Below are positions 1-64,000 of a DNA stretch of 64,000 nucleotides, in pieces. Source of the stretch: Chelatococcus sp. YT9. GTDB taxonomy: Bacteria > Pseudomonadota > Alphaproteobacteria > Rhizobiales > Beijerinckiaceae. The position numbers were made by a program, and so were the translations under genes. The notes beneath the pieces were generated by a model. The model saw nothing but the letters and a program-made list of their open reading frames with translations. It ran no database searches and was not told the origin of the DNA. Where the stretch lies: positions 1,112,001-1,176,000 of the forward strand of contig NZ_JAHBRW010000001.1 of NCBI RefSeq assembly GCF_018398315.1, given 5' to 3'. Position 1 is the first letter of the stretch. The number at the start of each line of letters is the position of its first letter.

Positions 1-1492
1 GGATATCGCCGCTCGCTCCGTTGGTGACCTTGTTGGGGCCGAACTTGAGGATCTCAGCCTCGCGGCCGCCGAAGGTCATGGCGATGCGCGAGACACACCA
101 TTCGCGCGTATAGGAGTGACGATCACTTTCCGGTAGCGACATCACCATGCCGAGCGCGCGGCCGCGCGGAATGATAGTCGCCTTGTGGATCGGATCATGG
201 CTCGGCACGTTGAGGCCGACGATCGCATGGCCTGCCTCGTGATAGGCGGTGAGTTCCTTCTCCTCCTGGGTCATGGCCATGGAGCGGCGCTCGGCGCCCA
301 TCATCACCTTGTCCTTGGCATCCTCGAACTCGGCCTGAGTGACGATGCGCTTTCCACGCCTCGCCGCGAGAAGTGCACCTTCGTTCACGAGGTTCATCAG
401 GTCGGCGCCGGAAAAGCCGGGCGTGCCGCGCGCGATGGTCTTGAGATCGACGTCGGGCGCCAGCGGAACCTTGCGGACGTGGACGCGCAGGATCTTCTCG
501 CGGCCTGCGACATCCGGGTTCGGGATGACGATCTGGCGATCGAAACGGCCGGGGCGCAGCAAGGCGGGGTCGAGCACGTCCGGACGGTTGGTCGCGGCGA
601 TGATGATGATGCCTTCGTTCTGCTCGAAGCCGTCCATCTCGACGAGGAGCTGGTTCAGCGTCTGCTCGCGCTCGTCATTGCCGCCGCCGAGGCCGGCGCC
701 GCGATGGCGGCCGACCGCGTCGATCTCATCGATGAAGATGATGCAGGGGGCGTTCTTCTTGGCCTGCTCGAACATGTCGCGCACGCGGCTCGCGCCGACG
801 CCCACGAACATCTCGACGAAGTCCGAGCCCGAGATCGTGAAGAACGGCACGTTGGCTTCGCCCGCGACGGCACGCGCCGTGAGCGTCTTACCCGTGCCGG
901 GCGGGCCTACGAGCAGCACGCCGCGCGGAATACGGCCGCCGAGCCGCTGGAACTTCTGCGGATCGCGGAGGAACTCCACGATCTCCTGCAGGTCTTCCTT
1001 GGCCTCGTCGATGCCGGCGACGTCCTCGAAGGTTACGCGGCCATGCGCTTCCGTCAGGAGCTTGGCCTTGGACTTGCCGAAGCCCATGGCGCGGCCGGCG
1101 CCGCTCTGCATCTGACGCGACAGGAAGATCCACGCGCCGATGAAAACAAGCAATGGCAACCAGTTGAATAGAAGCGCGATGAACCAAGGCGTCGAATCCG
1201 ACGGCGGCTTGGCGGTGATCTGCACGCCCTTCTGGGAAAGCTTGCCCACCAATGAGGGATCATTCGGCGCGAAGGTGCGGAAGGATCCGCCGTTCGTATA
1301 GGTGCCTGTAATGTCCTGGCCGGAAATCACCACGCTCGTGATCCGCCCCGCATCAGCATCGTTCAGGAGCTGCGAGTAAGGGATCTCGTTGGCGGTTCCG
1401 CGCGAGCCCGGATTCTGGAAGAGCGTGACGAGCGCAAGCACCAATAGGAATATGATGACCCACAGGGCGAAATTGCGGAAATTGGGGTTCAT
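1..1492 (-). CDS. ftsH: ATP-dependent zinc metalloprotease FtsH (C-terminus off the window)
   Basis: Membrane-anchored AAA protease that degrades misfolded membrane proteins and regulators. Reading the minus strand from the ATG at 1492 gives a short cytoplasmic start, a membrane helix near residues 9-26, a periplasmic domain to about residue 100, a second helix near 103-124, then the AAA module with Walker A GPPGTGKT near 196-203 and FIDEID Walker B. The zinc motif HEAGH is near residue 417. The frame is open to base 1, so only the last part of the protease domain is missing. It lies downstream of tilS with a 166-bp gap, the usual order in alphaproteobacteria. The family identification is secure. 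Confidence 0.97.
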
Positions 1493-1632
1493 CGGATTAG
1501 GTCTTCCTCGTCACTCGGTGGCGGCGTTGTTGTCTGCGAAAGCCGCCGTACGCGCTAATCTAGGGCTCACATCCATGCTTGCCAAGGGAAGAGCCCGAGG
1601 AAGTTGGCTTGCGCGCCTGAAAACAGCCGGCG

Positions 1633-1662
1633 ATTGTCTCAGATGCTCGGTCAAAAAGTCAA
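1633..1662 (-). promoter_or_regulatory. Possible sigma70-type promoter for ftsH
   Basis: On the minus strand TTGACT (1662-1657) and GACAAT (1638-1633) are 18 bp apart, about 140 bp before the ftsH start and overlapping the last codons of tilS. The match is decent but such pairs occur by chance, so this is a weak inference. Confidence 0.3.
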
Positions 1663-2825
1663 ATATTCCGTATCTTTCCTCGCCGACGTGGGCCTTCCCC
1701 GCTCATATGGATGTGACCGCTCCTCGATAGCCTTATCACCGCCCCCCCAAGAGTTCGTTTAAGCGCCTCCCCCCGCGCACGCGCCGCGGAAAGCGCCTCC
1801 GTCAACGCTTCAAGGCGCTCGAGGCGCAGGTGGGGACCATCGGCAAGTGACCCAGCCATCCGCGCGATGCCACGCCGCAAAAGGCGTAATTGCACCTCCT
1901 CGGGCTCCAGGAAGAACGCTGGAGAAAGCCGGACTTCAGCCATCGCCGCGCCGGCATCGGTCAGCTCGCAGCGACGCGCCGCATCGTCGGTTGCCCGCTC
2001 GATGGCGTCATCGGCACGGGCCGCCCGGCGGGCCAGCGAGACGAGGCGTGACGATGTGAGGCCCAGCGTCTCGCGCGCGGCGGCTTGCCCACGCAGGATC
2101 GCCCGCGCGAAGCGAGGATCGCGATTGGACGGATCGTCGATCGCAGAGAGCCCCACCGCCTTCACAAGGGTGACGAGCCGCGCCTTGGGCAAGCCAAGCA
2201 GGGGCCGTGCGAGGGTGACGCCCGGAGACAGAGGGCTCGCGAAGCGCATCGCCCCGAGGCCACCGATGCCGCTTCCCCGCGCAAGGCGCAACAGAACGGT
2301 CTCTGCCTGGTCATCCGCGTGGTGCGCCGTTGCCAGATGAGTCGCGCCGGCGTCCCGGACAGCCCTCTCCAGGAGGCGGTAACGTTCGGCTCGCGCCGCC
2401 TCATGGATGCCGGTCACAGGCTTAGGGCCCTCCCAGCGGAGAGAGCGATGATCCAAGCCAAAACGCGCGCTTTGGGCGGCAACAACCGCGACCTCATCTG
2501 CACTCCCCGGCCGGAGCGCGTGGTCGACACTGGCGACGATCATCGGCGGAGCCGCGACAAGAGATCGCCAACGCCATGCCAGAAGCAGCAGAGCCAGGGA
2601 ATCCGGGCCCCCAGATACCGCGAGAACAATGCCCTTTGCGCCGCGGAGCGGAGCGAGCAACGCCGCGACCTCGTCGTCAGGAAAAGCTGGCAAGGGGCCG
2701 TCAAGCTCGGAGCTATCCCGGTCCGGCGCGGCTGCAAACGCCTGCACGCTGCCGCTCAGCACCTTGCCCGGCGTATCAGGAACATTTGACGCGTGCACGC
2801 TCCCGCGCAACGTTCTGGCGGACAT
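1659..2825 (-). CDS. tilS: tRNA(Ile)-lysidine synthase TilS
   Basis: Modifies the wobble cytidine of tRNA-Ile(CAU) to lysidine using ATP and lysine, so that AUA is read as isoleucine. The PP-loop motif SGGPDS follows the LAVSGG strand, about 75 residues in, and HHADDQAET, typical of TilS, lies further on. About 388 residues, normal for the short rhizobial form. The start is uncertain: the ATG at 2825 has a weak AGGCAG ahead and overlaps cpoB by about 50 bases. The frame stays open to 2900, and GTG codons at 2798 and 2762 are alternatives that reduce the overlap. It sits between cpoB and ftsH, which is the conserved order. Confidence 0.92.
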   Translation of the reverse strand: MSARTLRGSVHASNVPDTPGKVLSGSVQAFAAAPDRDSSELDGPLPAFPDDEVAALLAPLRGAKGIVLAVSGGPDSLALLLLAWRWRSLVAAPPMIVASVDHALRPGSADEVAVVAAQSARFGLDHRSLRWEGPKPVTGIHEAARAERYRLLERAVRDAGATHLATAHHADDQAETVLLRLARGSGIGGLGAMRFASPLSPGVTLARPLLGLPKARLVTLVKAVGLSAIDDPSNRDPRFARAILRGQAAARETLGLTSSRLVSLARRAARADDAIERATDDAARRCELTDAGAAMAEVRLSPAFFLEPEEVQLRLLRRGIARMAGSLADGPHLRLERLEALTEALSAARARGEALKRTLGGAVIRLSRSGHIHMSGEGPRRRGKIRNI

Positions 2826-3681
2826 TGGCATCTGCCTGAGGGTATTTGCGGCCAACCTCGGCGAGCGTTGCGCAGGCCTGGTCGCGGGCGCCAAGCGCAT
2901 TCAGCGAGACGGCCAGCTTCACCATGCCGGCAGGGGCGCGGGTGCTCTTGCCGTACTCAGTCGTGACCTTGAGATATTGTTCCGCGGCCTCGCGATAACG
3001 GCCACGGGAAAGATAGCTTTCTCCGAGGAGGTAGGTCGCATCGGGGACAAGGCGATCGCGCGGGTGAGACTGCAGAAACTGGCGAAGGCTCATTTCCGCG
3101 CTTTCATAATCCTTGCGCTGCAATAGGGAGACTGCGGTCTCATATTGCGTGCGTGGATCATCTGTCGTTGTGGCGGCGACGCTCATCCGCTCCCGCTGGG
3201 GCGGTGGCGGGGCGTTGCGGCCAACACTCGACAGATCGAGAGGCGCGTCCGGGCGCTCGCCAGGCCCAGTTTCGTCGATAATGGCAATGCCGCCTGTCGC
3301 ATCGGGATCCGCAGCGGCGAGGTTCGACTGGCCTTGGCCGAGGGGTCGGGGCGCGCCGGGCTGCCCGGGCTGGGTTGACGGATCGAAGGCATCGCTGCGC
3401 TTCTGCGGCTGCCGCGGCTGCGCGGAGCTACCGCCACCCTTCCCGCCAATCTCCTGAAAGCGGAAGTCCACATCTTCCTGGAACTTGCGCGTCTGATCTT
3501 GCAGGCGGCGATTCTCAAACTGGAGCTGTTCCACACGGCCGGAGAGTTCGCGGACCTGTCCCTCTAGCCGCTGCAGGCGGACGAACATTTCGGAAGCGTC
3601 CTGTGCCCGTGCCTCGACGCCGGCCGAAAGTGCCATTCCGCAAACCGTCAGGAGCAAAAGCGAACGCTGAACTCTGATCAT
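2776..3681 (-). CDS. cpoB: Tol-Pal system coordinator CpoB (YbgF)
   Basis: Periplasmic protein that links Tol-Pal driven outer-membrane constriction with septal peptidoglycan synthesis. It has an N-terminal signal peptide (about 27 residues, ending near ARAQ), then a coiled coil with repeated Leu-x-x-Gln patterns (residues 30-75), a Gly/Pro/Gln-rich linker to about 170, and C-terminal TPR repeats (about 180-300) starting with the typical YETAVSLLQRKDYE. Length 301 is within the family range. It is the last tol gene, after pal with a 241-bp gap, and its 3' end overlaps the predicted tilS start. Confidence 0.93.
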   Translation of the reverse strand: MIRVQRSLLLLTVCGMALSAGVEARAQDASEMFVRLQRLEGQVRELSGRVEQLQFENRRLQDQTRKFQEDVDFRFQEIGGKGGGSSAQPRQPQKRSDAFDPSTQPGQPGAPRPLGQGQSNLAAADPDATGGIAIIDETGPGERPDAPLDLSSVGRNAPPPPQRERMSVAATTTDDPRTQYETAVSLLQRKDYESAEMSLRQFLQSHPRDRLVPDATYLLGESYLSRGRYREAAEQYLKVTTEYGKSTRAPAGMVKLAVSLNALGARDQACATLAEVGRKYPQADANVRQNVARERARVKCS

Positions 3682-3922
3682 GAAGCGCCCTTAAGATAAA
3701 ATCCTCAAAGCGAGCTGTGCTCATTGATGCCGCGGCGTCAATTCACGTCATCGCGGTCGAGGCACTGTGACATCCGCGAAAAGCTTACGTCGCCTCTGGA
3801 TTCCACGCCGCGACGCACACTACGCTGAATACCGCGCTCGCGCGCTTCTACCATAGTGTGCATGCGATGGCCACGGCACCTGCGGACCGCTTGGCGCCGC
3901 AGGCCGACGCGGTAACAAGCGA

Positions 3923-4444
3923 TCAGGCGCCCGCGCCGTCGAGGACGGTCACGACACGGCGGTTCTGGGACCAGCAGGAAATGTCGTCACAGACCGCGAC
4001 CGGCCGCTCCTTGCCATAAGAGATCGTGCGCATGCGCGAAGCCGCTATGCCGCGCGAGGCGAGGTAGTCGCGAACCGTCTGGGCACGGCGAGCGCCGAGG
4101 GAGAAGTTATATTCACGCGTGCCACGCTCGTCGGCATGACCCTCGACGACAAAGGTGTAGCGCGGATACTGCTGCAGCCACTGGGCCTGCTTGTTGAGCG
4201 TGGCGATAGCGGTCGGCGTCAGGTCGCTCGAATCAGTCTCGAAGAACACGCGGTCTCCGACGTTGACGACGAAGTCCTGCGTTGAGCCAGGAGTGCTTGC
4301 ACCGCCCGCCCCATAGCCTCCAGCGCCACCGGCTCCGCCAAGCCCCGCCTGATTGGCGTCCTTGGCGCAGGCGGCCATAGCGAGCGTTGCAACAAAAACC
4401 GCTGCCAGCTTCATGCTGCGCGGGGATGAGGTGAGAGACAGCAT
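3923..4444 (-). CDS. pal: Peptidoglycan-associated lipoprotein Pal
   Basis: Outer-membrane lipoprotein that binds peptidoglycan and TolB, holding the envelope layers together at the septum. Lipobox LAMAAC puts the lipidated Cys at residue 26. A Gly/Ala-rich linker follows, then an OmpA-like domain with VEGHADERGTREYN and the C-terminal SQNRRVVTV, both hallmarks of Pal. 173 residues. The ATG at 4444 has GGAG seven bases upstream; a second ATG ten codons in (4414) would give a shorter signal. It lies 257 bp downstream of tolB. Confidence 0.96.
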   Translation of the reverse strand: MLSLTSSPRSMKLAAVFVATLAMAACAKDANQAGLGGAGGAGGYGAGGASTPGSTQDFVVNVGDRVFFETDSSDLTPTAIATLNKQAQWLQQYPRYTFVVEGHADERGTREYNFSLGARRAQTVRDYLASRGIAASRMRTISYGKERPVAVCDDISCWSQNRRVVTVLDGAGA

Positions 4445-4562
4445 CGGATCACTCCAGAACGAAGACTTGTGCTGCGGCGCCCCTCCCGCGCGCCCCTTGC
4501 CTGAAACATGTGGCAGGAGAACGCCGGAGGAATAAGCCGCTCGGTTTGTTACAATTCATGAT

Positions 4563-4578
4563 CCGTCAACCTTGACGG
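4563..4578. other. 16-bp perfect palindrome between tolB and pal
   Basis: CCGTCAA and TTGACGG flank a 2-bp centre. It lies about 120 bp before the pal start and 120 bp after the tolB stop. It could be an operator or a weak processing hairpin; no T-run follows, so a terminator is not supported. Confidence 0.35.
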
Positions 4579-4701
4579 GTTCTTGACGCGGGGAGCCGCT
4601 GGCTCGTTTCAAAACCAAAAGACGAAATAGGGTTAATGGCCTGTGAAGGACTGGCTGCAACGGACGCTGCGCGAAGCCGGTTCGCGGCCGCGAACCGCGC
4701 G

Positions 4702-6177
4702 TCAGCGAATTTCCGTCAGAACGGACGACCACGCTGGATCGGACGCGAACGACGGAGTCGGCACCGGCACTTCGACACGGCCGGTGATGTCGACCATGAA
4801 GATCCGGCCCCCGTTTGCGCCACCACCGTCCCGCCACAGCATCAAGAACTGACCGTTTGGCGCCCATGTCGGGCCTTCGTTATGGAAGCCTTCCGTGAGC
4901 AGACGTTCGCCGGAACCATCCGGCTTCATGATGCCGATGCCGAAACGGCCACCGCTCTGGCGGGTGAAGGCGATATAATCGCCGCGTGGCGACCAGACCG
5001 GCTGGCCGTATGTGCCCTGGCCGAACGAGATGCGGCGCGCTTCGCCGCCCGACGCCGGCATGACATAGAGCTGCGGCTGGCCGCCCCGGTCCGACTCGAA
5101 GACGATCTGCGACCCGTCCGGCGAAAAGGAGGGACTCGTGTCGATCGCATTGGTCGACGTCAACCGGGTGGTTGTTCGCGAGCGCAGGTCCATCACGTAG
5201 ATGTTGGCGTTGCCGCCCTGCTGAAGGCTGAGCAGAAGCTTGCTTCCATCCGGCGAGAAGCGCGGGCTGGAGGTCATGTCAGGGAAGTTGCCGACCATCT
5301 CGCGCTGATTCGTGTCGAGATTGAGCAACTGGATATGCGGTTGGGATCCGCGGCGCTGGGCCATATAGGCAATTTCGGAACTCGTCGGCGAAAAGCGCGG
5401 CGTCACGACGAGATCCTCGCCACGCGTCAGGAAACGGACGTTGGCGCCATCCTGGTCCATGACCGCGAGACGCTTGCGACGGCTTTCCTTGGGGCCGGAT
5501 TCGTCGACGAAGACGATCTTCGTGTCGAACATGCCCTTGAGCCCAGTGAGCCGCGTGAACACCGCGTCCGAGATGATATGCGCGATGCGGCGCCAATTGG
5601 CGGGATCCGTGAAATACTGCTGGCCGGTGAGCTGCTGGCCTGCGGGCACATCCCACAGACGGAACTCTACCTTGAGGCGTCCGGAGCCCTCGCGCGTGAC
5701 GCGGCCCGTCACAAGACCTTGAACATTCAGAGCCTGCCATTGCTGAAACTGCGGCACGGCATCGAAACCGGCCATGCTCGGAGGCATGTTCTGGCGATCC
5801 AGGGGAACGAAGTAGCCACAGCGCCTGAGGTTCGCGGAAATCACGCCGGCAATCTTCGCGCCGAGGTCGCCGTCACCCGCAAAATCGGTGATCGCTACAG
5901 GCAGCGGCTGAAAGTTCGCCCGATCCAAGGTGATGGTGATCTCGGCACGGGCAGGCTGCACCACCGCCGACGCAATGAAGGCCGCCGCGCCGATAGCAAC
6001 CCCCCGCCAGGCAAATAGCCCACCGCGCGCCATCCCATTCCGGCCGCGCTGCAGCATGCGTCGGAGGCGCGGCGCGGCATCGCTGATGGTGCGTTGAAGG
6101 ATGTTGCGACCGTCAACGCCGGTATCGATGGCGACACCTCGTCCGGGCATCGGAGAGAGAAAGGAGGAAATGCGCAT
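4702..6177 (-). CDS. tolB: Tol-Pal beta-propeller protein TolB
   Basis: Periplasmic protein that shuttles between TolA and Pal. It has an N-terminal domain followed by six WD40-like PD40 blades, recognisable by repeated FSPDGS/WSPRGD motifs. The ATG at 6177 overlaps the tolA stop as TGATG, which suggests translational coupling. However, that start leaves about 48 residues ahead of a normal signal peptide (start at 6033, then a hydrophobic core, ending near PARA), so 6033 may be the true start. From 6177 the length is 491; from 6033 it is 443, closer to the usual 430-450. Confidence 0.95.
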
Positions 6178-7346
6178 CAGCCTAAGAAGTCCTGAGGGTC
6201 AGCTTCGATGTTCAGAATCCGCCAATCTTCCATGAACGGAGCGTATTGGGCGGGAATGTGGTACGGCGCACAGCGCAGAACTGCCCGCCTCAAGCTCTCC
6301 GCGAACGAGCGGAAAGCGGGATCCGAGGACGAACTGGTAACTCGAGGTGCGGCTGAGAGAGAGCCGTCCGCACCCAACTCCATACGAATGACGGCCAACG
6401 TGCTTGCCTGCTGAAACCCCGGCGGTGGTGCGAAGCAGCGCTCTATCTGCTCTTTCAAGATCCGGCCGATCGCGTCTCGCTGAGCCATCGAGAGCTTTGG
6501 CGAGTTGGTGTTGCTCGTGCCCGCCCCCGTGCGCGTGCCGGCCGACGCCGTGCGGTTCACCTCACGGCCGGTCGAGGCGGCGTTCTGAGCCTTCTCCTTG
6601 CTCTGCAAGAGCTTCTGGATATCGCTCGGATTGAACTTGCTGCTCTCCTGCTCGGCAGGTTTGGAGGGCTGAGGCTTGGCCTTTGGCTCGCTGCTTTCGA
6701 TGAGCTTGGCCAGGTCCTGCTTTTTCGGCTCCGGCTTCTGGGGTTCGGGCTTTTTCGGCTCTGGCTTGGGCGCCTCGACCTTCTTTGGTTCAGGCTTAGG
6801 CGGCTCCGGCTTTGTCTCGGCCTGCTTCGGCGGCTCAGGCCGTTTCGGCGGCTCAGGCTTCGGCTCAGCCTCCTTCACCGGCTCCGGCTTCGGCGGTTCG
6901 ACCTTTGCCGGCTCGGGCTTGGGCGTCGGTTTGGGCGGCTCGACCTTGGGCGGCTCAGGCTTCGGCTCAACCTTGGCCTGCTGCGGAGGCGGCGGTGTCT
7001 CGGCGACGTTCGGATCCGGCAAGACCTGCGGCCGCGACGGCGGCGCGGGAACATCCCGCGCGGCCTCGCCAGGCACGGGCTTCTCCTCCGCCACGTCAGC
7101 GACCTTGTCGGCGCGGGGCTTGGGATCCGGCTTGATCTCCTTGGCGGACTTGTCGCCCCGCATCATGGCGCCGAACTCATTCGCGGATATCAGCTCGACA
7201 GCGACCGACTCCTGCTGGTCCGCGAAGGGTGTGGCCGCCGAGAAAGCGACCAATCCGGCGACAAGGATCGCCGCGTGCCCGGTGCTTGATGCCACAAGTC
7301 CGGGTTCACGCTTCACAAAACTGAGGAAGGCCGATTTCACAGTCAC
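6177..7346 (-). CDS. tolA: TolA-like envelope integrity protein
   Basis: Inner-membrane protein that carries the proton-motive-force energy of TolQR across the periplasm. It has a membrane helix near residues 20-38, then a roughly 150-residue Pro-Lys-Glu-rich stretch built of PKPEPPK-type repeats (residues 95-215), and a C-terminal TolA/TonB-like domain from about 285 with a Cys pair (IERCF, VLRCAPY). Length 389. The long Pro/Lys/Glu spacer replaces the Ala-rich helix of enterobacterial TolA, as is common in rhizobia. It follows tolR by 4 bp and overlaps tolB by 1 base. Confidence 0.93.
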
Positions 7347-7350
7347 GATA

Positions 7351-7803
7351 TCAGCTTTGCTGGTCCGGTTCGGTGATAAGGGCGACTTTCTTGAAGCCAG
7401 CAGCCGTGATCAGCGACATGACCTCGGCGACGCGGCCGTAATTCACGTTCTTGGCGCCGCGCACGTAAATGCGCTGCTCCATGCCCTCCGGGGCCTGCGC
7501 TTGCAGGCGTGCCACCACTTCGGAGGGCTGCACCTCGTCCTCATTGAGATAGACGCGGCCCTCGGCATTGATCGACACCGTCAGCGGTTTCTGGTCGACA
7601 TTGATCGGCTTGGCCGAGGTTTGCGGCAGATCCAGTGGCACGCCGGCGGTCAATAACGGTGCCGCCACCATGAAGATGATCAGCAACACGAGCATGACGT
7701 CGATGAACGGCGTCATGTTGATATCGGCTATGGCCGCGTGCTTGCGGCGACGCCTGCGCCGTCCGCCACCACCGCCCGCCGATGCTCCGAGAGACATGCC
7801 CAT
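7351..7803 (-). CDS. tolR: Proton channel subunit TolR (ExbD family)
   Basis: Stator partner of TolQ. A basic N-terminus with a Gly-rich and Arg-rich run precedes the ExbD signature [19 protein letters not shown] near residues 27-45, where the membrane Asp (IDVML) is the proton-carrying residue. A periplasmic domain follows. 150 residues, typical. It lies 24 bp after tolQ and 4 bp before tolA, so it is part of one transcript. Confidence 0.96.
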
Positions 7804-7827
7804 GCTGTCCGCTCCTCGTGTCCGCCG

Positions 7828-8544
7828 TCAGGCGGCAGCCCGCTCGTCGATCTGCCGCGACAGAATGGCAGAAAACTCGTCCGCGAAAGTCTCCATACGC
7901 CCCTGCGCCTTGGCGGCCTCTGCCTGCAGCTTGTTGTAGGCGATGACGGCCGGGATGGCGGCGAACAGGCCGATGGCCGTTGCGAACAAGGCCTCTGCGA
8001 TGCCCGGCGCAACGACGGCCAGACTGGTGTTCTTGGATGCGGCGATCGACTGGAAGGCTGTCATGATCCCCCAGACCGTGCCGAAAAGGCCGATGAACGG
8101 CGCCGACGATCCGACGGTGGCGAGAACCAGCAAGCGCGATTCAAGGCGCGCGGTCTCCCGCTGGATGGAAACGTCGAGCACCTTGTCGATCCGTTGGGAG
8201 AGACTCGCCATCGAACGGCCGCCCCCCTCGAACGAGCGCTTCCATTCGCGCATCGCGGCGGTGAACAAGGTGGCCAATCCTTGGGTCGGGCGGTTGTGCA
8301 GGGAGCGATAAAGCTCCTCCAGGGATTGGCCCGACCAGAACACTTCCTCAAAGCGGTCCATCGCACGCTTGGTGCGTGCGAAGAGGAGCGATTTGTCGAT
8401 GACAATGGCCCAGCACCACACCGACGCGGCGATCAGGCCTAGCATCACCAGTTTGACAACGATGTGCGCCTGCCAGAACAACTCCAGCAGCGAACCACCG
8501 CCCGCGTGGGGCAGAGCCGCCTGGGTAACCTCGGCCGGATTCAT
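7828..8544 (-). CDS. tolQ: Proton channel subunit TolQ (ExbB family)
   Basis: Inner-membrane MotA/TolQ/ExbB protein forming the pentameric channel around TolR. Three membrane helices are evident (about 32-50, 145-165 and 180-205). The family motif [14 protein letters not shown] lies near residues 142-155 and the third helix has [16 protein letters not shown]. 238 residues, normal. It is the first gene of the tolQRAB block; ybgC lies upstream after a 314-bp gap, so tolQ may have its own promoter. Confidence 0.97.
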
Positions 8545-8858
8545 CGACTACTCCTTCAATGCGCGGGCCCACCCTCTTCGCACGTGTCAAGTCACCACGG
8601 TCGAACGGCTGTGAAAAAATGGGATGATCCGCGTATCCCCTCACTCGCCTCGGAATCTGTCGAAATGAGGGCGCTACAAAGGGTCAGCCAAGGCATTCCC
8701 CCCGCTGCGCACTCCCGATGAGTTAAGCATGAGATAAGGTTAATTTGCGGTTAGCGGCTGCTCGACGCAAAAGTTCTAGTCAACGAGTTGACGGCGTGAT
8801 CGCGCGTCTCGTTGCTGGAGTCATGAGTTCACTCACTCCTTCCAGCCGGGCGGTACGG
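8545..8858. other. Intergenic region between ybgC and tolQ
   Basis: No gene is supported. It contains a perfect GTCAAC-GA-GTTGAC palindrome at 8779-8792 and, at 8740-8754, TTAA-N7-TTAG, which differs by one base from the CtrA-box form TTAA-N7-TTAA. Both could serve a tolQ promoter but neither is proven. Confidence 0.4.
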
Positions 8859-9317
8859 TTAGACTTTCGCGTCGCCGCTCAGAATGCGCCGCAATGGCTC
8901 GGGAATGCGGGCTGGCGCCCCTCCCCGGATCAGTGCCACGCGGACGTCAGCCGTCACGATCACGTCATCACCTCGCGTGATGGATTGCGCAATGACGAGC
9001 GACGCGCCGCGCACCTCCGCCATGCGCGTTTCCACCTCGACAACATCATCCATGCGCGCCGGCCGGATGAATTCGATCGTCATGCGCCGCACGGCGAAAG
9101 CGAGGCCCTCGCCCTCATCATGAAGGACAGACTGGTCGACGCCCGCAAGGCGAAGGAAATCCGTCCGGCCCCTTTCCAGGAACCGCAAGTATCCAGCGTG
9201 ATAGACGATGCCCGAGAAATCTGTATCCTCGTAATAAATGCGCACAGGCAGGCGGTGAACACCGCCTCTCAATTGGCCGGCGAGATAAGAAAAGTCGGTG
9301 CGCTGCGTTTCACTCAT
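8859..9317 (-). CDS. ybgC: Acyl-CoA thioesterase YbgC (Tol-Pal associated)
   Basis: Hotdog-fold 4-hydroxybenzoyl-CoA thioesterase-type enzyme found at the head of most tol-pal clusters and linked to phospholipid metabolism. The active-site stretch YYEDTDFSGIVYHAGYLRF is near residues 27-46, with the catalytic Asp in DTD. 152 residues, normal length. The start ATG is at 9317. No membrane segment or signal is seen, so it is cytosolic. Confidence 0.95.
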   Translation of the reverse strand: MSETQRTDFSYLAGQLRGGVHRLPVRIYYEDTDFSGIVYHAGYLRFLERGRTDFLRLAGVDQSVLHDEGEGLAFAVRRMTIEFIRPARMDDVVEVETRMAEVRGASLVIAQSITRGDDVIVTADVRVALIRGGAPARIPEPLRRILSGDAKV

Positions 9318-9479
9318 CGGATATCCAAAACCTGATCTGGCACTTTCGACATCGCGGCCACGCGTCCGGACAATGCGGACCTGTTTGGCGGCACGTCCGC
9401 CGCTGGCCGGGTACTGGTGATACGAATTTCGACGAGATCACACCAGAGGCACCGCTAGCCCAAGGGAGGCCAGCAACAC

Positions 9480-9917
9480 ATGAAACCCTTTCTCCTGACC
9501 TGGCAATTCTGGGCGCTGATGTCCGCCGCCTTCGCTGCCTTGACCGCCATCCTCGCCAAGGTCGGGGTGAGCGAGGTGAATTCGGATTATGCTACTTTCA
9601 TCCGCACCATCGTCATCCTCATCACCGTAGCCGCATTGCTGGGGGCGACCGGCCAATGGCAGTCGCCGAGTTCGGTTCCTGGACGGACCTATGTCTTCCT
9701 CACCCTCTCCGGGCTTGCGACAGGCGCTTCCTGGCTGTGCTACTTCCGTGCGCTGAAACTCGGCGACGCAGCCCGGGTCGCCCCGCTCGACAAAATGAGC
9801 GTGGTCCTCGTCGCGGTCTTCGGTGTCTTGTTTCTCGGCGAGAAATTGTCCGGAGCGAACTGGCTCGGCGTCGTCATGATTGCAGCTGGCGCGGTCCTCA
9901 TCGCCTATCGCGCGTGA
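9480..9917 (+). CDS. Half-size EamA-family membrane transporter
   Basis: A 145-residue, five-helix membrane protein corresponding to a single EamA/DMT repeat. The C-terminal half has the DMT pattern LDKMSVVLVAVFGVLFLGEKL followed by WLGVVMIAAGAVL. Single-repeat members work as dimers; the substrate cannot be read from the sequence. It is a solitary gene with a convergent terminator after it. The stop and start are clean and there is no sign that a second repeat has been lost by frameshift. Confidence 0.85.
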   Translation: MKPFLLTWQFWALMSAAFAALTAILAKVGVSEVNSDYATFIRTIVILITVAALLGATGQWQSPSSVPGRTYVFLTLSGLATGASWLCYFRALKLGDAARVAPLDKMSVVLVAVFGVLFLGEKLSGANWLGVVMIAAGAVLIAYRA

Positions 9918-9943
9918 AGAAGCGGGATAGGTTCCAAACAAAA

Positions 9944-9971
9944 AACGCCGCGCTTTCTTGAGCGCGGCGTT
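9944..9971. terminator. Bidirectional intrinsic terminator
   Basis: An 11-bp GC-rich stem (9944-9954 with 9961-9971) with a 6-base loop lies between two convergent genes. On the plus strand GTCGTTGTT follows; on the minus strand the stem runs into TTTTTTGTTT, a good terminator tail for the DUF2852 gene. Confidence 0.8.
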
Positions 9972-10045
9972 GTCGTTGTTAGAAGGGTCTGGATCAGCTA
10001 CGCGCTTAATCGAAGCGACAGATGCTACGAGCAGATGTGCTGTGA

Positions 10046-10456
10046 TCAGACCTGCGCGTCAGACTGGGAAGGTGGCGTCTGCGGGCGGTTGCGGCGGTCC
10101 GCCATGAACTGGTCGAACTCGGCCTTGTCCTTGGCCAGCCTGAGGCGCTCGAGGAAGTCGCGGAACTCGCGCTGCTCGTCTTCGAGCCGGCGCAATGTCT
10201 CTTCGCGGTACTCATCAAAGGCGCGGTTTCCGCTCGACGGCGGTCCACCCCACCGGCCGCCCCAACGCCGGCCTTCATCTTGGCGGAATGCCCAGGGGCC
10301 AAAACCGCCGCGCTTCATACCGCATCCCATACGTCCACTCCATATTGAGAAGGCAAGGACCGCCAGGCCCAAGGGCCACCAGGCGATGAAGCCCAGCACC
10401 GTGAGGGCGATCCAGGCCGGTTTGCCAAATTCGTCCAGCTTCGCTGCGAGCTGCAT
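10046..10456 (-). CDS. DUF2852 domain protein
   Basis: A 136-residue protein with one hydrophobic segment (about residues 14-38, rich in Trp and Leu) followed by a Gly/Arg/Trp-rich stretch and an acidic-basic helix (residues 75-115) with EYREETLRRLEDEQREF. This architecture matches the alphaproteobacterial DUF2852 family of unknown function. The ATG at 10456 has GAGGACGG upstream, so the longer upstream reading frame is not used. The long charged C-terminal helix probably lies in the cytoplasm. Confidence 0.82.
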   Translation of the reverse strand: MQLAAKLDEFGKPAWIALTVLGFIAWWPLGLAVLAFSIWSGRMGCGMKRGGFGPWAFRQDEGRRWGGRWGGPPSSGNRAFDEYREETLRRLEDEQREFRDFLERLRLAKDKAEFDQFMADRRNRPQTPPSQSDAQV

Positions 10457-10795
10457 GACCGTCCGTCCTCTGTGAATGTTAATCACATTTACATAGTTAG
10501 AGATGAGAGGCTTTTCTGTCAATAACGGGCCTTGAAAAATCATGAGGCGCGCCTCTCTCAAGATCGCCTCAACGGCCCAAAGGCTGATGCATGCCCCAAG
10601 ACCATCGACAATCGGCGCGACCGGGTCCGCCTCCAGCGTGCTAATGCCCGCGCTGCGTCGCCGAGGAGGATTTCCCCTATCGTTGCCATCAACGAGAGGG
10701 CGTGGTCGCTGCTGAACGGCAATGGGATGCAAGATACGAGCTGAAACGTCCGACACCGTGACGGGATCATGCTCGAAAGGTGGCGACCACCCGCG
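10457..10795. other. Intergenic region
   Basis: No supported gene. The first 60 bases upstream of the DUF2852 start are AT-rich (for example TGTTAATCACATTTACATAG near 10473-10496) and probably hold its promoter; the remainder shows nothing recognisable. Confidence 0.4.
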
Positions 10796-11428
10796 TTACT
10801 CCGGCGCCCCGCCCAGCCCCTTGAGGTAGATGAGGAACCCTGCCTCGAGCAGGTCCTCCGGCGCCATCGGCACCTTGCGCCGCGCAGCATCTGCCCGGCC
10901 GAAAAGGCTTGCGACGCCATGGGCCATGGACCAGATATGCAGAGCGACCATGAGAGCGGGCGGGCGCCCCGCCGCCGGCATGGTCGCGACCAGAGCCTCG
11001 GCGCCGCTTCGCAGAACACCAAAGGCGCGCTCGGCCGCCTGCTGAAGCTCAGTGCTCGCATCGGCCGGCAGGCCCGATTCGAACATCGCCACGTAGAGCG
11101 CCGGATTATCGCGGGCAAAGGCGAGATAGGCCTTGCCCATCCGCTCAAAGGCCTGCGCCGGGCTCGGGTGCCCCTGGTTCCAGGCGGTCTGGAGCGCGTC
11201 GGCAAACTGGGCGAAACCCGAGGCAGCCACGGCGGCCAGAAGTTCGTCCCTGTCACGGAAATGACGATAGGGCGCGGCAGGGCTCACACCGGCGCGCCGG
11301 GCGGCCTCAGCGAAGGTCGCGCCTGCCGTGCCTTTTTCGTTGATCAGGTCGAGCGCTGCCTGCATCAGGGCCTCCCTCAGGTTGCCGTGATGATAGCCGC
11401 GCGCGCCCTCCTTTTTGGACCAGCTCAT
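10796..11428 (-). CDS. TetR/AcrR-family transcriptional regulator
   Basis: 210 residues. The N-terminal helix-turn-helix spans about 12-58 with GATFAEAARRAGVSPAAPYRHF, the TetR recognition pattern. The C-terminal half resembles the WHG-type ligand domain (HIWSMAHGVASL near 165-176). TetR proteins usually repress a neighbouring gene, but the immediate neighbours here are ruvB upstream and the DUF2852 gene downstream, so the target is unclear. The gap to ruvB is 42 bp and it may be cotranscribed. Confidence 0.9.
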   Translation of the reverse strand: MSWSKKEGARGYHHGNLREALMQAALDLINEKGTAGATFAEAARRAGVSPAAPYRHFRDRDELLAAVAASGFAQFADALQTAWNQGHPSPAQAFERMGKAYLAFARDNPALYVAMFESGLPADASTELQQAAERAFGVLRSGAEALVATMPAAGRPPALMVALHIWSMAHGVASLFGRADAARRKVPMAPEDLLEAGFLIYLKGLGGAPE

Positions 11429-11470
11429 GTGACGAGGCTTTACATGACGGAAGCGCGGCCGTCGACAGGC

Positions 11471-12508
11471 TCAATCGCCTTCGTCGAACAGCGGCATCTG
11501 TGGCGCCTCGCGCGTCGGCTCGGCAAGGCCGAGATGGCGGAAAGCGTGTGGCGTGAGCATGCGCCCGCGCGGCGTGCGCTGGACAAAGCCCTTCTGGATC
11601 AGGAAGGGCTCGATGATCTCCTCGATGGCGTCCCGCGGCTCCGATAGCGCCGCCGCGATCGTCTCGATCCCGACCGGCCCGCCACCGAACGATGTCGCGA
11701 TCATCGTGAGATAGCGCCGGTCCATGAGGTCAAGGCCGACCCCGTCCACATCCAGCAGCCCCAGCGCCTTGTCGGCGACACTCCGGGTGACCGTCGCATT
11801 GCCGCCGACGATCGCGAAATCACGCACGCGGCGCAGGAGACGCCCGGCGATGCGCGGCGTGCCGCGCGCGCGGCGGGCGATTTCATTGGCACCGTCCTCG
11901 CTCATGCCGATGCCGAGCACGCGCGCCCCGCGCGTCACGATGAGCTCCAGCTCTTCCACCGTATAGAACTGCAGGCGAATGGGGATGCCGAAGCGATCGC
12001 GCAGGGGCGTCGTCAGGAGTCCCTGGCGGGTTGTCGCGCCGACGAGGGTGAATTTCGGCAGGTCGATCTTGACCGAGCGCGCCGCGGGCCCCTCGCCGAT
12101 GATGAGATCGAGCTGGTAGTCCTCCATCGCCGGATAGAGAATTTCCTCGACCGCCGGGTTGAGACGATGGATCTCATCGATGAAGAGCACGTCCCGCTCT
12201 TCCAGATTGGTGAGCTGCGCGGCGAGATCTCCGGCCTTGGCGATCACTGGCCCCGAGGTCGAGCGGAAATTGACGCCGAGCTCCCGCGCGACGATCTGCG
12301 CCAGCGTCGTCTTGCCGAGGCCGGGCGGCCCCACGAACAGCACATGGTCGAGCGCATCACCACGCGTCTTGGCCGCTTCGATGAAGACGCCAAGATTCGC
12401 ACGCGCCGCCGCCTGGCCGATGAATTCACCAAGCGCGAGCGGACGCAGTGACATCTCCTGATCGTCATCGCGCTTCTCGGCGGTCACGAGGCGTGAAGGG
12501 GTATTCAT
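11471..12508 (-). CDS. ruvB: Holliday junction helicase motor RuvB
   Basis: Hexameric AAA+ ATPase driving branch migration with RuvA. Walker A GPPGLGKT is at 60-67, Walker B FIDEIH at about 109-114, and the C-terminal winged helix ends in the family pattern [10 protein letters not shown]. 345 residues, normal. The ATG at 12508 overlaps the ruvA stop as ATGA, so the two are translationally coupled. Confidence 0.98.
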
Positions 12509-13122
12509 CGCGCCAGTTCCTTAAGGCCGAGCCGGATCAAGGTCGCCGCCGGCGCATCTTCCCCACCCTGCCGCATGGCCGCCGCGATGGCCGCCGCCGC
12601 CTGCGGTTGGCCATAGCCGAGATTGACAAGCGCCGAGATGGCATCCGCCGCGGGCTGCGGGGCGTGCCGATCCTCGACGGCGCCGGCGAGATTCGCAACG
12701 ATCGGATCGACGACGCCGAAAGCCGGCGCCTTGTCCTTCAGCTCGGCGACGAGACGGGCGGCGAGCTTCGGGCCGACGCCCGGGGCGCGCGCGACTGCTG
12801 CCTTGTCAGCCATGGCGATGGCGGTTGCAAGCGCGCCGGGATCAAGGACCGACAGGATGGCGAGTGCCACCTTCGCGCCGACGCCCTGGACCGTCTGCAG
12901 AATGCGAAACCACTCGCGCTCCGCGTCGGAGCGGAAACCGTAGAGGCGGATCATGTCCTCGCGGACATGGGTTTCGATGGCGAGCGTCGCGGCCTCCCCC
13001 GCCTGCGGCAGATTTTGAAGGGTGCGCGTCGAGCAATGCACGACATAGCCCACGCCGCCCACATCGAGGATCACGAAATCCTCGCCGTAGGAATCGACGA
13101 GCCCCTTCAATTTACCGATCAC
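12505..13122 (-). CDS. ruvA: Holliday junction recognition protein RuvA
   Basis: Tetrameric DNA-binding partner of RuvB. It begins MIGKLKG from a GTG codon, has the OB domain (residues 1-64), helix-hairpin-helix repeats ([19 protein letters not shown] and [16 protein letters not shown]) and a C-terminal RuvB-binding domain from about 155. 205 residues. The GTG start overlaps the ruvC stop as GTGA, and its own stop overlaps ruvB. Confidence 0.97.
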
Positions 13123-13640
13123 GATACGCTCTCCAGAACCCGTCGCGCCAAAGCCCGGGCCTGCCTGTGCTGGGCGTGGGTGATAGCCACGGCGAGGGCA
13201 TCCGCCGCGTCTGCCGTCTTGGGCGTTGCCTTCGGCAGAAGCACGCGCACCATCGCTCCCACCTGCGCCTTCTCGGCATGGCCGACGCCAACGACCGTCT
13301 TCTTCACGAGGTTGCTTGCGTATTCGGCGACGGAGAGGTCGGCGAGCGCCGGGACAAGCAGTGCGATCGCGCGGGCATGTCCGAGCTTCAGCGTCGCTTG
13401 CGCGTCCTTGTTGACGAAGGTCTCCTCAACGGCGACCTCGTGCGGCCCATGACGCTCCAGGACCTCGGTTAGACCGACATGGAGTTCCCGCAATCGTTCC
13501 GCGAGGCTGAGCTTGCCGTTGGACTCCACGCAGCCGCAGGCGACGAAGGACAGCCGCGACCCTTCCGCCGCCACGACACCCCAGCCCGTCCGGCGCAGGC
13601 CGGGATCAATACCGAGGATTCGAATCGGATGGATCACCAT
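13119..13640 (-). CDS. ruvC: Holliday junction resolvase RuvC
   Basis: Endonuclease that cuts the junction after RuvAB migration. It begins with [14 protein letters not shown], where Asp12 is the first catalytic acid; VAVEETFVN carries the Glu, and [13 protein letters not shown] near residue 145 carries the last pair. 173 residues, normal. First gene of ruvCAB, 55 bp after the YebC-type gene. Confidence 0.98.
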
Positions 13641-13695
13641 GCCTGCAGCCTAGCGGAAACAAAATGAGAACACACCAGGCCGCAGGCGAGAATGC

Positions 13696-14445
13696 TCAGG
13701 AATCCGCGAGCTTGGCGAGAAAAGCGTCCGAGAATTCAAAGTTGCCGTAAACGTTCTGCACGTCGTCGTGGTCCTCGAGCGTCTCCATCAGACGCATGAG
13801 CTTCTCGGCGGTCTCGTCGTCCACGGCCACCGGTGTCTGCGGCTTCCAGATGAGCTTGGACTTGCGCGGCTCGCCGAAATGCCCTTCGAGCACCTTGGAG
13901 ACTTCGGCCAGCGCGCCCTGCTCGCAATAGACCTCATGGCCATCTTCGCTGGACGCTACGTCGTCGGCGCCGGCATCGACGGCGGCCTCGAGCATCGCAT
14001 CGGCGGAAGCGACACCCGCGTCGAACTCGATCAGCCCCACGCGGTCGAACATGAAGGCCACCGCGCCGGTCTCGGCGAGATTGCCTCCGGCCTTACCGAA
14101 ATAGGAACGGACATCGGACGCGGTCCGATTGCGGTTGTCCGTCATCGCCTCGACGATGAGCGCCGCGCCGCCGGGCCCATAGCCCTCATAGCGGATTTCC
14201 TCGTAGTTCTCGCCATCCCCGCCGGAGGCCTTCTTGATCGCGCGCTCGATGTTGTCCTTCGGCATGTTCTCAGCACGCGCGGCCAGGATGGCGGCGCGCA
14301 GGCGTGGATTCATATTGGGGTCGGGCATGCCGAGCTTGGCCGACACGGTGATTTCGCGAGCGAGCTTGGAGAAGAGCTTGGAGCGGACGGCATCCTGTTT
14401 GCCCTTCCGGTGCATGATATTCTTGAACTGTGAATGTCCGGCCAT
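13696..14445 (-). CDS. YebC/PmpR-family regulator
   Basis: Conserved protein of the YebC/TACO1 family, implicated in transcription control or in translation of proline-rich stretches depending on the member. It opens with [18 protein letters not shown] and has [21 protein letters not shown], the most conserved segment, near residues 88-108. 249 residues. The ATG at 14445 was chosen because it gives the canonical N-terminus; the frame extends upstream without homology. The gene sits directly before ruvC, its usual place. Confidence 0.96.
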
Positions 14446-14689
14446 GGTCTGCTCCGGCTGGCGGATCGGCTCACAGCGCAAGGGCCGCAAACGGCGATCC
14501 AGAACGAATGAAGGAAATGTGGCGCCTTATAGGCTGGAGAATCCGGAAAATAAAGGCAGGAGCCGCGCATTCCTGAAAAGGGGTGAAGCCATGCGCAATG
14601 AGCGCTTGTGGCAGAATGCGCAAAACGATAGAGGCGCAGTGGTGTTTTAGTGGCTTCGTGAGACTGCGGCCGCACGCCATGGACCAGGA

Positions 14690-16198
14690 ATGACGCTTTC
14701 CAGCGACAAAGCGGCCAAGGACGATCAGCGCTCCAAGGACTGCCGGAATACCGAGGGGACCGATGCGGGAACGTCTCCAGCCGTAGACGTGGGAGATGGG
14801 CCTGCGCCGACCGCAGATGACGCGGCGCTTGCCGAAACCCCGCGCAAGCCGGCCGCGGGCGAGGAAGGCCTGCCGCGCACCGCGCGCAACCTCGCTTCTG
14901 TTGCGATAGCTGCCGCGGTCTCTCTGTCTGTGATTGACGGCACCGCGGTCAATATCGCGCTGCCCCACATGGCCCGCGACCTCAATGTGCCTGCCGCACA
15001 AGCCATCTGGCTCGTCAACATCTACCAGCTCGCGGTGACCATCGCCCTGTTACCCCTCTCAGCCCTGGGTGACAGCCACGGCTACAAGCGGGTTTATTGC
15101 GTGGGTCTCACGGTTTTCACGCTCGCGTCGGTGCTTTGCGCCGCGGCGCCATCCTTCGAAGTGCTGCTGGCGGGCCGTGCCATCCAGGGTCTCGGCGCGG
15201 CCGGCGTCATGAGCGTGAATTTCGCTTTGGTGCGGTTCATCTATCCGCCGCATTTGCTTGGTGTCGGCGCCGGGCGGATGGCTGTGATCGTCGCTCTGTC
15301 CATTGCCTCGGGACCAACCATCGGCGCCTCAATCCTTTCCGTAGCCTCGTGGCACTGGCTGTTCCTCCTGAACGTTCCCATCGGCCTTTTCGCGCTTGTG
15401 GCATCGCTGCGCTACCTGCCGCTCACCCCTCGGTCGGGACGCCCCTTCGATGCGACCAGCACCTTGCTCTATGCCGTGGTGATCGGCCTGTTCATACGGG
15501 GTGTCAGCACCGTAGGCGGTGCGGCGGACCGGACTTTGCCGATTGCGGAGCTCGCCGTGTCCGCCATCGTGGGTGTGTTCTTCGTGCGCCGGCAGCTCAA
15601 GCTCCCGCTGCCCCTTCTGCCGATCGATCTGCTGAAACGGCCAATATTCAGCCTGTCGATTCTGACCTCGATCTCATCCTTTGCCACCCAGGCCATGACT
15701 TTCCTGGCGCTTGCCTTCTATCTCCAGGACAGCCTCGGCTGGCCCGTGATCCAGGCGGGGTTTGTGATGACTGCCTGGCCTGTGGCGGTCGCGTGTACGG
15801 CCCCCCTCGCTGGCCGCCTCGCCGACCGTTATCCCCCGCCCTATGTTTCCTCGGCGGGCTTGGTGCTCATGACGATCGGCATCGCTCTCCTCGCGATGCT
15901 GCCCGACGCGGCCACCAGGATCGATATTCTCTGGCGGCTGGCCTTCGCAGGCGTGGGCTTTGGCCTCTTCCAGACACCGAATAACATCACGATGCTCATG
16001 GGCGTTCCACGGGCCCGTAGCGGCAGCGCCAGCGGAATGCAGTCCTCGGCGCGCCTTGTCGGCCAGACCCTTGGCGTGGCCGCCGCCGCTGCCGTCTTCG
16101 GACTGCTTGGCCACCAAGCCCCCACCGCCATGCTGACCCTTGCCGCCTGCACCTCCGGCCTCGCTGCGATCTTAGGCGCCATTCGCACGAGAGCCTGA
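14690..16198 (+). CDS. MFS drug exporter, DHA2 (14-helix) type
   Basis: A 502-residue major facilitator. It has a long hydrophilic N-terminus (about 65 residues, acidic and Ala/Pro-rich), then some 14 membrane helices. Motifs include DGTAVNIALPHMARDL in helix 1, the LGDSHGYKRVY loop (motif A) and GPTIGASILSVASWHWLFLLNVPIG (motif C plus the DHA2-type WRW-like segment). It is probably a proton-coupled efflux pump, but the substrate is unknown. It precedes the MacAB operon by 245 bp in the same direction. Confidence 0.9.
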   Translation: MTLSSDKAAKDDQRSKDCRNTEGTDAGTSPAVDVGDGPAPTADDAALAETPRKPAAGEEGLPRTARNLASVAIAAAVSLSVIDGTAVNIALPHMARDLNVPAAQAIWLVNIYQLAVTIALLPLSALGDSHGYKRVYCVGLTVFTLASVLCAAAPSFEVLLAGRAIQGLGAAGVMSVNFALVRFIYPPHLLGVGAGRMAVIVALSIASGPTIGASILSVASWHWLFLLNVPIGLFALVASLRYLPLTPRSGRPFDATSTLLYAVVIGLFIRGVSTVGGAADRTLPIAELAVSAIVGVFFVRRQLKLPLPLLPIDLLKRPIFSLSILTSISSFATQAMTFLALAFYLQDSLGWPVIQAGFVMTAWPVAVACTAPLAGRLADRYPPPYVSSAGLVLMTIGIALLAMLPDAATRIDILWRLAFAGVGFGLFQTPNNITMLMGVPRARSGSASGMQSSARLVGQTLGVAAAAAVFGLLGHQAPTAMLTLAACTSGLAAILGAIRTRA

Positions 16199-16443
16199 CC
16201 TCACGGACGCTCAGGCGATCGTGATCACGCCTCCCGACGGCGCGCCACAGTTGCGCAATACTCAAGGTTTACAAAAATTTAATGCGGTTTCGGCGGGATG
16301 GATATGGCTGCCGCTATTGATCTGCCTAAAGATATCACCGATCAGAAGATCTGGGCCACGCACAGCGGGTTTGAGGCAGCGAACGCTTTGATCAAGCTTC
16401 GGGATGTTCCGGCAGATGTGACAGACGGCGGAGCCAAGCCCTG

Positions 16444-17679
16444 ATGGCCGAGAGCACCAATCCGCCGGCGGACAACGAGGTGCGGCCCATGCCAGCCACA
16501 CGACGCCGACGCTCGCGCTGGCGCCTCGTGCTCGCCGCCGTCACCGTGCTAGCCGCGGGAGCCGGGGCCATGGGCTACATGCGTGCCGCCTCGGAAACCG
16601 AGACGCGGGCAGAACCTGTAACGGCGGTGGCGACGCGCGGTGATATCGAGGATGCTGTATCCGCTCTCGGCAACATTCAGCCGCGGGACTATGTGGATGT
16701 GGGCGCCCAGGTGTCGGGCCAGCTCAAGCAGATCCACGTTGTCGTGGGCCAGGAAGTGCCCAACAATTTCCTGCTGGCCGAGATTGATCCTGTCGTGCTT
16801 GTCGCGCGGGTGGAGGGTGGACGGGCCCAGCTCGCGAGCCTGAAGGCTCAGCTCGTCGATCGGCAGGCGCAGGCAACCCTTGCCCGCCAGGTCTTTGAAC
16901 GGCAGGGCAGGCTGCGCCGCGACAAGGCGACGAGCGAAGAGGCCTACGAGAGCGCCGATGCAGCGGCGCGCTCAGCCGAGGCACAGGTCGATATGCTGAA
17001 AGCCCAGATCAGCCAGGTCGAATCGACCATTCGCGGGGATGAGGCTACGCTCGGCTACACCAAGATCTTCGCGCCCATGGCCGGAACGGTGGTTTCGCTG
17101 ACCGCGCGCAAGGGCCAGACGCTGAACACCAATCAGCAGGCGCCGATCATCCTGCGCATCGCCGACCTGTCGACCATGACGATCTGGACCCAGGTCTCGG
17201 AAGCGGATGTGTCGCGGCTCAAGCTCGGCATGAAAGCCTATTTCAATACGCTCGGCATGCCGCAGCGGCGCTGGACGGGCACGCTTCGGCAGATCATGCC
17301 GACGCCCGAAGTCGTCAACAACGTGGTGCTCTATACCGCGCTGTTCGATGTCGCCAATCCCAAGCAGGAATTGATGACGCAGATGACGGCGCAGGTCTAT
17401 TTCGTGGTGGCGGAGGCCCATGATGTCGTCTCTGTACCGTTTTCTGCGGTGAAACGAAGCGGTCGCGAGCGGAAAGCGACCGTCGATGTCGTCCGTGATG
17501 ATGGCTCGATCGAGACCCGGCCCGTGGAGGTCGGCGTGACCAATCGTGTGTTGGCCGAAATCCGCGCCGGTATTGAACCCGGCGAGCGTGTGGTGATCGG
17601 CAACCGCACCGACGACGCCCGCACCGCGCAGGGCGGCCGCCCCGGCGGCCCTCCGGGCCTGCCCCGCATGCGCTTCTGA
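16444..17679 (+). CDS. macA: MacA-type periplasmic adaptor
   Basis: Membrane-fusion protein linking the MacB transporter to an outer-membrane channel. It has a basic N-terminus, a membrane anchor near residues 22-42, the biotinyl-lipoyl half motif VDVGAQVSGQL (about 82-92), a coiled-coil hairpin (about 125-200) rich in Ala, Glu and Gln, and KIFAPMAGTVVSL on the return strand. A Gly/Pro-rich tail ends the 411 residues. It is the first gene of a three-gene efflux operon, 12 bp before macB. Confidence 0.93.
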   Translation: MAESTNPPADNEVRPMPATRRRRSRWRLVLAAVTVLAAGAGAMGYMRAASETETRAEPVTAVATRGDIEDAVSALGNIQPRDYVDVGAQVSGQLKQIHVVVGQEVPNNFLLAEIDPVVLVARVEGGRAQLASLKAQLVDRQAQATLARQVFERQGRLRRDKATSEEAYESADAAARSAEAQVDMLKAQISQVESTIRGDEATLGYTKIFAPMAGTVVSLTARKGQTLNTNQQAPIILRIADLSTMTIWTQVSEADVSRLKLGMKAYFNTLGMPQRRWTGTLRQIMPTPEVVNNVVLYTALFDVANPKQELMTQMTAQVYFVVAEAHDVVSVPFSAVKRSGRERKATVDVVRDDGSIETRPVEVGVTNRVLAEIRAGIEPGERVVIGNRTDDARTAQGGRPGGPPGLPRMRF

Positions 17680-17691
17680 CGCGGCCGCGCC

Positions 17692-19695
17692 ATGAACGCC
17701 GAGCCTGATCCTCGCCAATCTCTCACGAAGCCGAAGGTGGCCATCCAGCCGCTCATCGAACTCGACGGCATCACCAAGGTCTACGTGACTGAGGGCGGCG
17801 TGCGCGCCGAAGCGCTGAAGGGGGTCTCGCTCACCATCTATCCCGGCGAATTTGTCGCCATTGTCGGATCCTCCGGCTCCGGCAAATCAAGCCTGATGAA
17901 CATTCTCGGCTGTCTCGACAGGCCGACCTCAGGTCGTTACCGCTTCGCCGGGCGCGACGTCGAAGATCTCTCGCGCGACGAACTCGCGCAGCTCCGGCGG
18001 CACGAATTCGGCTTCGTCTTTCAGAGCTACAACCTCATCGCAAACGCGACTGCCGTGGAGAACGTCGAGATCCCGGCCATCTACGCGGGCCGGCCCGCTA
18101 GCGAGCGCCACGAGGCTGCAGAGAGCATCCTGACCAGCCTCGGGCTTGGCGAGCGATTGACGCATTTGCCGAACCAGCTCTCCGGAGGTCAGCAGCAACG
18201 CGTCTCGATTGCCCGCGCGCTGATGAATGACGGCCGCGTCATTCTCGCCGACGAGCCGACCGGCGCACTCGACAGCAAGAGCGGTCAGCAGCTGCTCGAC
18301 CTTATGAAGCGCCTTTCGGACGAGGGGCGCACCATCATCCTGATCACCCACGACCGCAATGTCGCCGCGCAGACCCGTCGCGTGGTCGAGATCCAGGATG
18401 GACGCATCCTGTCCGACACGGGCAATGATCTAAGCCATCTCGACCGCACGGTGTCCCACGGGCTGCCGGCCCATCCGGCACCGGCGAACCGCCACCCCGC
18501 CGGCCAAATGGCCGAGGCGGCCAAGATGGCGATGCGGGCCCTGGGGACCAATCCGTTTCGCACACTGCTGACGCTGCTCGGAATCATGATCGGCGTCGCC
18601 TCCGTCATCGCCATGCTTGCCGTTGGAGAGGGAGCCAAGCGGAACGTGCTCGACCGCGTTTCGGCCATGGGCAGCAACCTTCTGCTGGTCCGGCCCGGCG
18701 CGCCGAACCAACGCTTCTCAGCAGGTGGCTCGGTCACCAGCCTCATCCCCGCGGACGCGGAGGCCATCGCAAAACAGGAGAATGTGGTCGTCGCCGTGCC
18801 AGAGATCTCGTCCTCAGTGACAGTGCGCGGCGGCCGCGTCGACTACAGCACCCTCGCCACGGGGACGACCTCCGGTTATCCCGTCGCCCAGCGCTGGGAT
18901 ATCGCGCATGGCACCTTTTTCACACCCGAGGATGCGGAAAGCTACGCTGCGGTAGTGGTTCTCGGCACGACTGTCGCGAATATCCTTTTCCCTGACGGGG
19001 AGGAGCCACTCGGGCGGTTCATCATCATCAACAATGTCCCATTCCAGGTCATCGGCGTGCTGGCCCCCAAGGGAGCGAATGCGGGCGGACGGGATATGGA
19101 CGATGTGATGATCGTTCCGATTACCACCGGCAGCCTCCGGATTTTTGGTCGACGCCATGTTCAATCGATCACCGTCGCCGTCGCGGATACGAGCCGGATC
19201 GATCAAAGCGAGGCGGACGTGCGGGCTCTCCTCACGGATCGGCACGGCAAGGAAGATTTCCAGATCCGCAACATGGCGTCGCTGATCGAAACGGTGTCGG
19301 CCACGGCGAATACGATGACGGTGCTGCTCGGCTCCATCGCGGCCATCTCCCTCCTTGTCGGCGGCATCGGCGTCATGAACGTCATGCTGATGAGCGTCAC
19401 CGAGCGCACCCGTGAGATCGGCATCCGCATGGCGACCGGCGCCGCAACTCGCGACATATTGAGCCAGTTCATGACGGAGGCCTTCGTCATATCAGCCTGC
19501 GGAGGCATCGCAGGTATCGCACTGGGCTTCTTCGCCGCGTGGGTCACAACTCTCACCGGCATGACGGTGCAGCTCAGCGCGGGCCCGGTTCTCCTTGCTT
19601 TCGGCTGCGCGGTCAGCACGGGCTTCCTTTTTGGTCTCGCTCCTGCGATCAAGGCCTCCCGCCTTGATCCCGTCGTCGCGCTCGCCAACGAATGA
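17692..19695 (+). CDS. macB: MacB-type ABC efflux transporter
   Basis: Fused ATPase and permease that expels macrolides, lipopeptides or other periplasmic substrates mechanically through a TolC-like channel. The ATPase domain has Walker [10 protein letters not shown] (59-67), signature LSGGQQQR (164-171) and ILADEP (185-190). A linker follows, then a first membrane helix near 290, a large periplasmic domain and three C-terminal helices with [17 protein letters not shown]. 667 residues, slightly over the usual 645. Its last codon overlaps the next gene as ATGA. Confidence 0.95.
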
Positions 19696-21095
19696 AGCTC
19701 AAGTCAATCATCGGCTATGGCTGCAGCGCGGCCCTGATGACCTCGATCGCGGGATGCGTAGGCACGCCCGCTGAGAGGCCGGTGATGTCCGAACCGCGCG
19801 GCTGGAGCGCACCGCTCGCCACCAATGCGCCGACCTGGCCGGCGCCGGGATGGTGGAGCGGGTTCGGCAGCAGGGAGCTCGACAAGGTCGTCATCACGGC
19901 CCATGCCAACAACACTGATATCGCCATCGCGGCGGCGAGAATCTTGCAAGCTGAGGCGCGCACCCGCGTGGTCGGAGCCGCGCTGTTCCCGAGCATCGGT
20001 TTCGATGCTGACGCGGCCTTGCGCGGCAATGCCGGCAACAGCAACGTCACCCGCTCTTACGGGGCCGGCGTCGGCGGCAGCTACGAGGTGGACCTTTGGG
20101 GGCGGCTTCGAGCGAACGAAGCGGCGGCTGAGGCCACGCTGCGGGCAAGCACGGCGGACCAAAGCACGGTCGCGCTGAGCATCACGGCCGATGTCGTGAA
20201 CAATTACCTGACCGTGCTTTCCCTACGCGACAGGTTGCGCATTGCTCACTCGAACCTCACCAACGCCCGCAGCGTGCTCAGCACCATAGAGGCGCGCGTC
20301 CGCGCCGGTGCGGGAACAGATCTTGACCTGGCGCAGCAACGGGCCGTGATCGCCGGCCAAGAGGCCACGCTGCCACAGCTGGAACGGCAGGAATTCGAGG
20401 CCCGTTCGGCCTTGGCGGTCCTCCTGGACCAACCGCTCGATACATTCACCGTCGCTGGGAACTCGCTGTCCGGCATTCGCGCGCCGCAGGTCAAACCGGG
20501 GCTGCCCTCCGAGCTTCTGACGCGCCGCCCCGATATCAAGGCGGCAGAAGAGCGCCTGGCCGCAGCCGGCGCCGATGTCCAGGCAGCGCGCGCCGCCTTC
20601 TTCCCCACGATCAATCTGACTGGCACCACAAATCTTGCCAGCACCGCGCTGACATCCCTGTTCAGTGGTGGAGCCTTCGGCTACGGCCTCGCCGCCGGGC
20701 TTGTGCAGCCGATCTTCGATGGCGGACGGCTGATCGGCCAAAGGGATCTCGCGCTCGCCAGCCAGCAGGAGCTTATCGCGAGCTATCGCGCAGTCCTCGC
20801 TTCCGCCTTCGCCGATGTCAGCGTCGCGCTCAAGGCGGTCGAGACCCTGAACAGGCAGGCCGTTTTCGTCGCCGAACAGCAGCGCCAAGCCCAGATTGCG
20901 TTCCGGCTCGCCGACGCGCGCTATCGCGCCGGCGCAACAGATCTCATCACGCTGCTCGACGCGCAACGCACCCTGTTTCAGGCGGAAGATCAGATGGCGG
21001 TGATGAATCTTCAGCGCCTGCAGGCCAGTGTCGGGCTGTTTCGAGCGCTGGGCGGCGGCTGGCAAGCCACTCCGGCCAGGACAGCGAGCCGTTAA
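19692..21095 (+). CDS. Outer-membrane efflux factor, NodT family
   Basis: TolC-like trimeric channel of the RND/MacAB type, 467 residues. The lipobox SIAGC places the lipidated Cys at 22. Two outer-membrane-factor repeats follow, with the signature [18 protein letters not shown] (about 275-292) near the start of the second. It overlaps macB by four bases (ATGA), so the operon encodes a complete envelope-spanning pump. Confidence 0.94.
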
Positions 21096-21151
21096 ACGAG
21101 TGCCACCGGCGTCTCGGTCATGCCGGTTGACTGATTCGGCCCAACGCAAAA

Positions 21152-21172
21152 GAGCCACCCGTTGGGTGGCTC
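21152..21172. terminator. Convergent bidirectional terminator
   Basis: A 9-bp stem GAGCCACCC/GGGTGGCTC with a 3-base loop lies between the efflux operon and the SleB gene. On the minus strand it is followed by TTTTGCG, on the plus strand by CGCCGTTT. Confidence 0.75.
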
Positions 21173-21198
21173 CGCCGTTTATCCGAACATCCGGAGGA

Positions 21199-22140
21199 TC
21201 AATAGATCGGGCCGAGACCCGCATTGACATGCGACGTTGCCTCGATGAGCTCCGTCAGATTGCGCGGCGCACGCGCCGGAGGAGCAGCCATCGTCGAACG
21301 GCTCGGCGGCAGCGGCATCATAGAAGCCACGACGACCGGCTTCGGCTGGTAGACGGGCTTGGGTTGCGTCGCAGTACGCAGCACCGGCGTCCTCGCAGGC
21401 TCCTGCTCCACCACCGCCTGCACGACCGCTGCGGCCGGCTGTGTCTCAGGCTGGGCTCGCGCCACCGCGGGTGCGGGCGCGGCGTCCTGCGCCGGCGCAT
21501 AGCTCGCGACAACGGTGCGCGCTTCGGTCGACCGTTCTGGTTGATCCGCCGAGGCGGTCGCGAAGCTCGGGACGTTACGCGTGGCGGGACGCGCATCCGC
21601 GACCATGATGACGGGCGAGGCGGTCTCGATCGGCGCGACCGGTATGGTCGGCTTGCGGCTGCGCTTCTCGTAGAAGGCATTACCCCCGGCAACGACCGTG
21701 TAATGCATGTTGTTGTAGGGGAACTTCAAGCCGGCCGTGTGGAAGTACATGACCTTCTTGTCGACGCCCTTGTGGCGCTTGCCGGAGAGAATCGCGTCCG
21801 CCACCTTGAGCGCGCGCTCGCGGGAAGCCCCTTCCTTCATCGGCTTGGAAAGAACGCCTTGGGCGAACTGTCGCGGTGCACCGACCACGCCGCATATGGA
21901 ATTCTGGAACTGTCGCGACTCGACGCGGTTCATTACCACGGAGCCAACGGCCAGCATGCCGTCTTCACTCGAACGATTGGATTCGAAATACATGGCGCGT
22001 GCGAGGCATTCCCGGCTGCTGCCAGAGAATGTGCGTGCATCGGAGACCGTTCCACGAGAAGCGCTGCAAGCACCGAGCGTCAGTGACACAAGCAGCAAGG
22101 CCAAGCCCATCGAGATCTTCGCGAAGCTGCGTTCGTTCAT
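21199..22140 (-). CDS. SleB-family cell wall hydrolase, lipoprotein
   Basis: Predicted peptidoglycan hydrolase. From the ATG at 22140 the protein has a signal with lipobox TLGAC (Cys25), then the SleB catalytic region ECLARAMYFESNRS, in which Glu53 is the likely catalytic residue, and QFAQGVLSKP. After about residue 165 comes a low-complexity Ala/Pro/Val-rich tail. The frame is open 35 codons further upstream, but only this start gives a lipoprotein signal. 313 residues. It is divergent from the FixL-like gene. Confidence 0.88.
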   Translation of the reverse strand: MNERSFAKISMGLALLLVSLTLGACSASRGTVSDARTFSGSSRECLARAMYFESNRSSEDGMLAVGSVVMNRVESRQFQNSICGVVGAPRQFAQGVLSKPMKEGASRERALKVADAILSGKRHKGVDKKVMYFHTAGLKFPYNNMHYTVVAGGNAFYEKRSRKPTIPVAPIETASPVIMVADARPATRNVPSFATASADQPERSTEARTVVASYAPAQDAAPAPAVARAQPETQPAAAVVQAVVEQEPARTPVLRTATQPKPVYQPKPVVVASMMPLPPSRSTMAAPPARAPRNLTELIEATSHVNAGLGPIY

Positions 22141-22482
22141 GCCGCTGTATCCAATGCCGGAGCTCCCTGACGCCACAGATGACCGCACTATAACGGTGGC
22201 GTCCGGTTCGTCCATCAACCGCCGCGTGTTTTTTTGCGGCAACATGACGAGAAAACTTCCAAAAAGTTACCAAAACTTTAATGGATTCAAGCCTCATCGC
22301 GTCAGACTGCCGCAGGCAAGCTCTGGTGCGATCAGACGTTTTTCTGCAATAGACCTGTGTTGCGCTTACTGCCCCAGAGTGAAAATCGGTCCAGGGGGTT
22401 TGACATCGCGCAAGGAAGGGCGCGGAAAGCGCGCTAAATTTGCATTCCATGGGACCATTCCTGGACTAGGGACGAAGCCGGC
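22141..22482. other. Divergent intergenic region before the FixL-like kinase
   Basis: No gene is supported across 342 bp. The middle (about 22240-22290) is AT-rich with A-runs and probably carries promoters for both flanking genes. No FixK box was found. Confidence 0.4.
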
Positions 22483-24081
22483 GTGACCGCAAGTGCCACC
22501 AAGACGAGCGCGGCCTTTCAGGAGCCTCGCGCGGACAAGCGCGACACCGAAAGCGTGCTGCGCGAACGGGAAGCACGGCTACGCTCCATCCTGGAGACCG
22601 CCCCGGAAGCGCTCGTCACGATCGACGAGCGTGGCCTCATCGAATCATTCAGCAAGTCCGCCGAGATCCTGTTTGGTTACGGTGCCGACGAAGTCGTCGG
22701 GCGCAACGTCAGCATGCTCATGCCGGCCCCACACCGCGCCGCCCATGATGGCTATCTCAGCCGCTATCTCGCGACAGGCGAAAAACGCATCATCGGGATC
22801 GGCCGCACCGTCGAGGGCTTGCGCAAGGACGGCTCGACATTCCCGATGGAACTCGCCGTTGGCGAGGCTGTGGCCAATGGCCGGCGTCTGTTCACAGGCT
22901 TCATCCGCGACCTCACCTCTCGCCATCGCATGGAGCAGGAACTGCGCCATGCCCAGAAGATGGAAGCCATCGGGCAGCTCACCGGCGGCATCGCCCACGA
23001 CTTCAACAATCTCCTGACAGTCATCCTCGGCAATCTCGAGATGCTCGAGCGTCGGCTGCAGCCCGACCCCCTCAAGCACACTCTGGTCCGCGAGGCCCAG
23101 GAGGCTGCCCAGCTCGGCGCGCAGTTGACGGAACGCCTGCTCGCCTTCGGGCGCAGGCACCCTCTTGATCCCAAGCTGGTCGACATCAGCAGGCTCGTCA
23201 GCGAATTCGCCGGACTGTTGCGGCGCACGTTGGGCGAGACCGTGCAGGTGCGCATGGTCGTGGATGAACATAATCTGCAGGCCGTCGTCGATGCATCGCA
23301 ATTGCAGAACGCCCTGCTCAATCTCGGCATTAATGCGCGGGATGCCATGCCCGACGGTGGCCGGCTGACGATCGAGGTCAGCCGCGCCGAACTGGACAGC
23401 AGCTATAGCGAAATCTATCCGGACGTGACCGCCGGCCACTACGTGCTGATTGCGGTGACAGATGGGGGTTCCGGCATGAGTTCCGAGGTGCGGGACCGCG
23501 CCTTCGAGCCGTTCTTCACGACCAAGGAGGTCGGTGCCGGTACAGGATTGGGCCTCAGCCAAGTCTATGGCTTCGTCAAGCAGTCCGGCGGCCATGTCCA
23601 GCTCTACAGCGAACCAGGCCATGGCACGACTGTCCGGCTGTTCCTGCCGGTCGTCGTTCAGGACCGGGCGGGCGATGCGGCTTCATCAACGGACACCCCG
23701 ACCCTGTTACCGCGCGCAAAGGGCGAGACAATTCTGGTCGTGGAGGACGACCCGCGCGTGCGCCGCGTCACTGTCAGCCGCCTGCGCGATCTCGGCTATC
23801 ACGTGCTGGAAGCCGAGAACGGCCCGCTCGCCCTCGAGATGTTTCAGCGGCACGAAGATGTCGCTCTCGTCTTTACGGACATGGTGATGCCAGGCGGCAT
23901 GACCGGTGGCGATCTTGCGACGGCGGTACAAGCGCTACGCCCAGCCATCAAGCTCCTGCTCACGTCGGGCTATGCCGAACCGGACCTTGTCATGCGGCAT
24001 CCGGCATCGACCGCCCAATGGCTGATGAAGCCCTATACGACGGCGACCCTGGCCAGAAAGCTTCGCAGCGTGCTCGATTGA
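22483..24081 (+). CDS. fixL: Hybrid FixL-like heme-PAS oxygen-sensing histidine kinase
   Basis: Soluble kinase of 532 residues read from a GTG. The PAS domain (about 34-145) resembles FixL closely: [11 protein letters not shown] places His88 at the proximal heme ligand position and Arg94 nearby, while IIGIGR puts Arg108 at the position of the distal Arg that senses oxygen. HisKA follows (phospho-His172 in GGIAHDFNN), then HATPase with [14 protein letters not shown] (280-293) and GTGLGLSQ (353-360), and a C-terminal receiver with Asp466 and Lys516. No membrane helix is seen. A FixL with a fused receiver is the 'hybrid FixL' form known from Rhizobium leguminosarum and R. etli. The kinase call is certain; heme binding is inferred. 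Confidence 0.85.
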
Positions 24082-24110
24082 GCGCTCGCACAAATAGAGT
24101 GTCAGGACGA

Positions 24111-24851
24111 TCAGCTCCGGGCGACCGCACCTGTGAAGACATAGCCGACGCCACGCACGGACTTGATCAGCGAGGGACTGCTGGGATCGATGTCGAGCTT
24201 GCGGCGCAAGCGCCCCACTTGCGCGTCAATGGTACGATCGAAAGCTTCCCAATGACGTCCGCGGGTCAGATCCATGAGCCGATCGCGATCGAGCACGCGC
24301 CCGGCGTTGCTGACGAAAACCGCAAGCAGATCGAACTCGCCGGTGGTCAACGCGACGTCGTCACCGGTGGGCGCCGTCAGTTGCCGGCGATCCAGGTTGA
24401 GCAGCCATCCGTCGAAGCGTACGGTCTGCTCCGCTGAGGAAGCGGCTTGGCCGGACGGCCGGGCGCTCGGCTGCAGGCGCCTGAGCACGCTTTTGACCCG
24501 CGCGTGAACCTCGCGCAGATGAAAGGGCTTGGCGATATAATCGTCAGCACCGACTTCCAGGCCGACAACCCGGTCGATCATATCGCTGCGCCCCGTCAGC
24601 ATGATGATGCCGATGTCCGGGCGGGCACGGATCTCCTTCGCGAGGGTGAAACCGTCGTCGCCCGGCATCATGAGGTCGAGCAAGACGAGATCGATATGCT
24701 CGCGCTCAAGAGCGGCGCGCATGGCTGGCCCGCCGTCGGCCAAGGAGACCTTGAAACCCTCGCCGTCGAAATAGCGATGGAGCATGTCCCGGATGCGAAC
24801 TTCGTCGTCCACCACGAGGATATGCGCTGTTCCTTTGTGGTCGTCGCTCAA
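24111..24851 (-). CDS. fxkR: OmpR/PhoB-type response regulator, FxkR-like
   Basis: Receiver plus winged-helix regulator. The receiver begins HILVVDDEVRIRDML; the phospho-Asp lies in LVLLDLMMPGDDG (Asp59 from this start). The DNA-binding domain ends SLIKSVRGVGYVFTG. The TTG at 24851 has GGAGCGGG just ahead; the frame is open to 24884, where another TTG would add 11 residues. It is convergent with the hybrid FixL-like kinase and divergent from the FixK gene, exactly the partners expected for FxkR, the OmpR-class regulator that joins hybrid FixL to fixK in Rhizobium etli. The OmpR class is sure; the FxkR role rests on context and the nearby K-box-like repeat. Confidence 0.8.
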   Translation of the reverse strand: MSDDHKGTAHILVVDDEVRIRDMLHRYFDGEGFKVSLADGGPAMRAALEREHIDLVLLDLMMPGDDGFTLAKEIRARPDIGIIMLTGRSDMIDRVVGLEVGADDYIAKPFHLREVHARVKSVLRRLQPSARPSGQAASSAEQTVRFDGWLLNLDRRQLTAPTGDDVALTTGEFDLLAVFVSNAGRVLDRDRLMDLTRGRHWEAFDRTIDAQVGRLRRKLDIDPSSPSLIKSVRGVGYVFTGAVARS

Positions 24852-24883
24852 ACCCGCTCCAAACGCCAGCTTCACCTTCACCA

Positions 24884-24899
24884 ATTACAAACTGTTACA
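24884..24899 (+). promoter_or_regulatory. K-box-like direct repeat in the fxkR-fixK divergent promoter
   Basis: ATTACA-AACT-GTTACA: two direct hexamers, 10 bp apart centre to centre. It differs by one base from GTTACA-N4-GTTACA, the FxkR-binding K-box as I recall it from R. etli. It lies 87 bp before the fixK ATG and 33 bp before the chosen fxkR start, so it could serve both. Confidence 0.65.
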
Positions 24900-24985
24900 C
24901 AATCGCGCAGATTGTTGCGATAGTTCTGACACGCGCGTCACACGGTCGGGCTTTTCTCATTGTCGTACCTCCACAGGAGAGCGCC

Positions 24986-25756
24986 ATGGAGACTCTGACC
25001 ACCGCCTTGACGGCCGCCCCCGTCTTTCCATTTCCCGCCCGGCAGCCCGCTCTGGGCGCGTGCGAGGCCTATGCGACGCGAGCCGGACAGGAGGGGGCAA
25101 GCCTCGACGCACTTTTCCGCAATGCCGCGCTCGAGTCGTTCGATGCTGGTCAAACCGTGTTCTGGGAGGGCGACGGCGCCGGCGATGTCTTCACTGTTGT
25201 AGAAGGCCTTCTGCGGCTCTACCGGTCCCTGCCCGACGGGCGCCGTGCGATCACGGGTTTTGCCTGTGCGGGCGAGATCGTCGGCATCGCCTTCTCGCGC
25301 CGCTATCCCTGCAGCGCCGAGGCTGTTGCCGAGATCAAGCTCCGCCGTGTGTCACGTCGGAGCTTCTACACCGCCGCCGACGAGATCCCGCGCCTTCACT
25401 CGGACGCGCTCGCGACCATCGCGAAGGAGTTGGCCCGAGCCCAGGACCAGATCGTGCTGCTCGGTCGCAAAACAGCGGATGAGCGCGTAGCGAGCTTCAT
25501 TCTCGCCATGGCCGAGCGCATCGGTCACTCGCCGCGGGAAATCGACCTGCCGATGAGCCGCCTCGACATGGCCGACTACCTTGGCCTGACCATCGAGACG
25601 GTGAGTCGCGTCCTCACGCGCATGCAGCGTGACGGGTTGATTTCCTTCCGCGGCCGTTACCACCTGATCATCGAGCGTCCACGCTGCCTGCGTGAGCTCG
25701 GCGGCGGGGCCGACGAGGCGCGGGACGACGATCTCCCGCTGGCGTGCACCGGTTAG
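24986..25756 (+). CDS. fixK: FixK-type Crp/Fnr transcription factor
   Basis: 256 residues. A cyclic-nucleotide-like domain (about 45-130) is followed by the dimer helix (135-160) and a helix-turn-helix (190-215) with MADYLGLTIETVSRVLTRM. Glu204, Ser207 and Arg208 form the E-x2-SR motif of the FNR/FixK group that reads TTGA half sites. The Fnr iron-sulphur Cys cluster is absent (only Cys26 lies near the N-terminus), so it is FixK-like and probably not itself an oxygen sensor. It has a normal GGAG ribosome site, and a K-box-like repeat lies upstream. Likely targets nearby are the two FixK boxes at 26997-27031. Confidence 0.88.
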   Translation: METLTTALTAAPVFPFPARQPALGACEAYATRAGQEGASLDALFRNAALESFDAGQTVFWEGDGAGDVFTVVEGLLRLYRSLPDGRRAITGFACAGEIVGIAFSRRYPCSAEAVAEIKLRRVSRRSFYTAADEIPRLHSDALATIAKELARAQDQIVLLGRKTADERVASFILAMAERIGHSPREIDLPMSRLDMADYLGLTIETVSRVLTRMQRDGLISFRGRYHLIIERPRCLRELGGGADEARDDDLPLACTG

Positions 25757-25788
25757 AAGCCGGTCAAAGAAAGCGATACCGTTGATGT

Positions 25789-25811
25789 ACGCCGCCCGTT
25801 CCGGGCGGCGT
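25789..25811 (+). terminator. Hairpin terminator after fixK
   Basis: A 10-bp stem (25789-25798 with 25802-25811) with loop TTC lies 32 bp after the fixK stop. TCTC follows rather than a pure T-run, so strength is uncertain. It may also serve the convergent dehydrogenase gene. Confidence 0.6.
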
Positions 25812-25835
25812 TCTCATTGGCGGCTGAGTCACGCC

Positions 25836-26909
25836 TCAAGGCGTAATCGCCACCTTCAGCACGCCGTCGCGCTGGTGGGAGAAAAGGTCATAGGCCGTCT
25901 CGATATCGTCGAGCTTGAACCGATGCGTGACGAGCGCCGTCAAGTCGGCGCGGCCCGACGCGATGACGCCCATCAGGCGTCGCATCCGCTCCTTGCCGCC
26001 GGGGCAAAGCGCCGTGACGATGCGGTTGTCCCCGAGACCGGCGGAAAAGGCGCTGAGGGGAATAGTCAGGTTGCTGGAATAAACGCCGAGGCTCGACAGC
26101 GTCCCGCCCGGTCGCAGCACGCGCAGCGCCGATTCAAAGGTGCCCTGCGTCCCGAGCGCTTCGATCGATACGTCGACACCGCGGCCGTCGGTCAGAGCCA
26201 TGATCTGCTCGACGGGATCGCCCTGCTTGAAATCGACCACATGGTCGGCCCCCAGCTTTCTGGCAACGGCCAGACGCTCCGGCACGGTGTCGACGCCGAT
26301 GATCGTCGTGGCTCCCATCAGCTTGGCGCCGGCCACGGCGCACAGCCCGATCGGCCCGAGCGCGAAGACGACAACGGTATCGCCGATGCGCACGCCGCCG
26401 TTCTCAGCACCTGAAAACCCGGTCGACATGATATCCGGACACATGAGGACCTGCTCGTCCGTCAGATGATCCGGCACCGGGCTCAGGTTCACCATGGCGT
26501 CCGGCACTCGGACATACTCGGCCTGTGCACCGTCGATCGTATTGCCGAATTTCCAGCCACCGGTGGCCTTGAAGCCATGACGCGTGTCCGGGCCGTCCTG
26601 CGATGCGCAACCGCACAGACATGCATAGCTATGGCCGCTCGGGGTGATGGCACCGGCGATAACGCGTTGTCCCTCGCGATAGCCCGTGACGGCGGAGCCG
26701 AGCTTCTCGATGATGCCAACGGGCTCATGGCCGATCGTCAGCCCCTTGGCAACGGGGTATTCACCCTTGAGAATATGGACATCCGTGCCGCAGATCGTTG
26801 TCGTCGAGATGCGCAGAAGTGCGTCGAGCGGTCCGATGTCCGGTATGGGCTTCTCATCGAGGACAATCCGGCCGGGTTCGACGAAGATGGCGGCTTTCAT
26901 CTTGGGCAT
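25836..26909 (-). CDS. Zinc-dependent alcohol dehydrogenase
   Basis: Medium-chain NAD(P)-dependent dehydrogenase, 357 residues. The catalytic zinc site is TICGTDVHI (Cys near 38) with GHEPVG (His-Glu near 60); the nucleotide fold has VVVFALGPIGLCAVAG and ends the strand at VDTVPERL. The ATG at 26909 has GGGAGAAG eight bases upstream. It resembles the formaldehyde dehydrogenase-like alcohol dehydrogenases; the natural substrate is not readable. A TATAAT at 26970-26965 and two FixK boxes precede it, which suggests induction when oxygen is scarce. Confidence 0.9.
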   Translation of the reverse strand: MPKMKAAIFVEPGRIVLDEKPIPDIGPLDALLRISTTTICGTDVHILKGEYPVAKGLTIGHEPVGIIEKLGSAVTGYREGQRVIAGAITPSGHSYACLCGCASQDGPDTRHGFKATGGWKFGNTIDGAQAEYVRVPDAMVNLSPVPDHLTDEQVLMCPDIMSTGFSGAENGGVRIGDTVVVFALGPIGLCAVAGAKLMGATTIIGVDTVPERLAVARKLGADHVVDFKQGDPVEQIMALTDGRGVDVSIEALGTQGTFESALRVLRPGGTLSSLGVYSSNLTIPLSAFSAGLGDNRIVTALCPGGKERMRRLMGVIASGRADLTALVTHRFKLDDIETAYDLFSHQRDGVLKVAITP

Positions 26910-26964
26910 GACGTCTTCTCCCTTTGGGCAGCTGGCGCAACGGGGCCTTGCCGTAGCCTGCCGG

Positions 26965-26970
26965 ATTATA
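26965..26970 (-). promoter_or_regulatory. -10 element for the alcohol dehydrogenase
   Basis: A perfect TATAAT on the minus strand, 55 bp before the start codon. With +1 near 26958 the two FixK boxes centre at about -45.5 and -66.5. Confidence 0.5.
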
Positions 26971-26996
26971 AGGGAGGCGGCACCAATTATTTGTCC

Positions 26997-27010
26997 TTGA
27001 CGTCGATCAA
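26997..27010. promoter_or_regulatory. FixK/FNR box 1
   Basis: TTGAC-GTCG-ATCAA, fitting TTGA-N6-TCAA. It lies between the divergent dehydrogenase and CBS-BON genes. Confidence 0.75.
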
Positions 27011-27017
27011 GTGTCGT

Positions 27018-27031
27018 TTGATCGCTGTCAA
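27018..27031. promoter_or_regulatory. FixK/FNR box 2
   Basis: TTGAT-CGCT-GTCAA, fitting TTGA-N6-TCAA. Its centre is 21 bp (two helical turns) from box 1, so both dimers would sit on the same DNA face. Confidence 0.75.
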
Positions 27032-27083
27032 TGCGGCCGGATTCGTCAAGCCCAATGGTAAGCCGCGTCGAAAGGAGCAGGCC

Positions 27084-27830
27084 ATGAAAGCCTCGGATGT
27101 CATGACGACCACTGTGATGAGCGTGCCGGCGAATGCGACGATCGCCGACACTGTCCAGTTGCTCATCGAGCATGGGTACAGTGGTCTTCCCGTTGTGGAT
27201 GGGGCCGGCCAGCTCGTCGGTATCGTGACCGAAGGTGACCTCCTGCGGCGAGCCGAGCTCGGAACCGAGACCAAGAGGCCGCGCTGGCTATCCTACATCC
27301 TGGGGCCTGGTCGTCTCGCCGAGGATTACGTGCAAGCCCATGCTCGCCGTGTCGAGGAGGTGATGACCCGCGAGGTCGCGACCGTCGCCCCGGAGGCGAG
27401 CCTTGAAGATGTTGTGGCCCTTATGGAAAGCAAGAGCGTCAAGCGTATCCCGGTCGCGCGCGATGGGCGGCTCGTCGGCATCATCACGCGTGCGGACCTT
27501 CTCAAGGCGCTGAATGTTGCCCTGCTTCGTCGGCCGGAACCCGCCCGTGGAGACGCCGCGATCCAGGAAGCAATCACGGCCGAGATTGCCAAGCAGGCTT
27601 GGGCGCCGGTCAATGGCGTCGACATCTTCGTCCGCGATGGAATCGTGCATCTCGTCGGCGTGATCGTTACCGACGAAGTCCGCTATGCCTTGAAAGTGCT
27701 GGCCGAGGGCATTCCCGGCACCAGGGCGGTGAAGGACCACCTGACTTATGTCGAGCCGGTCTCCGGCATGTTCATCGAAGCCCCAGATGGCCCCGCGCCG
27801 GAAGAATTCACGGGCGGCGGGAAGGATTAG
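27084..27830 (+). CDS. CBS-pair and BON domain protein
   Basis: 248 residues: CBS domain 1 (about 5-60, with YSGLPVVDGAGQLVGIVTEGDLL), CBS domain 2 (about 93-145, with VKRIPVARDGRLVGIITRADLL), and a C-terminal BON domain (about 165-230, with VRDGIVHLVGVIVTDEVRYAL). CBS pairs bind adenine nucleotides; BON domains often bind membranes. Proteins of this build belong to anoxia or stress regulons in several proteobacteria. The ATG at 27084 has AAAGGAG ahead; the long open frame upstream is not coding. It is probably activated from the FixK boxes. Confidence 0.9.
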   Translation: MKASDVMTTTVMSVPANATIADTVQLLIEHGYSGLPVVDGAGQLVGIVTEGDLLRRAELGTETKRPRWLSYILGPGRLAEDYVQAHARRVEEVMTREVATVAPEASLEDVVALMESKSVKRIPVARDGRLVGIITRADLLKALNVALLRRPEPARGDAAIQEAITAEIAKQAWAPVNGVDIFVRDGIVHLVGVIVTDEVRYALKVLAEGIPGTRAVKDHLTYVEPVSGMFIEAPDGPAPEEFTGGGKD

Positions 27831-27882
27831 ACGGAGCAGCATGGGGAACAAGCCCGGCTCGCTTTGCCGAACGCTGTGTTCC

Positions 27883-28059
27883 CCCTCATCCTGTCCTTCT
27901 CCCCGCCGGGAAGAAGGGACGCCCGCGATCATCCGTTGCACGGATACTGCACAGAGGCGTCCCGATACCCTCCCCTCACCTTTCCCCAACACCATTGCCA
28001 TCGCCCGGAGGCGGATCATTGGCGTCCCTCTCCCGCGTGTGAGAGCGGCAGGGTGAGGG
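27883..28059. repeat. Palindromic mosaic element with imperfect terminal inverted repeats
   Basis: The ends, CCCTCATCCTGTC (27883-27895) and GGCAGGGTGAGGG (28047-28059), are inverted copies with about 11 of 13 matches. Inside are smaller inverted pieces such as CTTCTCCCC...GGAAGAAGGGA. It fills the gap between two convergent genes and resembles the non-coding palindromic repeats common between rhizobial genes. Confidence 0.6.
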
Positions 28060-28074
28060 CAACGCAACCCCCGC

Positions 28075-29568
28075 CTATACTTCCTCGATATAGCGCCGGC
28101 GCAGATGCGCCTTGAACACACTGGCGTCGAGCGGCCGGCCGGTCGCATGGGTCAACAGATCGTTGGTCTCATAAAACGATCCGTAGATGTGAATGTTCGA
28201 GCGTAGCCAATTGACGAGGGGCACGAAGTCGCCGCGGCCGATAGCCGGCAAAACATCAGGATTAGCCTGGCGGGCGGCATCAAAAAGCTGGGCGGCGGTC
28301 ATGGCGCCGAGCGTATAAGTCGGAAAATAGCCCCAGCCACCGCTCGGCCAGTGCACGTCCTGGAGACAGCCGAGCCGGTCGTTCGGCGGCGTCACGCCAA
28401 GGAGGTCGTGCATGCCCGCGTTCCAGGCGAGCGGCAGCTCCGCGAGCGGCATTGCGTCAGCGATCAGAGCCTTTTCCAGGCGGTAGCGCAGGATGACATG
28501 GGCTGGATAGGTGATCTCGTCCGCGTCGACACGAATGAAGCCGCGCTCCACATGCGTATAGCGACGCCACAGGGCATCGGCCTCCCAGGCCGGGCCGCTG
28601 CCCCCCATCGCCTTGCGCATGACCGGCGCGGCGAAGCGGAGGAACTCGCGGCTGCGGCAGGCTTGCATCTCCATGAGCAGGGATTGGCTCTCGTGAATGC
28701 TCATACCGCGCGCGACGCTGACGGGCTGGCCAAGCTGCGCCTGAGGGCGCCCCTGCTCATAGAGGGCATGGCCCGTCTCGTGGATTACCCCCATCAGGGC
28801 GCTGGTGAAATCGTCCTCGTCATAGCGCGTCGTGATGCGCACGTCATTGTCCGCTCCCCCGCAGAACGGGTGGGTCGAGACGTCGAGCCGCCCACGCTCG
28901 AAATCATAGCCGAGCACTTCCATCATCTGCATGCCGAGTGCGCGCTGGGCTGCTACCGGGAACGGCCCCGCCAGCGGCGGATCGGCCGGCCGGCGCGCCT
29001 GGACCTCCAGCACCTCGGCAGTGAGCCCCGGCAGGAAGTCAGCCAGATCATCGAACAACGCATCGATGGCCGTGGAGTGCCCGCCGGGCTCGTAGTCGTT
29101 CAGCAGGGCGTCATAGGCGGAGAGGCCGAGCGTCTCGCCCTTCGCCTCGCCGATAGCGCGCTGCAGGTTGAGGACCTCGGACAGTGTCGGCAGCAGCGCC
29201 TTGAAGTCGGATTCCGCGCGCGCCTGCCGCCAGGTCATCTCGCAGGCCGAGATCGCCTTGCTAGACGCTTCGACGAGATCCGACGGCACCGCGGTCTCGA
29301 CCGTCCAGACCCGGCGTATCTCGCGCAGGTTGGCCTTCTCCCAGGCGCCGAGGCTTGTGTCGGCCGCCGCCGCCTCCAGCCAGTCGCCGATGCGCGGGTC
29401 GGTCATCATGCCATGGCGCAAGACATGCAGCAGCGCCATGCTCTCGGCACGCGTGGCCGCCGCGCCCCGCGGCATCATGGTGTCGTTGTCCCATTGCAGG
29501 ATGCCGACCGCATTGGCCAGCGCCGCGACACGGCCGAAATGCGCGGAGAGCTCGGAATAGGCGGTCAT
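28075..29568 (-). CDS. M32-family metallocarboxypeptidase
   Basis: Thermostable carboxypeptidase 1 (Taq) family, 497 residues, cytosolic. The zinc motif HETGHALYEQ lies near residue 263, followed by the conserved MSIHESQSLLMEMQ near 293. These enzymes remove C-terminal residues from short peptides. It is the last gene of a minus-strand run that includes an ABC importer and an M19-like protein, but a 172-bp gap with two hairpin repeats separates it from the ABC ATPase, so it may be transcribed separately. Confidence 0.95.
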   Translation of the reverse strand: MTAYSELSAHFGRVAALANAVGILQWDNDTMMPRGAAATRAESMALLHVLRHGMMTDPRIGDWLEAAAADTSLGAWEKANLREIRRVWTVETAVPSDLVEASSKAISACEMTWRQARAESDFKALLPTLSEVLNLQRAIGEAKGETLGLSAYDALLNDYEPGGHSTAIDALFDDLADFLPGLTAEVLEVQARRPADPPLAGPFPVAAQRALGMQMMEVLGYDFERGRLDVSTHPFCGGADNDVRITTRYDEDDFTSALMGVIHETGHALYEQGRPQAQLGQPVSVARGMSIHESQSLLMEMQACRSREFLRFAAPVMRKAMGGSGPAWEADALWRRYTHVERGFIRVDADEITYPAHVILRYRLEKALIADAMPLAELPLAWNAGMHDLLGVTPPNDRLGCLQDVHWPSGGWGYFPTYTLGAMTAAQLFDAARQANPDVLPAIGRGDFVPLVNWLRSNIHIYGSFYETNDLLTHATGRPLDASVFKAHLRRRYIEEV

Positions 29569-29640
29569 GGGGCGGTCTCCCGAAACAGGTATCCGCCGTG
29601 AATATCAGGATCCGCAGGGCTTGTCGTCTGCCCGGGTGGA

Positions 29641-29743
29641 TGGAGCATGTGCGGTGAACTCCTGTTCACCACCTGCTCCAAGCCTTTCTTTTCACGCATT
29701 TTCTTCACGCGAACCGGTGTCCACTTCGCGCGAAAATGCTCTA
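29641..29743. repeat. Two palindromic intergenic repeats
   Basis: 29641-29680 forms a two-part hairpin (TGGAGCA/TGCTCCA outside, GGTGAAC/GTTCACC inside). 29696-29743 is a second palindrome (GCATTTTC...GAAAATGC) with an inner CGCGAACCGGTGTCCAC core, a form repeated in many Hyphomicrobiales genomes. It supplies the TAG stop codon of the ABC ATPase gene. Confidence 0.6.
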
Positions 29744-30805
29744 GCTGCCCACCACCTGCACATTGGCCGGATTCCAGCGAATGCCGTATTGCCCGCCAGC
29801 TTCGTAGCCCGCGGCAACCCGGCTCGGCACCCGCACGCGCAGGGACTGCTCGCCCGCCTTGCCGATCAGAAGAAGGCTGTCGCCGTAGTTCACGACATCA
29901 ACGACTTGAAGGCGGTTGGCGGTCACGGAAGCCCCCTCCCCGTCCGCCACCACCTCGAAGATCTCCGGCCGCATGAGCAGCAGAGCCGGCGAGCCGGCCG
30001 GCAGCTCCGTCGCCGCCGTGGCGACCGGGCCGAAACCGGGGATCTCGACGACGCCACCCTGGCCTGCGGTGCCCTCAAGGAGATTGCTGTCGCCCACGAA
30101 GGAGGCGACGAAGCGCGTGCGCGGCTTGAAATAGACCTCCGTCGGCGTGCCGAGATGCTCGATGCGCCCTGCATTGAACACCGCGATACGATCCGACATC
30201 GTCATCGCCTCGGTCTGGTCATGCGTCACATAGATCATGGTGACGCCGAGCTCCTTGTGGATGCGCTTCAGCTCCACCTGCATATGCTCGCGCAGGTTCT
30301 TGTCGAGCGCGCCCAGCGGCTCATCGAGCAGGATGAGGCCCGGCTCGAAGACGAGGGCGCGCGCCAGCGCCACGCGCTGCTGCTGGCCGCCTGAAAGCTC
30401 GGCGGGATAGCGGTCCCCGAAGGTGCTCAACCCCACCATCGTGAGCGCCTTGTCGACGCGCTGGCGCATCTCGTCCTTCGCCACCTGGCGGATGCGCAGG
30501 GGATAGCCGACATTGCCACGCACCGTCATGTGCGGAAACAGCGCATAGTTTTGGAAGACCATGCCGATGTTACGGTCATAGGGCGGCACCTGCTCGATGG
30601 CGCGGCCGTCGAGCTTGATCTCGCCCGAGGTCGGCTGCTCAAAGCCGGCAATCATCATCAAGGTGGTGGTCTTCCCGGAACCGGATGGGCCCAGAAATGA
30701 AACGAATTCGCCCGCCTCGATCCGGAGATCGATATGATCGACGGCATTGGTGCGCCGATCATAGGACTTGACGAGATCTGTCAGGATCAGGGAACGCGGC
30801 TGCAT
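29741..30805 (-). CDS. ABC importer ATPase, PotA-like
   Basis: 354 residues. Walker A GPSGSGKT (39-46), Q-loop [10 protein letters not shown], signature LSGGQQQR, Walker [12 protein letters not shown], then a C-terminal TOBE domain (about 280-350). It belongs to the spermidine/putrescine/iron class that powers importers with two separate permeases. It lies 44 bp after the second permease. The final codons run into a palindromic repeat, so the C-terminus may have been reset by its insertion. Confidence 0.93.
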
Positions 30806-30849
30806 GAATGCTTCTCGGAGGAATGAAACAACGACGAATGGCGAAAGGA

Positions 30850-31653
30850 CTACGATCGTGGCGAGACCGCGCGCTTGCCGCGCACTGCGCGCACGACGGC
30901 CGGCACGGCAACCGCAATGAGCACGGCGGTGAAAAGAACGGAGGAAGCTGCCGACAGCACCGGATCAGCCTGCATGAGGAACGAGTTGAACATCTGCCGA
31001 GGCAGCGTCGTGGTATCGCGCCCGGAGATAAACAGCGCGATCACCGTCTCATCGAAGGAGTGGATGAAGACGAAGAGGCCGGCGACCAGGAAGGCAGGCT
31101 TCAGCACCGGCAAGGTGATGAGCCGGAAGGTGGTGAGTGGGCGTGAGCCGAGATTGGCGGCAGCCCGCTCCAGGTTGCGATCGAAGGTCTTCAGCGCCGC
31201 CGTCAGAATGAGGATTGCCACCGGCATCGACAGGCAGGTATGGGCGAGGATGAGGCCGGTATAGCTCTGCACCAGACGCAGCATGCCGAAATAGCTGTAA
31301 TAGGCGAGCGCCATGACGATATGCGGCACGACGAGCGGCATCATCAGGGCAAGATTGAGCAACGCCTTGCCGCGGAAATCATGCCGCACGAGCGCGAAGG
31401 CGGCCGGCGCCGCGAGCACCAGCGTTAGCACGGTGGTGCCGAGCCCAATGACGATGGAATTGAAGAGCGGAAGCGTCCAGTTCCGGTCCGTGAAGAAGCG
31501 CTGGTAATAACCGAGCCAATATCCCGGCGGCGGAAACTCGAGCGAGGGCGCGGTCGAGAAGGACATGGGGATGACCACGAACATCGGTGCTGCAATGAAC
31601 AGCGCGATCAGCACCGCGAGCAGCTTCACCGGGAGGGTCTTTTCCGAGTACAT
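30850..31653 (-). CDS. ABC importer permease, PotC-like
   Basis: 267 residues, about six membrane helices. The EAA loop that contacts the ATPase reads ERAAANLGSRPLTTFRLITLPVLKP (about 180-204). It lies 2 bp after the upstream permease, so the two are translated together. It is the second permease of a PotABCD-type importer. Confidence 0.92.
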   Translation of the reverse strand: MYSEKTLPVKLLAVLIALFIAAPMFVVIPMSFSTAPSLEFPPPGYWLGYYQRFFTDRNWTLPLFNSIVIGLGTTVLTLVLAAPAAFALVRHDFRGKALLNLALMMPLVVPHIVMALAYYSYFGMLRLVQSYTGLILAHTCLSMPVAILILTAALKTFDRNLERAAANLGSRPLTTFRLITLPVLKPAFLVAGLFVFIHSFDETVIALFISGRDTTTLPRQMFNSFLMQADPVLSAASSVLFTAVLIAVAVPAVVRAVRGKRAVSPRS

Positions 31654-31655
31654 CG

Positions 31656-32492
31656 CTATCTCCAGAGCTTGTCGAGGCCGAAGAAGCGACTGTAGAGCGC
31701 GAACAGACCGAGCGTCGCGACAAGAAGAACGATCGCCATCGCCGAGGCGCCGCCGAAATTCAGCATCTGCTCGATCTCGTCACCGATACGTCCGGCGATC
31801 ATCTTGTCGCGCGGGCTGCCAAGCAGGACCGGCGTCACGTAGAAGCCGAGACAGGTGATGAAAACCAGCACCGAGCCGTTGGCGATGCCCGGCAGGCTGA
31901 GCGGTAGATAGATCGACGTGAAGGCCTTGAGTGGCTTGGCGCCCAGACCCGCGGCGGCACGCATGTAGGTGCCGTCGATGCGCCGCATGACTGCATAGAG
32001 GGTGAGGATCATGAAGGGCATGAGGAGATGCGTCATGGCGAAGGTCGAGGCAAAGGTCGTGAACAGGATCTGCGGCGGCGGCGACCAGCCGAGCATGATG
32101 AGCGCAGCCGTGACGGGGCCCTTGACGCCGAGGATCACCATCCACGCATAGGTTCGGACCAGGAAGCTCGTCCAGAAGCTGAGGGTGACGACGAGGAGCA
32201 GGATGGAACCGAGCGCTCCACCATAGCGCGCGGCCACATAGGCCACCGGATAGGCGAAGATGAGGGACGTGAGCGTGACGATCGCCGCCGTCTTGAACGT
32301 ATTCAAAAGGACGCCCACGTCGAAGGACGATGCAAAGAACGCGGTATAGTTGCCGAACCCGGTATCCGGCTCGGTGAAGCTCATCCAGGCCACGTTGAAA
32401 AGCGGCACGAGAAAGAAGACAAGCAGAAAGAGCGCGGCTGGCAAATAAAGCACCGCCGGTCCTCTCAACAAGCGCGAGACGCTCGACCCCAT
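31656..32492 (-). CDS. ABC importer permease, PotB-like
   Basis: 278 residues with six helices. The EAA loop is MRAAAGLGAKPLKAFTSIYLPLS (about 193-215). The ATG at 32492 has GAGGAATAGG upstream and gives a normal N-terminus; the open frame beyond it runs into a hairpin region. A 139-bp gap with strong hairpins separates it from the binding-protein gene. Confidence 0.92.
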   Translation of the reverse strand: MGSSVSRLLRGPAVLYLPAALFLLVFFLVPLFNVAWMSFTEPDTGFGNYTAFFASSFDVGVLLNTFKTAAIVTLTSLIFAYPVAYVAARYGGALGSILLLVVTLSFWTSFLVRTYAWMVILGVKGPVTAALIMLGWSPPPQILFTTFASTFAMTHLLMPFMILTLYAVMRRIDGTYMRAAAGLGAKPLKAFTSIYLPLSLPGIANGSVLVFITCLGFYVTPVLLGSPRDKMIAGRIGDEIEQMLNFGGASAMAIVLLVATLGLFALYSRFFGLDKLWR

Positions 32493-32522
32493 AAACCTAT
32501 TCCTCAAGCATCGCGTATGCCG

Positions 32523-32598
32523 GGCAGGCAACGCCTGCCGCGCCGCGGCACGTGCCGCGAATTCCAATGTCCCGGCCGCCCTTCAGGACGGCCGGGAC
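32523..32598 (-). other. Cluster of three hairpins after the binding-protein gene
   Basis: Stems are 32523-32539 (7 bp), 32545-32558 (7 bp, loopless palindrome) and 32569-32598 (10 bp, loop 10). None is followed by a T-run, so RNA stabilisation of the upstream binding-protein message or partial attenuation of the permeases is more likely than full termination. Confidence 0.55.
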
Positions 32599-32631
32599 AA
32601 GTCCAAGTTCGTGAGCCGAGTTCAGAAGCCC

Positions 32632-33735
32632 TCAGCTGGCGATCCACTGGTCGAAACGCTTCGAGAATTCATCGATCTGCGGCAGCATTTTCGCGGGATC
32701 GAGAACGATCGAGTTCTTGAAGTTTTCGGGCCACGTCGGCAGCTGCTTGGCCTTATCTTCCGGAATAAACTTGAAAGCCTCCGGATTCATCGGACCATAG
32801 TCATTCTTCACGGAGAACTTCGCAAGCGGCTCCGGCTGCACGGCGTAGTTCACGAAGCGCCAGGCGTTCTCGGAACGCGGCGTGCCCCGGGCGACCGCCC
32901 AATAGGCCACGTCGACCACGGCCTGGTTCCAGCTCACCGTGATCGGGGCCTTCGCCTCGACAAGGCGCTGCACCTGCGTGTTCCACATGCCGATGGCGTC
33001 GACCTCGCCGTCGCGCAACAACTGCTGGGATTGCGGCCCTTGGGACCACCACACGCGAATATGGGGCTTGATCTTGTCGAGCGACTTGAAGGCCCGGTCG
33101 AGATCCAGCGGGAAGAGCTTGTCGGGCGCAACGCCATCGGCCAGAAGCGCGATGGGGATGACGCGGCCCGCATACCGCTGCAGGCAGCGCGACCCCGGGA
33201 ACTTCTGAGTGTCCCAGAAATCCGCCCAGCTTTGCAGGCCAGGCGCGGGAAACTTTTCATTGCGGTAGGCCATGACATTACCGAAGGCGTGGGAGGCCAC
33301 ACCGTCGAGCACCACCGCGCCCGGCCAAAGCTTCGCTGGATCGAGGATTGATTTTTCCGGCGCGGCGATCAGCTTGGCCTGGTTGGCGCGCCCGAGCTCG
33401 GCGACCCCCAGCGTCGTGACGTCGAACTCGTAGACGCCAGTGCGCACCTGCGCCGCGAGCTTGGCGAACGACACCGGCGCGACGGTGCGGATCTCGATGC
33501 CGGTATCGCGCGTGAACGGCGTAAACAGAGCGTCTTTCGCAGATTCTTCCCAGGCGCCGCCCCATGTATTCACATAGAGCACCTTTTCTTCGGCAACCGC
33601 GCGACGCACCGTCGGCATGGACAACGCCGCCCCTGCGGCAGCCGTTGCCAAGAACGAGCGGCGCGAAACCTTGCCCGCCCTCGCAGATACGGCCTGCTCA
33701 GGAGAGCAGACACCGCGGATATCTGATTTTGTCAT
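32632..33735 (-). CDS. Extracellular solute-binding protein, PotD-like, Tat-exported
   Basis: 367 residues. The twin-arginine signal SRRSFLATAAAG (about 23-34) ends near RRAVAEEK, implying folding in the cytoplasm before export. The mature part opens LYVNTWGGAWEE and contains the class II binding-protein pattern of polyamine/iron/thiamine-type receptors. The ATG at 33735 has GGAGAGAA upstream. The ligand is unknown: the polyamine label describes the family only. It lies 37 bp after the M19-like gene. Confidence 0.92.
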   Translation of the reverse strand: MTKSDIRGVCSPEQAVSARAGKVSRRSFLATAAAGAALSMPTVRRAVAEEKVLYVNTWGGAWEESAKDALFTPFTRDTGIEIRTVAPVSFAKLAAQVRTGVYEFDVTTLGVAELGRANQAKLIAAPEKSILDPAKLWPGAVVLDGVASHAFGNVMAYRNEKFPAPGLQSWADFWDTQKFPGSRCLQRYAGRVIPIALLADGVAPDKLFPLDLDRAFKSLDKIKPHIRVWWSQGPQSQQLLRDGEVDAIGMWNTQVQRLVEAKAPITVSWNQAVVDVAYWAVARGTPRSENAWRFVNYAVQPEPLAKFSVKNDYGPMNPEAFKFIPEDKAKQLPTWPENFKNSIVLDPAKMLPQIDEFSKRFDQWIAS

Positions 33736-33772
33736 TGTTCTCTCCCCGTCTGTTCCGAAAACCTTCGGACTC

Positions 33773-34738
33773 TTAGCCAAACACTTCTTCATAGAGGCGC
33801 AGCCAGTTGCCACCCATGATCTTCGCGATGCCTTCCTCGTCGAAGCCGACGCGGCGCAAACCGCCCTCGACACTGTTCAACGAGCCGATGTTGACGAGCC
33901 AATCCGGCTTCGCAACCTTCCCCGGAACCGCGGCCGAGCCCGCGCCGTACTGCACGCCACGGGTCCAGCGGCCCTTGCGCATCCAATCCAGGTGGTTCGG
34001 GCCGGTCTTGTGGCTGTAGTCGGTGCCAAGGCCGACATGGTCGATGCCGGCGATCTCGACGGTACGGGCGACCATCTCACACCAGGCGTCCACGGTGGCG
34101 CAGGCATCGGCGGGCGTGATGTTGCGATAAGCCGCGCAACCGATCACGCCGCCCGTCTGCGACAAAGCTTTCAGGACGGGATCCGTCTTGTTCCGCTTGT
34201 GCGGAAACAATGAGTCGGCGTTGGCATGGGTGATGGCCACCGGCTTTTGCGAGTATTCGATCGCGTCGAGCGTCGTCTTGTCACCCACATGGGAGCAGTC
34301 GATGACAATGCCGGTGCGGTTCATCTCGCGCACGACCTCTCGGCCGAAACGGGCGAGCCCACTGTCGTGCTCCTCGTAGCAGCTTCCACCGAGTTCATTC
34401 TGGTTGTTGTAGGTGAGCTGAAGCACCCGCACGCCAAGGTCGGCGAACAGTTCGACATAGGCGATGCGGTCCTCGAGCAAATTGGTGTTCTGGTAGCCAA
34501 GGAGGACACCCACCTTGCCCTCGCGCTCCGCGGCCCGAATGTCCTCGGCCTTGCGCACGATCTTGATGAGTTCGGGATACTCACGCTCCCGATCACGCCA
34601 GCGGCCGAGCTCGTCGAGGGACTCGAGCGTGCCTTCCCAGAAGCCGAGCGTGGGGGTGACGCAGGTAAAGCCACCCGCCTTCAGTTCCTCGAAGACTTCA
34701 CGGTCGAAATTACCGCATTGCAATGCGTCGATGAGCAT
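33773..34738 (-). CDS. Membrane-dipeptidase (M19)-like protein with altered metal site
   Basis: 321 residues, cytosolic (no signal). The fold matches M19 dipeptidases: LGVRVLQLTYNNQN, FGREVVREMNRTGIVIDCSHVGDKT (His150), ITHANADSLF (His171) and HVGLGTDYSH (Asp240). The N-terminal HxD zinc pair is replaced by DALQCGN, and the bridging Glu region reads GYQNTN. It therefore probably binds one metal or acts on a different amide or ester than ordinary dipeptides. It lies 2 bp after the 249-residue unknown gene. Confidence 0.85.
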   Translation of the reverse strand: MLIDALQCGNFDREVFEELKAGGFTCVTPTLGFWEGTLESLDELGRWRDREREYPELIKIVRKAEDIRAAEREGKVGVLLGYQNTNLLEDRIAYVELFADLGVRVLQLTYNNQNELGGSCYEEHDSGLARFGREVVREMNRTGIVIDCSHVGDKTTLDAIEYSQKPVAITHANADSLFPHKRNKTDPVLKALSQTGGVIGCAAYRNITPADACATVDAWCEMVARTVEIAGIDHVGLGTDYSHKTGPNHLDWMRKGRWTRGVQYGAGSAAVPGKVAKPDWLVNIGSLNSVEGGLRRVGFDEEGIAKIMGGNWLRLYEEVFG

Positions 34739-34740
34739 GG

Positions 34741-35490
34741 TCAGGCCCTTTGTTTCGCGATGGGCGCTGCTGAAGGCGCGTGGGCTGAAGCGGCGGGGCC
34801 GACAAGCAGACTGAAATCCGTCTCGTCATCATCCTGCCGGCCGATGATGCGTCCATCCTCCTCGACCCGGATGGGACCCGCATGGCGCCGCGACTCCACC
34901 GTATCGGCGGCAAGCGCCTCATTGGCGCGATGGAAGAGCCGCCACCATAGATCCCGGGCAACCGGCAATCCGTCGAGCCGGATGCGCTGCAGCGGGTCCA
35001 ACTCGTCAGCGGATGCGGGCCGCAGCACGATACGAATGCCCGCCTCCCCTTCGCCGTCGTGGAGCTCGGTCGTAAACCCGTGCTTGCGGGCAATGGCCGC
35101 CACCACGCCAAGCTCGCCCGGCTCCGCCACATTGAGGACCCAGGCTTCTCCTGTCTCAGGCACGGCTGACGCGGAACGCGCCTGCGCCACGAGAAGATCG
35201 ACGACGGCCTCCGCAACCGCCCAGGCATGCTGGCCAGCGCCGTCGATCGTCAAGGGGGCATCGCTGATCAGCCTGACATCAGTGGGAGTTGCTCCGCGCA
35301 GCAGCTCCAGATGCGCTGATACGGCGGGGAAGCCGCCGAGGCCGAGGGCCGCCGAATACAGCGCGCAGTCGCGCAGCGAGGGGACAAGGCCTTCGTCGAT
35401 ACGGACGACCTGCATGAGGCGTTCCAGGACCATGCGGCTTTCCCGCAGGCTGGCGCGCATCGGTGTGGATGGTGCGTTCGCTGAACTCAC
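34741..35490 (-). CDS. Unrecognised 249-residue cytosolic protein of the IclR-ABC operon
   Basis: I do not recognise the family. No signal or membrane segment is visible. It has an Arg/Leu-rich helical N-terminus (SLRESRMVLERLMQVVRIDEG), a Gly-rich ALGLGGFPAVSAHL segment near 48-61, and an acidic tail (GRQDDDETDFSLLVGP). It starts at a GTG that overlaps the previous gene's stop as GTGA, so it is made in step with the 576-residue protein and may bind it. Not a fragment: frame and ends are clean. Confidence 0.75.
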   Translation of the reverse strand: MSSANAPSTPMRASLRESRMVLERLMQVVRIDEGLVPSLRDCALYSAALGLGGFPAVSAHLELLRGATPTDVRLISDAPLTIDGAGQHAWAVAEAVVDLLVAQARSASAVPETGEAWVLNVAEPGELGVVAAIARKHGFTTELHDGEGEAGIRIVLRPASADELDPLQRIRLDGLPVARDLWWRLFHRANEALAADTVESRRHAGPIRVEEDGRIIGRQDDDETDFSLLVGPAASAHAPSAAPIAKQRA

Positions 35491-37217
35491 AATACGGGCT
35501 CCGAAGGATAGAACCAGAGATCGTCGGCCGTGCCGGCACGAAGATCCTCTGGCAACGGCGCGCCGTGGTAGAGGACGCCGCGCAGGTTGCGGTTGAGGAA
35601 GTCGCGTGTCTTGTCGATGCCGTGCAGCCCGACATTGAGCAGCCGCGTGATATGGGCGGGAACGAAATCCTCGCTCATGATATCGGCGTAAGGCGAATGA
35701 TAGAGCGAACCGGCGAGCGCCTGGACGCGTGTGACGATGGCCCTGTGCTGCGGGTGGGCCATCAGGAAGCGCGCTGTGCTGAGCTGCGGATCCTGCCGCG
35801 CGAGATCCGCTTCCAGCCGCACGATGAAACGCGCAAGGTCGAGCCCGAGGTTGACCGCGTCCTGCGCCTCGCTGCGCGGCCCACGGCGCGGCTCTTCCGC
35901 TGTCGCGGATTTGTACCAGACGTAGCGGGACGAAGCCTCGGAGGTCAGGTCCAACGCGAAGGCCCAGGCATATTCTTCGCGCACGATCTCCAGCAGCCGG
36001 CGGACAGGCATCTCCGGCCGCCCGGTCAACTCCTCGTCCAGCACGAGCGTCGCGGCCAGGCTGTTGGCAACATCCGGCACCAGTTCAATGAGGATGGAAT
36101 GGAGCGTTTCCAGGGCTTCGGGAGCAATCCGTCCTTCGAGGCTCTCGCAGAGGTCGCTCAGGGGTCGCGCCGGCAGAACCTCGCCGGCCTCTGCGCGCGC
36201 CTGAAGGCGGCGCAGCGCGTCGCGGACCATGATAAGGTCTTCGGCGATGACTTCGCTCGCCGTCAAAGCCTCATATTCCGCGCGGTCCTCCTGGCGGAAA
36301 ACGATCGCCTTGTCGACGAGGCGGAGCAGCAGGGCAAGTTCCCGGCCATCGGGCGAGAGCGCCACGCTCTTGGCATGGGCCAACGCCGTCTCGCGAATGC
36401 CGATCCAGCGATCGATAAGCCGGGGGTGGTTGTTGACGAACAGCATCAGCCCCAGCGCCGAGCCGTTTCCAACGCCGAGGAAGCGGCGAAGCTCCGGTGC
36501 GAGCTCCGGAGCCGACGGATTGGCGAGACGCGCGAGATGATGCACGAGATCCTGCGCGAAGACCCGCATCATATAGGCACACAGCATCTGCGCGGAGAGC
36601 GACCACCGCAGCGGGTGGTCCTTCTCATAGGTCAGGAAGGTCTTGGTGCCGAAGGTGCCGTTGCCGTCGAGGCCCGTGTTGCGCATGAGATAACAGCTCT
36701 GCGCGAGCGCCGCGACATCCGGCTGGCGGCCCTGCGCCAGGGCCTGCTGCGCCGTGTTGAAGAAGCGGCCGCTGCGGTTCGAGCGGCACCAGATCAGCGT
36801 GCCGGGCGTGGCGCGGCCTTCATAGAGCTTGGGGAGCTCCCGTCCGGTGGTCTCGAAATCCTCGACGGACATGTCGCCTTCGACAAGCGCGCCCATCATG
36901 TCCCAGGCGCGGCCGATGATCCGGCCCGTGCGCCCTTCCTTCGAGGGCGCGAAGGAATAGACCGGGAAGGAAAAGCGCCACCCTCCGATGTCGATACGGT
37001 AGTTGGCAACCCCGCGGCCGGTTGCATCGATATCGAAGCGACGGCACTGAATGGACCATTTTTGCCGAACGGCCTGGCTCATCAGCGCGCGGGAAGCGCT
37101 CAACCGTGACGGCTGGAATGCTGCCAGCTTCTCTGGCCGCATGATCCGCGCAGGGTTGCGCATCAAGCTTGCGATGTCGAACGCCGGATCAGCCGGGCGT
37201 GTGTCTAGAGCCATCAT
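35487..37217 (-). CDS. Unrecognised 576-residue cytosolic protein of the IclR-ABC operon
   Basis: I do not recognise the family. It is a largely helical soluble protein with no signal. Notable segments are GGWRFSFPVYSFAP (about 70), LIWCRSNRSGRFF (about 131), RNTGLDGNGTFGTKTF (about 167), LGVGNGSALGLMLFVNNHP (about 233) and VRREEYAW-like VREEYAWAF (about 403). It starts at ATGATG overlapping the IclR stop, so it is the first structural gene after the regulator. The Gly-Asn-rich loops suggest an enzyme, but no catalytic motif is assignable. Confidence 0.75.
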   Translation of the reverse strand: MMALDTRPADPAFDIASLMRNPARIMRPEKLAAFQPSRLSASRALMSQAVRQKWSIQCRRFDIDATGRGVANYRIDIGGWRFSFPVYSFAPSKEGRTGRIIGRAWDMMGALVEGDMSVEDFETTGRELPKLYEGRATPGTLIWCRSNRSGRFFNTAQQALAQGRQPDVAALAQSCYLMRNTGLDGNGTFGTKTFLTYEKDHPLRWSLSAQMLCAYMMRVFAQDLVHHLARLANPSAPELAPELRRFLGVGNGSALGLMLFVNNHPRLIDRWIGIRETALAHAKSVALSPDGRELALLLRLVDKAIVFRQEDRAEYEALTASEVIAEDLIMVRDALRRLQARAEAGEVLPARPLSDLCESLEGRIAPEALETLHSILIELVPDVANSLAATLVLDEELTGRPEMPVRRLLEIVREEYAWAFALDLTSEASSRYVWYKSATAEEPRRGPRSEAQDAVNLGLDLARFIVRLEADLARQDPQLSTARFLMAHPQHRAIVTRVQALAGSLYHSPYADIMSEDFVPAHITRLLNVGLHGIDKTRDFLNRNLRGVLYHGAPLPEDLRAGTADDLWFYPSEPVL

Positions 37218-37939
37218 TCGGCAGCCATTCCCATCAAGCGTGAATTGGCGCGCTCGGCCGCCGCCACGGCAGCACGCGCGCATTTGTCTTTGTCGAAACC
37301 AGCCGTCGGGCCGGACACCGAAATGGCGCCGATGCAATGGCCGCGGCTGTCGAACACCGGGCTTGCCACAGCCGAGACCGTGCGTGGCCCGGAAAGAACC
37401 GAAACGGAGTAACCCTGCTCCCGCACCTCCCGCATCACTTCATCGGGGGGGAGGTCCACGCCGAGTTCGGCAAGATGCGCCAGCATTTCGGGCTGCGCAT
37501 AGGCGGCAAGCGCCCGCCCGAGCGCGGTTCGCGCCAGTTCGAGGCGCTTTCCCACGCGGAGGTCGGAGCGCAGAATGCCTTTGGATTCAACACGTTGAAC
37601 GATGACGGCCTCGCCATCCTCGAGCACGGCAAGCGAAGCTGTTTCTCCGGTCTCAACGACGATCTGCTGCAGAACGTCCGCGAGCCGTGTCCCCAGACTT
37701 GCCTGGTCGAGCGCCCGGTTGGCATAGGGCACGATCCGCAGCGACAACCGGTACGTGCCCTCCTCCGTCGCCTCGATCCAGCCCGCTTCGATCAAGGTCA
37801 CCAGACGCTGATAGACCGCGCCGCGCGCCTCGCCTGTGGCGCGACAGAAATCGACGAGCCGCAAGGGACGATCGGACCGGCCGGCTGCGTCGAGCACAGC
37901 GAGTGTCTTCAGCACTGTGGAGAGGGAACGAACCGCCAT
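37214..37939 (-). CDS. IclR-family regulator
   Basis: 241 residues. An N-terminal winged helix (about 1-65, with LRLVDFCRATGEARGAVYQRLVTL) is followed by the IclR effector domain (about 80-240) with AVASPVFDSRGHCIGAISVSGP near the end. IclR proteins bind small organic acids or aromatic ligands and often control the next operon and themselves. The ATG at 37939 gives the usual MAVRSLSTVLKTLAVLD opening; a TTG five codons upstream is possible. A 17-bp palindrome and a FixK box lie upstream. Confidence 0.92.
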   Translation of the reverse strand: MAVRSLSTVLKTLAVLDAAGRSDRPLRLVDFCRATGEARGAVYQRLVTLIEAGWIEATEEGTYRLSLRIVPYANRALDQASLGTRLADVLQQIVVETGETASLAVLEDGEAVIVQRVESKGILRSDLRVGKRLELARTALGRALAAYAQPEMLAHLAELGVDLPPDEVMREVREQGYSVSVLSGPRTVSAVASPVFDSRGHCIGAISVSGPTAGFDKDKCARAAVAAAERANSRLMGMAAE

Positions 37940-37964
37940 GGGTGATCTATACAACGTCCAGTGC

Positions 37965-37981
37965 GTCTTCTAATAGAAGAC
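37965..37981. promoter_or_regulatory. 17-bp palindrome, candidate IclR operator
   Basis: GTCTTCT-AAT-AGAAGAC, perfect 7-bp arms, 26 bp before the IclR start codon. Size and position suit autoregulation by an IclR dimer. Confidence 0.6.
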
Positions 37982-37997
37982 ACGTGCTTTACATAGA

Positions 37998-38003
37998 ATT
38001 ATA
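37998..38003 (-). promoter_or_regulatory. -10 element for the IclR operon
   Basis: Perfect TATAAT on the minus strand, just downstream of the FixK box. An alternative TGTAAA at 37993-37988 would place the FixK box at exactly -41.5. Confidence 0.45.
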
Positions 38004-38015
38004 TCAGCGCAGAAT

Positions 38016-38029
38016 TTGATCCAGGTCAA
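38016..38029. promoter_or_regulatory. FixK/FNR box upstream of the IclR operon
   Basis: TTGAT-CCAG-GTCAA, a canonical FixK/FNR site, centred 83 bp before the IclR start. Activation (if the TGTAAA -10 is used) or repression (if TATAAT is used) are both possible. Confidence 0.75.
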
Positions 38030-38495
38030 GAACGACATCGCCAACTGACGGATCTCTAATCGATAGCGACACCCCAGCCTGGCGATGGGGACAGCCCTAT
38101 GGAGCTTACGAAAGAGCCTGAACGACTTATATTGTAAGATAACCGCAAAAATATAATTCGAGCAACGAAGCATTCATTAATCTATTGGGGAACTTATTCC
38201 TCGAATACGCTTCTCATAAATATCGTAATCGAGAATATATTCATATTAATACATTGAAACAATTAGAAACACATTGAACTTTAAGAAATTTATCGTCACG
38301 ATAGACGCGGCGCCGGCTTCACGCGAGATGGCCGCTATCAGACGTGGTTACGAGCCGATGCAAAAAAATTTCCGTGAGCCTATCCCAAAAACGAGCACCG
38401 CCGCGAAGCGGTTGGACGCGATACGGGCGCTTTGGATCTGGGAGGAGCAGGATGGGACCACGCGTTGAACGCCGGCCGCTAAATCCTTGAAATAC

Positions 38496-38571
38496 TGGCG
38501 CTCCCTAGGGGACTCGAACCCCTGTTTTCGCCGTGAGAGGGCGACGTCCTAGACCGCTAGACGAAGGGAGC
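38496..38571 (-). tRNA. tRNA-Glu (anticodon CTC), CCA encoded
   Basis: The minus strand folds into a full cloverleaf: acceptor GCTCCCT/AGGGAGC, T-loop GGTTCGAGTCC, anticodon loop CTCTCAC giving CTC (38537-38535), discriminator G and genomic CCA. 76 nt. Confidence 0.95.
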
Positions 38572-38735
38572 GTTCAGTGAAGGTCCCTATATAGGGCATC
38601 AGCGGACTATTCAAGGGGCTGCGAGCCGAGAAGCGTCACAAAGATTTCGCAATGTGCAAGCCGCGAGGCTCCACAGCCGCTTTCCGTTGTGTCACACTGC
38701 TGTCGTCAATGCTCTTAGAGAGAGGAGATAGTCCG

Positions 38736-38927
38736 ATGTCTTTGCAGGCCCATATCATGGAGCTCAAGAGGCGGCATCAGGCCCTCGAGGAGGAGATACA
38801 ATCGACACTCGCGAGTCCGTCGACCGCCAGCACTCTCAAGGTGGCCGAGCTCAAACGCAAGAAGCTCCAGCTCAAGGATGAGCTAGAGCAATTGCAGCAT
38901 GGCATGGCGTCGAAGTCTGTACATTAG
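38736..38927 (+). CDS. Small DUF465 (YdcH-like) protein
   Basis: 63 residues forming one long amphipathic hairpin: MSLQAHIMELKRRHQALEEEI then LKVAELKRKKLQLKDELEQL. This is the YdcH/DUF465 pattern, a coiled-coil protein of unknown function found in most alphaproteobacteria. The ATG at 38736 has AGAGGAG ahead; the longer upstream frame is not used. Confidence 0.88.
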   Translation: MSLQAHIMELKRRHQALEEEIQSTLASPSTASTLKVAELKRKKLQLKDELEQLQHGMASKSVH

Positions 38928-39321
38928 AGCGGCGGGCACTCAGAAGGAATTGGAGACGCCGCGCTGTCTCTTTGAATGAACATCGGCTTCAACCGAGACG
39001 CAGCAATGCACCTTCGGTTCGATGCTCCAGCGTCGCTTCCGAGCCGTTGCATCCAGCGCCGCAACTTCGGCGTTGACGGGATGATGGCTCGACCAGAGGA
39101 GGCCTCCCCCTCCTCCATAGTTTGGGCACCGGACACACCAGCCGGTGCTCTTTTATTGTGAGGCGCACGCAGCGCCCCTACCTTCCCAACCGGCCACGGC
39201 TCGTACGCCCACAGCTCCAGCTTCAGGAAACGGGAGGCCGTTCCCCGCCCTTGTGCGAACAAAATCGCGGTGGAGCGCTCGGAAAGACGTCGGCATGCTG
39301 CCGCCCCCGTTTTCCCTTGGG
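38928..39321. other. Intergenic region
   Basis: 394 bp with no supported gene, RNA or repeat. Open frames here lack ribosome sites and show no family resemblance. Confidence 0.4.
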
Positions 39322-40389
39322 CTACTTCTCTTTTTGAGGCGCGCCCTCGGGCACGTCGGCGATTTCTCTGACCACGCGCGTTTGCGCCTGAGGCAGCGGC
39401 GTCGAGCCATCAATATCCCGCAGAAACATGGTCACCTGCGGGATGGACCCATGATCCGGCAGATCCACATGGCCGCCGCCTGGAAACGACACCAGCCGCT
39501 TGGGTCCTGGCGCAAGATTGAAGAGCGCGACGCCCTGCGCGTAGGGAATGATGTGGTCCTTGAGCCCGTGAAGGATAAGGAGCGGCGCGCGCACCTTGCC
39601 GATCAACTCATCCGACCGGAACGGGTCACGCATGAGAAGGTTGACCGGCGCCCAAGGATAACGCGCCGCGCCGACCTCGGCTGTCGAGGTATAGGGGGCC
39701 TCCAGAACAACCCCCTTCAGAGGGACTTCCGCCGCAAGGCCCACGGCGACCCCGGTGCCGAGCGATTCGCCATAGGCGACGAGGCGCTCCGCGCCGAACC
39801 GTTCAGCAGCGGCCTTGTAGGCCGCGCGCGCATCGGATCGCAGCCCCTCCTCCGAGGGACTGCCTGTGGAGCCGCCATAGCCGCGGTAGCTGACGATGAA
39901 TAGTCCTTCGCCGTCCTCGCTCAACGCTTTGTAGCGGTCGAGCCGGCCCGGGCGCGCGAGATTGCCACTCTGCCCATGGAAATAGAGAAGGACAGGCTTG
40001 CCCTCCTGTGGTGGCAAAACCCAGGCGACCAGGGTTTCGCCGTCCTCGGTGCGGATGGTCGTCTCTGTCAGGCCGGAGATACCCGCAACCGCCGGATCTG
40101 TCCGCGTCGCATCAAGCGGAAAAAGATAATGCCGCTGCTGGCTGTAGAGAGCGCCGACCGCCGCAAGATACGCAAAGGCGATCGCGCCTACCACCAGCAC
40201 GAGAAGGCGTCGCCAATTGCGGCGGACGCGGGGTGGCGCTTCTGGCGGGCGCGGCGGCAACCCGGGAAAAGTGCCCTCCGGCGGTGCAGGAGGAAGACCG
40301 GGAGGCGGCGAAGGCGGCAGCACCGGTGGATGCTTAGCGTCCGACAGGTCGATCTCCCTTTGTCTCGATGATCGGCCCATCAATGCCAA
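39322..40389 (-). CDS. Membrane-anchored alpha/beta hydrolase (ABHD13/Bem46-like)
   Basis: 355 residues: a Pro-rich cytoplasmic tail (about 20-55), one membrane helix near 62-82, then an alpha/beta-hydrolase domain facing the periplasm. The nucleophile elbow is YGESLGTG, the acid lies in LHGLKDHIIP and the His in FPGGGHVDLPD. YFHGQSGNLARP is the oxyanion region. Substrate unknown. Start at 40389; an ATG three codons in is equally possible. Confidence 0.87.
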   Translation of the reverse strand: MALMGRSSRQREIDLSDAKHPPVLPPSPPPGLPPAPPEGTFPGLPPRPPEAPPRVRRNWRRLLVLVVGAIAFAYLAAVGALYSQQRHYLFPLDATRTDPAVAGISGLTETTIRTEDGETLVAWVLPPQEGKPVLLYFHGQSGNLARPGRLDRYKALSEDGEGLFIVSYRGYGGSTGSPSEEGLRSDARAAYKAAAERFGAERLVAYGESLGTGVAVGLAAEVPLKGVVLEAPYTSTAEVGAARYPWAPVNLLMRDPFRSDELIGKVRAPLLILHGLKDHIIPYAQGVALFNLAPGPKRLVSFPGGGHVDLPDHGSIPQVTMFLRDIDGSTPLPQAQTRVVREIADVPEGAPQKEK

Positions 40390-40437
40390 GCCGGTAACAT
40401 TGCACCGGGCGCGATCATGGATACAGCGTGCGGCAAG

Positions 40438-41835
40438 TCACAGCGACTTGAGGATATTCTCCACCATCTTCTTGGCATCACCAAACAGCATCATGGTGTT
40501 GTCCTTGAAGAACAGCTCGTTCTCCACGCCCGCGTAGCCGGAACCCATGCCGCGCTTGATGAAGAGGACCGTCTTGGCCTTCTCGACATCAAGGATCGGC
40601 ATGCCGAAGATCGGGGAGGCCGGATCGGTCTTGGCAGCTGGATTGGTCACGTCATTCGCGCCGATGACGAAGGCGACGTCGGCCTGCGCGAATTCCGAGT
40701 TGATGTCTTCCAGCTCGAAGACCTCGTCATAGGGCACGTTGGCCTCGGCCAGGAGCACGTTCATATGGCCGGGCATGCGACCCGCGACCGGATGAATCGC
40801 GTATTTGACCTCGACACCCTCTTCCTTGAGCTTGTCGGCCATTTCGCGCAGCGCGTGCTGGGCCTGGGCGACGGCCATGCCATAGCCGGGCACAATGATG
40901 ACCTTTGCGGCATTCTTCATCAGGAAGGCAGCGTCATCGGCTGAACCCTGCTTGACAGGTCGCGTCTCCACGGCGCCGCCGCCGGCCGCCGCGCTGTCGC
41001 CACCGAAGCCGCCCAGAATGACCGAGATGAAAGAGCGGTTCATGCCCTTACACATGATGTAGGACAGGATCGCGCCGGAAGAGCCGACGAGGGCGCCGGT
41101 GATGATCAGCGCCAGATTGCCGAGCGTGAAGCCGATCCCGGCGGCCGCCCATCCCGAATAGGAGTTGAGCATCGACACGACGACCGGCATGTCAGCGCCG
41201 CCAATGGGGATGATCAGCGTGACGCCGAGCACGAACGAGACCAGCGCGATCAGCCAGAAGACCACATGGCTCTCGGTGGCGACAAACACGGCAATCAGGA
41301 CAACGAGGAGCACGCCGAGCGCGATATTGAGCAAATGGCGCTGCGGCAGCAGGATCGGCTTGCCGGACATACGGCCGTCAAGCTTCAGGAAGGCGATGAC
41401 CGAACCTGTGAATGTAATCGCGCCGATCGCCACGCCAAGCGACATCTCGACGAGGCTGCCACCATGGATGGTCCCGACGGCACCAAGGCCGAAAGCCTCC
41501 GGCGCATAGAGCGCACCGGCGGCGACGAACACCGCGGCGAGGCCGACTCCCGAGTGGAAAGCCGCGACGAGCTGCGGCATCGCGGTCATCGGCACGCGCT
41601 TGGCAATGACGGCGCCGATGCCGCCACCGATGGCCATGCCCAGAATGATGATCAGCCAGCTCAGCACATCCGCCGGCGGATGGAACACGATGGTCGTGAG
41701 GATCGCGATCCCCATGCCGATCATGCCGTAAAGATTGCCCTGGCGAGATGTTGCCGGCGATGACAGGCCGCGCAAGGCCAGAATGAAGAGGACGCCGGCG
41801 ACGAGATAAAGCAGCGCAGACAGATTGGCGGCCAT
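40438..41835 (-). CDS. pntB: Proton-translocating transhydrogenase subunit beta
   Basis: 465 residues. Nine or so N-terminal membrane helices carry the proton path, followed by the soluble NADP(H)-binding domain with VIIVPGYGMAVAQAQHAL and the terminal VFFKDNTMMLFGDAKKM. The enzyme uses the proton gradient to make NADPH from NADH. The ATG at 41835 starts MAANLSALLYL and lies 5 bp after pntAB. Confidence 0.96.
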   Translation of the reverse strand: MAANLSALLYLVAGVLFILALRGLSSPATSRQGNLYGMIGMGIAILTTIVFHPPADVLSWLIIILGMAIGGGIGAVIAKRVPMTAMPQLVAAFHSGVGLAAVFVAAGALYAPEAFGLGAVGTIHGGSLVEMSLGVAIGAITFTGSVIAFLKLDGRMSGKPILLPQRHLLNIALGVLLVVLIAVFVATESHVVFWLIALVSFVLGVTLIIPIGGADMPVVVSMLNSYSGWAAAGIGFTLGNLALIITGALVGSSGAILSYIMCKGMNRSFISVILGGFGGDSAAAGGGAVETRPVKQGSADDAAFLMKNAAKVIIVPGYGMAVAQAQHALREMADKLKEEGVEVKYAIHPVAGRMPGHMNVLLAEANVPYDEVFELEDINSEFAQADVAFVIGANDVTNPAAKTDPASPIFGMPILDVEKAKTVLFIKRGMGSGYAGVENELFFKDNTMMLFGDAKKMVENILKSL

Positions 41836-41840
41836 GTCCC

Positions 41841-42290
41841 TCAGCCCTTCTTCTTGTACATGGCGAGCATGCGCTGGGTCACCAGGAAGCCACCAAAGAT
41901 ATTGATGGAAGCGAGGATCAGGGCGATGAAGCCGAAGACCTTCGCCCACCAGGGCCCGGCGCCCAGGTCAGGAGCCGCGGAAACGCCGACGGCGAGCAGA
42001 GCCCCCACCACGATCACCGACGAGATGGCGTTGGTGACCGACATCAGCGGTGTATGCAGCGCAGGGGTGACCGACCACACCACGTAGTAGCCCACGAAGA
42101 CCGCGAGCACGAAGATCGCCAGGCGGAAGACCGTCGGGTCGACCGCTCCGCCCGTGGCCACATGGGCCACATTGCCCACCATGTCAGCGGCATAATCGGC
42201 ATAGGTCTGCGCCGCCTCAGCCGCCTGCCGGGCCGCGTCAGCTGCCGCACGGGCGCGTTCGAGCGCTTCCTCCGGCGTAAGATTGGCCAT
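41841..42290 (-). CDS. pntAB: Transhydrogenase subunit alpha-2 (membrane part)
   Basis: 149 residues. An Ala/Glu-rich amphipathic N-terminus (about 1-35) precedes three or four membrane helices with [23 protein letters not shown], the conserved channel segment. In alphaproteobacteria this domain is separate from the NAD-binding part. The ATG at 42290 was preferred; a GTG three codons upstream is possible. Confidence 0.94.
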
Positions 42291-42364
42291 CGCTCGCACT
42301 CCCTCGTTGATACCGGTGTGGTTCTGGGGTCAGGGAAATCGGGAAGAAGGTCGGTCCGTTGTCT

Positions 42365-43504
42365 TCAGGCTTTCGCCAGGAAGGCTGGATGAACGATGGC
42401 GCCGTCCCGCGTCAGGGCTGTCGCCTTGACGAGTTCGTCGTCCCAGTTCACGGCCAGAGCCTTCGATGCTTTGTCGATCAGGGTCTCGACAAAGGCATAG
42501 AGGTTCTTGGCATAGAGGCTCGATGCCGTCGCGGCGAGGCGGCCGGGCACATTGAGATGCCCGACGATCTTCACGCCGTTGGCCGTCACGACCACTTCGC
42601 CGGGAACCGCGCCCTCGACATTGCCGCCGCGCTCGACTGCCAGGTCGACGATCACCGAACCCGGCCGCATCGAAGCCACCATGGCGGCCGTGATCAGCTT
42701 CGGCGCGGGGCGACCGGGGATCAACGCCGTCGTGATGACGATGTCCTGCTTGGAGATATGGCTCGCGGTGAGTTCGGCCTGCTTGGCCTGATATTCGGCG
42801 GACATCTGCTTCGCATAGCCGCCGGCCGTCTCGGCCGCCTTGAACTCCTCGTCCTCGACGGCGATGAACTTGGCGCCAAGCGAGGCCACCTGCTCCTTGG
42901 CTGCGGGACGCACGTCGGTCGCGGAAACGACCGCGCCCAGGCGCCGCGCGGTTGCGATGGCTTGAAGGCCGGCGACCCCCGCGCCCATGACGAAGGCGCG
43001 CGCCGCAGGAACGGTGCCGGCGGCCGTCATCATCATCGGCAAGGCGCGTCCATATTCAGCGGCCGCGTCGATGACCGCGCGGTAGCCCGCGAGATTGGCC
43101 TGCGACGACAGAACGTCCATTACCTGCGCGCGGGTGATGCGCGGCATGAATTCCATGGAGAAGGCCGAAATGCCGGCATCCGCCCAGCTCTTCACGGCAG
43201 CATCGTCACCGTAGGGATCGAGCACCGCGATCACGAGAGCGCCACGCTTGATCAGCGGCAGCTCGGTTGCGCTCGGCCGCCGGACTTTGAGCACCACATC
43301 GGCGCCGCTCAACGTCTCTGCGGGTGTTGGCGCAATACGCGCTCCGGCGTCCGAATAATCGGCATCGGTCACGCCGGAACGCAGCCCCGCACCGGTCTGC
43401 ACGACCACCTCGGCCCCGAGGGCCAGAAACTTCTTTACCGTCTCGGGCGTCGCGGCGACGCGCCCTTCATTCTGCTCGGTCTCGGCGGGGACGGCGATCA
43501 GCAT
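42365..43504 (-). CDS. pntAA: Transhydrogenase subunit alpha-1 (NAD-binding part)
   Basis: 379 residues, alanine dehydrogenase/PNT fold. NAD-binding strand MGAGVAGLQAIATARRLGAVVSATDVR lies near 172-198, with the ALIPGRPAPKLIT mobile loop near 240. Soluble, dimeric, sits on the membrane subunits encoded downstream. It heads the pnt operon. Confidence 0.96.
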   Translation of the reverse strand: MLIAVPAETEQNEGRVAATPETVKKFLALGAEVVVQTGAGLRSGVTDADYSDAGARIAPTPAETLSGADVVLKVRRPSATELPLIKRGALVIAVLDPYGDDAAVKSWADAGISAFSMEFMPRITRAQVMDVLSSQANLAGYRAVIDAAAEYGRALPMMMTAAGTVPAARAFVMGAGVAGLQAIATARRLGAVVSATDVRPAAKEQVASLGAKFIAVEDEEFKAAETAGGYAKQMSAEYQAKQAELTASHISKQDIVITTALIPGRPAPKLITAAMVASMRPGSVIVDLAVERGGNVEGAVPGEVVVTANGVKIVGHLNVPGRLAATASSLYAKNLYAFVETLIDKASKALAVNWDDELVKATALTRDGAIVHPAFLAKA

Positions 43505-43715
43505 CGTTGAACCACTCCAGAACGACGGTAACAGCGTGGGCGGCGGGAGATGGATTGGCGGCGATCAACAGCAAGCTGACCGTCTCCCCCGGAGGAACAC
43601 AAAAGACGCGTCACGACGTGTAGCCGACGGCTACTCTTGGCGATCCATCCGCGCCGTGCAGCATTCCCACACGCAGCGGAGATCGGGCCCTATCGATCGA
43701 TCAGCGCGTTGCCAA

Positions 43716-43871
43716 TCAGAGGAGGAAGATCGCCATCAGGATGAGGATGGCGCAGACCGCGATGGTTCCCCATTTCGCTCCGACGACGAAGCCTTGATAG
43801 GTGCGCTCGTGCTCACCGTAATCCATCGCCGGTGGCGCATGGTGAGCTTTGGCTTCGGCGGCTTGGGCCAT
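43716..43871 (-). CDS. aa3-type cytochrome c oxidase subunit IV (small)
   Basis: 51 residues. An acidic-His-rich start (MAQAAEAKAHHAPPAMDY) leads to GEHERTYQGFVVGAKWGTI and one membrane helix ending in FLL. This is the small fourth subunit of alphaproteobacterial aa3 oxidase, which packs against subunits I and III. The other oxidase genes are not in this window. Located between pntAA and the UbiB-like gene. Confidence 0.87.
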   Translation of the reverse strand: MAQAAEAKAHHAPPAMDYGEHERTYQGFVVGAKWGTIAVCAILILMAIFLL

Positions 43872-44034
43872 GGTGTTCCCTCAGGCTGCTGTCACGTTTC
43901 CTGGATGGGGCTTTACCCCATGCCAAAGCGCCTTGCAACGCCTTAGCGCCATTCGGAAATTGCAGGGCGCCGTTGGGAAATGCGATAGCCGCGGCCGGAG
44001 CCGTGGCCGGAGCACCGGCCAAGCCCGGAACGTC

Positions 44035-45414
44035 TCAAGCGAGGCCGGTCTCTGCCAGCGCTTTCGCCTGCCGGTCCCGCACGACGCCGAGATCAAAGTT
44101 CTCGATCTCCGCCTCGAACAGCCGGTGGAAATTCAACTCAGCTTTGAGATGTAGAAAAACCGCGCCAAGGCCGATGGCGGCGCGGTCCATGAAGACGAAT
44201 TCGCGCGGTATTCGCACCGGCCCCTTCTCTTTCAGAGCCTGCTTGACGCGCCAGGCCTCGCGCCGGCCATATTCACCCGGCGCAACTCCGTCGGCGATGG
44301 TTCGCACGCGGTCGTCGAGCAGCGGGCCGTAGATAAACCGCGCCCACATGTTCAGCACACTGATGAGGTCGCGGGTGAGCCCCCGGAAACCCCATGTTTC
44401 ATAGGCCTGCACGACGCGCTCCTCGTCGCCCCCGAGGAGCCCGCGATAGAGATCCACCACCCCACCGACGAAGGCCGTCGGGAAAATGCGGATACAGCCA
44501 TAATCGAGGAGATTGATCCCTTGCGCGTCATTCTCGGCTCCCCCGCGGAAGACCGTATAGTTGCCGAGATGCGGATCGCCATGGATGACGCCGTAGTGGC
44601 TGAACGGATGCCACCAGGCACGGAACATCACTGAGGCGAGCCTGTTGCGCGTGTCGAGCGCGGCATGCCGGAAGTCGAGCATCCGCTCGCCCTGCAGCCA
44701 GTCCAGCGTCAGAAGCCGCCCGGTCGAGAGATCCTCATGAACACGCGGCACGCGCACATCAGGCACATCGGCCAGCATGACACCATAGAGTGCGGCATGT
44801 TTCGCCTCCCGGCGATAATCCAGCTCCTCGCGGAGGCGCGCGCCGATCTCGGTAGCGATCTCGCGGGTATCGATGGAGGGATTGAAGCGGCGCTGCAGCT
44901 TCATGATGAAGCCGAGCTGCACGAGATCGGCCTCCACCGCCGATTGCATGTCCGGGTACTGCAGCTTGCAGGCAAGTGCCGTTCCGTCATGCGTCGTCGC
45001 GCGATGCACCTGGCCCAGCGATGCCGCTGCCGCCGGCTTGAGATCAAAGGAAGCAAAGCGCGTGGCCCAATCCGGCCCGAGCTCGCTCATCATCCGCCGC
45101 TTCACGAACGCCGCGCCCATCGGCGGCGCCTCGGCCTGCAGTTTCTGCAGCTCGGTCGCATATTCCGGCGGCAAGGCGTCGGGAATGGTGGAAAGAAGTT
45201 GGGCCACCTTCATCAGCGGCCCCTTGAGGCCGCCCAAAGCGCGCATCAGCTCCCCGGCGTTGTGCTCGCGATCGGTGGTCAGTCCAAGCGCCCGCGCGCC
45301 AGCAAGTTTAGCGGCGATTCCACCGACGTCGCGACCCACGCGCGCATACCGTGCAGCCCGCGCCGAGAGGCGGTTCGCTTCCCGATCGGCTTTGGGACTG
45401 TCGCTATCCTGCAT
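44035..45414 (-). CDS. ABC1/UbiB-family atypical kinase
   Basis: 459 residues. The KxGQ-like motif reads LMKVAQLLST (a Lys with Val-Ala-Gln), SLGQVHRATTHDGTALACKLQYP carries the Ala-rich loop and catalytic Lys, and VIHGDPHLGNY plus LLDYGCIRIF give the catalytic and metal-binding Asp. Family members support ubiquinone synthesis or lipid homeostasis. The ATG at 45414 has GGAGAATT ahead. Confidence 0.9.
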   Translation of the reverse strand: MQDSDSPKADREANRLSARAARYARVGRDVGGIAAKLAGARALGLTTDREHNAGELMRALGGLKGPLMKVAQLLSTIPDALPPEYATELQKLQAEAPPMGAAFVKRRMMSELGPDWATRFASFDLKPAAAASLGQVHRATTHDGTALACKLQYPDMQSAVEADLVQLGFIMKLQRRFNPSIDTREIATEIGARLREELDYRREAKHAALYGVMLADVPDVRVPRVHEDLSTGRLLTLDWLQGERMLDFRHAALDTRNRLASVMFRAWWHPFSHYGVIHGDPHLGNYTVFRGGAENDAQGINLLDYGCIRIFPTAFVGGVVDLYRGLLGGDEERVVQAYETWGFRGLTRDLISVLNMWARFIYGPLLDDRVRTIADGVAPGEYGRREAWRVKQALKEKGPVRIPREFVFMDRAAIGLGAVFLHLKAELNFHRLFEAEIENFDLGVVRDRQAKALAETGLA

Positions 45415-45496
45415 CAAGAATTCTCCCGGCCAACTCCTCAGAGATAAGCGCCAGGAGACCAATTGTCAGGGCATGGTGACATATTGATATGCATTA

Positions 45497-45522
45497 TCCC
45501 CCTCCCGCGTACGGAAGGGGGA
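45497..45522. repeat. Short GC-rich hairpin between the UbiB-like gene and clpB
   Basis: CCCCCT...AGGGGG flanks CCCGCGTACGG, giving a stable hairpin 20 bp after the clpB stop. No T-run follows, so it may be a decayed palindromic repeat as much as a terminator. Confidence 0.4.
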
Positions 45523-45541
45523 GTTTACAGGCCGCAAAGCC

Positions 45542-48166
<2,625 letters not shown>

Positions 48167-48284
48167 GTCCTGCTCCCGCTCCGGCAGCGGCGCCCCCGAG
48201 AGGCACGCCGAGACCCGCGAAGGATTGCCCCGCGGGATGAGCCGCGCCAGGCACCGCCCCCATCGGCGGGGGCCGGCGAAGCTG

Positions 48285-48312
48285 ATGTAGTGTTGTAAAT
48301 CAGTAACACAAG
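48285..48312 (-). promoter_or_regulatory. RpoH (sigma32)-like promoter for clpB
   Basis: On the minus strand CTTG (48312-48309) and CTACAT (48290-48285) are 18 bp apart, near the alphaproteobacterial heat-shock consensus CTTG-N17/18-CyTATnT. It implies a roughly 110-base GC-rich leader with a GCCCCC/GGGGGC stem. Confidence 0.5.
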
Positions 48313-48458
48313 TGGCCATCCCTGCGCCACGACCGGATATTTGCGACGATACCGCAACAATCCTGCGGCATCGGCCGGAGCCGGATTGGGCTGGGTGACC
48401 TCGGAAAGCCAAGCACCACTATGCCGCCTTGGCAATCAAAAGATCTAGACAACAAAAA

Positions 48459-48478
48459 GGGAGGGCCAAAGCCCTCCC
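48459..48478 (-). terminator. Intrinsic terminator after the DUF4167 gene
   Basis: An 8-bp stem GGGAGGGC/GCCCTCCC with a 4-base loop; on the minus strand TTTTTGTTG follows at once. Strong terminator 40 bp after the stop. Confidence 0.85.
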
Positions 48479-48517
48479 TCGTCGTCATTCCCGCATGTGA
48501 GCTAAGCCGCAGGGAGC

Positions 48518-49624
48518 TTATCGGTCGCCGAGCGGCAGTACACTCTCGTCGCTATCCGCGTCTTCCGCTGCCGAGCGGCGCTTCGGGCGTCCGCGGGTTG
48601 CCCGCGGAGCGGGCGAGGCCGGAGCTTCAGCCTCGACACTCGCAGCCTTGCGTGTCCGGCGCGCACGCGGAGCGGGCGCCTCGACCTCCTCTGCGGCAGC
48701 CGGAGCCTCGACCTTTGCCGCAGTCTCCTTGGGAGCAGCGGTTTTAGCAGCAGCGCGAGCGCGCGGCCTCTCGGCGGGCGCGGGAGTCTCGACAACTTCC
48801 GGCGCCTCGTCCAGAACTTCGGGTGCCTGCCTCAACGGCGCGGTCAGGAAGGCGGGTAGAACGCCCTGTCCATTCGCGCCTGCGTCGCTCGCCTGGGCCT
48901 CATCGTTGCGGCGCGGCCCACGAAACCGCTCGCGACGATCCTGGCGATCATTGGTCCTCTCCGAACGCTCACCACGCTCCTGGCGCTCACCGCGTTCCTG
49001 GCGCTCGCCCCGATCTTGACGATCTCCACGGTCCTGGCGCTCGCCGCGCGCCTGCCGGTCACCGCGATCCTGACGTTCAGCCCGCTCGTAGCGATCGCCC
49101 CGATCCTGGCGCTCACCTCTATCCTGGCGCTCGCCTCGCTCCTGGCGATCATTCCGCTCTTGCCGGTCTCCACGCTCCTGGCGCTCGCCCCGTTCCTGGC
49201 GCGCCTGGTAAGGCTGCGACGGCGCATAGGGCTGCTCATCGTAAGAGCCGCGCACGTCCGGCTGAGGCGCCCCATAATCAGAAGGCTGCTGCGAGCCGTA
49301 GCCGTAGCCGCCCTCTTCAGCGCCTTCGCCCTCATCGCGCTCATCGTCATAGGCGCGGGGAAAAGTGCCATAGGTCTGCTGAAACTGCGCCTGCGCGGCG
49401 GCAATGAGCCGGTAATAGTGTTCGGCGTGCTGCAGGTAGTTCTCGGCCGATACGGGATCGCCGGAGGCCTGCGCATCGCGTGACAACTGCGCATACTTCT
49501 CGGCAATATGCTGGGCCGTGCCCCTGATCTTCACATCCGGCCCGTTGGACTCGTATGTCCGTGTCAAAGGATTGGGGCCTTTCCGATTCCGGCCCCGCAT
49601 GCGCCTGTTTTGACCTGGTCTCAT
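48518..49624 (-). CDS. DUF4167 protein with Arg/Glu/Asp/Gln/Gly repeats
   Basis: 368 residues. The conserved DUF4167 domain (about 1-95) opens with a basic RMRGRNRKGPNPL and continues VKIRGTAQHIAEKYAQLSRDA. A roughly 100-residue tract of six-residue units such as RQERGE and RQDRGD follows (about 140-245), then an Ala/Pro/Glu/Lys tail. The repeat is highly charged and surely disordered; RG-rich tracts often bind RNA, but no function is established for the family. Confidence 0.88.
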   Translation of the reverse strand: MRPGQNRRMRGRNRKGPNPLTRTYESNGPDVKIRGTAQHIAEKYAQLSRDAQASGDPVSAENYLQHAEHYYRLIAAAQAQFQQTYGTFPRAYDDERDEGEGAEEGGYGYGSQQPSDYGAPQPDVRGSYDEQPYAPSQPYQARQERGERQERGDRQERNDRQERGERQDRGERQDRGDRYERAERQDRGDRQARGERQDRGDRQDRGERQERGERQERGERSERTNDRQDRRERFRGPRRNDEAQASDAGANGQGVLPAFLTAPLRQAPEVLDEAPEVVETPAPAERPRARAAAKTAAPKETAAKVEAPAAAEEVEAPAPRARRTRKAASVEAEAPASPAPRATRGRPKRRSAAEDADSDESVLPLGDR

Positions 49625-50031
49625 CGACTGTCTCTGGATATGGATAAAAAAACCACGCGCAGCAATCGCCCGCGTTCAAACGCGCCAGCCGCCAAGGGCG
49701 GAGAATGCGCGCTTATTCAGTCAGCGCTGTAGCTGAAACACCCGAAGGCTCAGTCAGCCACCCTTGTGTTCATATTGCGGATGCCGATCCCAAGGTGATA
49801 CGACAAGGCCTCACCGGCAGCGAATTATTCGACCCGCGGTCTGCGCGCAACATCAAAGCTGCCCGCCATCCACTGCACCGGAGATTCTGATTCGCACTTT
49901 TCGCGGAGGTCTACTCCTTGCGGATCCGATAGGATCGCATGACCCTTTATCTTTTGCCGCTAAGCGCAATTCCTAAAATTCACACTAACGTCTTTACCCT
50001 ATTCAGCCAAGCCATTTTTGCAAGATCACCC
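49625..50031. other. Intergenic region
   Basis: 407 bp without a supported gene. The first 60 bases upstream of the DUF4167 start contain A-runs likely to be promoter; the rest shows nothing recognisable. Confidence 0.4.
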
Positions 50032-50958
50032 CTATGGTGATCGGTGCATATCACCTGTATCACGATCGGGTGTTGCGTGAATGACACGTTCGATTCCCGC
50101 CAAATCGCGTATCGCAACCCAGTTGGCAAAGCCATAACGGACAAGCAGCCGCCCTACATCCTCCGTTTGCCCCGCGCCCACTTCGACAAAGCAATGTCCG
50201 TCCGGCCGCAGCAGGCGCCGCGCTTCGGCACCGACGCGCCAATAAGCCGCAAGTCCGTCTGCCCCGCCGTCCAGGGCAAGCCGTGGATCATGAAACCTCA
50301 CATCAGGCGCGAGGCCTTCGATGTCAGCCGTCTCGATATAGGGGGGATTGGAAACGATCAGATCAAAGGGCGCCGCGACGGCCGACGCCCAGTCCCCAAC
50401 GAGGAACGCGGCGCGGGCGCCAACGCCGTTCATCGCGGCGTTATAGCGCGCGGTGCGCGCAGCTTCCGGTGAAAGGTCGATGCCGACGCCGCTGGCCGCG
50501 GGAAGTTCGCTCAAAAGAGCGGTCAAGATGCAGCCCGAGCCGGTGCCAAGATCGAGGATACGCAGCGGACTGTCCGCCCTCCCTTCGCCGCGAATTGTCC
50601 CAAGCGCAGCCTCTACCAGCGTCTCGGTATCGGGGCGCGGCACCAGTGTCGCCGCGGAAAGGGTAAAGGGCAGCCCCCAGAACTCCTGAATGCCGCAAAT
50701 GCGCGCGACCGGCTCGAAGCGCAAACGTCGCATCACCATGTCGGCCAGGACCGACGCGGCCGGTCCGATGACCACGTCCGACTTCAACGAGAGATCGAGA
50801 GGCGAAATCTCAAGCGCGTTGCACAGCAACACGCGCGCATCGAGCGTGGGCGAATCGAGGCCCGCCCCGGAGAAGGCGTCAACGATCAGGCGCCGCGCCT
50901 CCCCGCGTGTCGTCGCAGGGGTTATCCAGTTGTCGACCGGCCGTGTGGGAGGCGTCAT
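50032..50958 (-). CDS. prmC: Release factor glutamine methyltransferase PrmC
   Basis: 308 residues. Methylates the Gln of the GGQ motif of release factors. The N-terminal helical domain is followed by the SAM fold ([15 protein letters not shown] near 137-151) and the substrate motif SNPPYIE near 203-209. The ATG at 50958 overlaps the prfA stop (ATGA), so enzyme and substrate are translationally coupled. Confidence 0.96.
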
Positions 50959-52043
50959 TCTCCCTCAGCCAGCAAGGCCGCCTGATGCGCCGCGGTGAGC
51001 GCATCGACGACCTCGTCCATAGCCGTACCCATCATCATTTCGTCAAGCTTGTAGAGCGTGAGGCCTATGCGGTGATCCGTCACCCGTCCCTGCGGAAAAT
51101 TATAGGTCCGGATGCGTTCCGAGCGGTCACCGGAGCCAACTTGAGAGCGCCGATCCGCAGCGCGCGCGGCGTCCTTTTGCTGGCGCTGAATGTCGTAGAG
51201 CCGCGAGCGAAGGACGCCCATCGCCTTGGCGCGATTGCGATGCTGAGAGCGCTCATCCTGCACCACAACGGCGATGCCGGTGGGGATATGGGTGATGCGC
51301 ACGGCGGATTCCGTCTTGTTGACGTGCTGACCGCCGGCACCCTGCGCCCGCATCGTATCGATCTTGAGATCGCTTTCGTCGATGGCGATGTCGACGTCCT
51401 CGGCCTCCGGCAGCACGGCGACCGTGGCCGCGGACGTATGGATGCGGCCGGAGGCCTCGGTGTCCGGCACACGCTGGACCCGATGAACACCCGACTCGAA
51501 CTTGAGACGCGCGAAGACGCCGCGCCCCCGGATTTCGGCGATGATTTCCTTGTAGCCCCCGACGGTCCCCTCGCTTTCGGAGAGGATCTCCACCTTCCAG
51601 CCCTTCAGATCGGCGTACCGCGAGTACATGCGGAAGAGATCGCCCGCAAAAAGCGCGGCCTCATCGCCGCCCGTGCCTGCGCGCACCTCGAGGATCGCAC
51701 TTTTCTCGTCCGCTTCGTCCTTGGGGATCAGAAGCACACGCAGAGCGAGCGCGGCCGCCTCCGCGGCAGCCTCCGCACCCGCCTGCTCCTCCTCCGCGAG
51801 GGTCTTCATCTCCGCATCCGTGGCCGGATCGTTCAAGAGAGCTTCGATATCCTCGGCATTGCGGGCGGCCGCCTGGAAATCGCGAATCGCGGCAACCACT
51901 GGGTCGAGTTCCGACAACTCCCGCGACAAAGCCACGAAATCATCCATATCCCCGCCCGCTGCGAGCGTGGCCGTAAGAATATCGTGCCGCTGCAGGATTG
52001 CCGCGAGCTTGTCTTGGGGAACCATGGTGCTGGACTGGGTCAT
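50955..52043 (-). CDS. prfA: Peptide chain release factor 1
   Basis: Terminates translation at UAA and UAG. The GGQ loop reads [15 protein letters not shown] near 230-244, and the anticodon-like tripeptide region lies before it. About 362 residues. The start is uncertain: ATG at 52043, ATG at 52025 (which matches the usual N-terminus better), or GTG at 52055; none has a clear ribosome site. Confidence 0.96.
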
Positions 52044-52110
52044 GAGGAAGGGCACATAAGTGCGACGCGGCCTTTATGCCAGTGGTTTTTCGTGGCCGGT
52101 CCGGCGGACT

Positions 52111-54378
52111 TCACTGCACAGGCAAGCCGTGCGCTGCTGCGAAGGCCGCAAGCGCCGGCCGGAGGCTGCCCTTCTCACAGGCTGCCAGCAGCGTGCTCAT
52201 CGTGTTCGCGAGTTCGGACACGTTCAATTCCAGCAGCATCGCCTTCACCGGCCCGACCGAGGCCGGGGTCATCGAAAAGGCGCGATATCCAATGCCGATC
52301 AGGGCCATCGCTTCAAGCGGGCGTCCACCCACTTCGCCGCAGAGCGTCACCGGGCACTCGTGGCGGGCCGCCGTCTCCGCGATCGATCGCAGGGCGCGCA
52401 GCGCCGGGGCGCTCAATGGATCGAACCGATCCGAGACCTGTTTGTTGTCGCGATCCGCCGCGAAAAGAAACTGCAGAAGATCGTTCGACCCGACAGACAG
52501 GAAGTCCGCATGGCTCGCGATCTCGTCGAGCTGGAAGAGAAGCGACGGCACCTCCACCATCACGCCGAGCGAAACCGATTCGGGCTCGGGATGGCCATAT
52601 TTCCTGAGATAGGCCTGCTCCCGGCCCACCATCGATTTGGCGCGCAGAAATTCCTCAACCGTCGCCACCATCGGGAACATGATTTTCAGGTGATAGCCGG
52701 ATCCTGCCTTCAGCAAGGCGCGCAACTGCGAACGCAGCAGGCCCGGCCGATCGAGCCCGATACGAATGGCTCGCCAGCCGAGCGCCGGATTCTCCTCCTC
52801 GGCCGCCTGCATATACGGCAGAATCTTGTCGCCGCCGATGTCGAGCGTGCGGAATGTAACCGGCGTGCCACCGGCCTCGATCAGGACCTGGCGATAGAGC
52901 GTCTGCTGCTCGCTGGTGGAGGGCATGCGCTCTGACACCATGAACTGCAGCTCGGTGCGGAAGAGGCCGATGCCTGTCGCGCCCGTCTCGACGATATTGG
53001 GCAAGTCGACGAGCAGGCCCGCATTGAGTTGCAGCGTGATGGTGGTTCCATCCCGGGTGATCGCCGGAATGCCCCTCAAGCTGCGGTATTGCTCCTGCCG
53101 CCGGGCGCGCAGCCTCGCCTTTTCAGCATAGGCCGCCTCGATATCGGGCGCGGGCCTGATCTGAACGTCCCCGGCGCCGCCATCGACGATGATGGCGTCA
53201 CCGGCCTCGACAAGCCCCGCTATTCCTTCCACGCGGCTCACGGCGGGAATGCCGAGTGCCCGCGCGACGATGGCGATATGGCTCGAAGGTCCCCCTTCCT
53301 CAAGCACCAGGCCGCGCAGACGGGATCTGTCATAGTCCAACAGCGCAGCCGGTCCCATCGAACGCGCGACGAGAATAGCGTTTTCCGGCAGGTCCTCGCG
53401 TGTTGCACCCCGTTTGGCTCCCGCCAGGACGTGGAGCAGCCGGTCGGCGAGGTCCTCGAGATCGTGCAGGCGCTCGCGCAGATAGGGATCCGTCTGGCGC
53501 AGGATCTTGGCGCGGGTGTCCGACTGGATGCGCTCGACAGCCGCTTCGGCGGTCAGGCCTGTCGTCACGGCTTCCCGGATGCGGCGGATCCAGCCCTTGT
53601 CGTTGGCGAACATGCGCACGGTCTCAAGCACATCGCGGTGCTCGCCGTGATGGGCGACGTCGCCTCGTTCGAGGAGGCGGTCGATATCGGCCCGCATCAC
53701 CGCGATCGCATCCTCGAGGCGCTTCACCTCGCCTTCGACATTCTCGGCGATGAGATCCTTCACCACCACGCGTGGCTCGTGGAGCACAACGTGGCCGAGA
53801 CCGACACCGTCCGCCAGAGCTATCCCGCGCTGGTGGAAAGAGCGGCGGATGGCGATGTCTGCGCCCGGACGCGCCAAGGCCTGCAACTCGCCGGAGGCGA
53901 TCATCTCGGCGATGATCATCGCCGTGATCTGCAGCGCCTCGATCTCCTCCTCGTGGTACACCCGATGAGTCTTGTTCTGCACCACGAGCACGCCGAGCGT
54001 GTTGCCGGCACGCAGGATCGGCACACCGAGGAAGGCGTGATAGATCTCTTCACCCGTCTCGGGCTTGTAGGAATAGGCGGGATGGACCTGCGCATCGGGA
54101 AGGGCGAGCGGCTCGGCCTCGCGCGCGATGAGGCCGACGAGGCCCTCTCCCGAGCTCATCGTCGTGAGATGGACGGCCTCACGCTTCAGGCCCTCGGTCG
54201 CATAGAGTTCAAGCGTTCCGTCAGTGCGCATGACATAGACGGAACAGACCTCCGCGACCATGTTGGCCGCGATCAAAACGACGATGCGGTCTAGCCTGTC
54301 CTGAGCGCTAACCGGCTCCGCCATGACCTCGCGGAGACGACGCAACAGGACACGCGGGCCACCAAGAGCGCCTCGCAT
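52111..54378 (-). CDS. ptsP: PTS-Ntr enzyme I, PtsP
   Basis: 755 residues: GAF domain (about 20-160), then enzyme I with the phospho-His region GGPSSHIAIVARALGIP (near 370), the PEP-binding TIM barrel with GATGIGLFRTELQFM, and LCGEVGGRP near 690. It starts the nitrogen-related phosphorelay to NPr and EIIA-Ntr. GAF senses nitrogen status (glutamine in related enzymes). ATG at 54378 has GGGAACAGG ahead. It lies downstream of lysC, the usual rhizobial order. Confidence 0.96.
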   Translation of the reverse strand: MRGALGGPRVLLRRLREVMAEPVSAQDRLDRIVVLIAANMVAEVCSVYVMRTDGTLELYATEGLKREAVHLTTMSSGEGLVGLIAREAEPLALPDAQVHPAYSYKPETGEEIYHAFLGVPILRAGNTLGVLVVQNKTHRVYHEEEIEALQITAMIIAEMIASGELQALARPGADIAIRRSFHQRGIALADGVGLGHVVLHEPRVVVKDLIAENVEGEVKRLEDAIAVMRADIDRLLERGDVAHHGEHRDVLETVRMFANDKGWIRRIREAVTTGLTAEAAVERIQSDTRAKILRQTDPYLRERLHDLEDLADRLLHVLAGAKRGATREDLPENAILVARSMGPAALLDYDRSRLRGLVLEEGGPSSHIAIVARALGIPAVSRVEGIAGLVEAGDAIIVDGGAGDVQIRPAPDIEAAYAEKARLRARRQEQYRSLRGIPAITRDGTTITLQLNAGLLVDLPNIVETGATGIGLFRTELQFMVSERMPSTSEQQTLYRQVLIEAGGTPVTFRTLDIGGDKILPYMQAAEEENPALGWRAIRIGLDRPGLLRSQLRALLKAGSGYHLKIMFPMVATVEEFLRAKSMVGREQAYLRKYGHPEPESVSLGVMVEVPSLLFQLDEIASHADFLSVGSNDLLQFLFAADRDNKQVSDRFDPLSAPALRALRSIAETAARHECPVTLCGEVGGRPLEAMALIGIGYRAFSMTPASVGPVKAMLLELNVSELANTMSTLLAACEKGSLRPALAAFAAAHGLPVQ

Positions 54379-54940
54379 CAACCTGTTCCCGTTGAACGTC
54401 CCGCACGAGGCGGGCCAGCTAACGGCCAACCGCACCGGCGAAACCGCTCCGCCGGTACGTGGCGCGCCAATAGACCGTTGGTATAGCCAACGAATTCGCG
54501 CTCCCGCAACCCATGGTGCGCATATTAGCGCATCACTGTCGCATGAAGCATTGCATCAAATGACGAAAGCCCGTCATCGCCTGGCCGAAACCACCTGTTT
54601 CTCTGCGCGTCAAGCTAGAGGAGCAGCGGGTCAGGTGCGCGCAGCGCGCCGCTCCGTCTTCTTCCGGGAGCATGGGATGTAATCCGAAAGACGTAGCGGC
54701 GGCCCCCGGTCCATGAGCTCGCCCCTCAAAACGCCAGCATAGGGACGAATCAACTGTTTCAAACGCATCAGTCATCGCCGCAGGGATAGCGAGGAGGCGC
54801 GAATGGGATGTGACAGGTGCCGGCCACAGCCGCCGTCCCATGGTCAACAGCCGAAGCAGCGGAAACCAAGCGTTCACGCCAATGCCGGAAGGGAGTGTTG
54901 CCCCATGGCCGCATCGGCGTGAACTGGCGCCTCGGCGCCC
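54379..54940. other. Intergenic region between lysC and ptsP
   Basis: 562 bp. No gene is supported: a 114-codon minus-strand frame (54533-54877) has no ribosome site or family resemblance. No riboswitch fold was recognised by eye. The ptsP promoter is probably within it. Confidence 0.4.
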
Positions 54941-56182
54941 TTACTGCGGCTTGTCGAGGCCGTAGAGCGAATGGAGCGTACGCACGGCGAGCTCCGTGTA
55001 GGCTGAATCGATCAGCACCGAGAATTTGATCTCGGACGTGGTGATCGCGCGGATATTGATGCCCTTCTCGGCCAAGGCCTGGAAGGCCCGCGCCGCGACG
55101 CCAGCGTGGCTGCGCATGCCGATGCCAATAGCCGAAACCTTGACCACATCGGTCGCACCCTCGAGCGTCGCAAAACCGATCTTGTCCCGCGATGCCTCCA
55201 GAATGCCCTTGGCTCGTTCGAAATCCGCCGATCCCACGGTGAAGGTGATATCCGTCGTGGTGGTATCGTCCGAAACCACCTGGATGATCATGTCCACGTT
55301 GATGTTGGCTTCGGCCAATGGCACGAAGATCGCCGCCGCGACGCCGGGCTTGTCGGCCACGCGCCGCAAGGTGATCTGGGCCTCGTCCTTCGAATAGGCG
55401 ATACCCGTGATCACGTTACTTTCCAAGATATCCTCCTCATCGCAGATGAGCGTGCCGGGTTTCGGATCAAGCGGATCATCGAAGCTCGACCGAACGAAAG
55501 TCCTGACCTTCTGGGTCATGGCGAGCTCCACCGAACGAACCTGCAGGACCTTCGCTCCCAGGGACGCAAGTTCCAGCATTTCCTCGAATGATACGCGGTC
55601 GAGACGGCGCGCATGCGGCACGATCCGCGGATCTGTCGTGTAGACGCCGTCAACATCCGTATAGATGTCGCACCGGTCAGCACCGATGGCTGCGGCCAGT
55701 GCCACCGCGCTCGTGTCCGAACCGCCGCGGCCCAGCGTCGAAATGCGCCGGGTAGGCTCATGCATGCCTTGGAATCCAGCGACGACAGCCACTTCGTTCC
55801 GCTCTTCGAAATGGCGGATGATGCCGGAGCCGTCGATGCCGGTGATTCGGGCGACCCCATGGGCGCCATCGGTCAGGATGGGAACCTGCCACCCCATCCA
55901 GGAGCGGGCTGGGACCCCGATTTCCTGCAGAACGATGGCCAGGAGGCCGGCAGTGACCTGCTCGCCTGAAGCGACCACGGTGTCGTATTCACGCGCGTCA
56001 TGGAGCGGCGCCGCTTCGCGACACCAGCCGACCAGTTCGTTGGTTTTCCCCGACATGGCCGATACGACGACAGCAACATCATGTCCGGCATCAGCCTCGC
56101 GTTTGACATGGCGAGCGACATTACGGATGCGATCGACGTTGGCGACGGAAGTGCCGCCGAATTTCATTACGAGGCGAGCCAT
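54941..56182 (-). CDS. lysC: Aspartate kinase
   Basis: 413 residues. First step of lysine, methionine and threonine synthesis. It opens with VMKFGGTSVANVDRIRNVA, has GRGGSDTSAVALAAAIGADRCDIYTDVDGVYTTDPR (split over 150-185) and two C-terminal ACT domains for feedback control. Single-function class; soluble. Confidence 0.97.
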   Translation of the reverse strand: MARLVMKFGGTSVANVDRIRNVARHVKREADAGHDVAVVVSAMSGKTNELVGWCREAAPLHDAREYDTVVASGEQVTAGLLAIVLQEIGVPARSWMGWQVPILTDGAHGVARITGIDGSGIIRHFEERNEVAVVAGFQGMHEPTRRISTLGRGGSDTSAVALAAAIGADRCDIYTDVDGVYTTDPRIVPHARRLDRVSFEEMLELASLGAKVLQVRSVELAMTQKVRTFVRSSFDDPLDPKPGTLICDEEDILESNVITGIAYSKDEAQITLRRVADKPGVAAAIFVPLAEANINVDMIIQVVSDDTTTTDITFTVGSADFERAKGILEASRDKIGFATLEGATDVVKVSAIGIGMRSHAGVAARAFQALAEKGINIRAITTSEIKFSVLIDSAYTELAVRTLHSLYGLDKPQ

Positions 56183-56336
56183 GACAGGATCTGCAACTTC
56201 AATGTCGATAGGGACGTTTTGCGATGCCTCGCGCTGCTGGCCCCGCTATGGCTGCTCGGCAAAAGGCGCGTATACATGACGATGTGGCCGGCCGCTGTCA
56301 ACGCGGGCGACATATTACCACCATGGCACCGTCGCC

Positions 56337-57152
56337 ATGGCTGAACGAAGGCAGGCGATGAGTCTTATGGAGCAGCCCATGACAGCAGCCGAAAATGCGG
56401 CACCGAAGGATGCAGCCGCGTCGACGGGCCAGACGATCGACCCTGCGGAAGTGGCGCGCTTCGACAAACTGGCGGACAGCTGGTGGGACCCGAATGGGCC
56501 GATGCGTCCGCTGCACCAGATCAATCCGCTGCGCCTCGCTTATATCCGCGATGCCGTTGCGGCCCATTTCGGCCGATCCATCCGCACTTCGAAAGTCCTC
56601 TCGGGCTTGACCCTTCTCGATATTGGTTCCGGCGGGGGGCTCCTCGCGGAGCCCTTGGCGCGCCTCGGCGCAGATGTGACAGGCCTGGAGCCGGCGGCCG
56701 GCATGGCAGCAGCAGCGCGCCGGCATGCTGAGGAGAGCGGCCTTTCCATCGACTATCGCACGGAGACGATCGAAACCGTTGCGGCGCGGGGCGAGCGCTT
56801 CGATGTGGTTACGGCGATGGAAGTGGTGGAACATGTCGCCGATGTGGACGTCTTCGTAAGGTCGGCCTGCGCGGTGGCCGGGCAGGACGGTATCGTCATT
56901 CTTTCCACCCTCAACCGCACATTGCGGTCCTTCGCGCTGGCGATCGTCGGCGCCGAATATGTCCTGCGCTGGCTGCCGCGCGGCACCCATGACTGGGAGA
57001 AATTCGTGACGCCGGAGGAGCTCACGCGGGCAGTCGCGGCCGCTGATTTCACCGTGAGGGACCGCAAGGGCGTCACCTATAATCCTCTGACCGCCTCCTG
57101 GCGGCTGTCTGGAGATCTCGCCGTCAATTACATGCTGACCGCGACACGCTGA
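56337..57152 (+). CDS. ubiG: Ubiquinone biosynthesis O-methyltransferase UbiG
   Basis: 271 residues. It methylates both hydroxyls in the quinone pathway. FDKLADSWWDPNGPMRPLHQINPLRLAYI is the family N-terminus (split here for length: FDKLADSWWDPNG then PMRPLHQINPLR). LLDIGSGGGLLAEPLARLG is the SAM site near residue 94. The start could also be the ATG at 56358, with a better GGCAGGCG ahead. Divergent from lysC. Confidence 0.95.
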   Translation: MAERRQAMSLMEQPMTAAENAAPKDAAASTGQTIDPAEVARFDKLADSWWDPNGPMRPLHQINPLRLAYIRDAVAAHFGRSIRTSKVLSGLTLLDIGSGGGLLAEPLARLGADVTGLEPAAGMAAAARRHAEESGLSIDYRTETIETVAARGERFDVVTAMEVVEHVADVDVFVRSACAVAGQDGIVILSTLNRTLRSFALAIVGAEYVLRWLPRGTHDWEKFVTPEELTRAVAAADFTVRDRKGVTYNPLTASWRLSGDLAVNYMLTATR

Positions 57153-57276
57153 TCCACGAAGAAGCGTAAGCCTTGCAATTCGTGCAGACCTCTCATCCGG
57201 CAAACGCATTGCTCGCCAGTGACGCGTTTGGTTGATTGGGTATTTGGGCCCTCCTGCAGGGCCAGCCCCTTTGGAG

Positions 57277-58167
57277 ATGTCGGGCAGGCGCTTGTCGGAT
57301 CGGTCCAACCCCACCCTTTTCCTGCGCGTCGCCCCCGCGATCTTCGTGGTGATCTGGGCCACGGGCTTCATTGTTGCACGCCTGGTGGCTCCCCACGCCG
57401 AGCCCCTGACCTTCCTCGCTGCCCGTTATGCGCTGAGTATCGTCGCGCTCACCGCCATCGCAGTGACATTGCGCCAGTCCTGGCCACGTAGCTGGCATGG
57501 CTGGCGGAATGCGCTGATCGCCGGGGTGCTGCTGCAAGGGCTTTATCTCGGCGGTGTCTTCTGGAGTGTCCGGCATGGGCTAGGCGCCGGCGTCGTGGCC
57601 CTCATCATGAGCCTGCAGCCTGTCGTCACCGCAGCACTCGCCGGACCACTCCTCGGTGAAAGCGTCTCGCGGCGCCGCTGGATCGGTATCGCGCTTGGCC
57701 TGCTAGGCGTTGCCTGCGTGATCGTCCCGAACCTCAACGTGGCGGGCGGTGGGTTCACCATCACCGTCGCGCTTGCATCGATGCTCTGCATAACTTTGGG
57801 GACAATCTGGCAAAAGCGAACCGGCGTCCCCGAGCACCTCGTCACGGGAGCCGTCATCCAGTTCATCGCGGCCTTGGTCGTGACACTTCCCGCAGCCGCG
57901 GTGCTTGAGACGGGCTTCATCGATAACAGCTGGCAGTTGTGGGCCGGCTTGCTCTGGGCCGTGCTCGGCCTCTCCGTCGGGGCCATCCTCATCCTGCTTG
58001 CCATGATACGGCGCGGAGCCGTCGCGCAGGTCGCGTCGCTGTTTTACCTTGTGCCGCCCGTCGCGGCGCTCATGGCCTTCGTCCTGTTCGACGAGACGAT
58101 GACACCCCTGCAAATCATGGGCACGACCATCGCTATCGGAGGTGTTGCCATCGCGAGCCGCGCATGA
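57277..58167 (+). CDS. EamA/DMT-family membrane transporter
   Basis: 296 residues, ten helices in two EamA repeats (WATGFIVARLVAPHAEPLTFLAARY in the first, GTIWQKRTGVPEHLV in the second). Probably exports an amino acid or small metabolite. The ATG at 57277 is used; a TTG at 57232 would extend it by 15 residues. It follows ubiG in the same direction. Confidence 0.9.
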   Translation: MSGRRLSDRSNPTLFLRVAPAIFVVIWATGFIVARLVAPHAEPLTFLAARYALSIVALTAIAVTLRQSWPRSWHGWRNALIAGVLLQGLYLGGVFWSVRHGLGAGVVALIMSLQPVVTAALAGPLLGESVSRRRWIGIALGLLGVACVIVPNLNVAGGGFTITVALASMLCITLGTIWQKRTGVPEHLVTGAVIQFIAALVVTLPAAAVLETGFIDNSWQLWAGLLWAVLGLSVGAILILLAMIRRGAVAQVASLFYLVPPVAALMAFVLFDETMTPLQIMGTTIAIGGVAIASRA

Positions 58168-58500
58168 AAGAAGGGCAGATTCTAATGATCGTTATCGCTA
58201 CCCCCGAGGTGCTTCTTCACGCCTTTCAAAAAGTCAGCTCTATCCAGCATGAAGAACTGTACGGACCCCATCAGAAATTCAGTATAAAATGCTTGAAAAA
58301 TTGAGTATGGGCGGACGATCTGCACAAAGCCTCGACAACCCGAAGTTATCCTCCGGCAAAAACTTTCACCATGAGACGAGAATATTGACAATCGCTACTT
58401 ACGTTGCGCACCAAACTTGGTGGCGTGCGCGCCGCGCCACGCCGTCGTGCGGAGCGTCCTCTAGCGTCGCCCTACACGCAAATTCGAGCGGAGGCTAACA
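58168..58500. other. AT-richer intergenic region before the Bro-N gene
   Basis: 333 bp, visibly richer in A/T than the flanks. A TTGACA lies at 58385-58390 but no clear -10 follows at the right distance. No gene is supported. Confidence 0.4.
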
Positions 58501-58929
58501 ATGGACAGCTTTGCCGAGGCTGTTATCCACCGAGTCCCCTGGCCGGAAAGCAACCGGGAGATCCGGATCGTACGCCATCAGGGCGAACCATGGTTCGTGG
58601 CCGCCGACATCTGCCGCGCACTAGACTTGTTCGTCAATCGCCGGGGAGAACTCAATGTGACGTTGGCATTGGCGGCGGTGAAGGCCGAGGATAAGCATCT
58701 TGCCAGGTTGGAGACCAGTCCAAATACATTCAGGCCTTACACCCGCTATATGCTGATTTCGCCGCGGGGATTTACGCAGTTGCTGACGACCTCGCCGGCC
58801 CTCGCGACCGAATCTGTGCCGGCAGCCTTTCAGGCTATGATCGAGGCGGCCTTCCGCGTGATGGAAGATGTCGTGGGAAAAACCGCGCCCCAGGCCGACG
58901 CCGGCTCTCCGCATCGCGCGGCGAGTTGA
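58501..58929 (+). CDS. Bro-N domain (phage antirepressor-like) protein
   Basis: 142 residues. The Bro-N fold reads REIRIVRHQGEPWFVAADICRALDL (about 19-43, split), the conserved opening of baculovirus/phage Bro-N proteins, and continues to YMLISPRGFTQLLTTS near 83-98. These DNA-binding domains normally belong to prophages. No other phage gene is near, so this is a solitary, possibly domesticated copy. GCGGAGG ribosome site ahead. Confidence 0.85.
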   Translation: MDSFAEAVIHRVPWPESNREIRIVRHQGEPWFVAADICRALDLFVNRRGELNVTLALAAVKAEDKHLARLETSPNTFRPYTRYMLISPRGFTQLLTTSPALATESVPAAFQAMIEAAFRVMEDVVGKTAPQADAGSPHRAAS

Positions 58930-59234
58930 CAGCTGACCGCGCCTCTTGGAGGCGCGGGGCCAAATGGAGAAACCGCCCGCTACAGATCGGCTGCAGCGCT
59001 GGAAATTGGCTGCGCCGCCGGCTCCGAGTGATGGAGCGTCGCATCACCCCGTCTTTCGCCATATCTGCATTCGTCTCGCCGCGATTGGAGACCGCCAGAG
59101 GCACCTCGTCCTGCAGCCGGCTATCGGGAACCTTTGACCTCGCCGCCGGATTGATGGCCAGATAGCCGTCTTGATGGGTGATGAGGCGGCATCGTGGTCA
59201 TAGCCGTTCGGTGCTCTTGCGAGACAATTTTTCC
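58930..59234. other. Intergenic region between the Bro-N gene and tspO
   Basis: 305 bp. No supported gene. No FixK box is present upstream of tspO. Confidence 0.4.
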
Positions 59235-59735
59235 ATGACGACAATCGCTCAACCGGGCTTCAGCCGATCGCTGTGGCTTGCGCTTGCAGCAATTCTGCCC
59301 GTCGCCGCCGCCTCGCTCGCGGGGCAATACGCCACCTTCCCTAACCTGGCTCCCTGGTACGCGGGTCTCACAAAACCGCCGTTCAATCCGCCCAACAGCG
59401 TATTTGGGCCGGTGTGGACGGTGCTCTATATTCTTATGGCGTTTGCGGCATGGCGCGTCCTGAGACTGCCGTCCTCCATCCGACACCGGCGCGCCGCGCT
59501 CATGCTGTTTTATCTACAGCTCGTGTTGAACGCGCTTTGGTCGTTTGCCTTCTTCGGCGCAAACAGCCCACTTCTCGGCCTGGTGGTCATCATACCGCTG
59601 CTGGCGATGATCATCGTCACCATCGCGGCCTTCTACAGGCTGGATGCCACCGCCGCCTGGTGTCTCGTGCCCTACGCCGCGTGGGTCGCTTTTGCCACGC
59701 TCCTCAACGCCAGCATCTGGTGGTTGAACGGCTGA
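59235..59735 (+). CDS. tspO: TspO/MBR tryptophan-rich sensory protein
   Basis: 166 residues, five membrane helices. It has WYAGLTKPPFNPPNSVFGPVW and several Trp residues (WSFAFFG, WCLVPYAAWV) typical of TspO, which binds porphyrins and modulates stress and photosynthesis genes in relatives. The ATG at 59235 has no strong ribosome site. It is convergent with the response regulator. Confidence 0.93.
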   Translation: MTTIAQPGFSRSLWLALAAILPVAAASLAGQYATFPNLAPWYAGLTKPPFNPPNSVFGPVWTVLYILMAFAAWRVLRLPSSIRHRRAALMLFYLQLVLNALWSFAFFGANSPLLGLVVIIPLLAMIIVTIAAFYRLDATAAWCLVPYAAWVAFATLLNASIWWLNG

Positions 59736-59742
59736 CACCGTC

Positions 59743-60111
59743 TCACGCCGTCGCCAACACCCGCCTGACAGCGGCCCGGAAATCGCCGAGCGAGAAGGGC
59801 TTGATCAACAGATCCGCGACGGTTTCGTCGAGCCCCTTGATGCGCTCCTGTTCCTCGGTGAAGCCGGTCATCAGCATGATCGTCAGGGTCGGGTAGTCTT
59901 CCTTCGCGGCCACGGCGAGTTCGATCCCGTCCATCAAAGGCATCCTGATATCGCTCACCAGCAGGGTGAAATCGCCCCCTGCCGCTTGCAGCCGCTCCAA
60001 GCCGTCCAGGCCATCCTCGCCGGTCTCGACAGTGTGGCCGTCCAGCTCCAATCCGCGTTTCAGAAGTCCGCGAACGCCTGCTTCGTCATCGACGAGAAGT
60101 ATGCGCGCCAT
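59743..60111 (-). CDS. Single-domain response regulator (CpdR/CheY type)
   Basis: 122 residues, receiver only. It begins ARILLVDDEAGVRG, has the phospho-Asp in LVSDIRMPLMDG and the Lys in LLIKPFS. Lone receivers of this size include CpdR, the ClpXP adaptor of Caulobacter, but the match is not close enough to name it. The ATG is two bases after the hpt stop (TGACCATG), so it is translated with the purine salvage enzyme. Confidence 0.88.
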   Translation of the reverse strand: MARILLVDDEAGVRGLLKRGLELDGHTVETGEDGLDGLERLQAAGGDFTLLVSDIRMPLMDGIELAVAAKEDYPTLTIMLMTGFTEEQERIKGLDETVADLLIKPFSLGDFRAAVRRVLATA

Positions 60112-60113
60112 GG

Positions 60114-60731
60114 TCAATCAACCTCGGTGTCAGCCGCTTCGACGATACCGACAAAAGGCAACTCGCGATAAAAATGAGCCGCATCCATCCCATAGCCAAC
60201 CACAAAGGCGTCAGGGCACGCGAAGCCCACGAAATCAGCTTCGATGTGGACAGCGCGCTTGTGCGGCTTCTCCAGGAGAACAGCGCACATGACCCGGCGC
60301 GCGCCCCGCGCCGCCATGAGATCCTTGGCAAAGGCAAGCGTCCTGCCCGACTCGAGGATATCGTCGACGAGGAGCACGTCGCGATTGCGGACGTCGCTAT
60401 CCACATCTTTCAGGATGTCCACCTGCCCGGATGAAACGGTGGCCTTCCGGTAGCTCGACAGATGCACGAACTCGACTTGGGGCGCGAGGCCGACCCGGTG
60501 CAGACAGCGGATGAGGTCCGCCGCAAACATGAAGCTGCCCTTCAGGATGGCGACGACGAGAAGATCGCGCGGCTCGGATGCGGCGATCGCCGCCGCGATT
60601 TCCTGGTTGCGATGCGCGATTTCCTCAGCCTCATAGAGCACGCGCACTGGCCGCGTCGGCGTATCACTCTGACCGGCGGCGGGCCCCCGATCCGTGCCGT
60701 TCCCGTCCGCACCTAAGCCTTTGTTAACCAT
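60114..60731 (-). CDS. hpt: Hypoxanthine phosphoribosyltransferase
   Basis: 205 residues. Makes IMP from hypoxanthine and PRPP. VVAILKGSFMFAADLIR is the first loop, and the PRPP motif VLLVDDILESGRTLAF lies near 134-149. It has a hydrophilic N-terminal extension of about 20 residues. Directly upstream of, and coupled to, a response regulator. Confidence 0.93.
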   Translation of the reverse strand: MVNKGLGADGNGTDRGPAAGQSDTPTRPVRVLYEAEEIAHRNQEIAAAIAASEPRDLLVVAILKGSFMFAADLIRCLHRVGLAPQVEFVHLSSYRKATVSSGQVDILKDVDSDVRNRDVLLVDDILESGRTLAFAKDLMAARGARRVMCAVLLEKPHKRAVHIEADFVGFACPDAFVVGYGMDAAHFYRELPFVGIVEAADTEVD

Positions 60732-61131
60732 GACCCTCTTTCTCGGATAGGATCACTGCCCGTCGTGATGACAGCGACCATATGGTGCGCCAGCATAGTC
60801 GCCGGCACACACATGTGATAGCCGCCAGCCCGATTTTCGGATTAAAGGCGCCGATGACATGGTGCAAGAGATCCTCTTGCAAGAGATCCTCGCGCAAGAG
60901 ATCCCCGGACGGGGATCCCTCGTGCAGGCGATCGTGGCTCGGCCGGTCCTGGAAAGCGCAGGTTGAAAGTGAGACTTTCGGCCGCGCAGCTCAGCCGGGC
61001 CCGCATCCGTAGGTCGAACCTATATATGGAAACATCGCTTGCATCGGCGTGGAAGCACGGCAGCATGGCGAATCAGGGCTGCTGCCCGCGGTGGCCGCCT
61101 AAACGAGTGGTTTTGGAGGAGAGGATGAAGA
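60732..61131. other. Intergenic region before ftsE with a tandem repeat
   Basis: 400 bp. It contains three 15-bp direct repeats at 60864-60908 and otherwise no recognised feature. The last 40 bases hold the GGAGGAGAGG ribosome site of ftsE. Confidence 0.5.
60864..60908. repeat. Three tandem 15-bp repeats
   Basis: Units GCAAGAGATCCTCTT (60864), GCAAGAGATCCTCGC (60879) and GCAAGAGATCCCCGG (60894) share GCAAGAGATCC. Unit length of 15 makes every frame repeat, but no coding region is supported here. Confidence 0.75.
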
Positions 61132-61791
61132 GTGGTCCGCTTTGACAACGTCGGACTGCGCTATGGCATGGGTCCCGAAGTCCTGAAGGATCTTACCTTC
61201 ACGGTCGCCCCGCGATCCTTCCAGTTCCTGACGGGACCCTCGGGTGCCGGCAAGACGACCTTGCTGCGCCTCATCCTCTTGTCGCTCAAGCCGACGCGAG
61301 GCCTTATCAGCATCTTCGGGACGGATGTCTCGCAGATCGCGGGTGAGGCCCTGACCGCAGCACGTCGGCGAATGGGTGTGGTCTTTCAGGATTTCCGCCT
61401 GCTCGATCACCTCACAACTTACGAGAACGTCGCCTTGCCACTGAGGGTGCAAGGCAAGGAAGAGGCGAGCTACCGCGCCGAGGTGGTGGAGCTTCTGCGC
61501 TGGGTTGGGCTGGGTGAGCGCATGCATGTGCTGCCGCCCGTGCTTTCCGGCGGAGAGAAGCAGCGCGCGGCGATCGCGCGCGCGCTCATCGTGCGGCCCG
61601 AACTCCTGCTCGCCGATGAGCCGACTGGCAACGTCGACCCTAATCTTGGCCGCCGCTTGCTGCGCCTTTTCATTGAATTGAACCGCCTTGGCACTTCGGT
61701 CATCATCGCCACGCACGACTTCGGCCTCATGGACCAGGTCGATGCGCGCCGCCTGGTGCTCGCCGAAGGCCGGCTCCACATTTACGACTGA
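61132..61791 (+). CDS. ftsE: Cell-division ABC ATPase FtsE
   Basis: 219 residues read from GTG (VRFDNVGLRYG). Walker A GPSGAGKTT near 36-44, signature LSGGEKQR near 141-148, Walker B LLADEPTGNVD. With FtsX it activates peptidoglycan hydrolases at the septum. GGAGGAGAGG lies upstream. Eight bases before ftsX. Confidence 0.96.
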   Translation: MVRFDNVGLRYGMGPEVLKDLTFTVAPRSFQFLTGPSGAGKTTLLRLILLSLKPTRGLISIFGTDVSQIAGEALTAARRRMGVVFQDFRLLDHLTTYENVALPLRVQGKEEASYRAEVVELLRWVGLGERMHVLPPVLSGGEKQRAAIARALIVRPELLLADEPTGNVDPNLGRRLLRLFIELNRLGTSVIIATHDFGLMDQVDARRLVLAEGRLHIYD

Positions 61792-61797
61792 GGATCG

Positions 61798-62787
61798 ATG
61801 ACCTTCTTTGCCGAAAGCGGCCAAGCGGACGATACGCCTCACCCCGCGGGATCAGCGGAATCCGAGCTTGGTCCGCTCCCGGAAGCGTTGAAACGCAATC
61901 AGTCGCTCGTTCCCAGTGATTCCTCCGCCGGCCGCGCCCTGGTTACGGTCATCGCCATTCTCACCTTCCTCGCGGCGTTGGCCGCAGGGGCCGCGCAACT
62001 CGTCGCGAGCGCCTCATCGGAATGGAACGCCTCGATCGCGCGTGAGGCAACCATTCAGGTTCGTCCGAATCCGCAGCGCGACATCGAGGCGGACGTGGCG
62101 GCAGCGGCTGACATCGCGCGAGCGGATGTCGCGATCGACAGCGTCCTGGTTTATTCGCGCGCGGAAGCGGAACGGCTCCTGTCGCCATGGCTCGGTACTA
62201 CGCTGGATTTCGTTGAGTTGCCGATTCCCCGGCTGATCGTTCTCACCGTGAAGCCAGGGATCCAGCCGGACTTCGCGACGCTGCGCAGCAAGCTCACTGC
62301 TGCGGTGCCCGGAACGACCATAGACGATCATCGCGCCTGGATAGCGAGGCTTTCGGCCATGGCCGGCACCGTGGTCTTCGGCGCCCTGGCGATCGTCGGC
62401 CTTGTATTGGTCGCTGCCGCGCTTGCCATCGCATCCGCCACACGCGGCGCGGTTGCGAGCAATCGCGAGATCCTCGAGGTGCTGCATTTCGTCGGCGCGG
62501 ATGACCAGTTCATCGCGCGCGAGTACCAGCGGCGCTTCCTCGGCCTTGGCCTCAAGGGCGGTCTCATCGGCGGTGGTGCCGCCTTGCTGTGCCTCATCGT
62601 CGGCGGCGTGATGGCGCGGTACTGGCGGGCGAGCCCGGGAGGTGACCAGTTGGAGGCGCTGTTCGGTCTGTTCGATATCGGCATCTGGGGCTACGCGTCG
62701 GTCGCGGCGATAGCCGTGATCATCGCCTTGGTGACGGCAGCCGTCTCGCGCACGACGGTTCGGCGGCATCTCAGCGGCTTGCAGTGA
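61798..62787 (+). CDS. ftsX: Cell-division permease FtsX
   Basis: 329 residues. A hydrophilic cytoplasmic N-terminus, a first helix near 42-64, a periplasmic domain (65-185) and three C-terminal helices with EILEVLHFVGADDQFIAREYQRRF between them (split: EILEVLHFVGADD and EYQRRF). This is the FtsX build. Operon with ftsE. Confidence 0.95.
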   Translation: MTFFAESGQADDTPHPAGSAESELGPLPEALKRNQSLVPSDSSAGRALVTVIAILTFLAALAAGAAQLVASASSEWNASIAREATIQVRPNPQRDIEADVAAAADIARADVAIDSVLVYSRAEAERLLSPWLGTTLDFVELPIPRLIVLTVKPGIQPDFATLRSKLTAAVPGTTIDDHRAWIARLSAMAGTVVFGALAIVGLVLVAAALAIASATRGAVASNREILEVLHFVGADDQFIAREYQRRFLGLGLKGGLIGGGAALLCLIVGGVMARYWRASPGGDQLEALFGLFDIGIWGYASVAAIAVIIALVTAAVSRTTVRRHLSGLQ

Positions 62788-62926
62788 GCAAGGCCATGCC
62801 CCAAAATGCCAAATCGAAGGCCTATGCAGGCTGCCCCCTCATTGCCTCATTCGCCGTTATCCTTAAAAAAGCGGGATTCGCGCGCGGAGCTACGGTCTCT
62901 TCTGAATGCGCGTGGGATGAGTGTAT

Positions 62927-63640
62927 ATGACGGACGGTTTGGCGATCACGAACAAGAGGCAGCCGTTCAAAATCGGACGGTGGCTGAAGCTGGTCGGGAT
63001 CTGTGCCGTGGTTCTTGCGCTGGTGCTTCTGGTCGGCGGCTTCTTCATGTTCGTGCGCCAGCTCGACGGCTATCGCACCAGCAACGATGCGACGGCCGAT
63101 GGCATCGTGGTGCTCACGGGAGGCTCGCAGCGGATTGCGGAGGCGACGGACCTGCTGTCGCGAGGCCGCGCCAAGCGCATGCTGATCACCGGCGTCAATC
63201 TCAAGACCACCCGCGAGCAGATTGTCGCGGTCAATAGCGAGCTTGCTCATTTGGTGGATTGCTGCGTCGATCTCGACTACCGCGCCCGGAATACGATCGG
63301 CAACGCCATCGGCGCGCGGCGGTGGGCGCAGGAGAACAATTTTGGCTCCGTCATCGTCGTCACGTCGAACTATCACATGCCACGCAGTCTGGTCGAACTC
63401 GGCAATGCGCTGCCCGGCGTAAAGCTCATGCCCTACCCGGTAGTGGCAGAGAATTCCCAGACCGAGCGCTGGTGGAGCGATGCGGCGACGACCCGGCTGC
63501 TCGTCATGGAATATGTCAAGTTCCTCGCCGCATCCGTGCGGACTCTCGTCGAGGGCGACCCGGAGCATTCGCGCATGGCGGTGCTCGTCGGCGGCCGCGA
63601 GCCCGCAATCAGCGGACCGCTCATGACCAAGCACGACTGA
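62927..63640 (+). CDS. YdcF-family (DUF218) membrane protein
   Basis: 237 residues: one membrane helix (about 20-42) and a DUF218 domain with GIVVLTGGSQRIAEATDLL, TRARNT-like DYRARNTIGNA and VTSNYHMPRS. Family members such as ElyC and SanA act in envelope maintenance; the position between ftsX and plsC fits that. Start ATG 62927 or GTG 62921. Confidence 0.87.
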   Translation: MTDGLAITNKRQPFKIGRWLKLVGICAVVLALVLLVGGFFMFVRQLDGYRTSNDATADGIVVLTGGSQRIAEATDLLSRGRAKRMLITGVNLKTTREQIVAVNSELAHLVDCCVDLDYRARNTIGNAIGARRWAQENNFGSVIVVTSNYHMPRSLVELGNALPGVKLMPYPVVAENSQTERWWSDAATTRLLVMEYVKFLAASVRTLVEGDPEHSRMAVLVGGREPAISGPLMTKHD

Positions 63641-63768
63641 CGTCCGGCGCGGCCAGTTGGTTCCGGCATCTGGCGGCAAGCCTCCGACCGCTATATGAGA
63701 GGGCGACCCTTGCTTCGCCCGGCCTGATGATGACTGCCGGTGCCGCGGACTGCTATCAGGCCTGTCTC

Positions 63769-64000
63769 ATGCTCGTGCTACGCTCGCTGCTGTTCAACAT
63801 CGCGTTCTACGCCAATATGATTGCACGCCTCGTGCTGTATCTGCCGCTGCTGGTGCTACCGCGTGCGTGGCTGATGGCAGCCGTGCGCAACTGGGCTCAC
63901 TCCTCCCTGTGGCTGCTGCGCGTCATCGCCGGCACGAAAGCCGAGTTCCGCGGCGTCGAGCGAATTCCCGTGGGGGGATGCATCATCGCGTCGAAGCACC
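63769..64000 (+). CDS. plsC: 1-acyl-glycerol-3-phosphate acyltransferase PlsC (N-terminus only)
   Basis: The first 77 residues show a hydrophobic N-terminal anchor (LRSLLFNIAFYANM) and then FRGVERIP...CIIASKH, the approach to the acyltransferase HxxxxD box, which is cut at the window edge. In-frame ATGs at 63727 and 63730 are alternative starts. Confidence 0.88.
   Translation, partial: MLVLRSLLFNIAFYANMIARLVLYLPLLVLPRAWLMAAVRNWAHSSLWLLRVIAGTKAEFRGVERIPVGGCIIASKH

Follow-up and report, generated by a model that had tools for sequence, protein, structure and literature searches.

Low-oxygen signalling through hFixL, FxkR and FixK has been described in legume symbionts. The closest counterpart to the locus examined here, hFixL9-FxkR9-FixK9a/9b of Rhizobium leguminosarum (johnstonii) 3841 (Rlv3841), lies on the megaplasmid pRL9 together with fixNOQP; its kinase shares an operon with fixK9a, and the strain also possesses FnrN. 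The operator of this cascade, the K-box, is given as GTTACA-N4-GTTACA (PMC7888657, PMC4999443), and the fixK9a and fixK9b K-boxes are placed at -62 from the transcription start in Table 1 of PMC7888657. Plasmid clusters of Sinorhizobium meliloti and Sinorhizobium medicae (L003, L116) have divergent fxkR and fixK genes, a K-box with no mismatches, and fixK in an operon with the kinase gene. According to PMC4999443, FixLJ coexists with a cluster of the hFixL-FxkR type in S. meliloti. FixLJ-FixK systems (S. meliloti, B. japonicum, Caulobacter) likewise join a haem-PAS sensor to a FixK output, but through the regulator FixJ. In the symbiotic setting of Rhizobium etli CFN42 plasmid p42f (L001), no divergent fixK adjoins fxkR, although there is a Crp/Fnr gene at a distance of about 1.3 kb; the record annotates this FxkR merely as a response regulator. 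The published inference places the origin of the cascade in an ancestor of the Rhizobiaceae (PMC4999443).

The window, a stretch of 64,000 nucleotides from Chelatococcus sp. YT9, very probably encodes a complete hFixL-FxkR-FixK low-oxygen cascade, in a bacterium without detected nifD. The cluster is situated on the largest contig of the genome, which is probably the chromosome. Its features, with those of the adjoining genes, are as follows.

22483-24081, plus strand: hFixL-type hybrid sensor kinase (Pfam, identity to rhizobial hFixL-type kinases, His88/Arg108 alignment)
22576-22911, plus strand: PAS domain of the kinase (Pfam)
22972-23157, plus strand: HisKA domain of the kinase (Pfam)
23290-23652, plus strand: HATPase domain of the kinase (HATPase_c, Pfam)
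23731-24063, plus strand: receiver domain of the kinase (Response_reg, Pfam)
24111-24884, minus strand: FxkR-type OmpR-family response regulator (62-63% identity to rhizobial relatives; clade support 96/96; start codon uncertain)
24884-24899, plus strand: K-box ATTACAAACTGTTACA, ending 87 bp upstream of the fixK ATG, abutting or overlapping the fxkR start
24986-25756, plus strand: FixK-type Crp/Fnr activator lacking a cysteine cluster of the FNR kind (Pfam; closest PDB entry B. japonicum FixK2, 4i2o)
25836-26909, minus strand: zinc-dependent alcohol dehydrogenase-family protein, probable FixK target
26997-27010, no strand: FixK-type box (anaerobox) TTGACGTCGATCAA, identical in 4/4 genus genomes
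27018-27031, no strand: second FixK-type box TTGATCGCTGTCAA, identical in 4/4 genus genomes
27084-27830, plus strand: CBS-BON domain protein, probable FixK target

The open reading frames and Pfam domains bear out a preliminary description of this DNA, which had recognized a PAS kinase with a fused receiver, a convergent OmpR-type regulator and a divergent FixK-type factor. The regulator gene stands tail-to-tail with the kinase gene, unlike the Rlv3841 and Sinorhizobium arrangements, and, as in Sinorhizobium, is divergent from the Crp/Fnr gene. Cluster and flanks are syntenic in all four genus genomes compared (the window's own, G000, and G001, G002 and G003). The description's view that the whole cascade is present in one cluster is likewise supported by the homology of the three proteins and the conserved K-box.

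The kinase contains HisKA and HATPase domains and a C-terminal fused receiver with its Asp. It is 64% identical to Sinorhizobium hFixL-type kinases across 97% of its length (S. medicae 64%, S. meliloti 63%), and 59% identical to that of R. johnstonii 3841, in line with the hybrid FixL suggested earlier; it shares the architecture of hFixL9, except that approximately 110 extra N-terminal residues of hFixL9 are absent here. In a gap-free alignment of 125 residues, His88 and Arg108 occupy the positions of SmFixL H194 and R214, the haem-ligand His and the Arg of the FixL haem PAS, and the domain matches the SmFixL structure 1d06. The NCBIfam FixL model scores 265 against an equivalog cut-off of 850 bits, and other kinase models score higher. 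By its domains, identities and conserved residues the kinase is assigned to the hFixL type, with haem binding and inhibition by O2 predicted.

The regulator (Response_reg and Trans_reg_C domains) is 63% identical to the R. etli p42f regulator, 62% to its Sinorhizobium relatives, and within this 62-63% range to FxkR9 of Rlv3841. Phylogenetic analysis placed it with the rhizobial FxkRs (support 95/92), inside an FxkR clade of 51 rows (96/96) from which E. coli OmpR, TorR and ArcA, and in a separate tree PhoB, are excluded; it therefore groups with FxkR, as the preliminary description had supposed, and not with an unrelated OmpR subfamily. A divergently adjacent fixK was found at 43 loci, every one of them inside this clade. 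The recognition helix is similar to the one in E. coli OmpR, and the best NCBIfam model is OmpR, at 252.5 against a cut-off of 331 and hence below equivalog level. Candidate fxkR starts are TTG 24884, GTG 24881 and a further, internal TTG near 24851. By clade, the regulator is an FxkR, for which K-box binding and fixK activation are predicted. In an order-level search scoring six candidates per genome, hits were obtained in at least 42 of 397, and not every hit is an FxkR. The 44 places listed besides that of the window all entered the locus set, from which L126 and L198 (duplicates) and L077 (too short) were excluded. Thirty short loci (L085-L114) were left out of later comparisons, seven places, besides a paralogue, being re-entered in wide form; two of the omitted loci, L095 and L096, have the divergent pair and a K-box with 0 and 2 mismatches, respectively.

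The ATTACA-N4-GTTACA repeat noticed earlier between regulator and fixK is present, reading ATTACA-AACT-GTTACA, one mismatch from the K-box, whose sequence as given in the preliminary description agrees with both papers cited above. It is identical in 4/4 genus genomes, and its distance from the fixK ATG compares with 86 and 88 bp for fixK9a and fixK9b of Rlv3841. The sequence alone is unremarkable: at up to two mismatches the window holds one such site where 0.44 are expected on average, and 36 of 100 shuffles contain at least one. Its position and conservation, however, are beyond chance. At 33 non-redundant fxkR/fixK loci (FxkR identity <85%), 27 have a K-box with up to two mismatches on the fixK strand. 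For 179 permuted repeats this number averages 0.66 (its maximum of 12 coming from shifted or reverse forms), and for other spacers from 0 to 12 it does not exceed 3 of 33, which rules out a chance occurrence. In 30 of 44 rows, 80-97 bp separate the end of such a box from an in-frame ATG, so that sequence, strand, spacer and distance are all kept across related loci. Conservation upstream of fixK orthologues, on which the earlier reading relied, thus holds, but the site does not by itself identify FxkR: among 94 related regulators without adjacent fixK, 14 have a K-box-like site upstream of them (up to one mismatch, two of the sites perfect), one of these 14 loci duplicating a clade locus. Because such sites occur near OmpR relatives outside the FxkR clade, finding one is weak evidence by itself. 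The whole 6.74 Mb genome holds two copies of TTACA-N4-GTTACA; the second (C1:3301799, L124) was rejected as a further target, being surrounded by what by eye are phage-like reading frames.

FNR proteins carry N-terminal cysteines for their Fe-S cluster. The Crp/Fnr factor of the window (cNMP_binding and HTH_Crp_2 domains) has one Cys among its first 40 residues, and its NCBIfam FixK score of 160.6 bits, against a cut-off of 300, is below equivalog level. Perfect FixK boxes number 8, 14, 11 and 5 in G000, G001, G002 and G003; loci were given for 15 of the 30 boxes of G001-G003, to which the stretches at cyd and phaC were added; further conserved boxes may therefore have escaped notice, and the sites judged conserved were picked after looking. 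One perfect anaerobox heads marR-cydDCAB, 4.5-4.6 kb upstream of cydA, in 4/4 genus genomes; after it, at 29.5-34.5 bp from the box centre, stands a conserved TAGTAT, which reads TAATAT in G002. Another lies upstream of phaC in 4/4, with half-sites kept and varying spacer letters, and the box pair at 26997-27031 sits between the dehydrogenase and CBS-BON genes, again in 4/4. The bd oxidase operon and phaC (polyhydroxybutyrate, PHB, synthase) are probably FixK targets, as are the dehydrogenase and CBS-BON genes. A divergent cation-efflux gene 107-109 bp from the cyd box, and a divergent alkaline phosphatase gene adjoining the phaC box in 3/4 genomes, could be the targets instead. The perfect anaerobox at C1:3011705 was discarded as a target, lying inside a coding frame, with its G002 counterpart in a homologous stretch.

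Elsewhere in the genome, a nifD model found no match (it matches 3 of 14 control genomes, in one above cut-off), and nitrogenase genes, expected of symbiotic nitrogen fixation, were thus not detected by this search. Searches run without a positive-control genome found no match to Rlv3841 ccoN (cbb3 oxidase) and no second FixL-like PAS, the next best being 36% identical. Among 31 HTH_Crp_2 matches, no other FixK/FNR-like factor appeared in the next four by rank. Since neither an FnrN-like factor nor a second FixL-like sensor was present among those examined, the cascade may provide the principal oxygen input of FixK/FNR type. A FixLJ system is ruled out for the cluster, whose regulator is OmpR-type and not FixJ (NarL-type).

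From homology, clade membership, conserved sensor residues and the conservation and geometry of the sites, we infer the following regulation. Loss of oxygen from the haem PAS of the kinase would lead to phosphorylation of FxkR, directly or through the fused receiver. Phosphorylated FxkR at the K-box would switch on fixK and, because the box abuts the fxkR start, probably restrain its own synthesis. FixK would then act at TTGAT-N4-ATCAA boxes on marR-cydDCAB, encoding the bd quinol oxidase, on phaC, and on the neighbouring dehydrogenase/CBS-BON pair. The failure to find nifD, together with conserved FixK boxes at respiratory and storage genes, makes a general microaerobic circuit probable, strengthening what the preliminary description had proposed.

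A homologous cascade with the same K-box and FixK logic could instead answer to redox, NO, CO or another haem ligand. At three related fxkR/fixK loci the alignment shows the haem His of the partner kinase to be lost (Gly in L125, Phe in L229 and L235), and at L016 the kinase match stops short of any PAS; the cascade is thus not always tied to haem, and FxkR may have other sensors. The window kinase, however, retains both His and Arg in gap-free alignment with SmFixL, and a non-oxygen signal is considered improbable here.

Two further readings are more doubtful still. The regulator might be a plain OmpR-type protein that uses the box for autoregulation, with FixK a mere neighbour under other control, as its OmpR-like recognition helix and the boxes near regulators without adjacent fixK would allow. 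Against this stand the confinement of divergent fixK to one clade, the constant box-to-ATG geometry and, in G001, a box-fixK distance held despite extra DNA parting the box from fxkR; we regard this reading as very unlikely. Equally unlikely is a recent acquisition from a rhizobial symbiotic plasmid, which would make the cluster a non-native relic of symbiosis. The best matches in a plasmid collection are indeed on Rhizobium and Sinorhizobium plasmids, but that collection holds plasmids only. Identity to the rhizobial proteins is 42-64%, the cluster is syntenic with its flanks throughout the genus comparison, the genus branches outside the 26 rows of rhizobial reference FxkRs in the tree, and the kinase is here convergent with fxkR.

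A cascade of this kind is already known; its spread beyond the Rhizobiaceae and its probable bd oxidase and PHB targets are new. A legume-symbiont cascade, complete with operator and spacing, thus appears in a genus without detected nitrogenase (one genome tested), and its presence outside the Rhizobiaceae questions the origin in their ancestor put forward in PMC4999443. With no FnrN feedback in sight, the cluster makes a simple model in which to study the cascade, and the bd oxidase and PHB synthase are targets that can be tested. More tentatively, and with slightly less than an even chance in our estimation, hFixL-FxkR-FixK may be an old chromosomal respiration switch of the Hyphomicrobiales, governing bd oxidase, PHB storage and dehydrogenases and being, in some lineages, the only oxygen input of FixK/FNR type. 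It would then have been co-opted for symbiosis in the Rhizobiaceae rather than born there, while side branches would have swapped the haem sensor for another kinase and kept FxkR, K-box and FixK.

Reading frames and a domain search revealed three genes at 22483-25756, encoding a kinase, an OmpR-type regulator convergent with it and a Crp/Fnr factor divergent from the regulator:

22483-24081, forward strand, hybrid-FixL (hFixL)-type kinase
24111-24884, reverse strand, FxkR-type regulator
24986-25756, forward strand, FixK-type factor

The kinase, which comprises PAS, HisKA, HATPase_c and receiver domains, shares 64% identity (residues 17-532) with an hFixL-type kinase of S. medicae, 63% with one of S. 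meliloti and 59% with hFixL9 of R. johnstonii 3841 (Rlv3841). Identities of the regulator to an R. etli p42f regulator and to FxkR9 are 63% and 62%, and those of the window FixK are 49% to FixK9b, 44% to FixK9a and 42% to Sinorhizobium FixKs. Here, hFixL9, FxkR9 and FixK9a/b were assigned by record coordinates fitting Table 1 of Rutten et al. 2021 (PMC7888657). The R. etli protein is annotated merely as 'response regulator' in its record; from its similarity and tree position, we infer that it is FxkR. None of the three window proteins reached its NCBIfam equivalog cut-off: FixL ranked fifth among the kinase's models (265 of 850 bits), and the top models for the regulator and the Crp/Fnr factor were OmpR (252.5 of 331) and FixK (160.6 of 300), respectively.

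Related regulators, all collected by similarity to the window protein, were placed in two trees, a quick one with 140 of them and a careful one restricted to 79 (60 relatives from outside the clade and E. coli PhoB were omitted), and the two agreed. One 51-row clade takes in every one of the 43 loci with a divergently adjacent fixK (SH-aLRT 97 in the quick tree; UFBoot/SH-aLRT 96/96 in the careful tree). Within it, a 35-row set (95/92) unites the window regulator with rhizobial FxkRs, as the preliminary description had supposed, while E. coli OmpR, TorR and ArcA and a paralogue from the window's genome lie outside the clade. Rhizobial reference FxkRs form part of a 26-row set (92/86) from which the window's genus is absent. 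Eight clade members lack an adjacent fixK: four (L001, L006, L122 and L201) have a FixK-like gene at greater distance, and four (L012, L027, L047 and L204) have none within the stretch compared.

The repeat between fxkR and fixK is also conserved upstream of fixK orthologues. The K-box, ATTACAAACTGTTACA, is identical in all four genus genomes examined (G000, the window's own, and G001-G003), and among 33 loci with FxkR identity under 85%, 18 have a site with at most one mismatch and 27 one with at most two. For 179 permuted half-sites in the same loci, the means were 0.03 and 0.66 and the maxima 1 and 12, the best-scoring permutations being versions of the K-box that are shifted or reversed; spacers of 0-12 other than 4 gave at most one locus (one mismatch or fewer) or three (two or fewer). 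In an operator count of 44 rows, representing 43 distinct loci (L010 appears twice, and L126 was removed because it duplicates L016), 30 combine a site of at most two mismatches on the fixK strand with an in-frame ATG 80-97 bp from the site end, and 14 do not; in locus L226 every site has four or more mismatches. From the end of the K-box to the fixK ATG, the window has 87 bp, as against 88 bp for Rlv3841 fixK9b and 86 bp for fixK9a. In G001, extra unrelated DNA (L119:7367-7644; C4 about 364366-364643) parts the fxkR start from the K-box, and the spacing to fixK is retained despite it; thus, the K-box stays with fixK.

Control regulators without an adjacent fixK (94, including some FxkR-clade members and duplicates) carry a site with at most one mismatch in 14 cases, two of them perfect. 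Thirteen of these lie outside the FxkR clade, the fourteenth being the duplicate L126; the K-box is therefore a habit of a wider OmpR branch. At several inspected control sites, a large frame, by eye a membrane kinase, directly follows the regulator. Six non-clade OmpR-type loci (L023, L029, L031, L217, L222 and L232) have K-box-like repeats lying 66-90 bp ahead of the matched region, and these and others often show a large kinase-looking frame just 3'.

The PAS of the window kinase aligns without gaps over 125 residues with the S. meliloti FixL (SmFixL) structure 1d06, His88 and Arg108 corresponding to SmFixL H194, which ligates the haem, and R214, a conserved Arg. A residue table of 50 kinases besides SmFixL included 38 from loci with divergently adjacent fxkR and fixK; both residues are kept in 33 of the 38. 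Individual kinases differ as follows:

L125 kinase, Gly replaces the haem His in the alignment
L229 and L235 kinases, Phe replaces the haem His in the alignment
L016 kinase, match begins at the HisKA part, with the PAS outside the comparison
L213 kinase, truncated by the contig end

In L125, L229, L235 and L016, where the haem His is lost or the match stops short of the PAS, the sensor may have been swapped. These loci retain fxkR and fixK, and most of them a K-box-like site as well. A Neorhizobium petrolearium plasmid (L117) has cydAB on one side and nap genes on the other side of fixK and an hFixL-type kinase gene, with no fxkR in that stretch.

The window lies on the largest contig, C1 (4.37 Mb), of a 6.74-Mb, seven-contig genome. 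A nifD model that gave matches in 3 of the 14 control genomes found nothing in this genome; a search at E 1e-10 that had no positive control yielded no ccoN relative, and no second FixL-like PAS emerged beyond one 36% match. The window FixK ranks top among 31 HTH_Crp_2 matches; the four next-best are not FixK/FNR-like, and one of them (L131) is 29% identical to FixK9b. A MacAB-TolC-like efflux operon, with membrane fusion protein, ABC transporter and outer-membrane factor in frames assigned by eye, occupies window positions 16444-21095.

Candidate FixK targets recur in the four genus genomes. A TTGAT-N4-ATCAA box (anaerobox) lies 4.5-4.6 kb upstream of cydA in all four genomes, followed by a MarR-like gene, cydD, cydC, cydA and cydB. 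On the cyd side, TAGTAT (TAATAT in G002) stands 29.5-34.5 bp from the box centre, a spacing like that of class II FNR promoters. A divergent cation-efflux gene lies 107-109 bp from the same box. The MarR-like gene is closely preceded by a perfect 20-bp palindrome, ATTTCAGAAATTTCTGAAAT (L238:5060-5079; C1 about 3025059-3025078), identical in the four genomes, which may be the operator of the MarR-like regulator. A perfect box also precedes phaC in G000 (second-largest contig) and in G001-G003, with half-sites kept and spacer letters varying; in three genomes the box has a divergent alkaline phosphatase gene beside it, for which the G001 stretch gave no match. Beside fixK, two TTGAY-N4-RTCAA boxes occupy the 174-bp zinc dehydrogenase/CBS-BON gap; they are identical in the four genomes, and the stretches examined there, each 14-17 kb long, contain no others. 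In the 64-kb window, anaerobox matches with at most two mismatches are no more frequent than chance predicts (12 against an expected 12.3); pairing, place and conservation therefore carry the weight. Two perfect anaeroboxes 136 bp apart were also seen in G002 (L276; C1 3111524 and 3111660).

A match with an E-value of 1e-71 or better was obtained in at least 42 of the 397 genomes sampled from the order, though some of these matches are not FxkR; the divergent fxkR/fixK pair occurs in named loci of Microvirga, Devosia, Methylocystis, Shinella and Ensifer. Across the 43 loci, the kinase is in an operon with fixK in 18, convergent with fxkR in 16 (the window's type), elsewhere in 4 and not found in the stretch in 5. 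Passages of Tsoy 2016 (PMC4999443) record the cascade, among its genomes, in R. etli, R. leguminosarum and S. meliloti, place its origin in the Rhizobiaceae ancestor and already list cyd operons among FnrN/FixK targets. In open-access listings for FxkR and hFixL, and in passages of PMC4999443, PMC7888657 and PMC7769827, we saw no account of the cascade from beyond the Rhizobiaceae. Homology, clade membership and the conserved K-box bear out the initial reading of a hybrid-FixL, FxkR and FixK circuit. The circuit itself is already known; its novelty here lies in the organism that carries it, in how the genes are ordered, in the probable regulon and in how widely it is spread.
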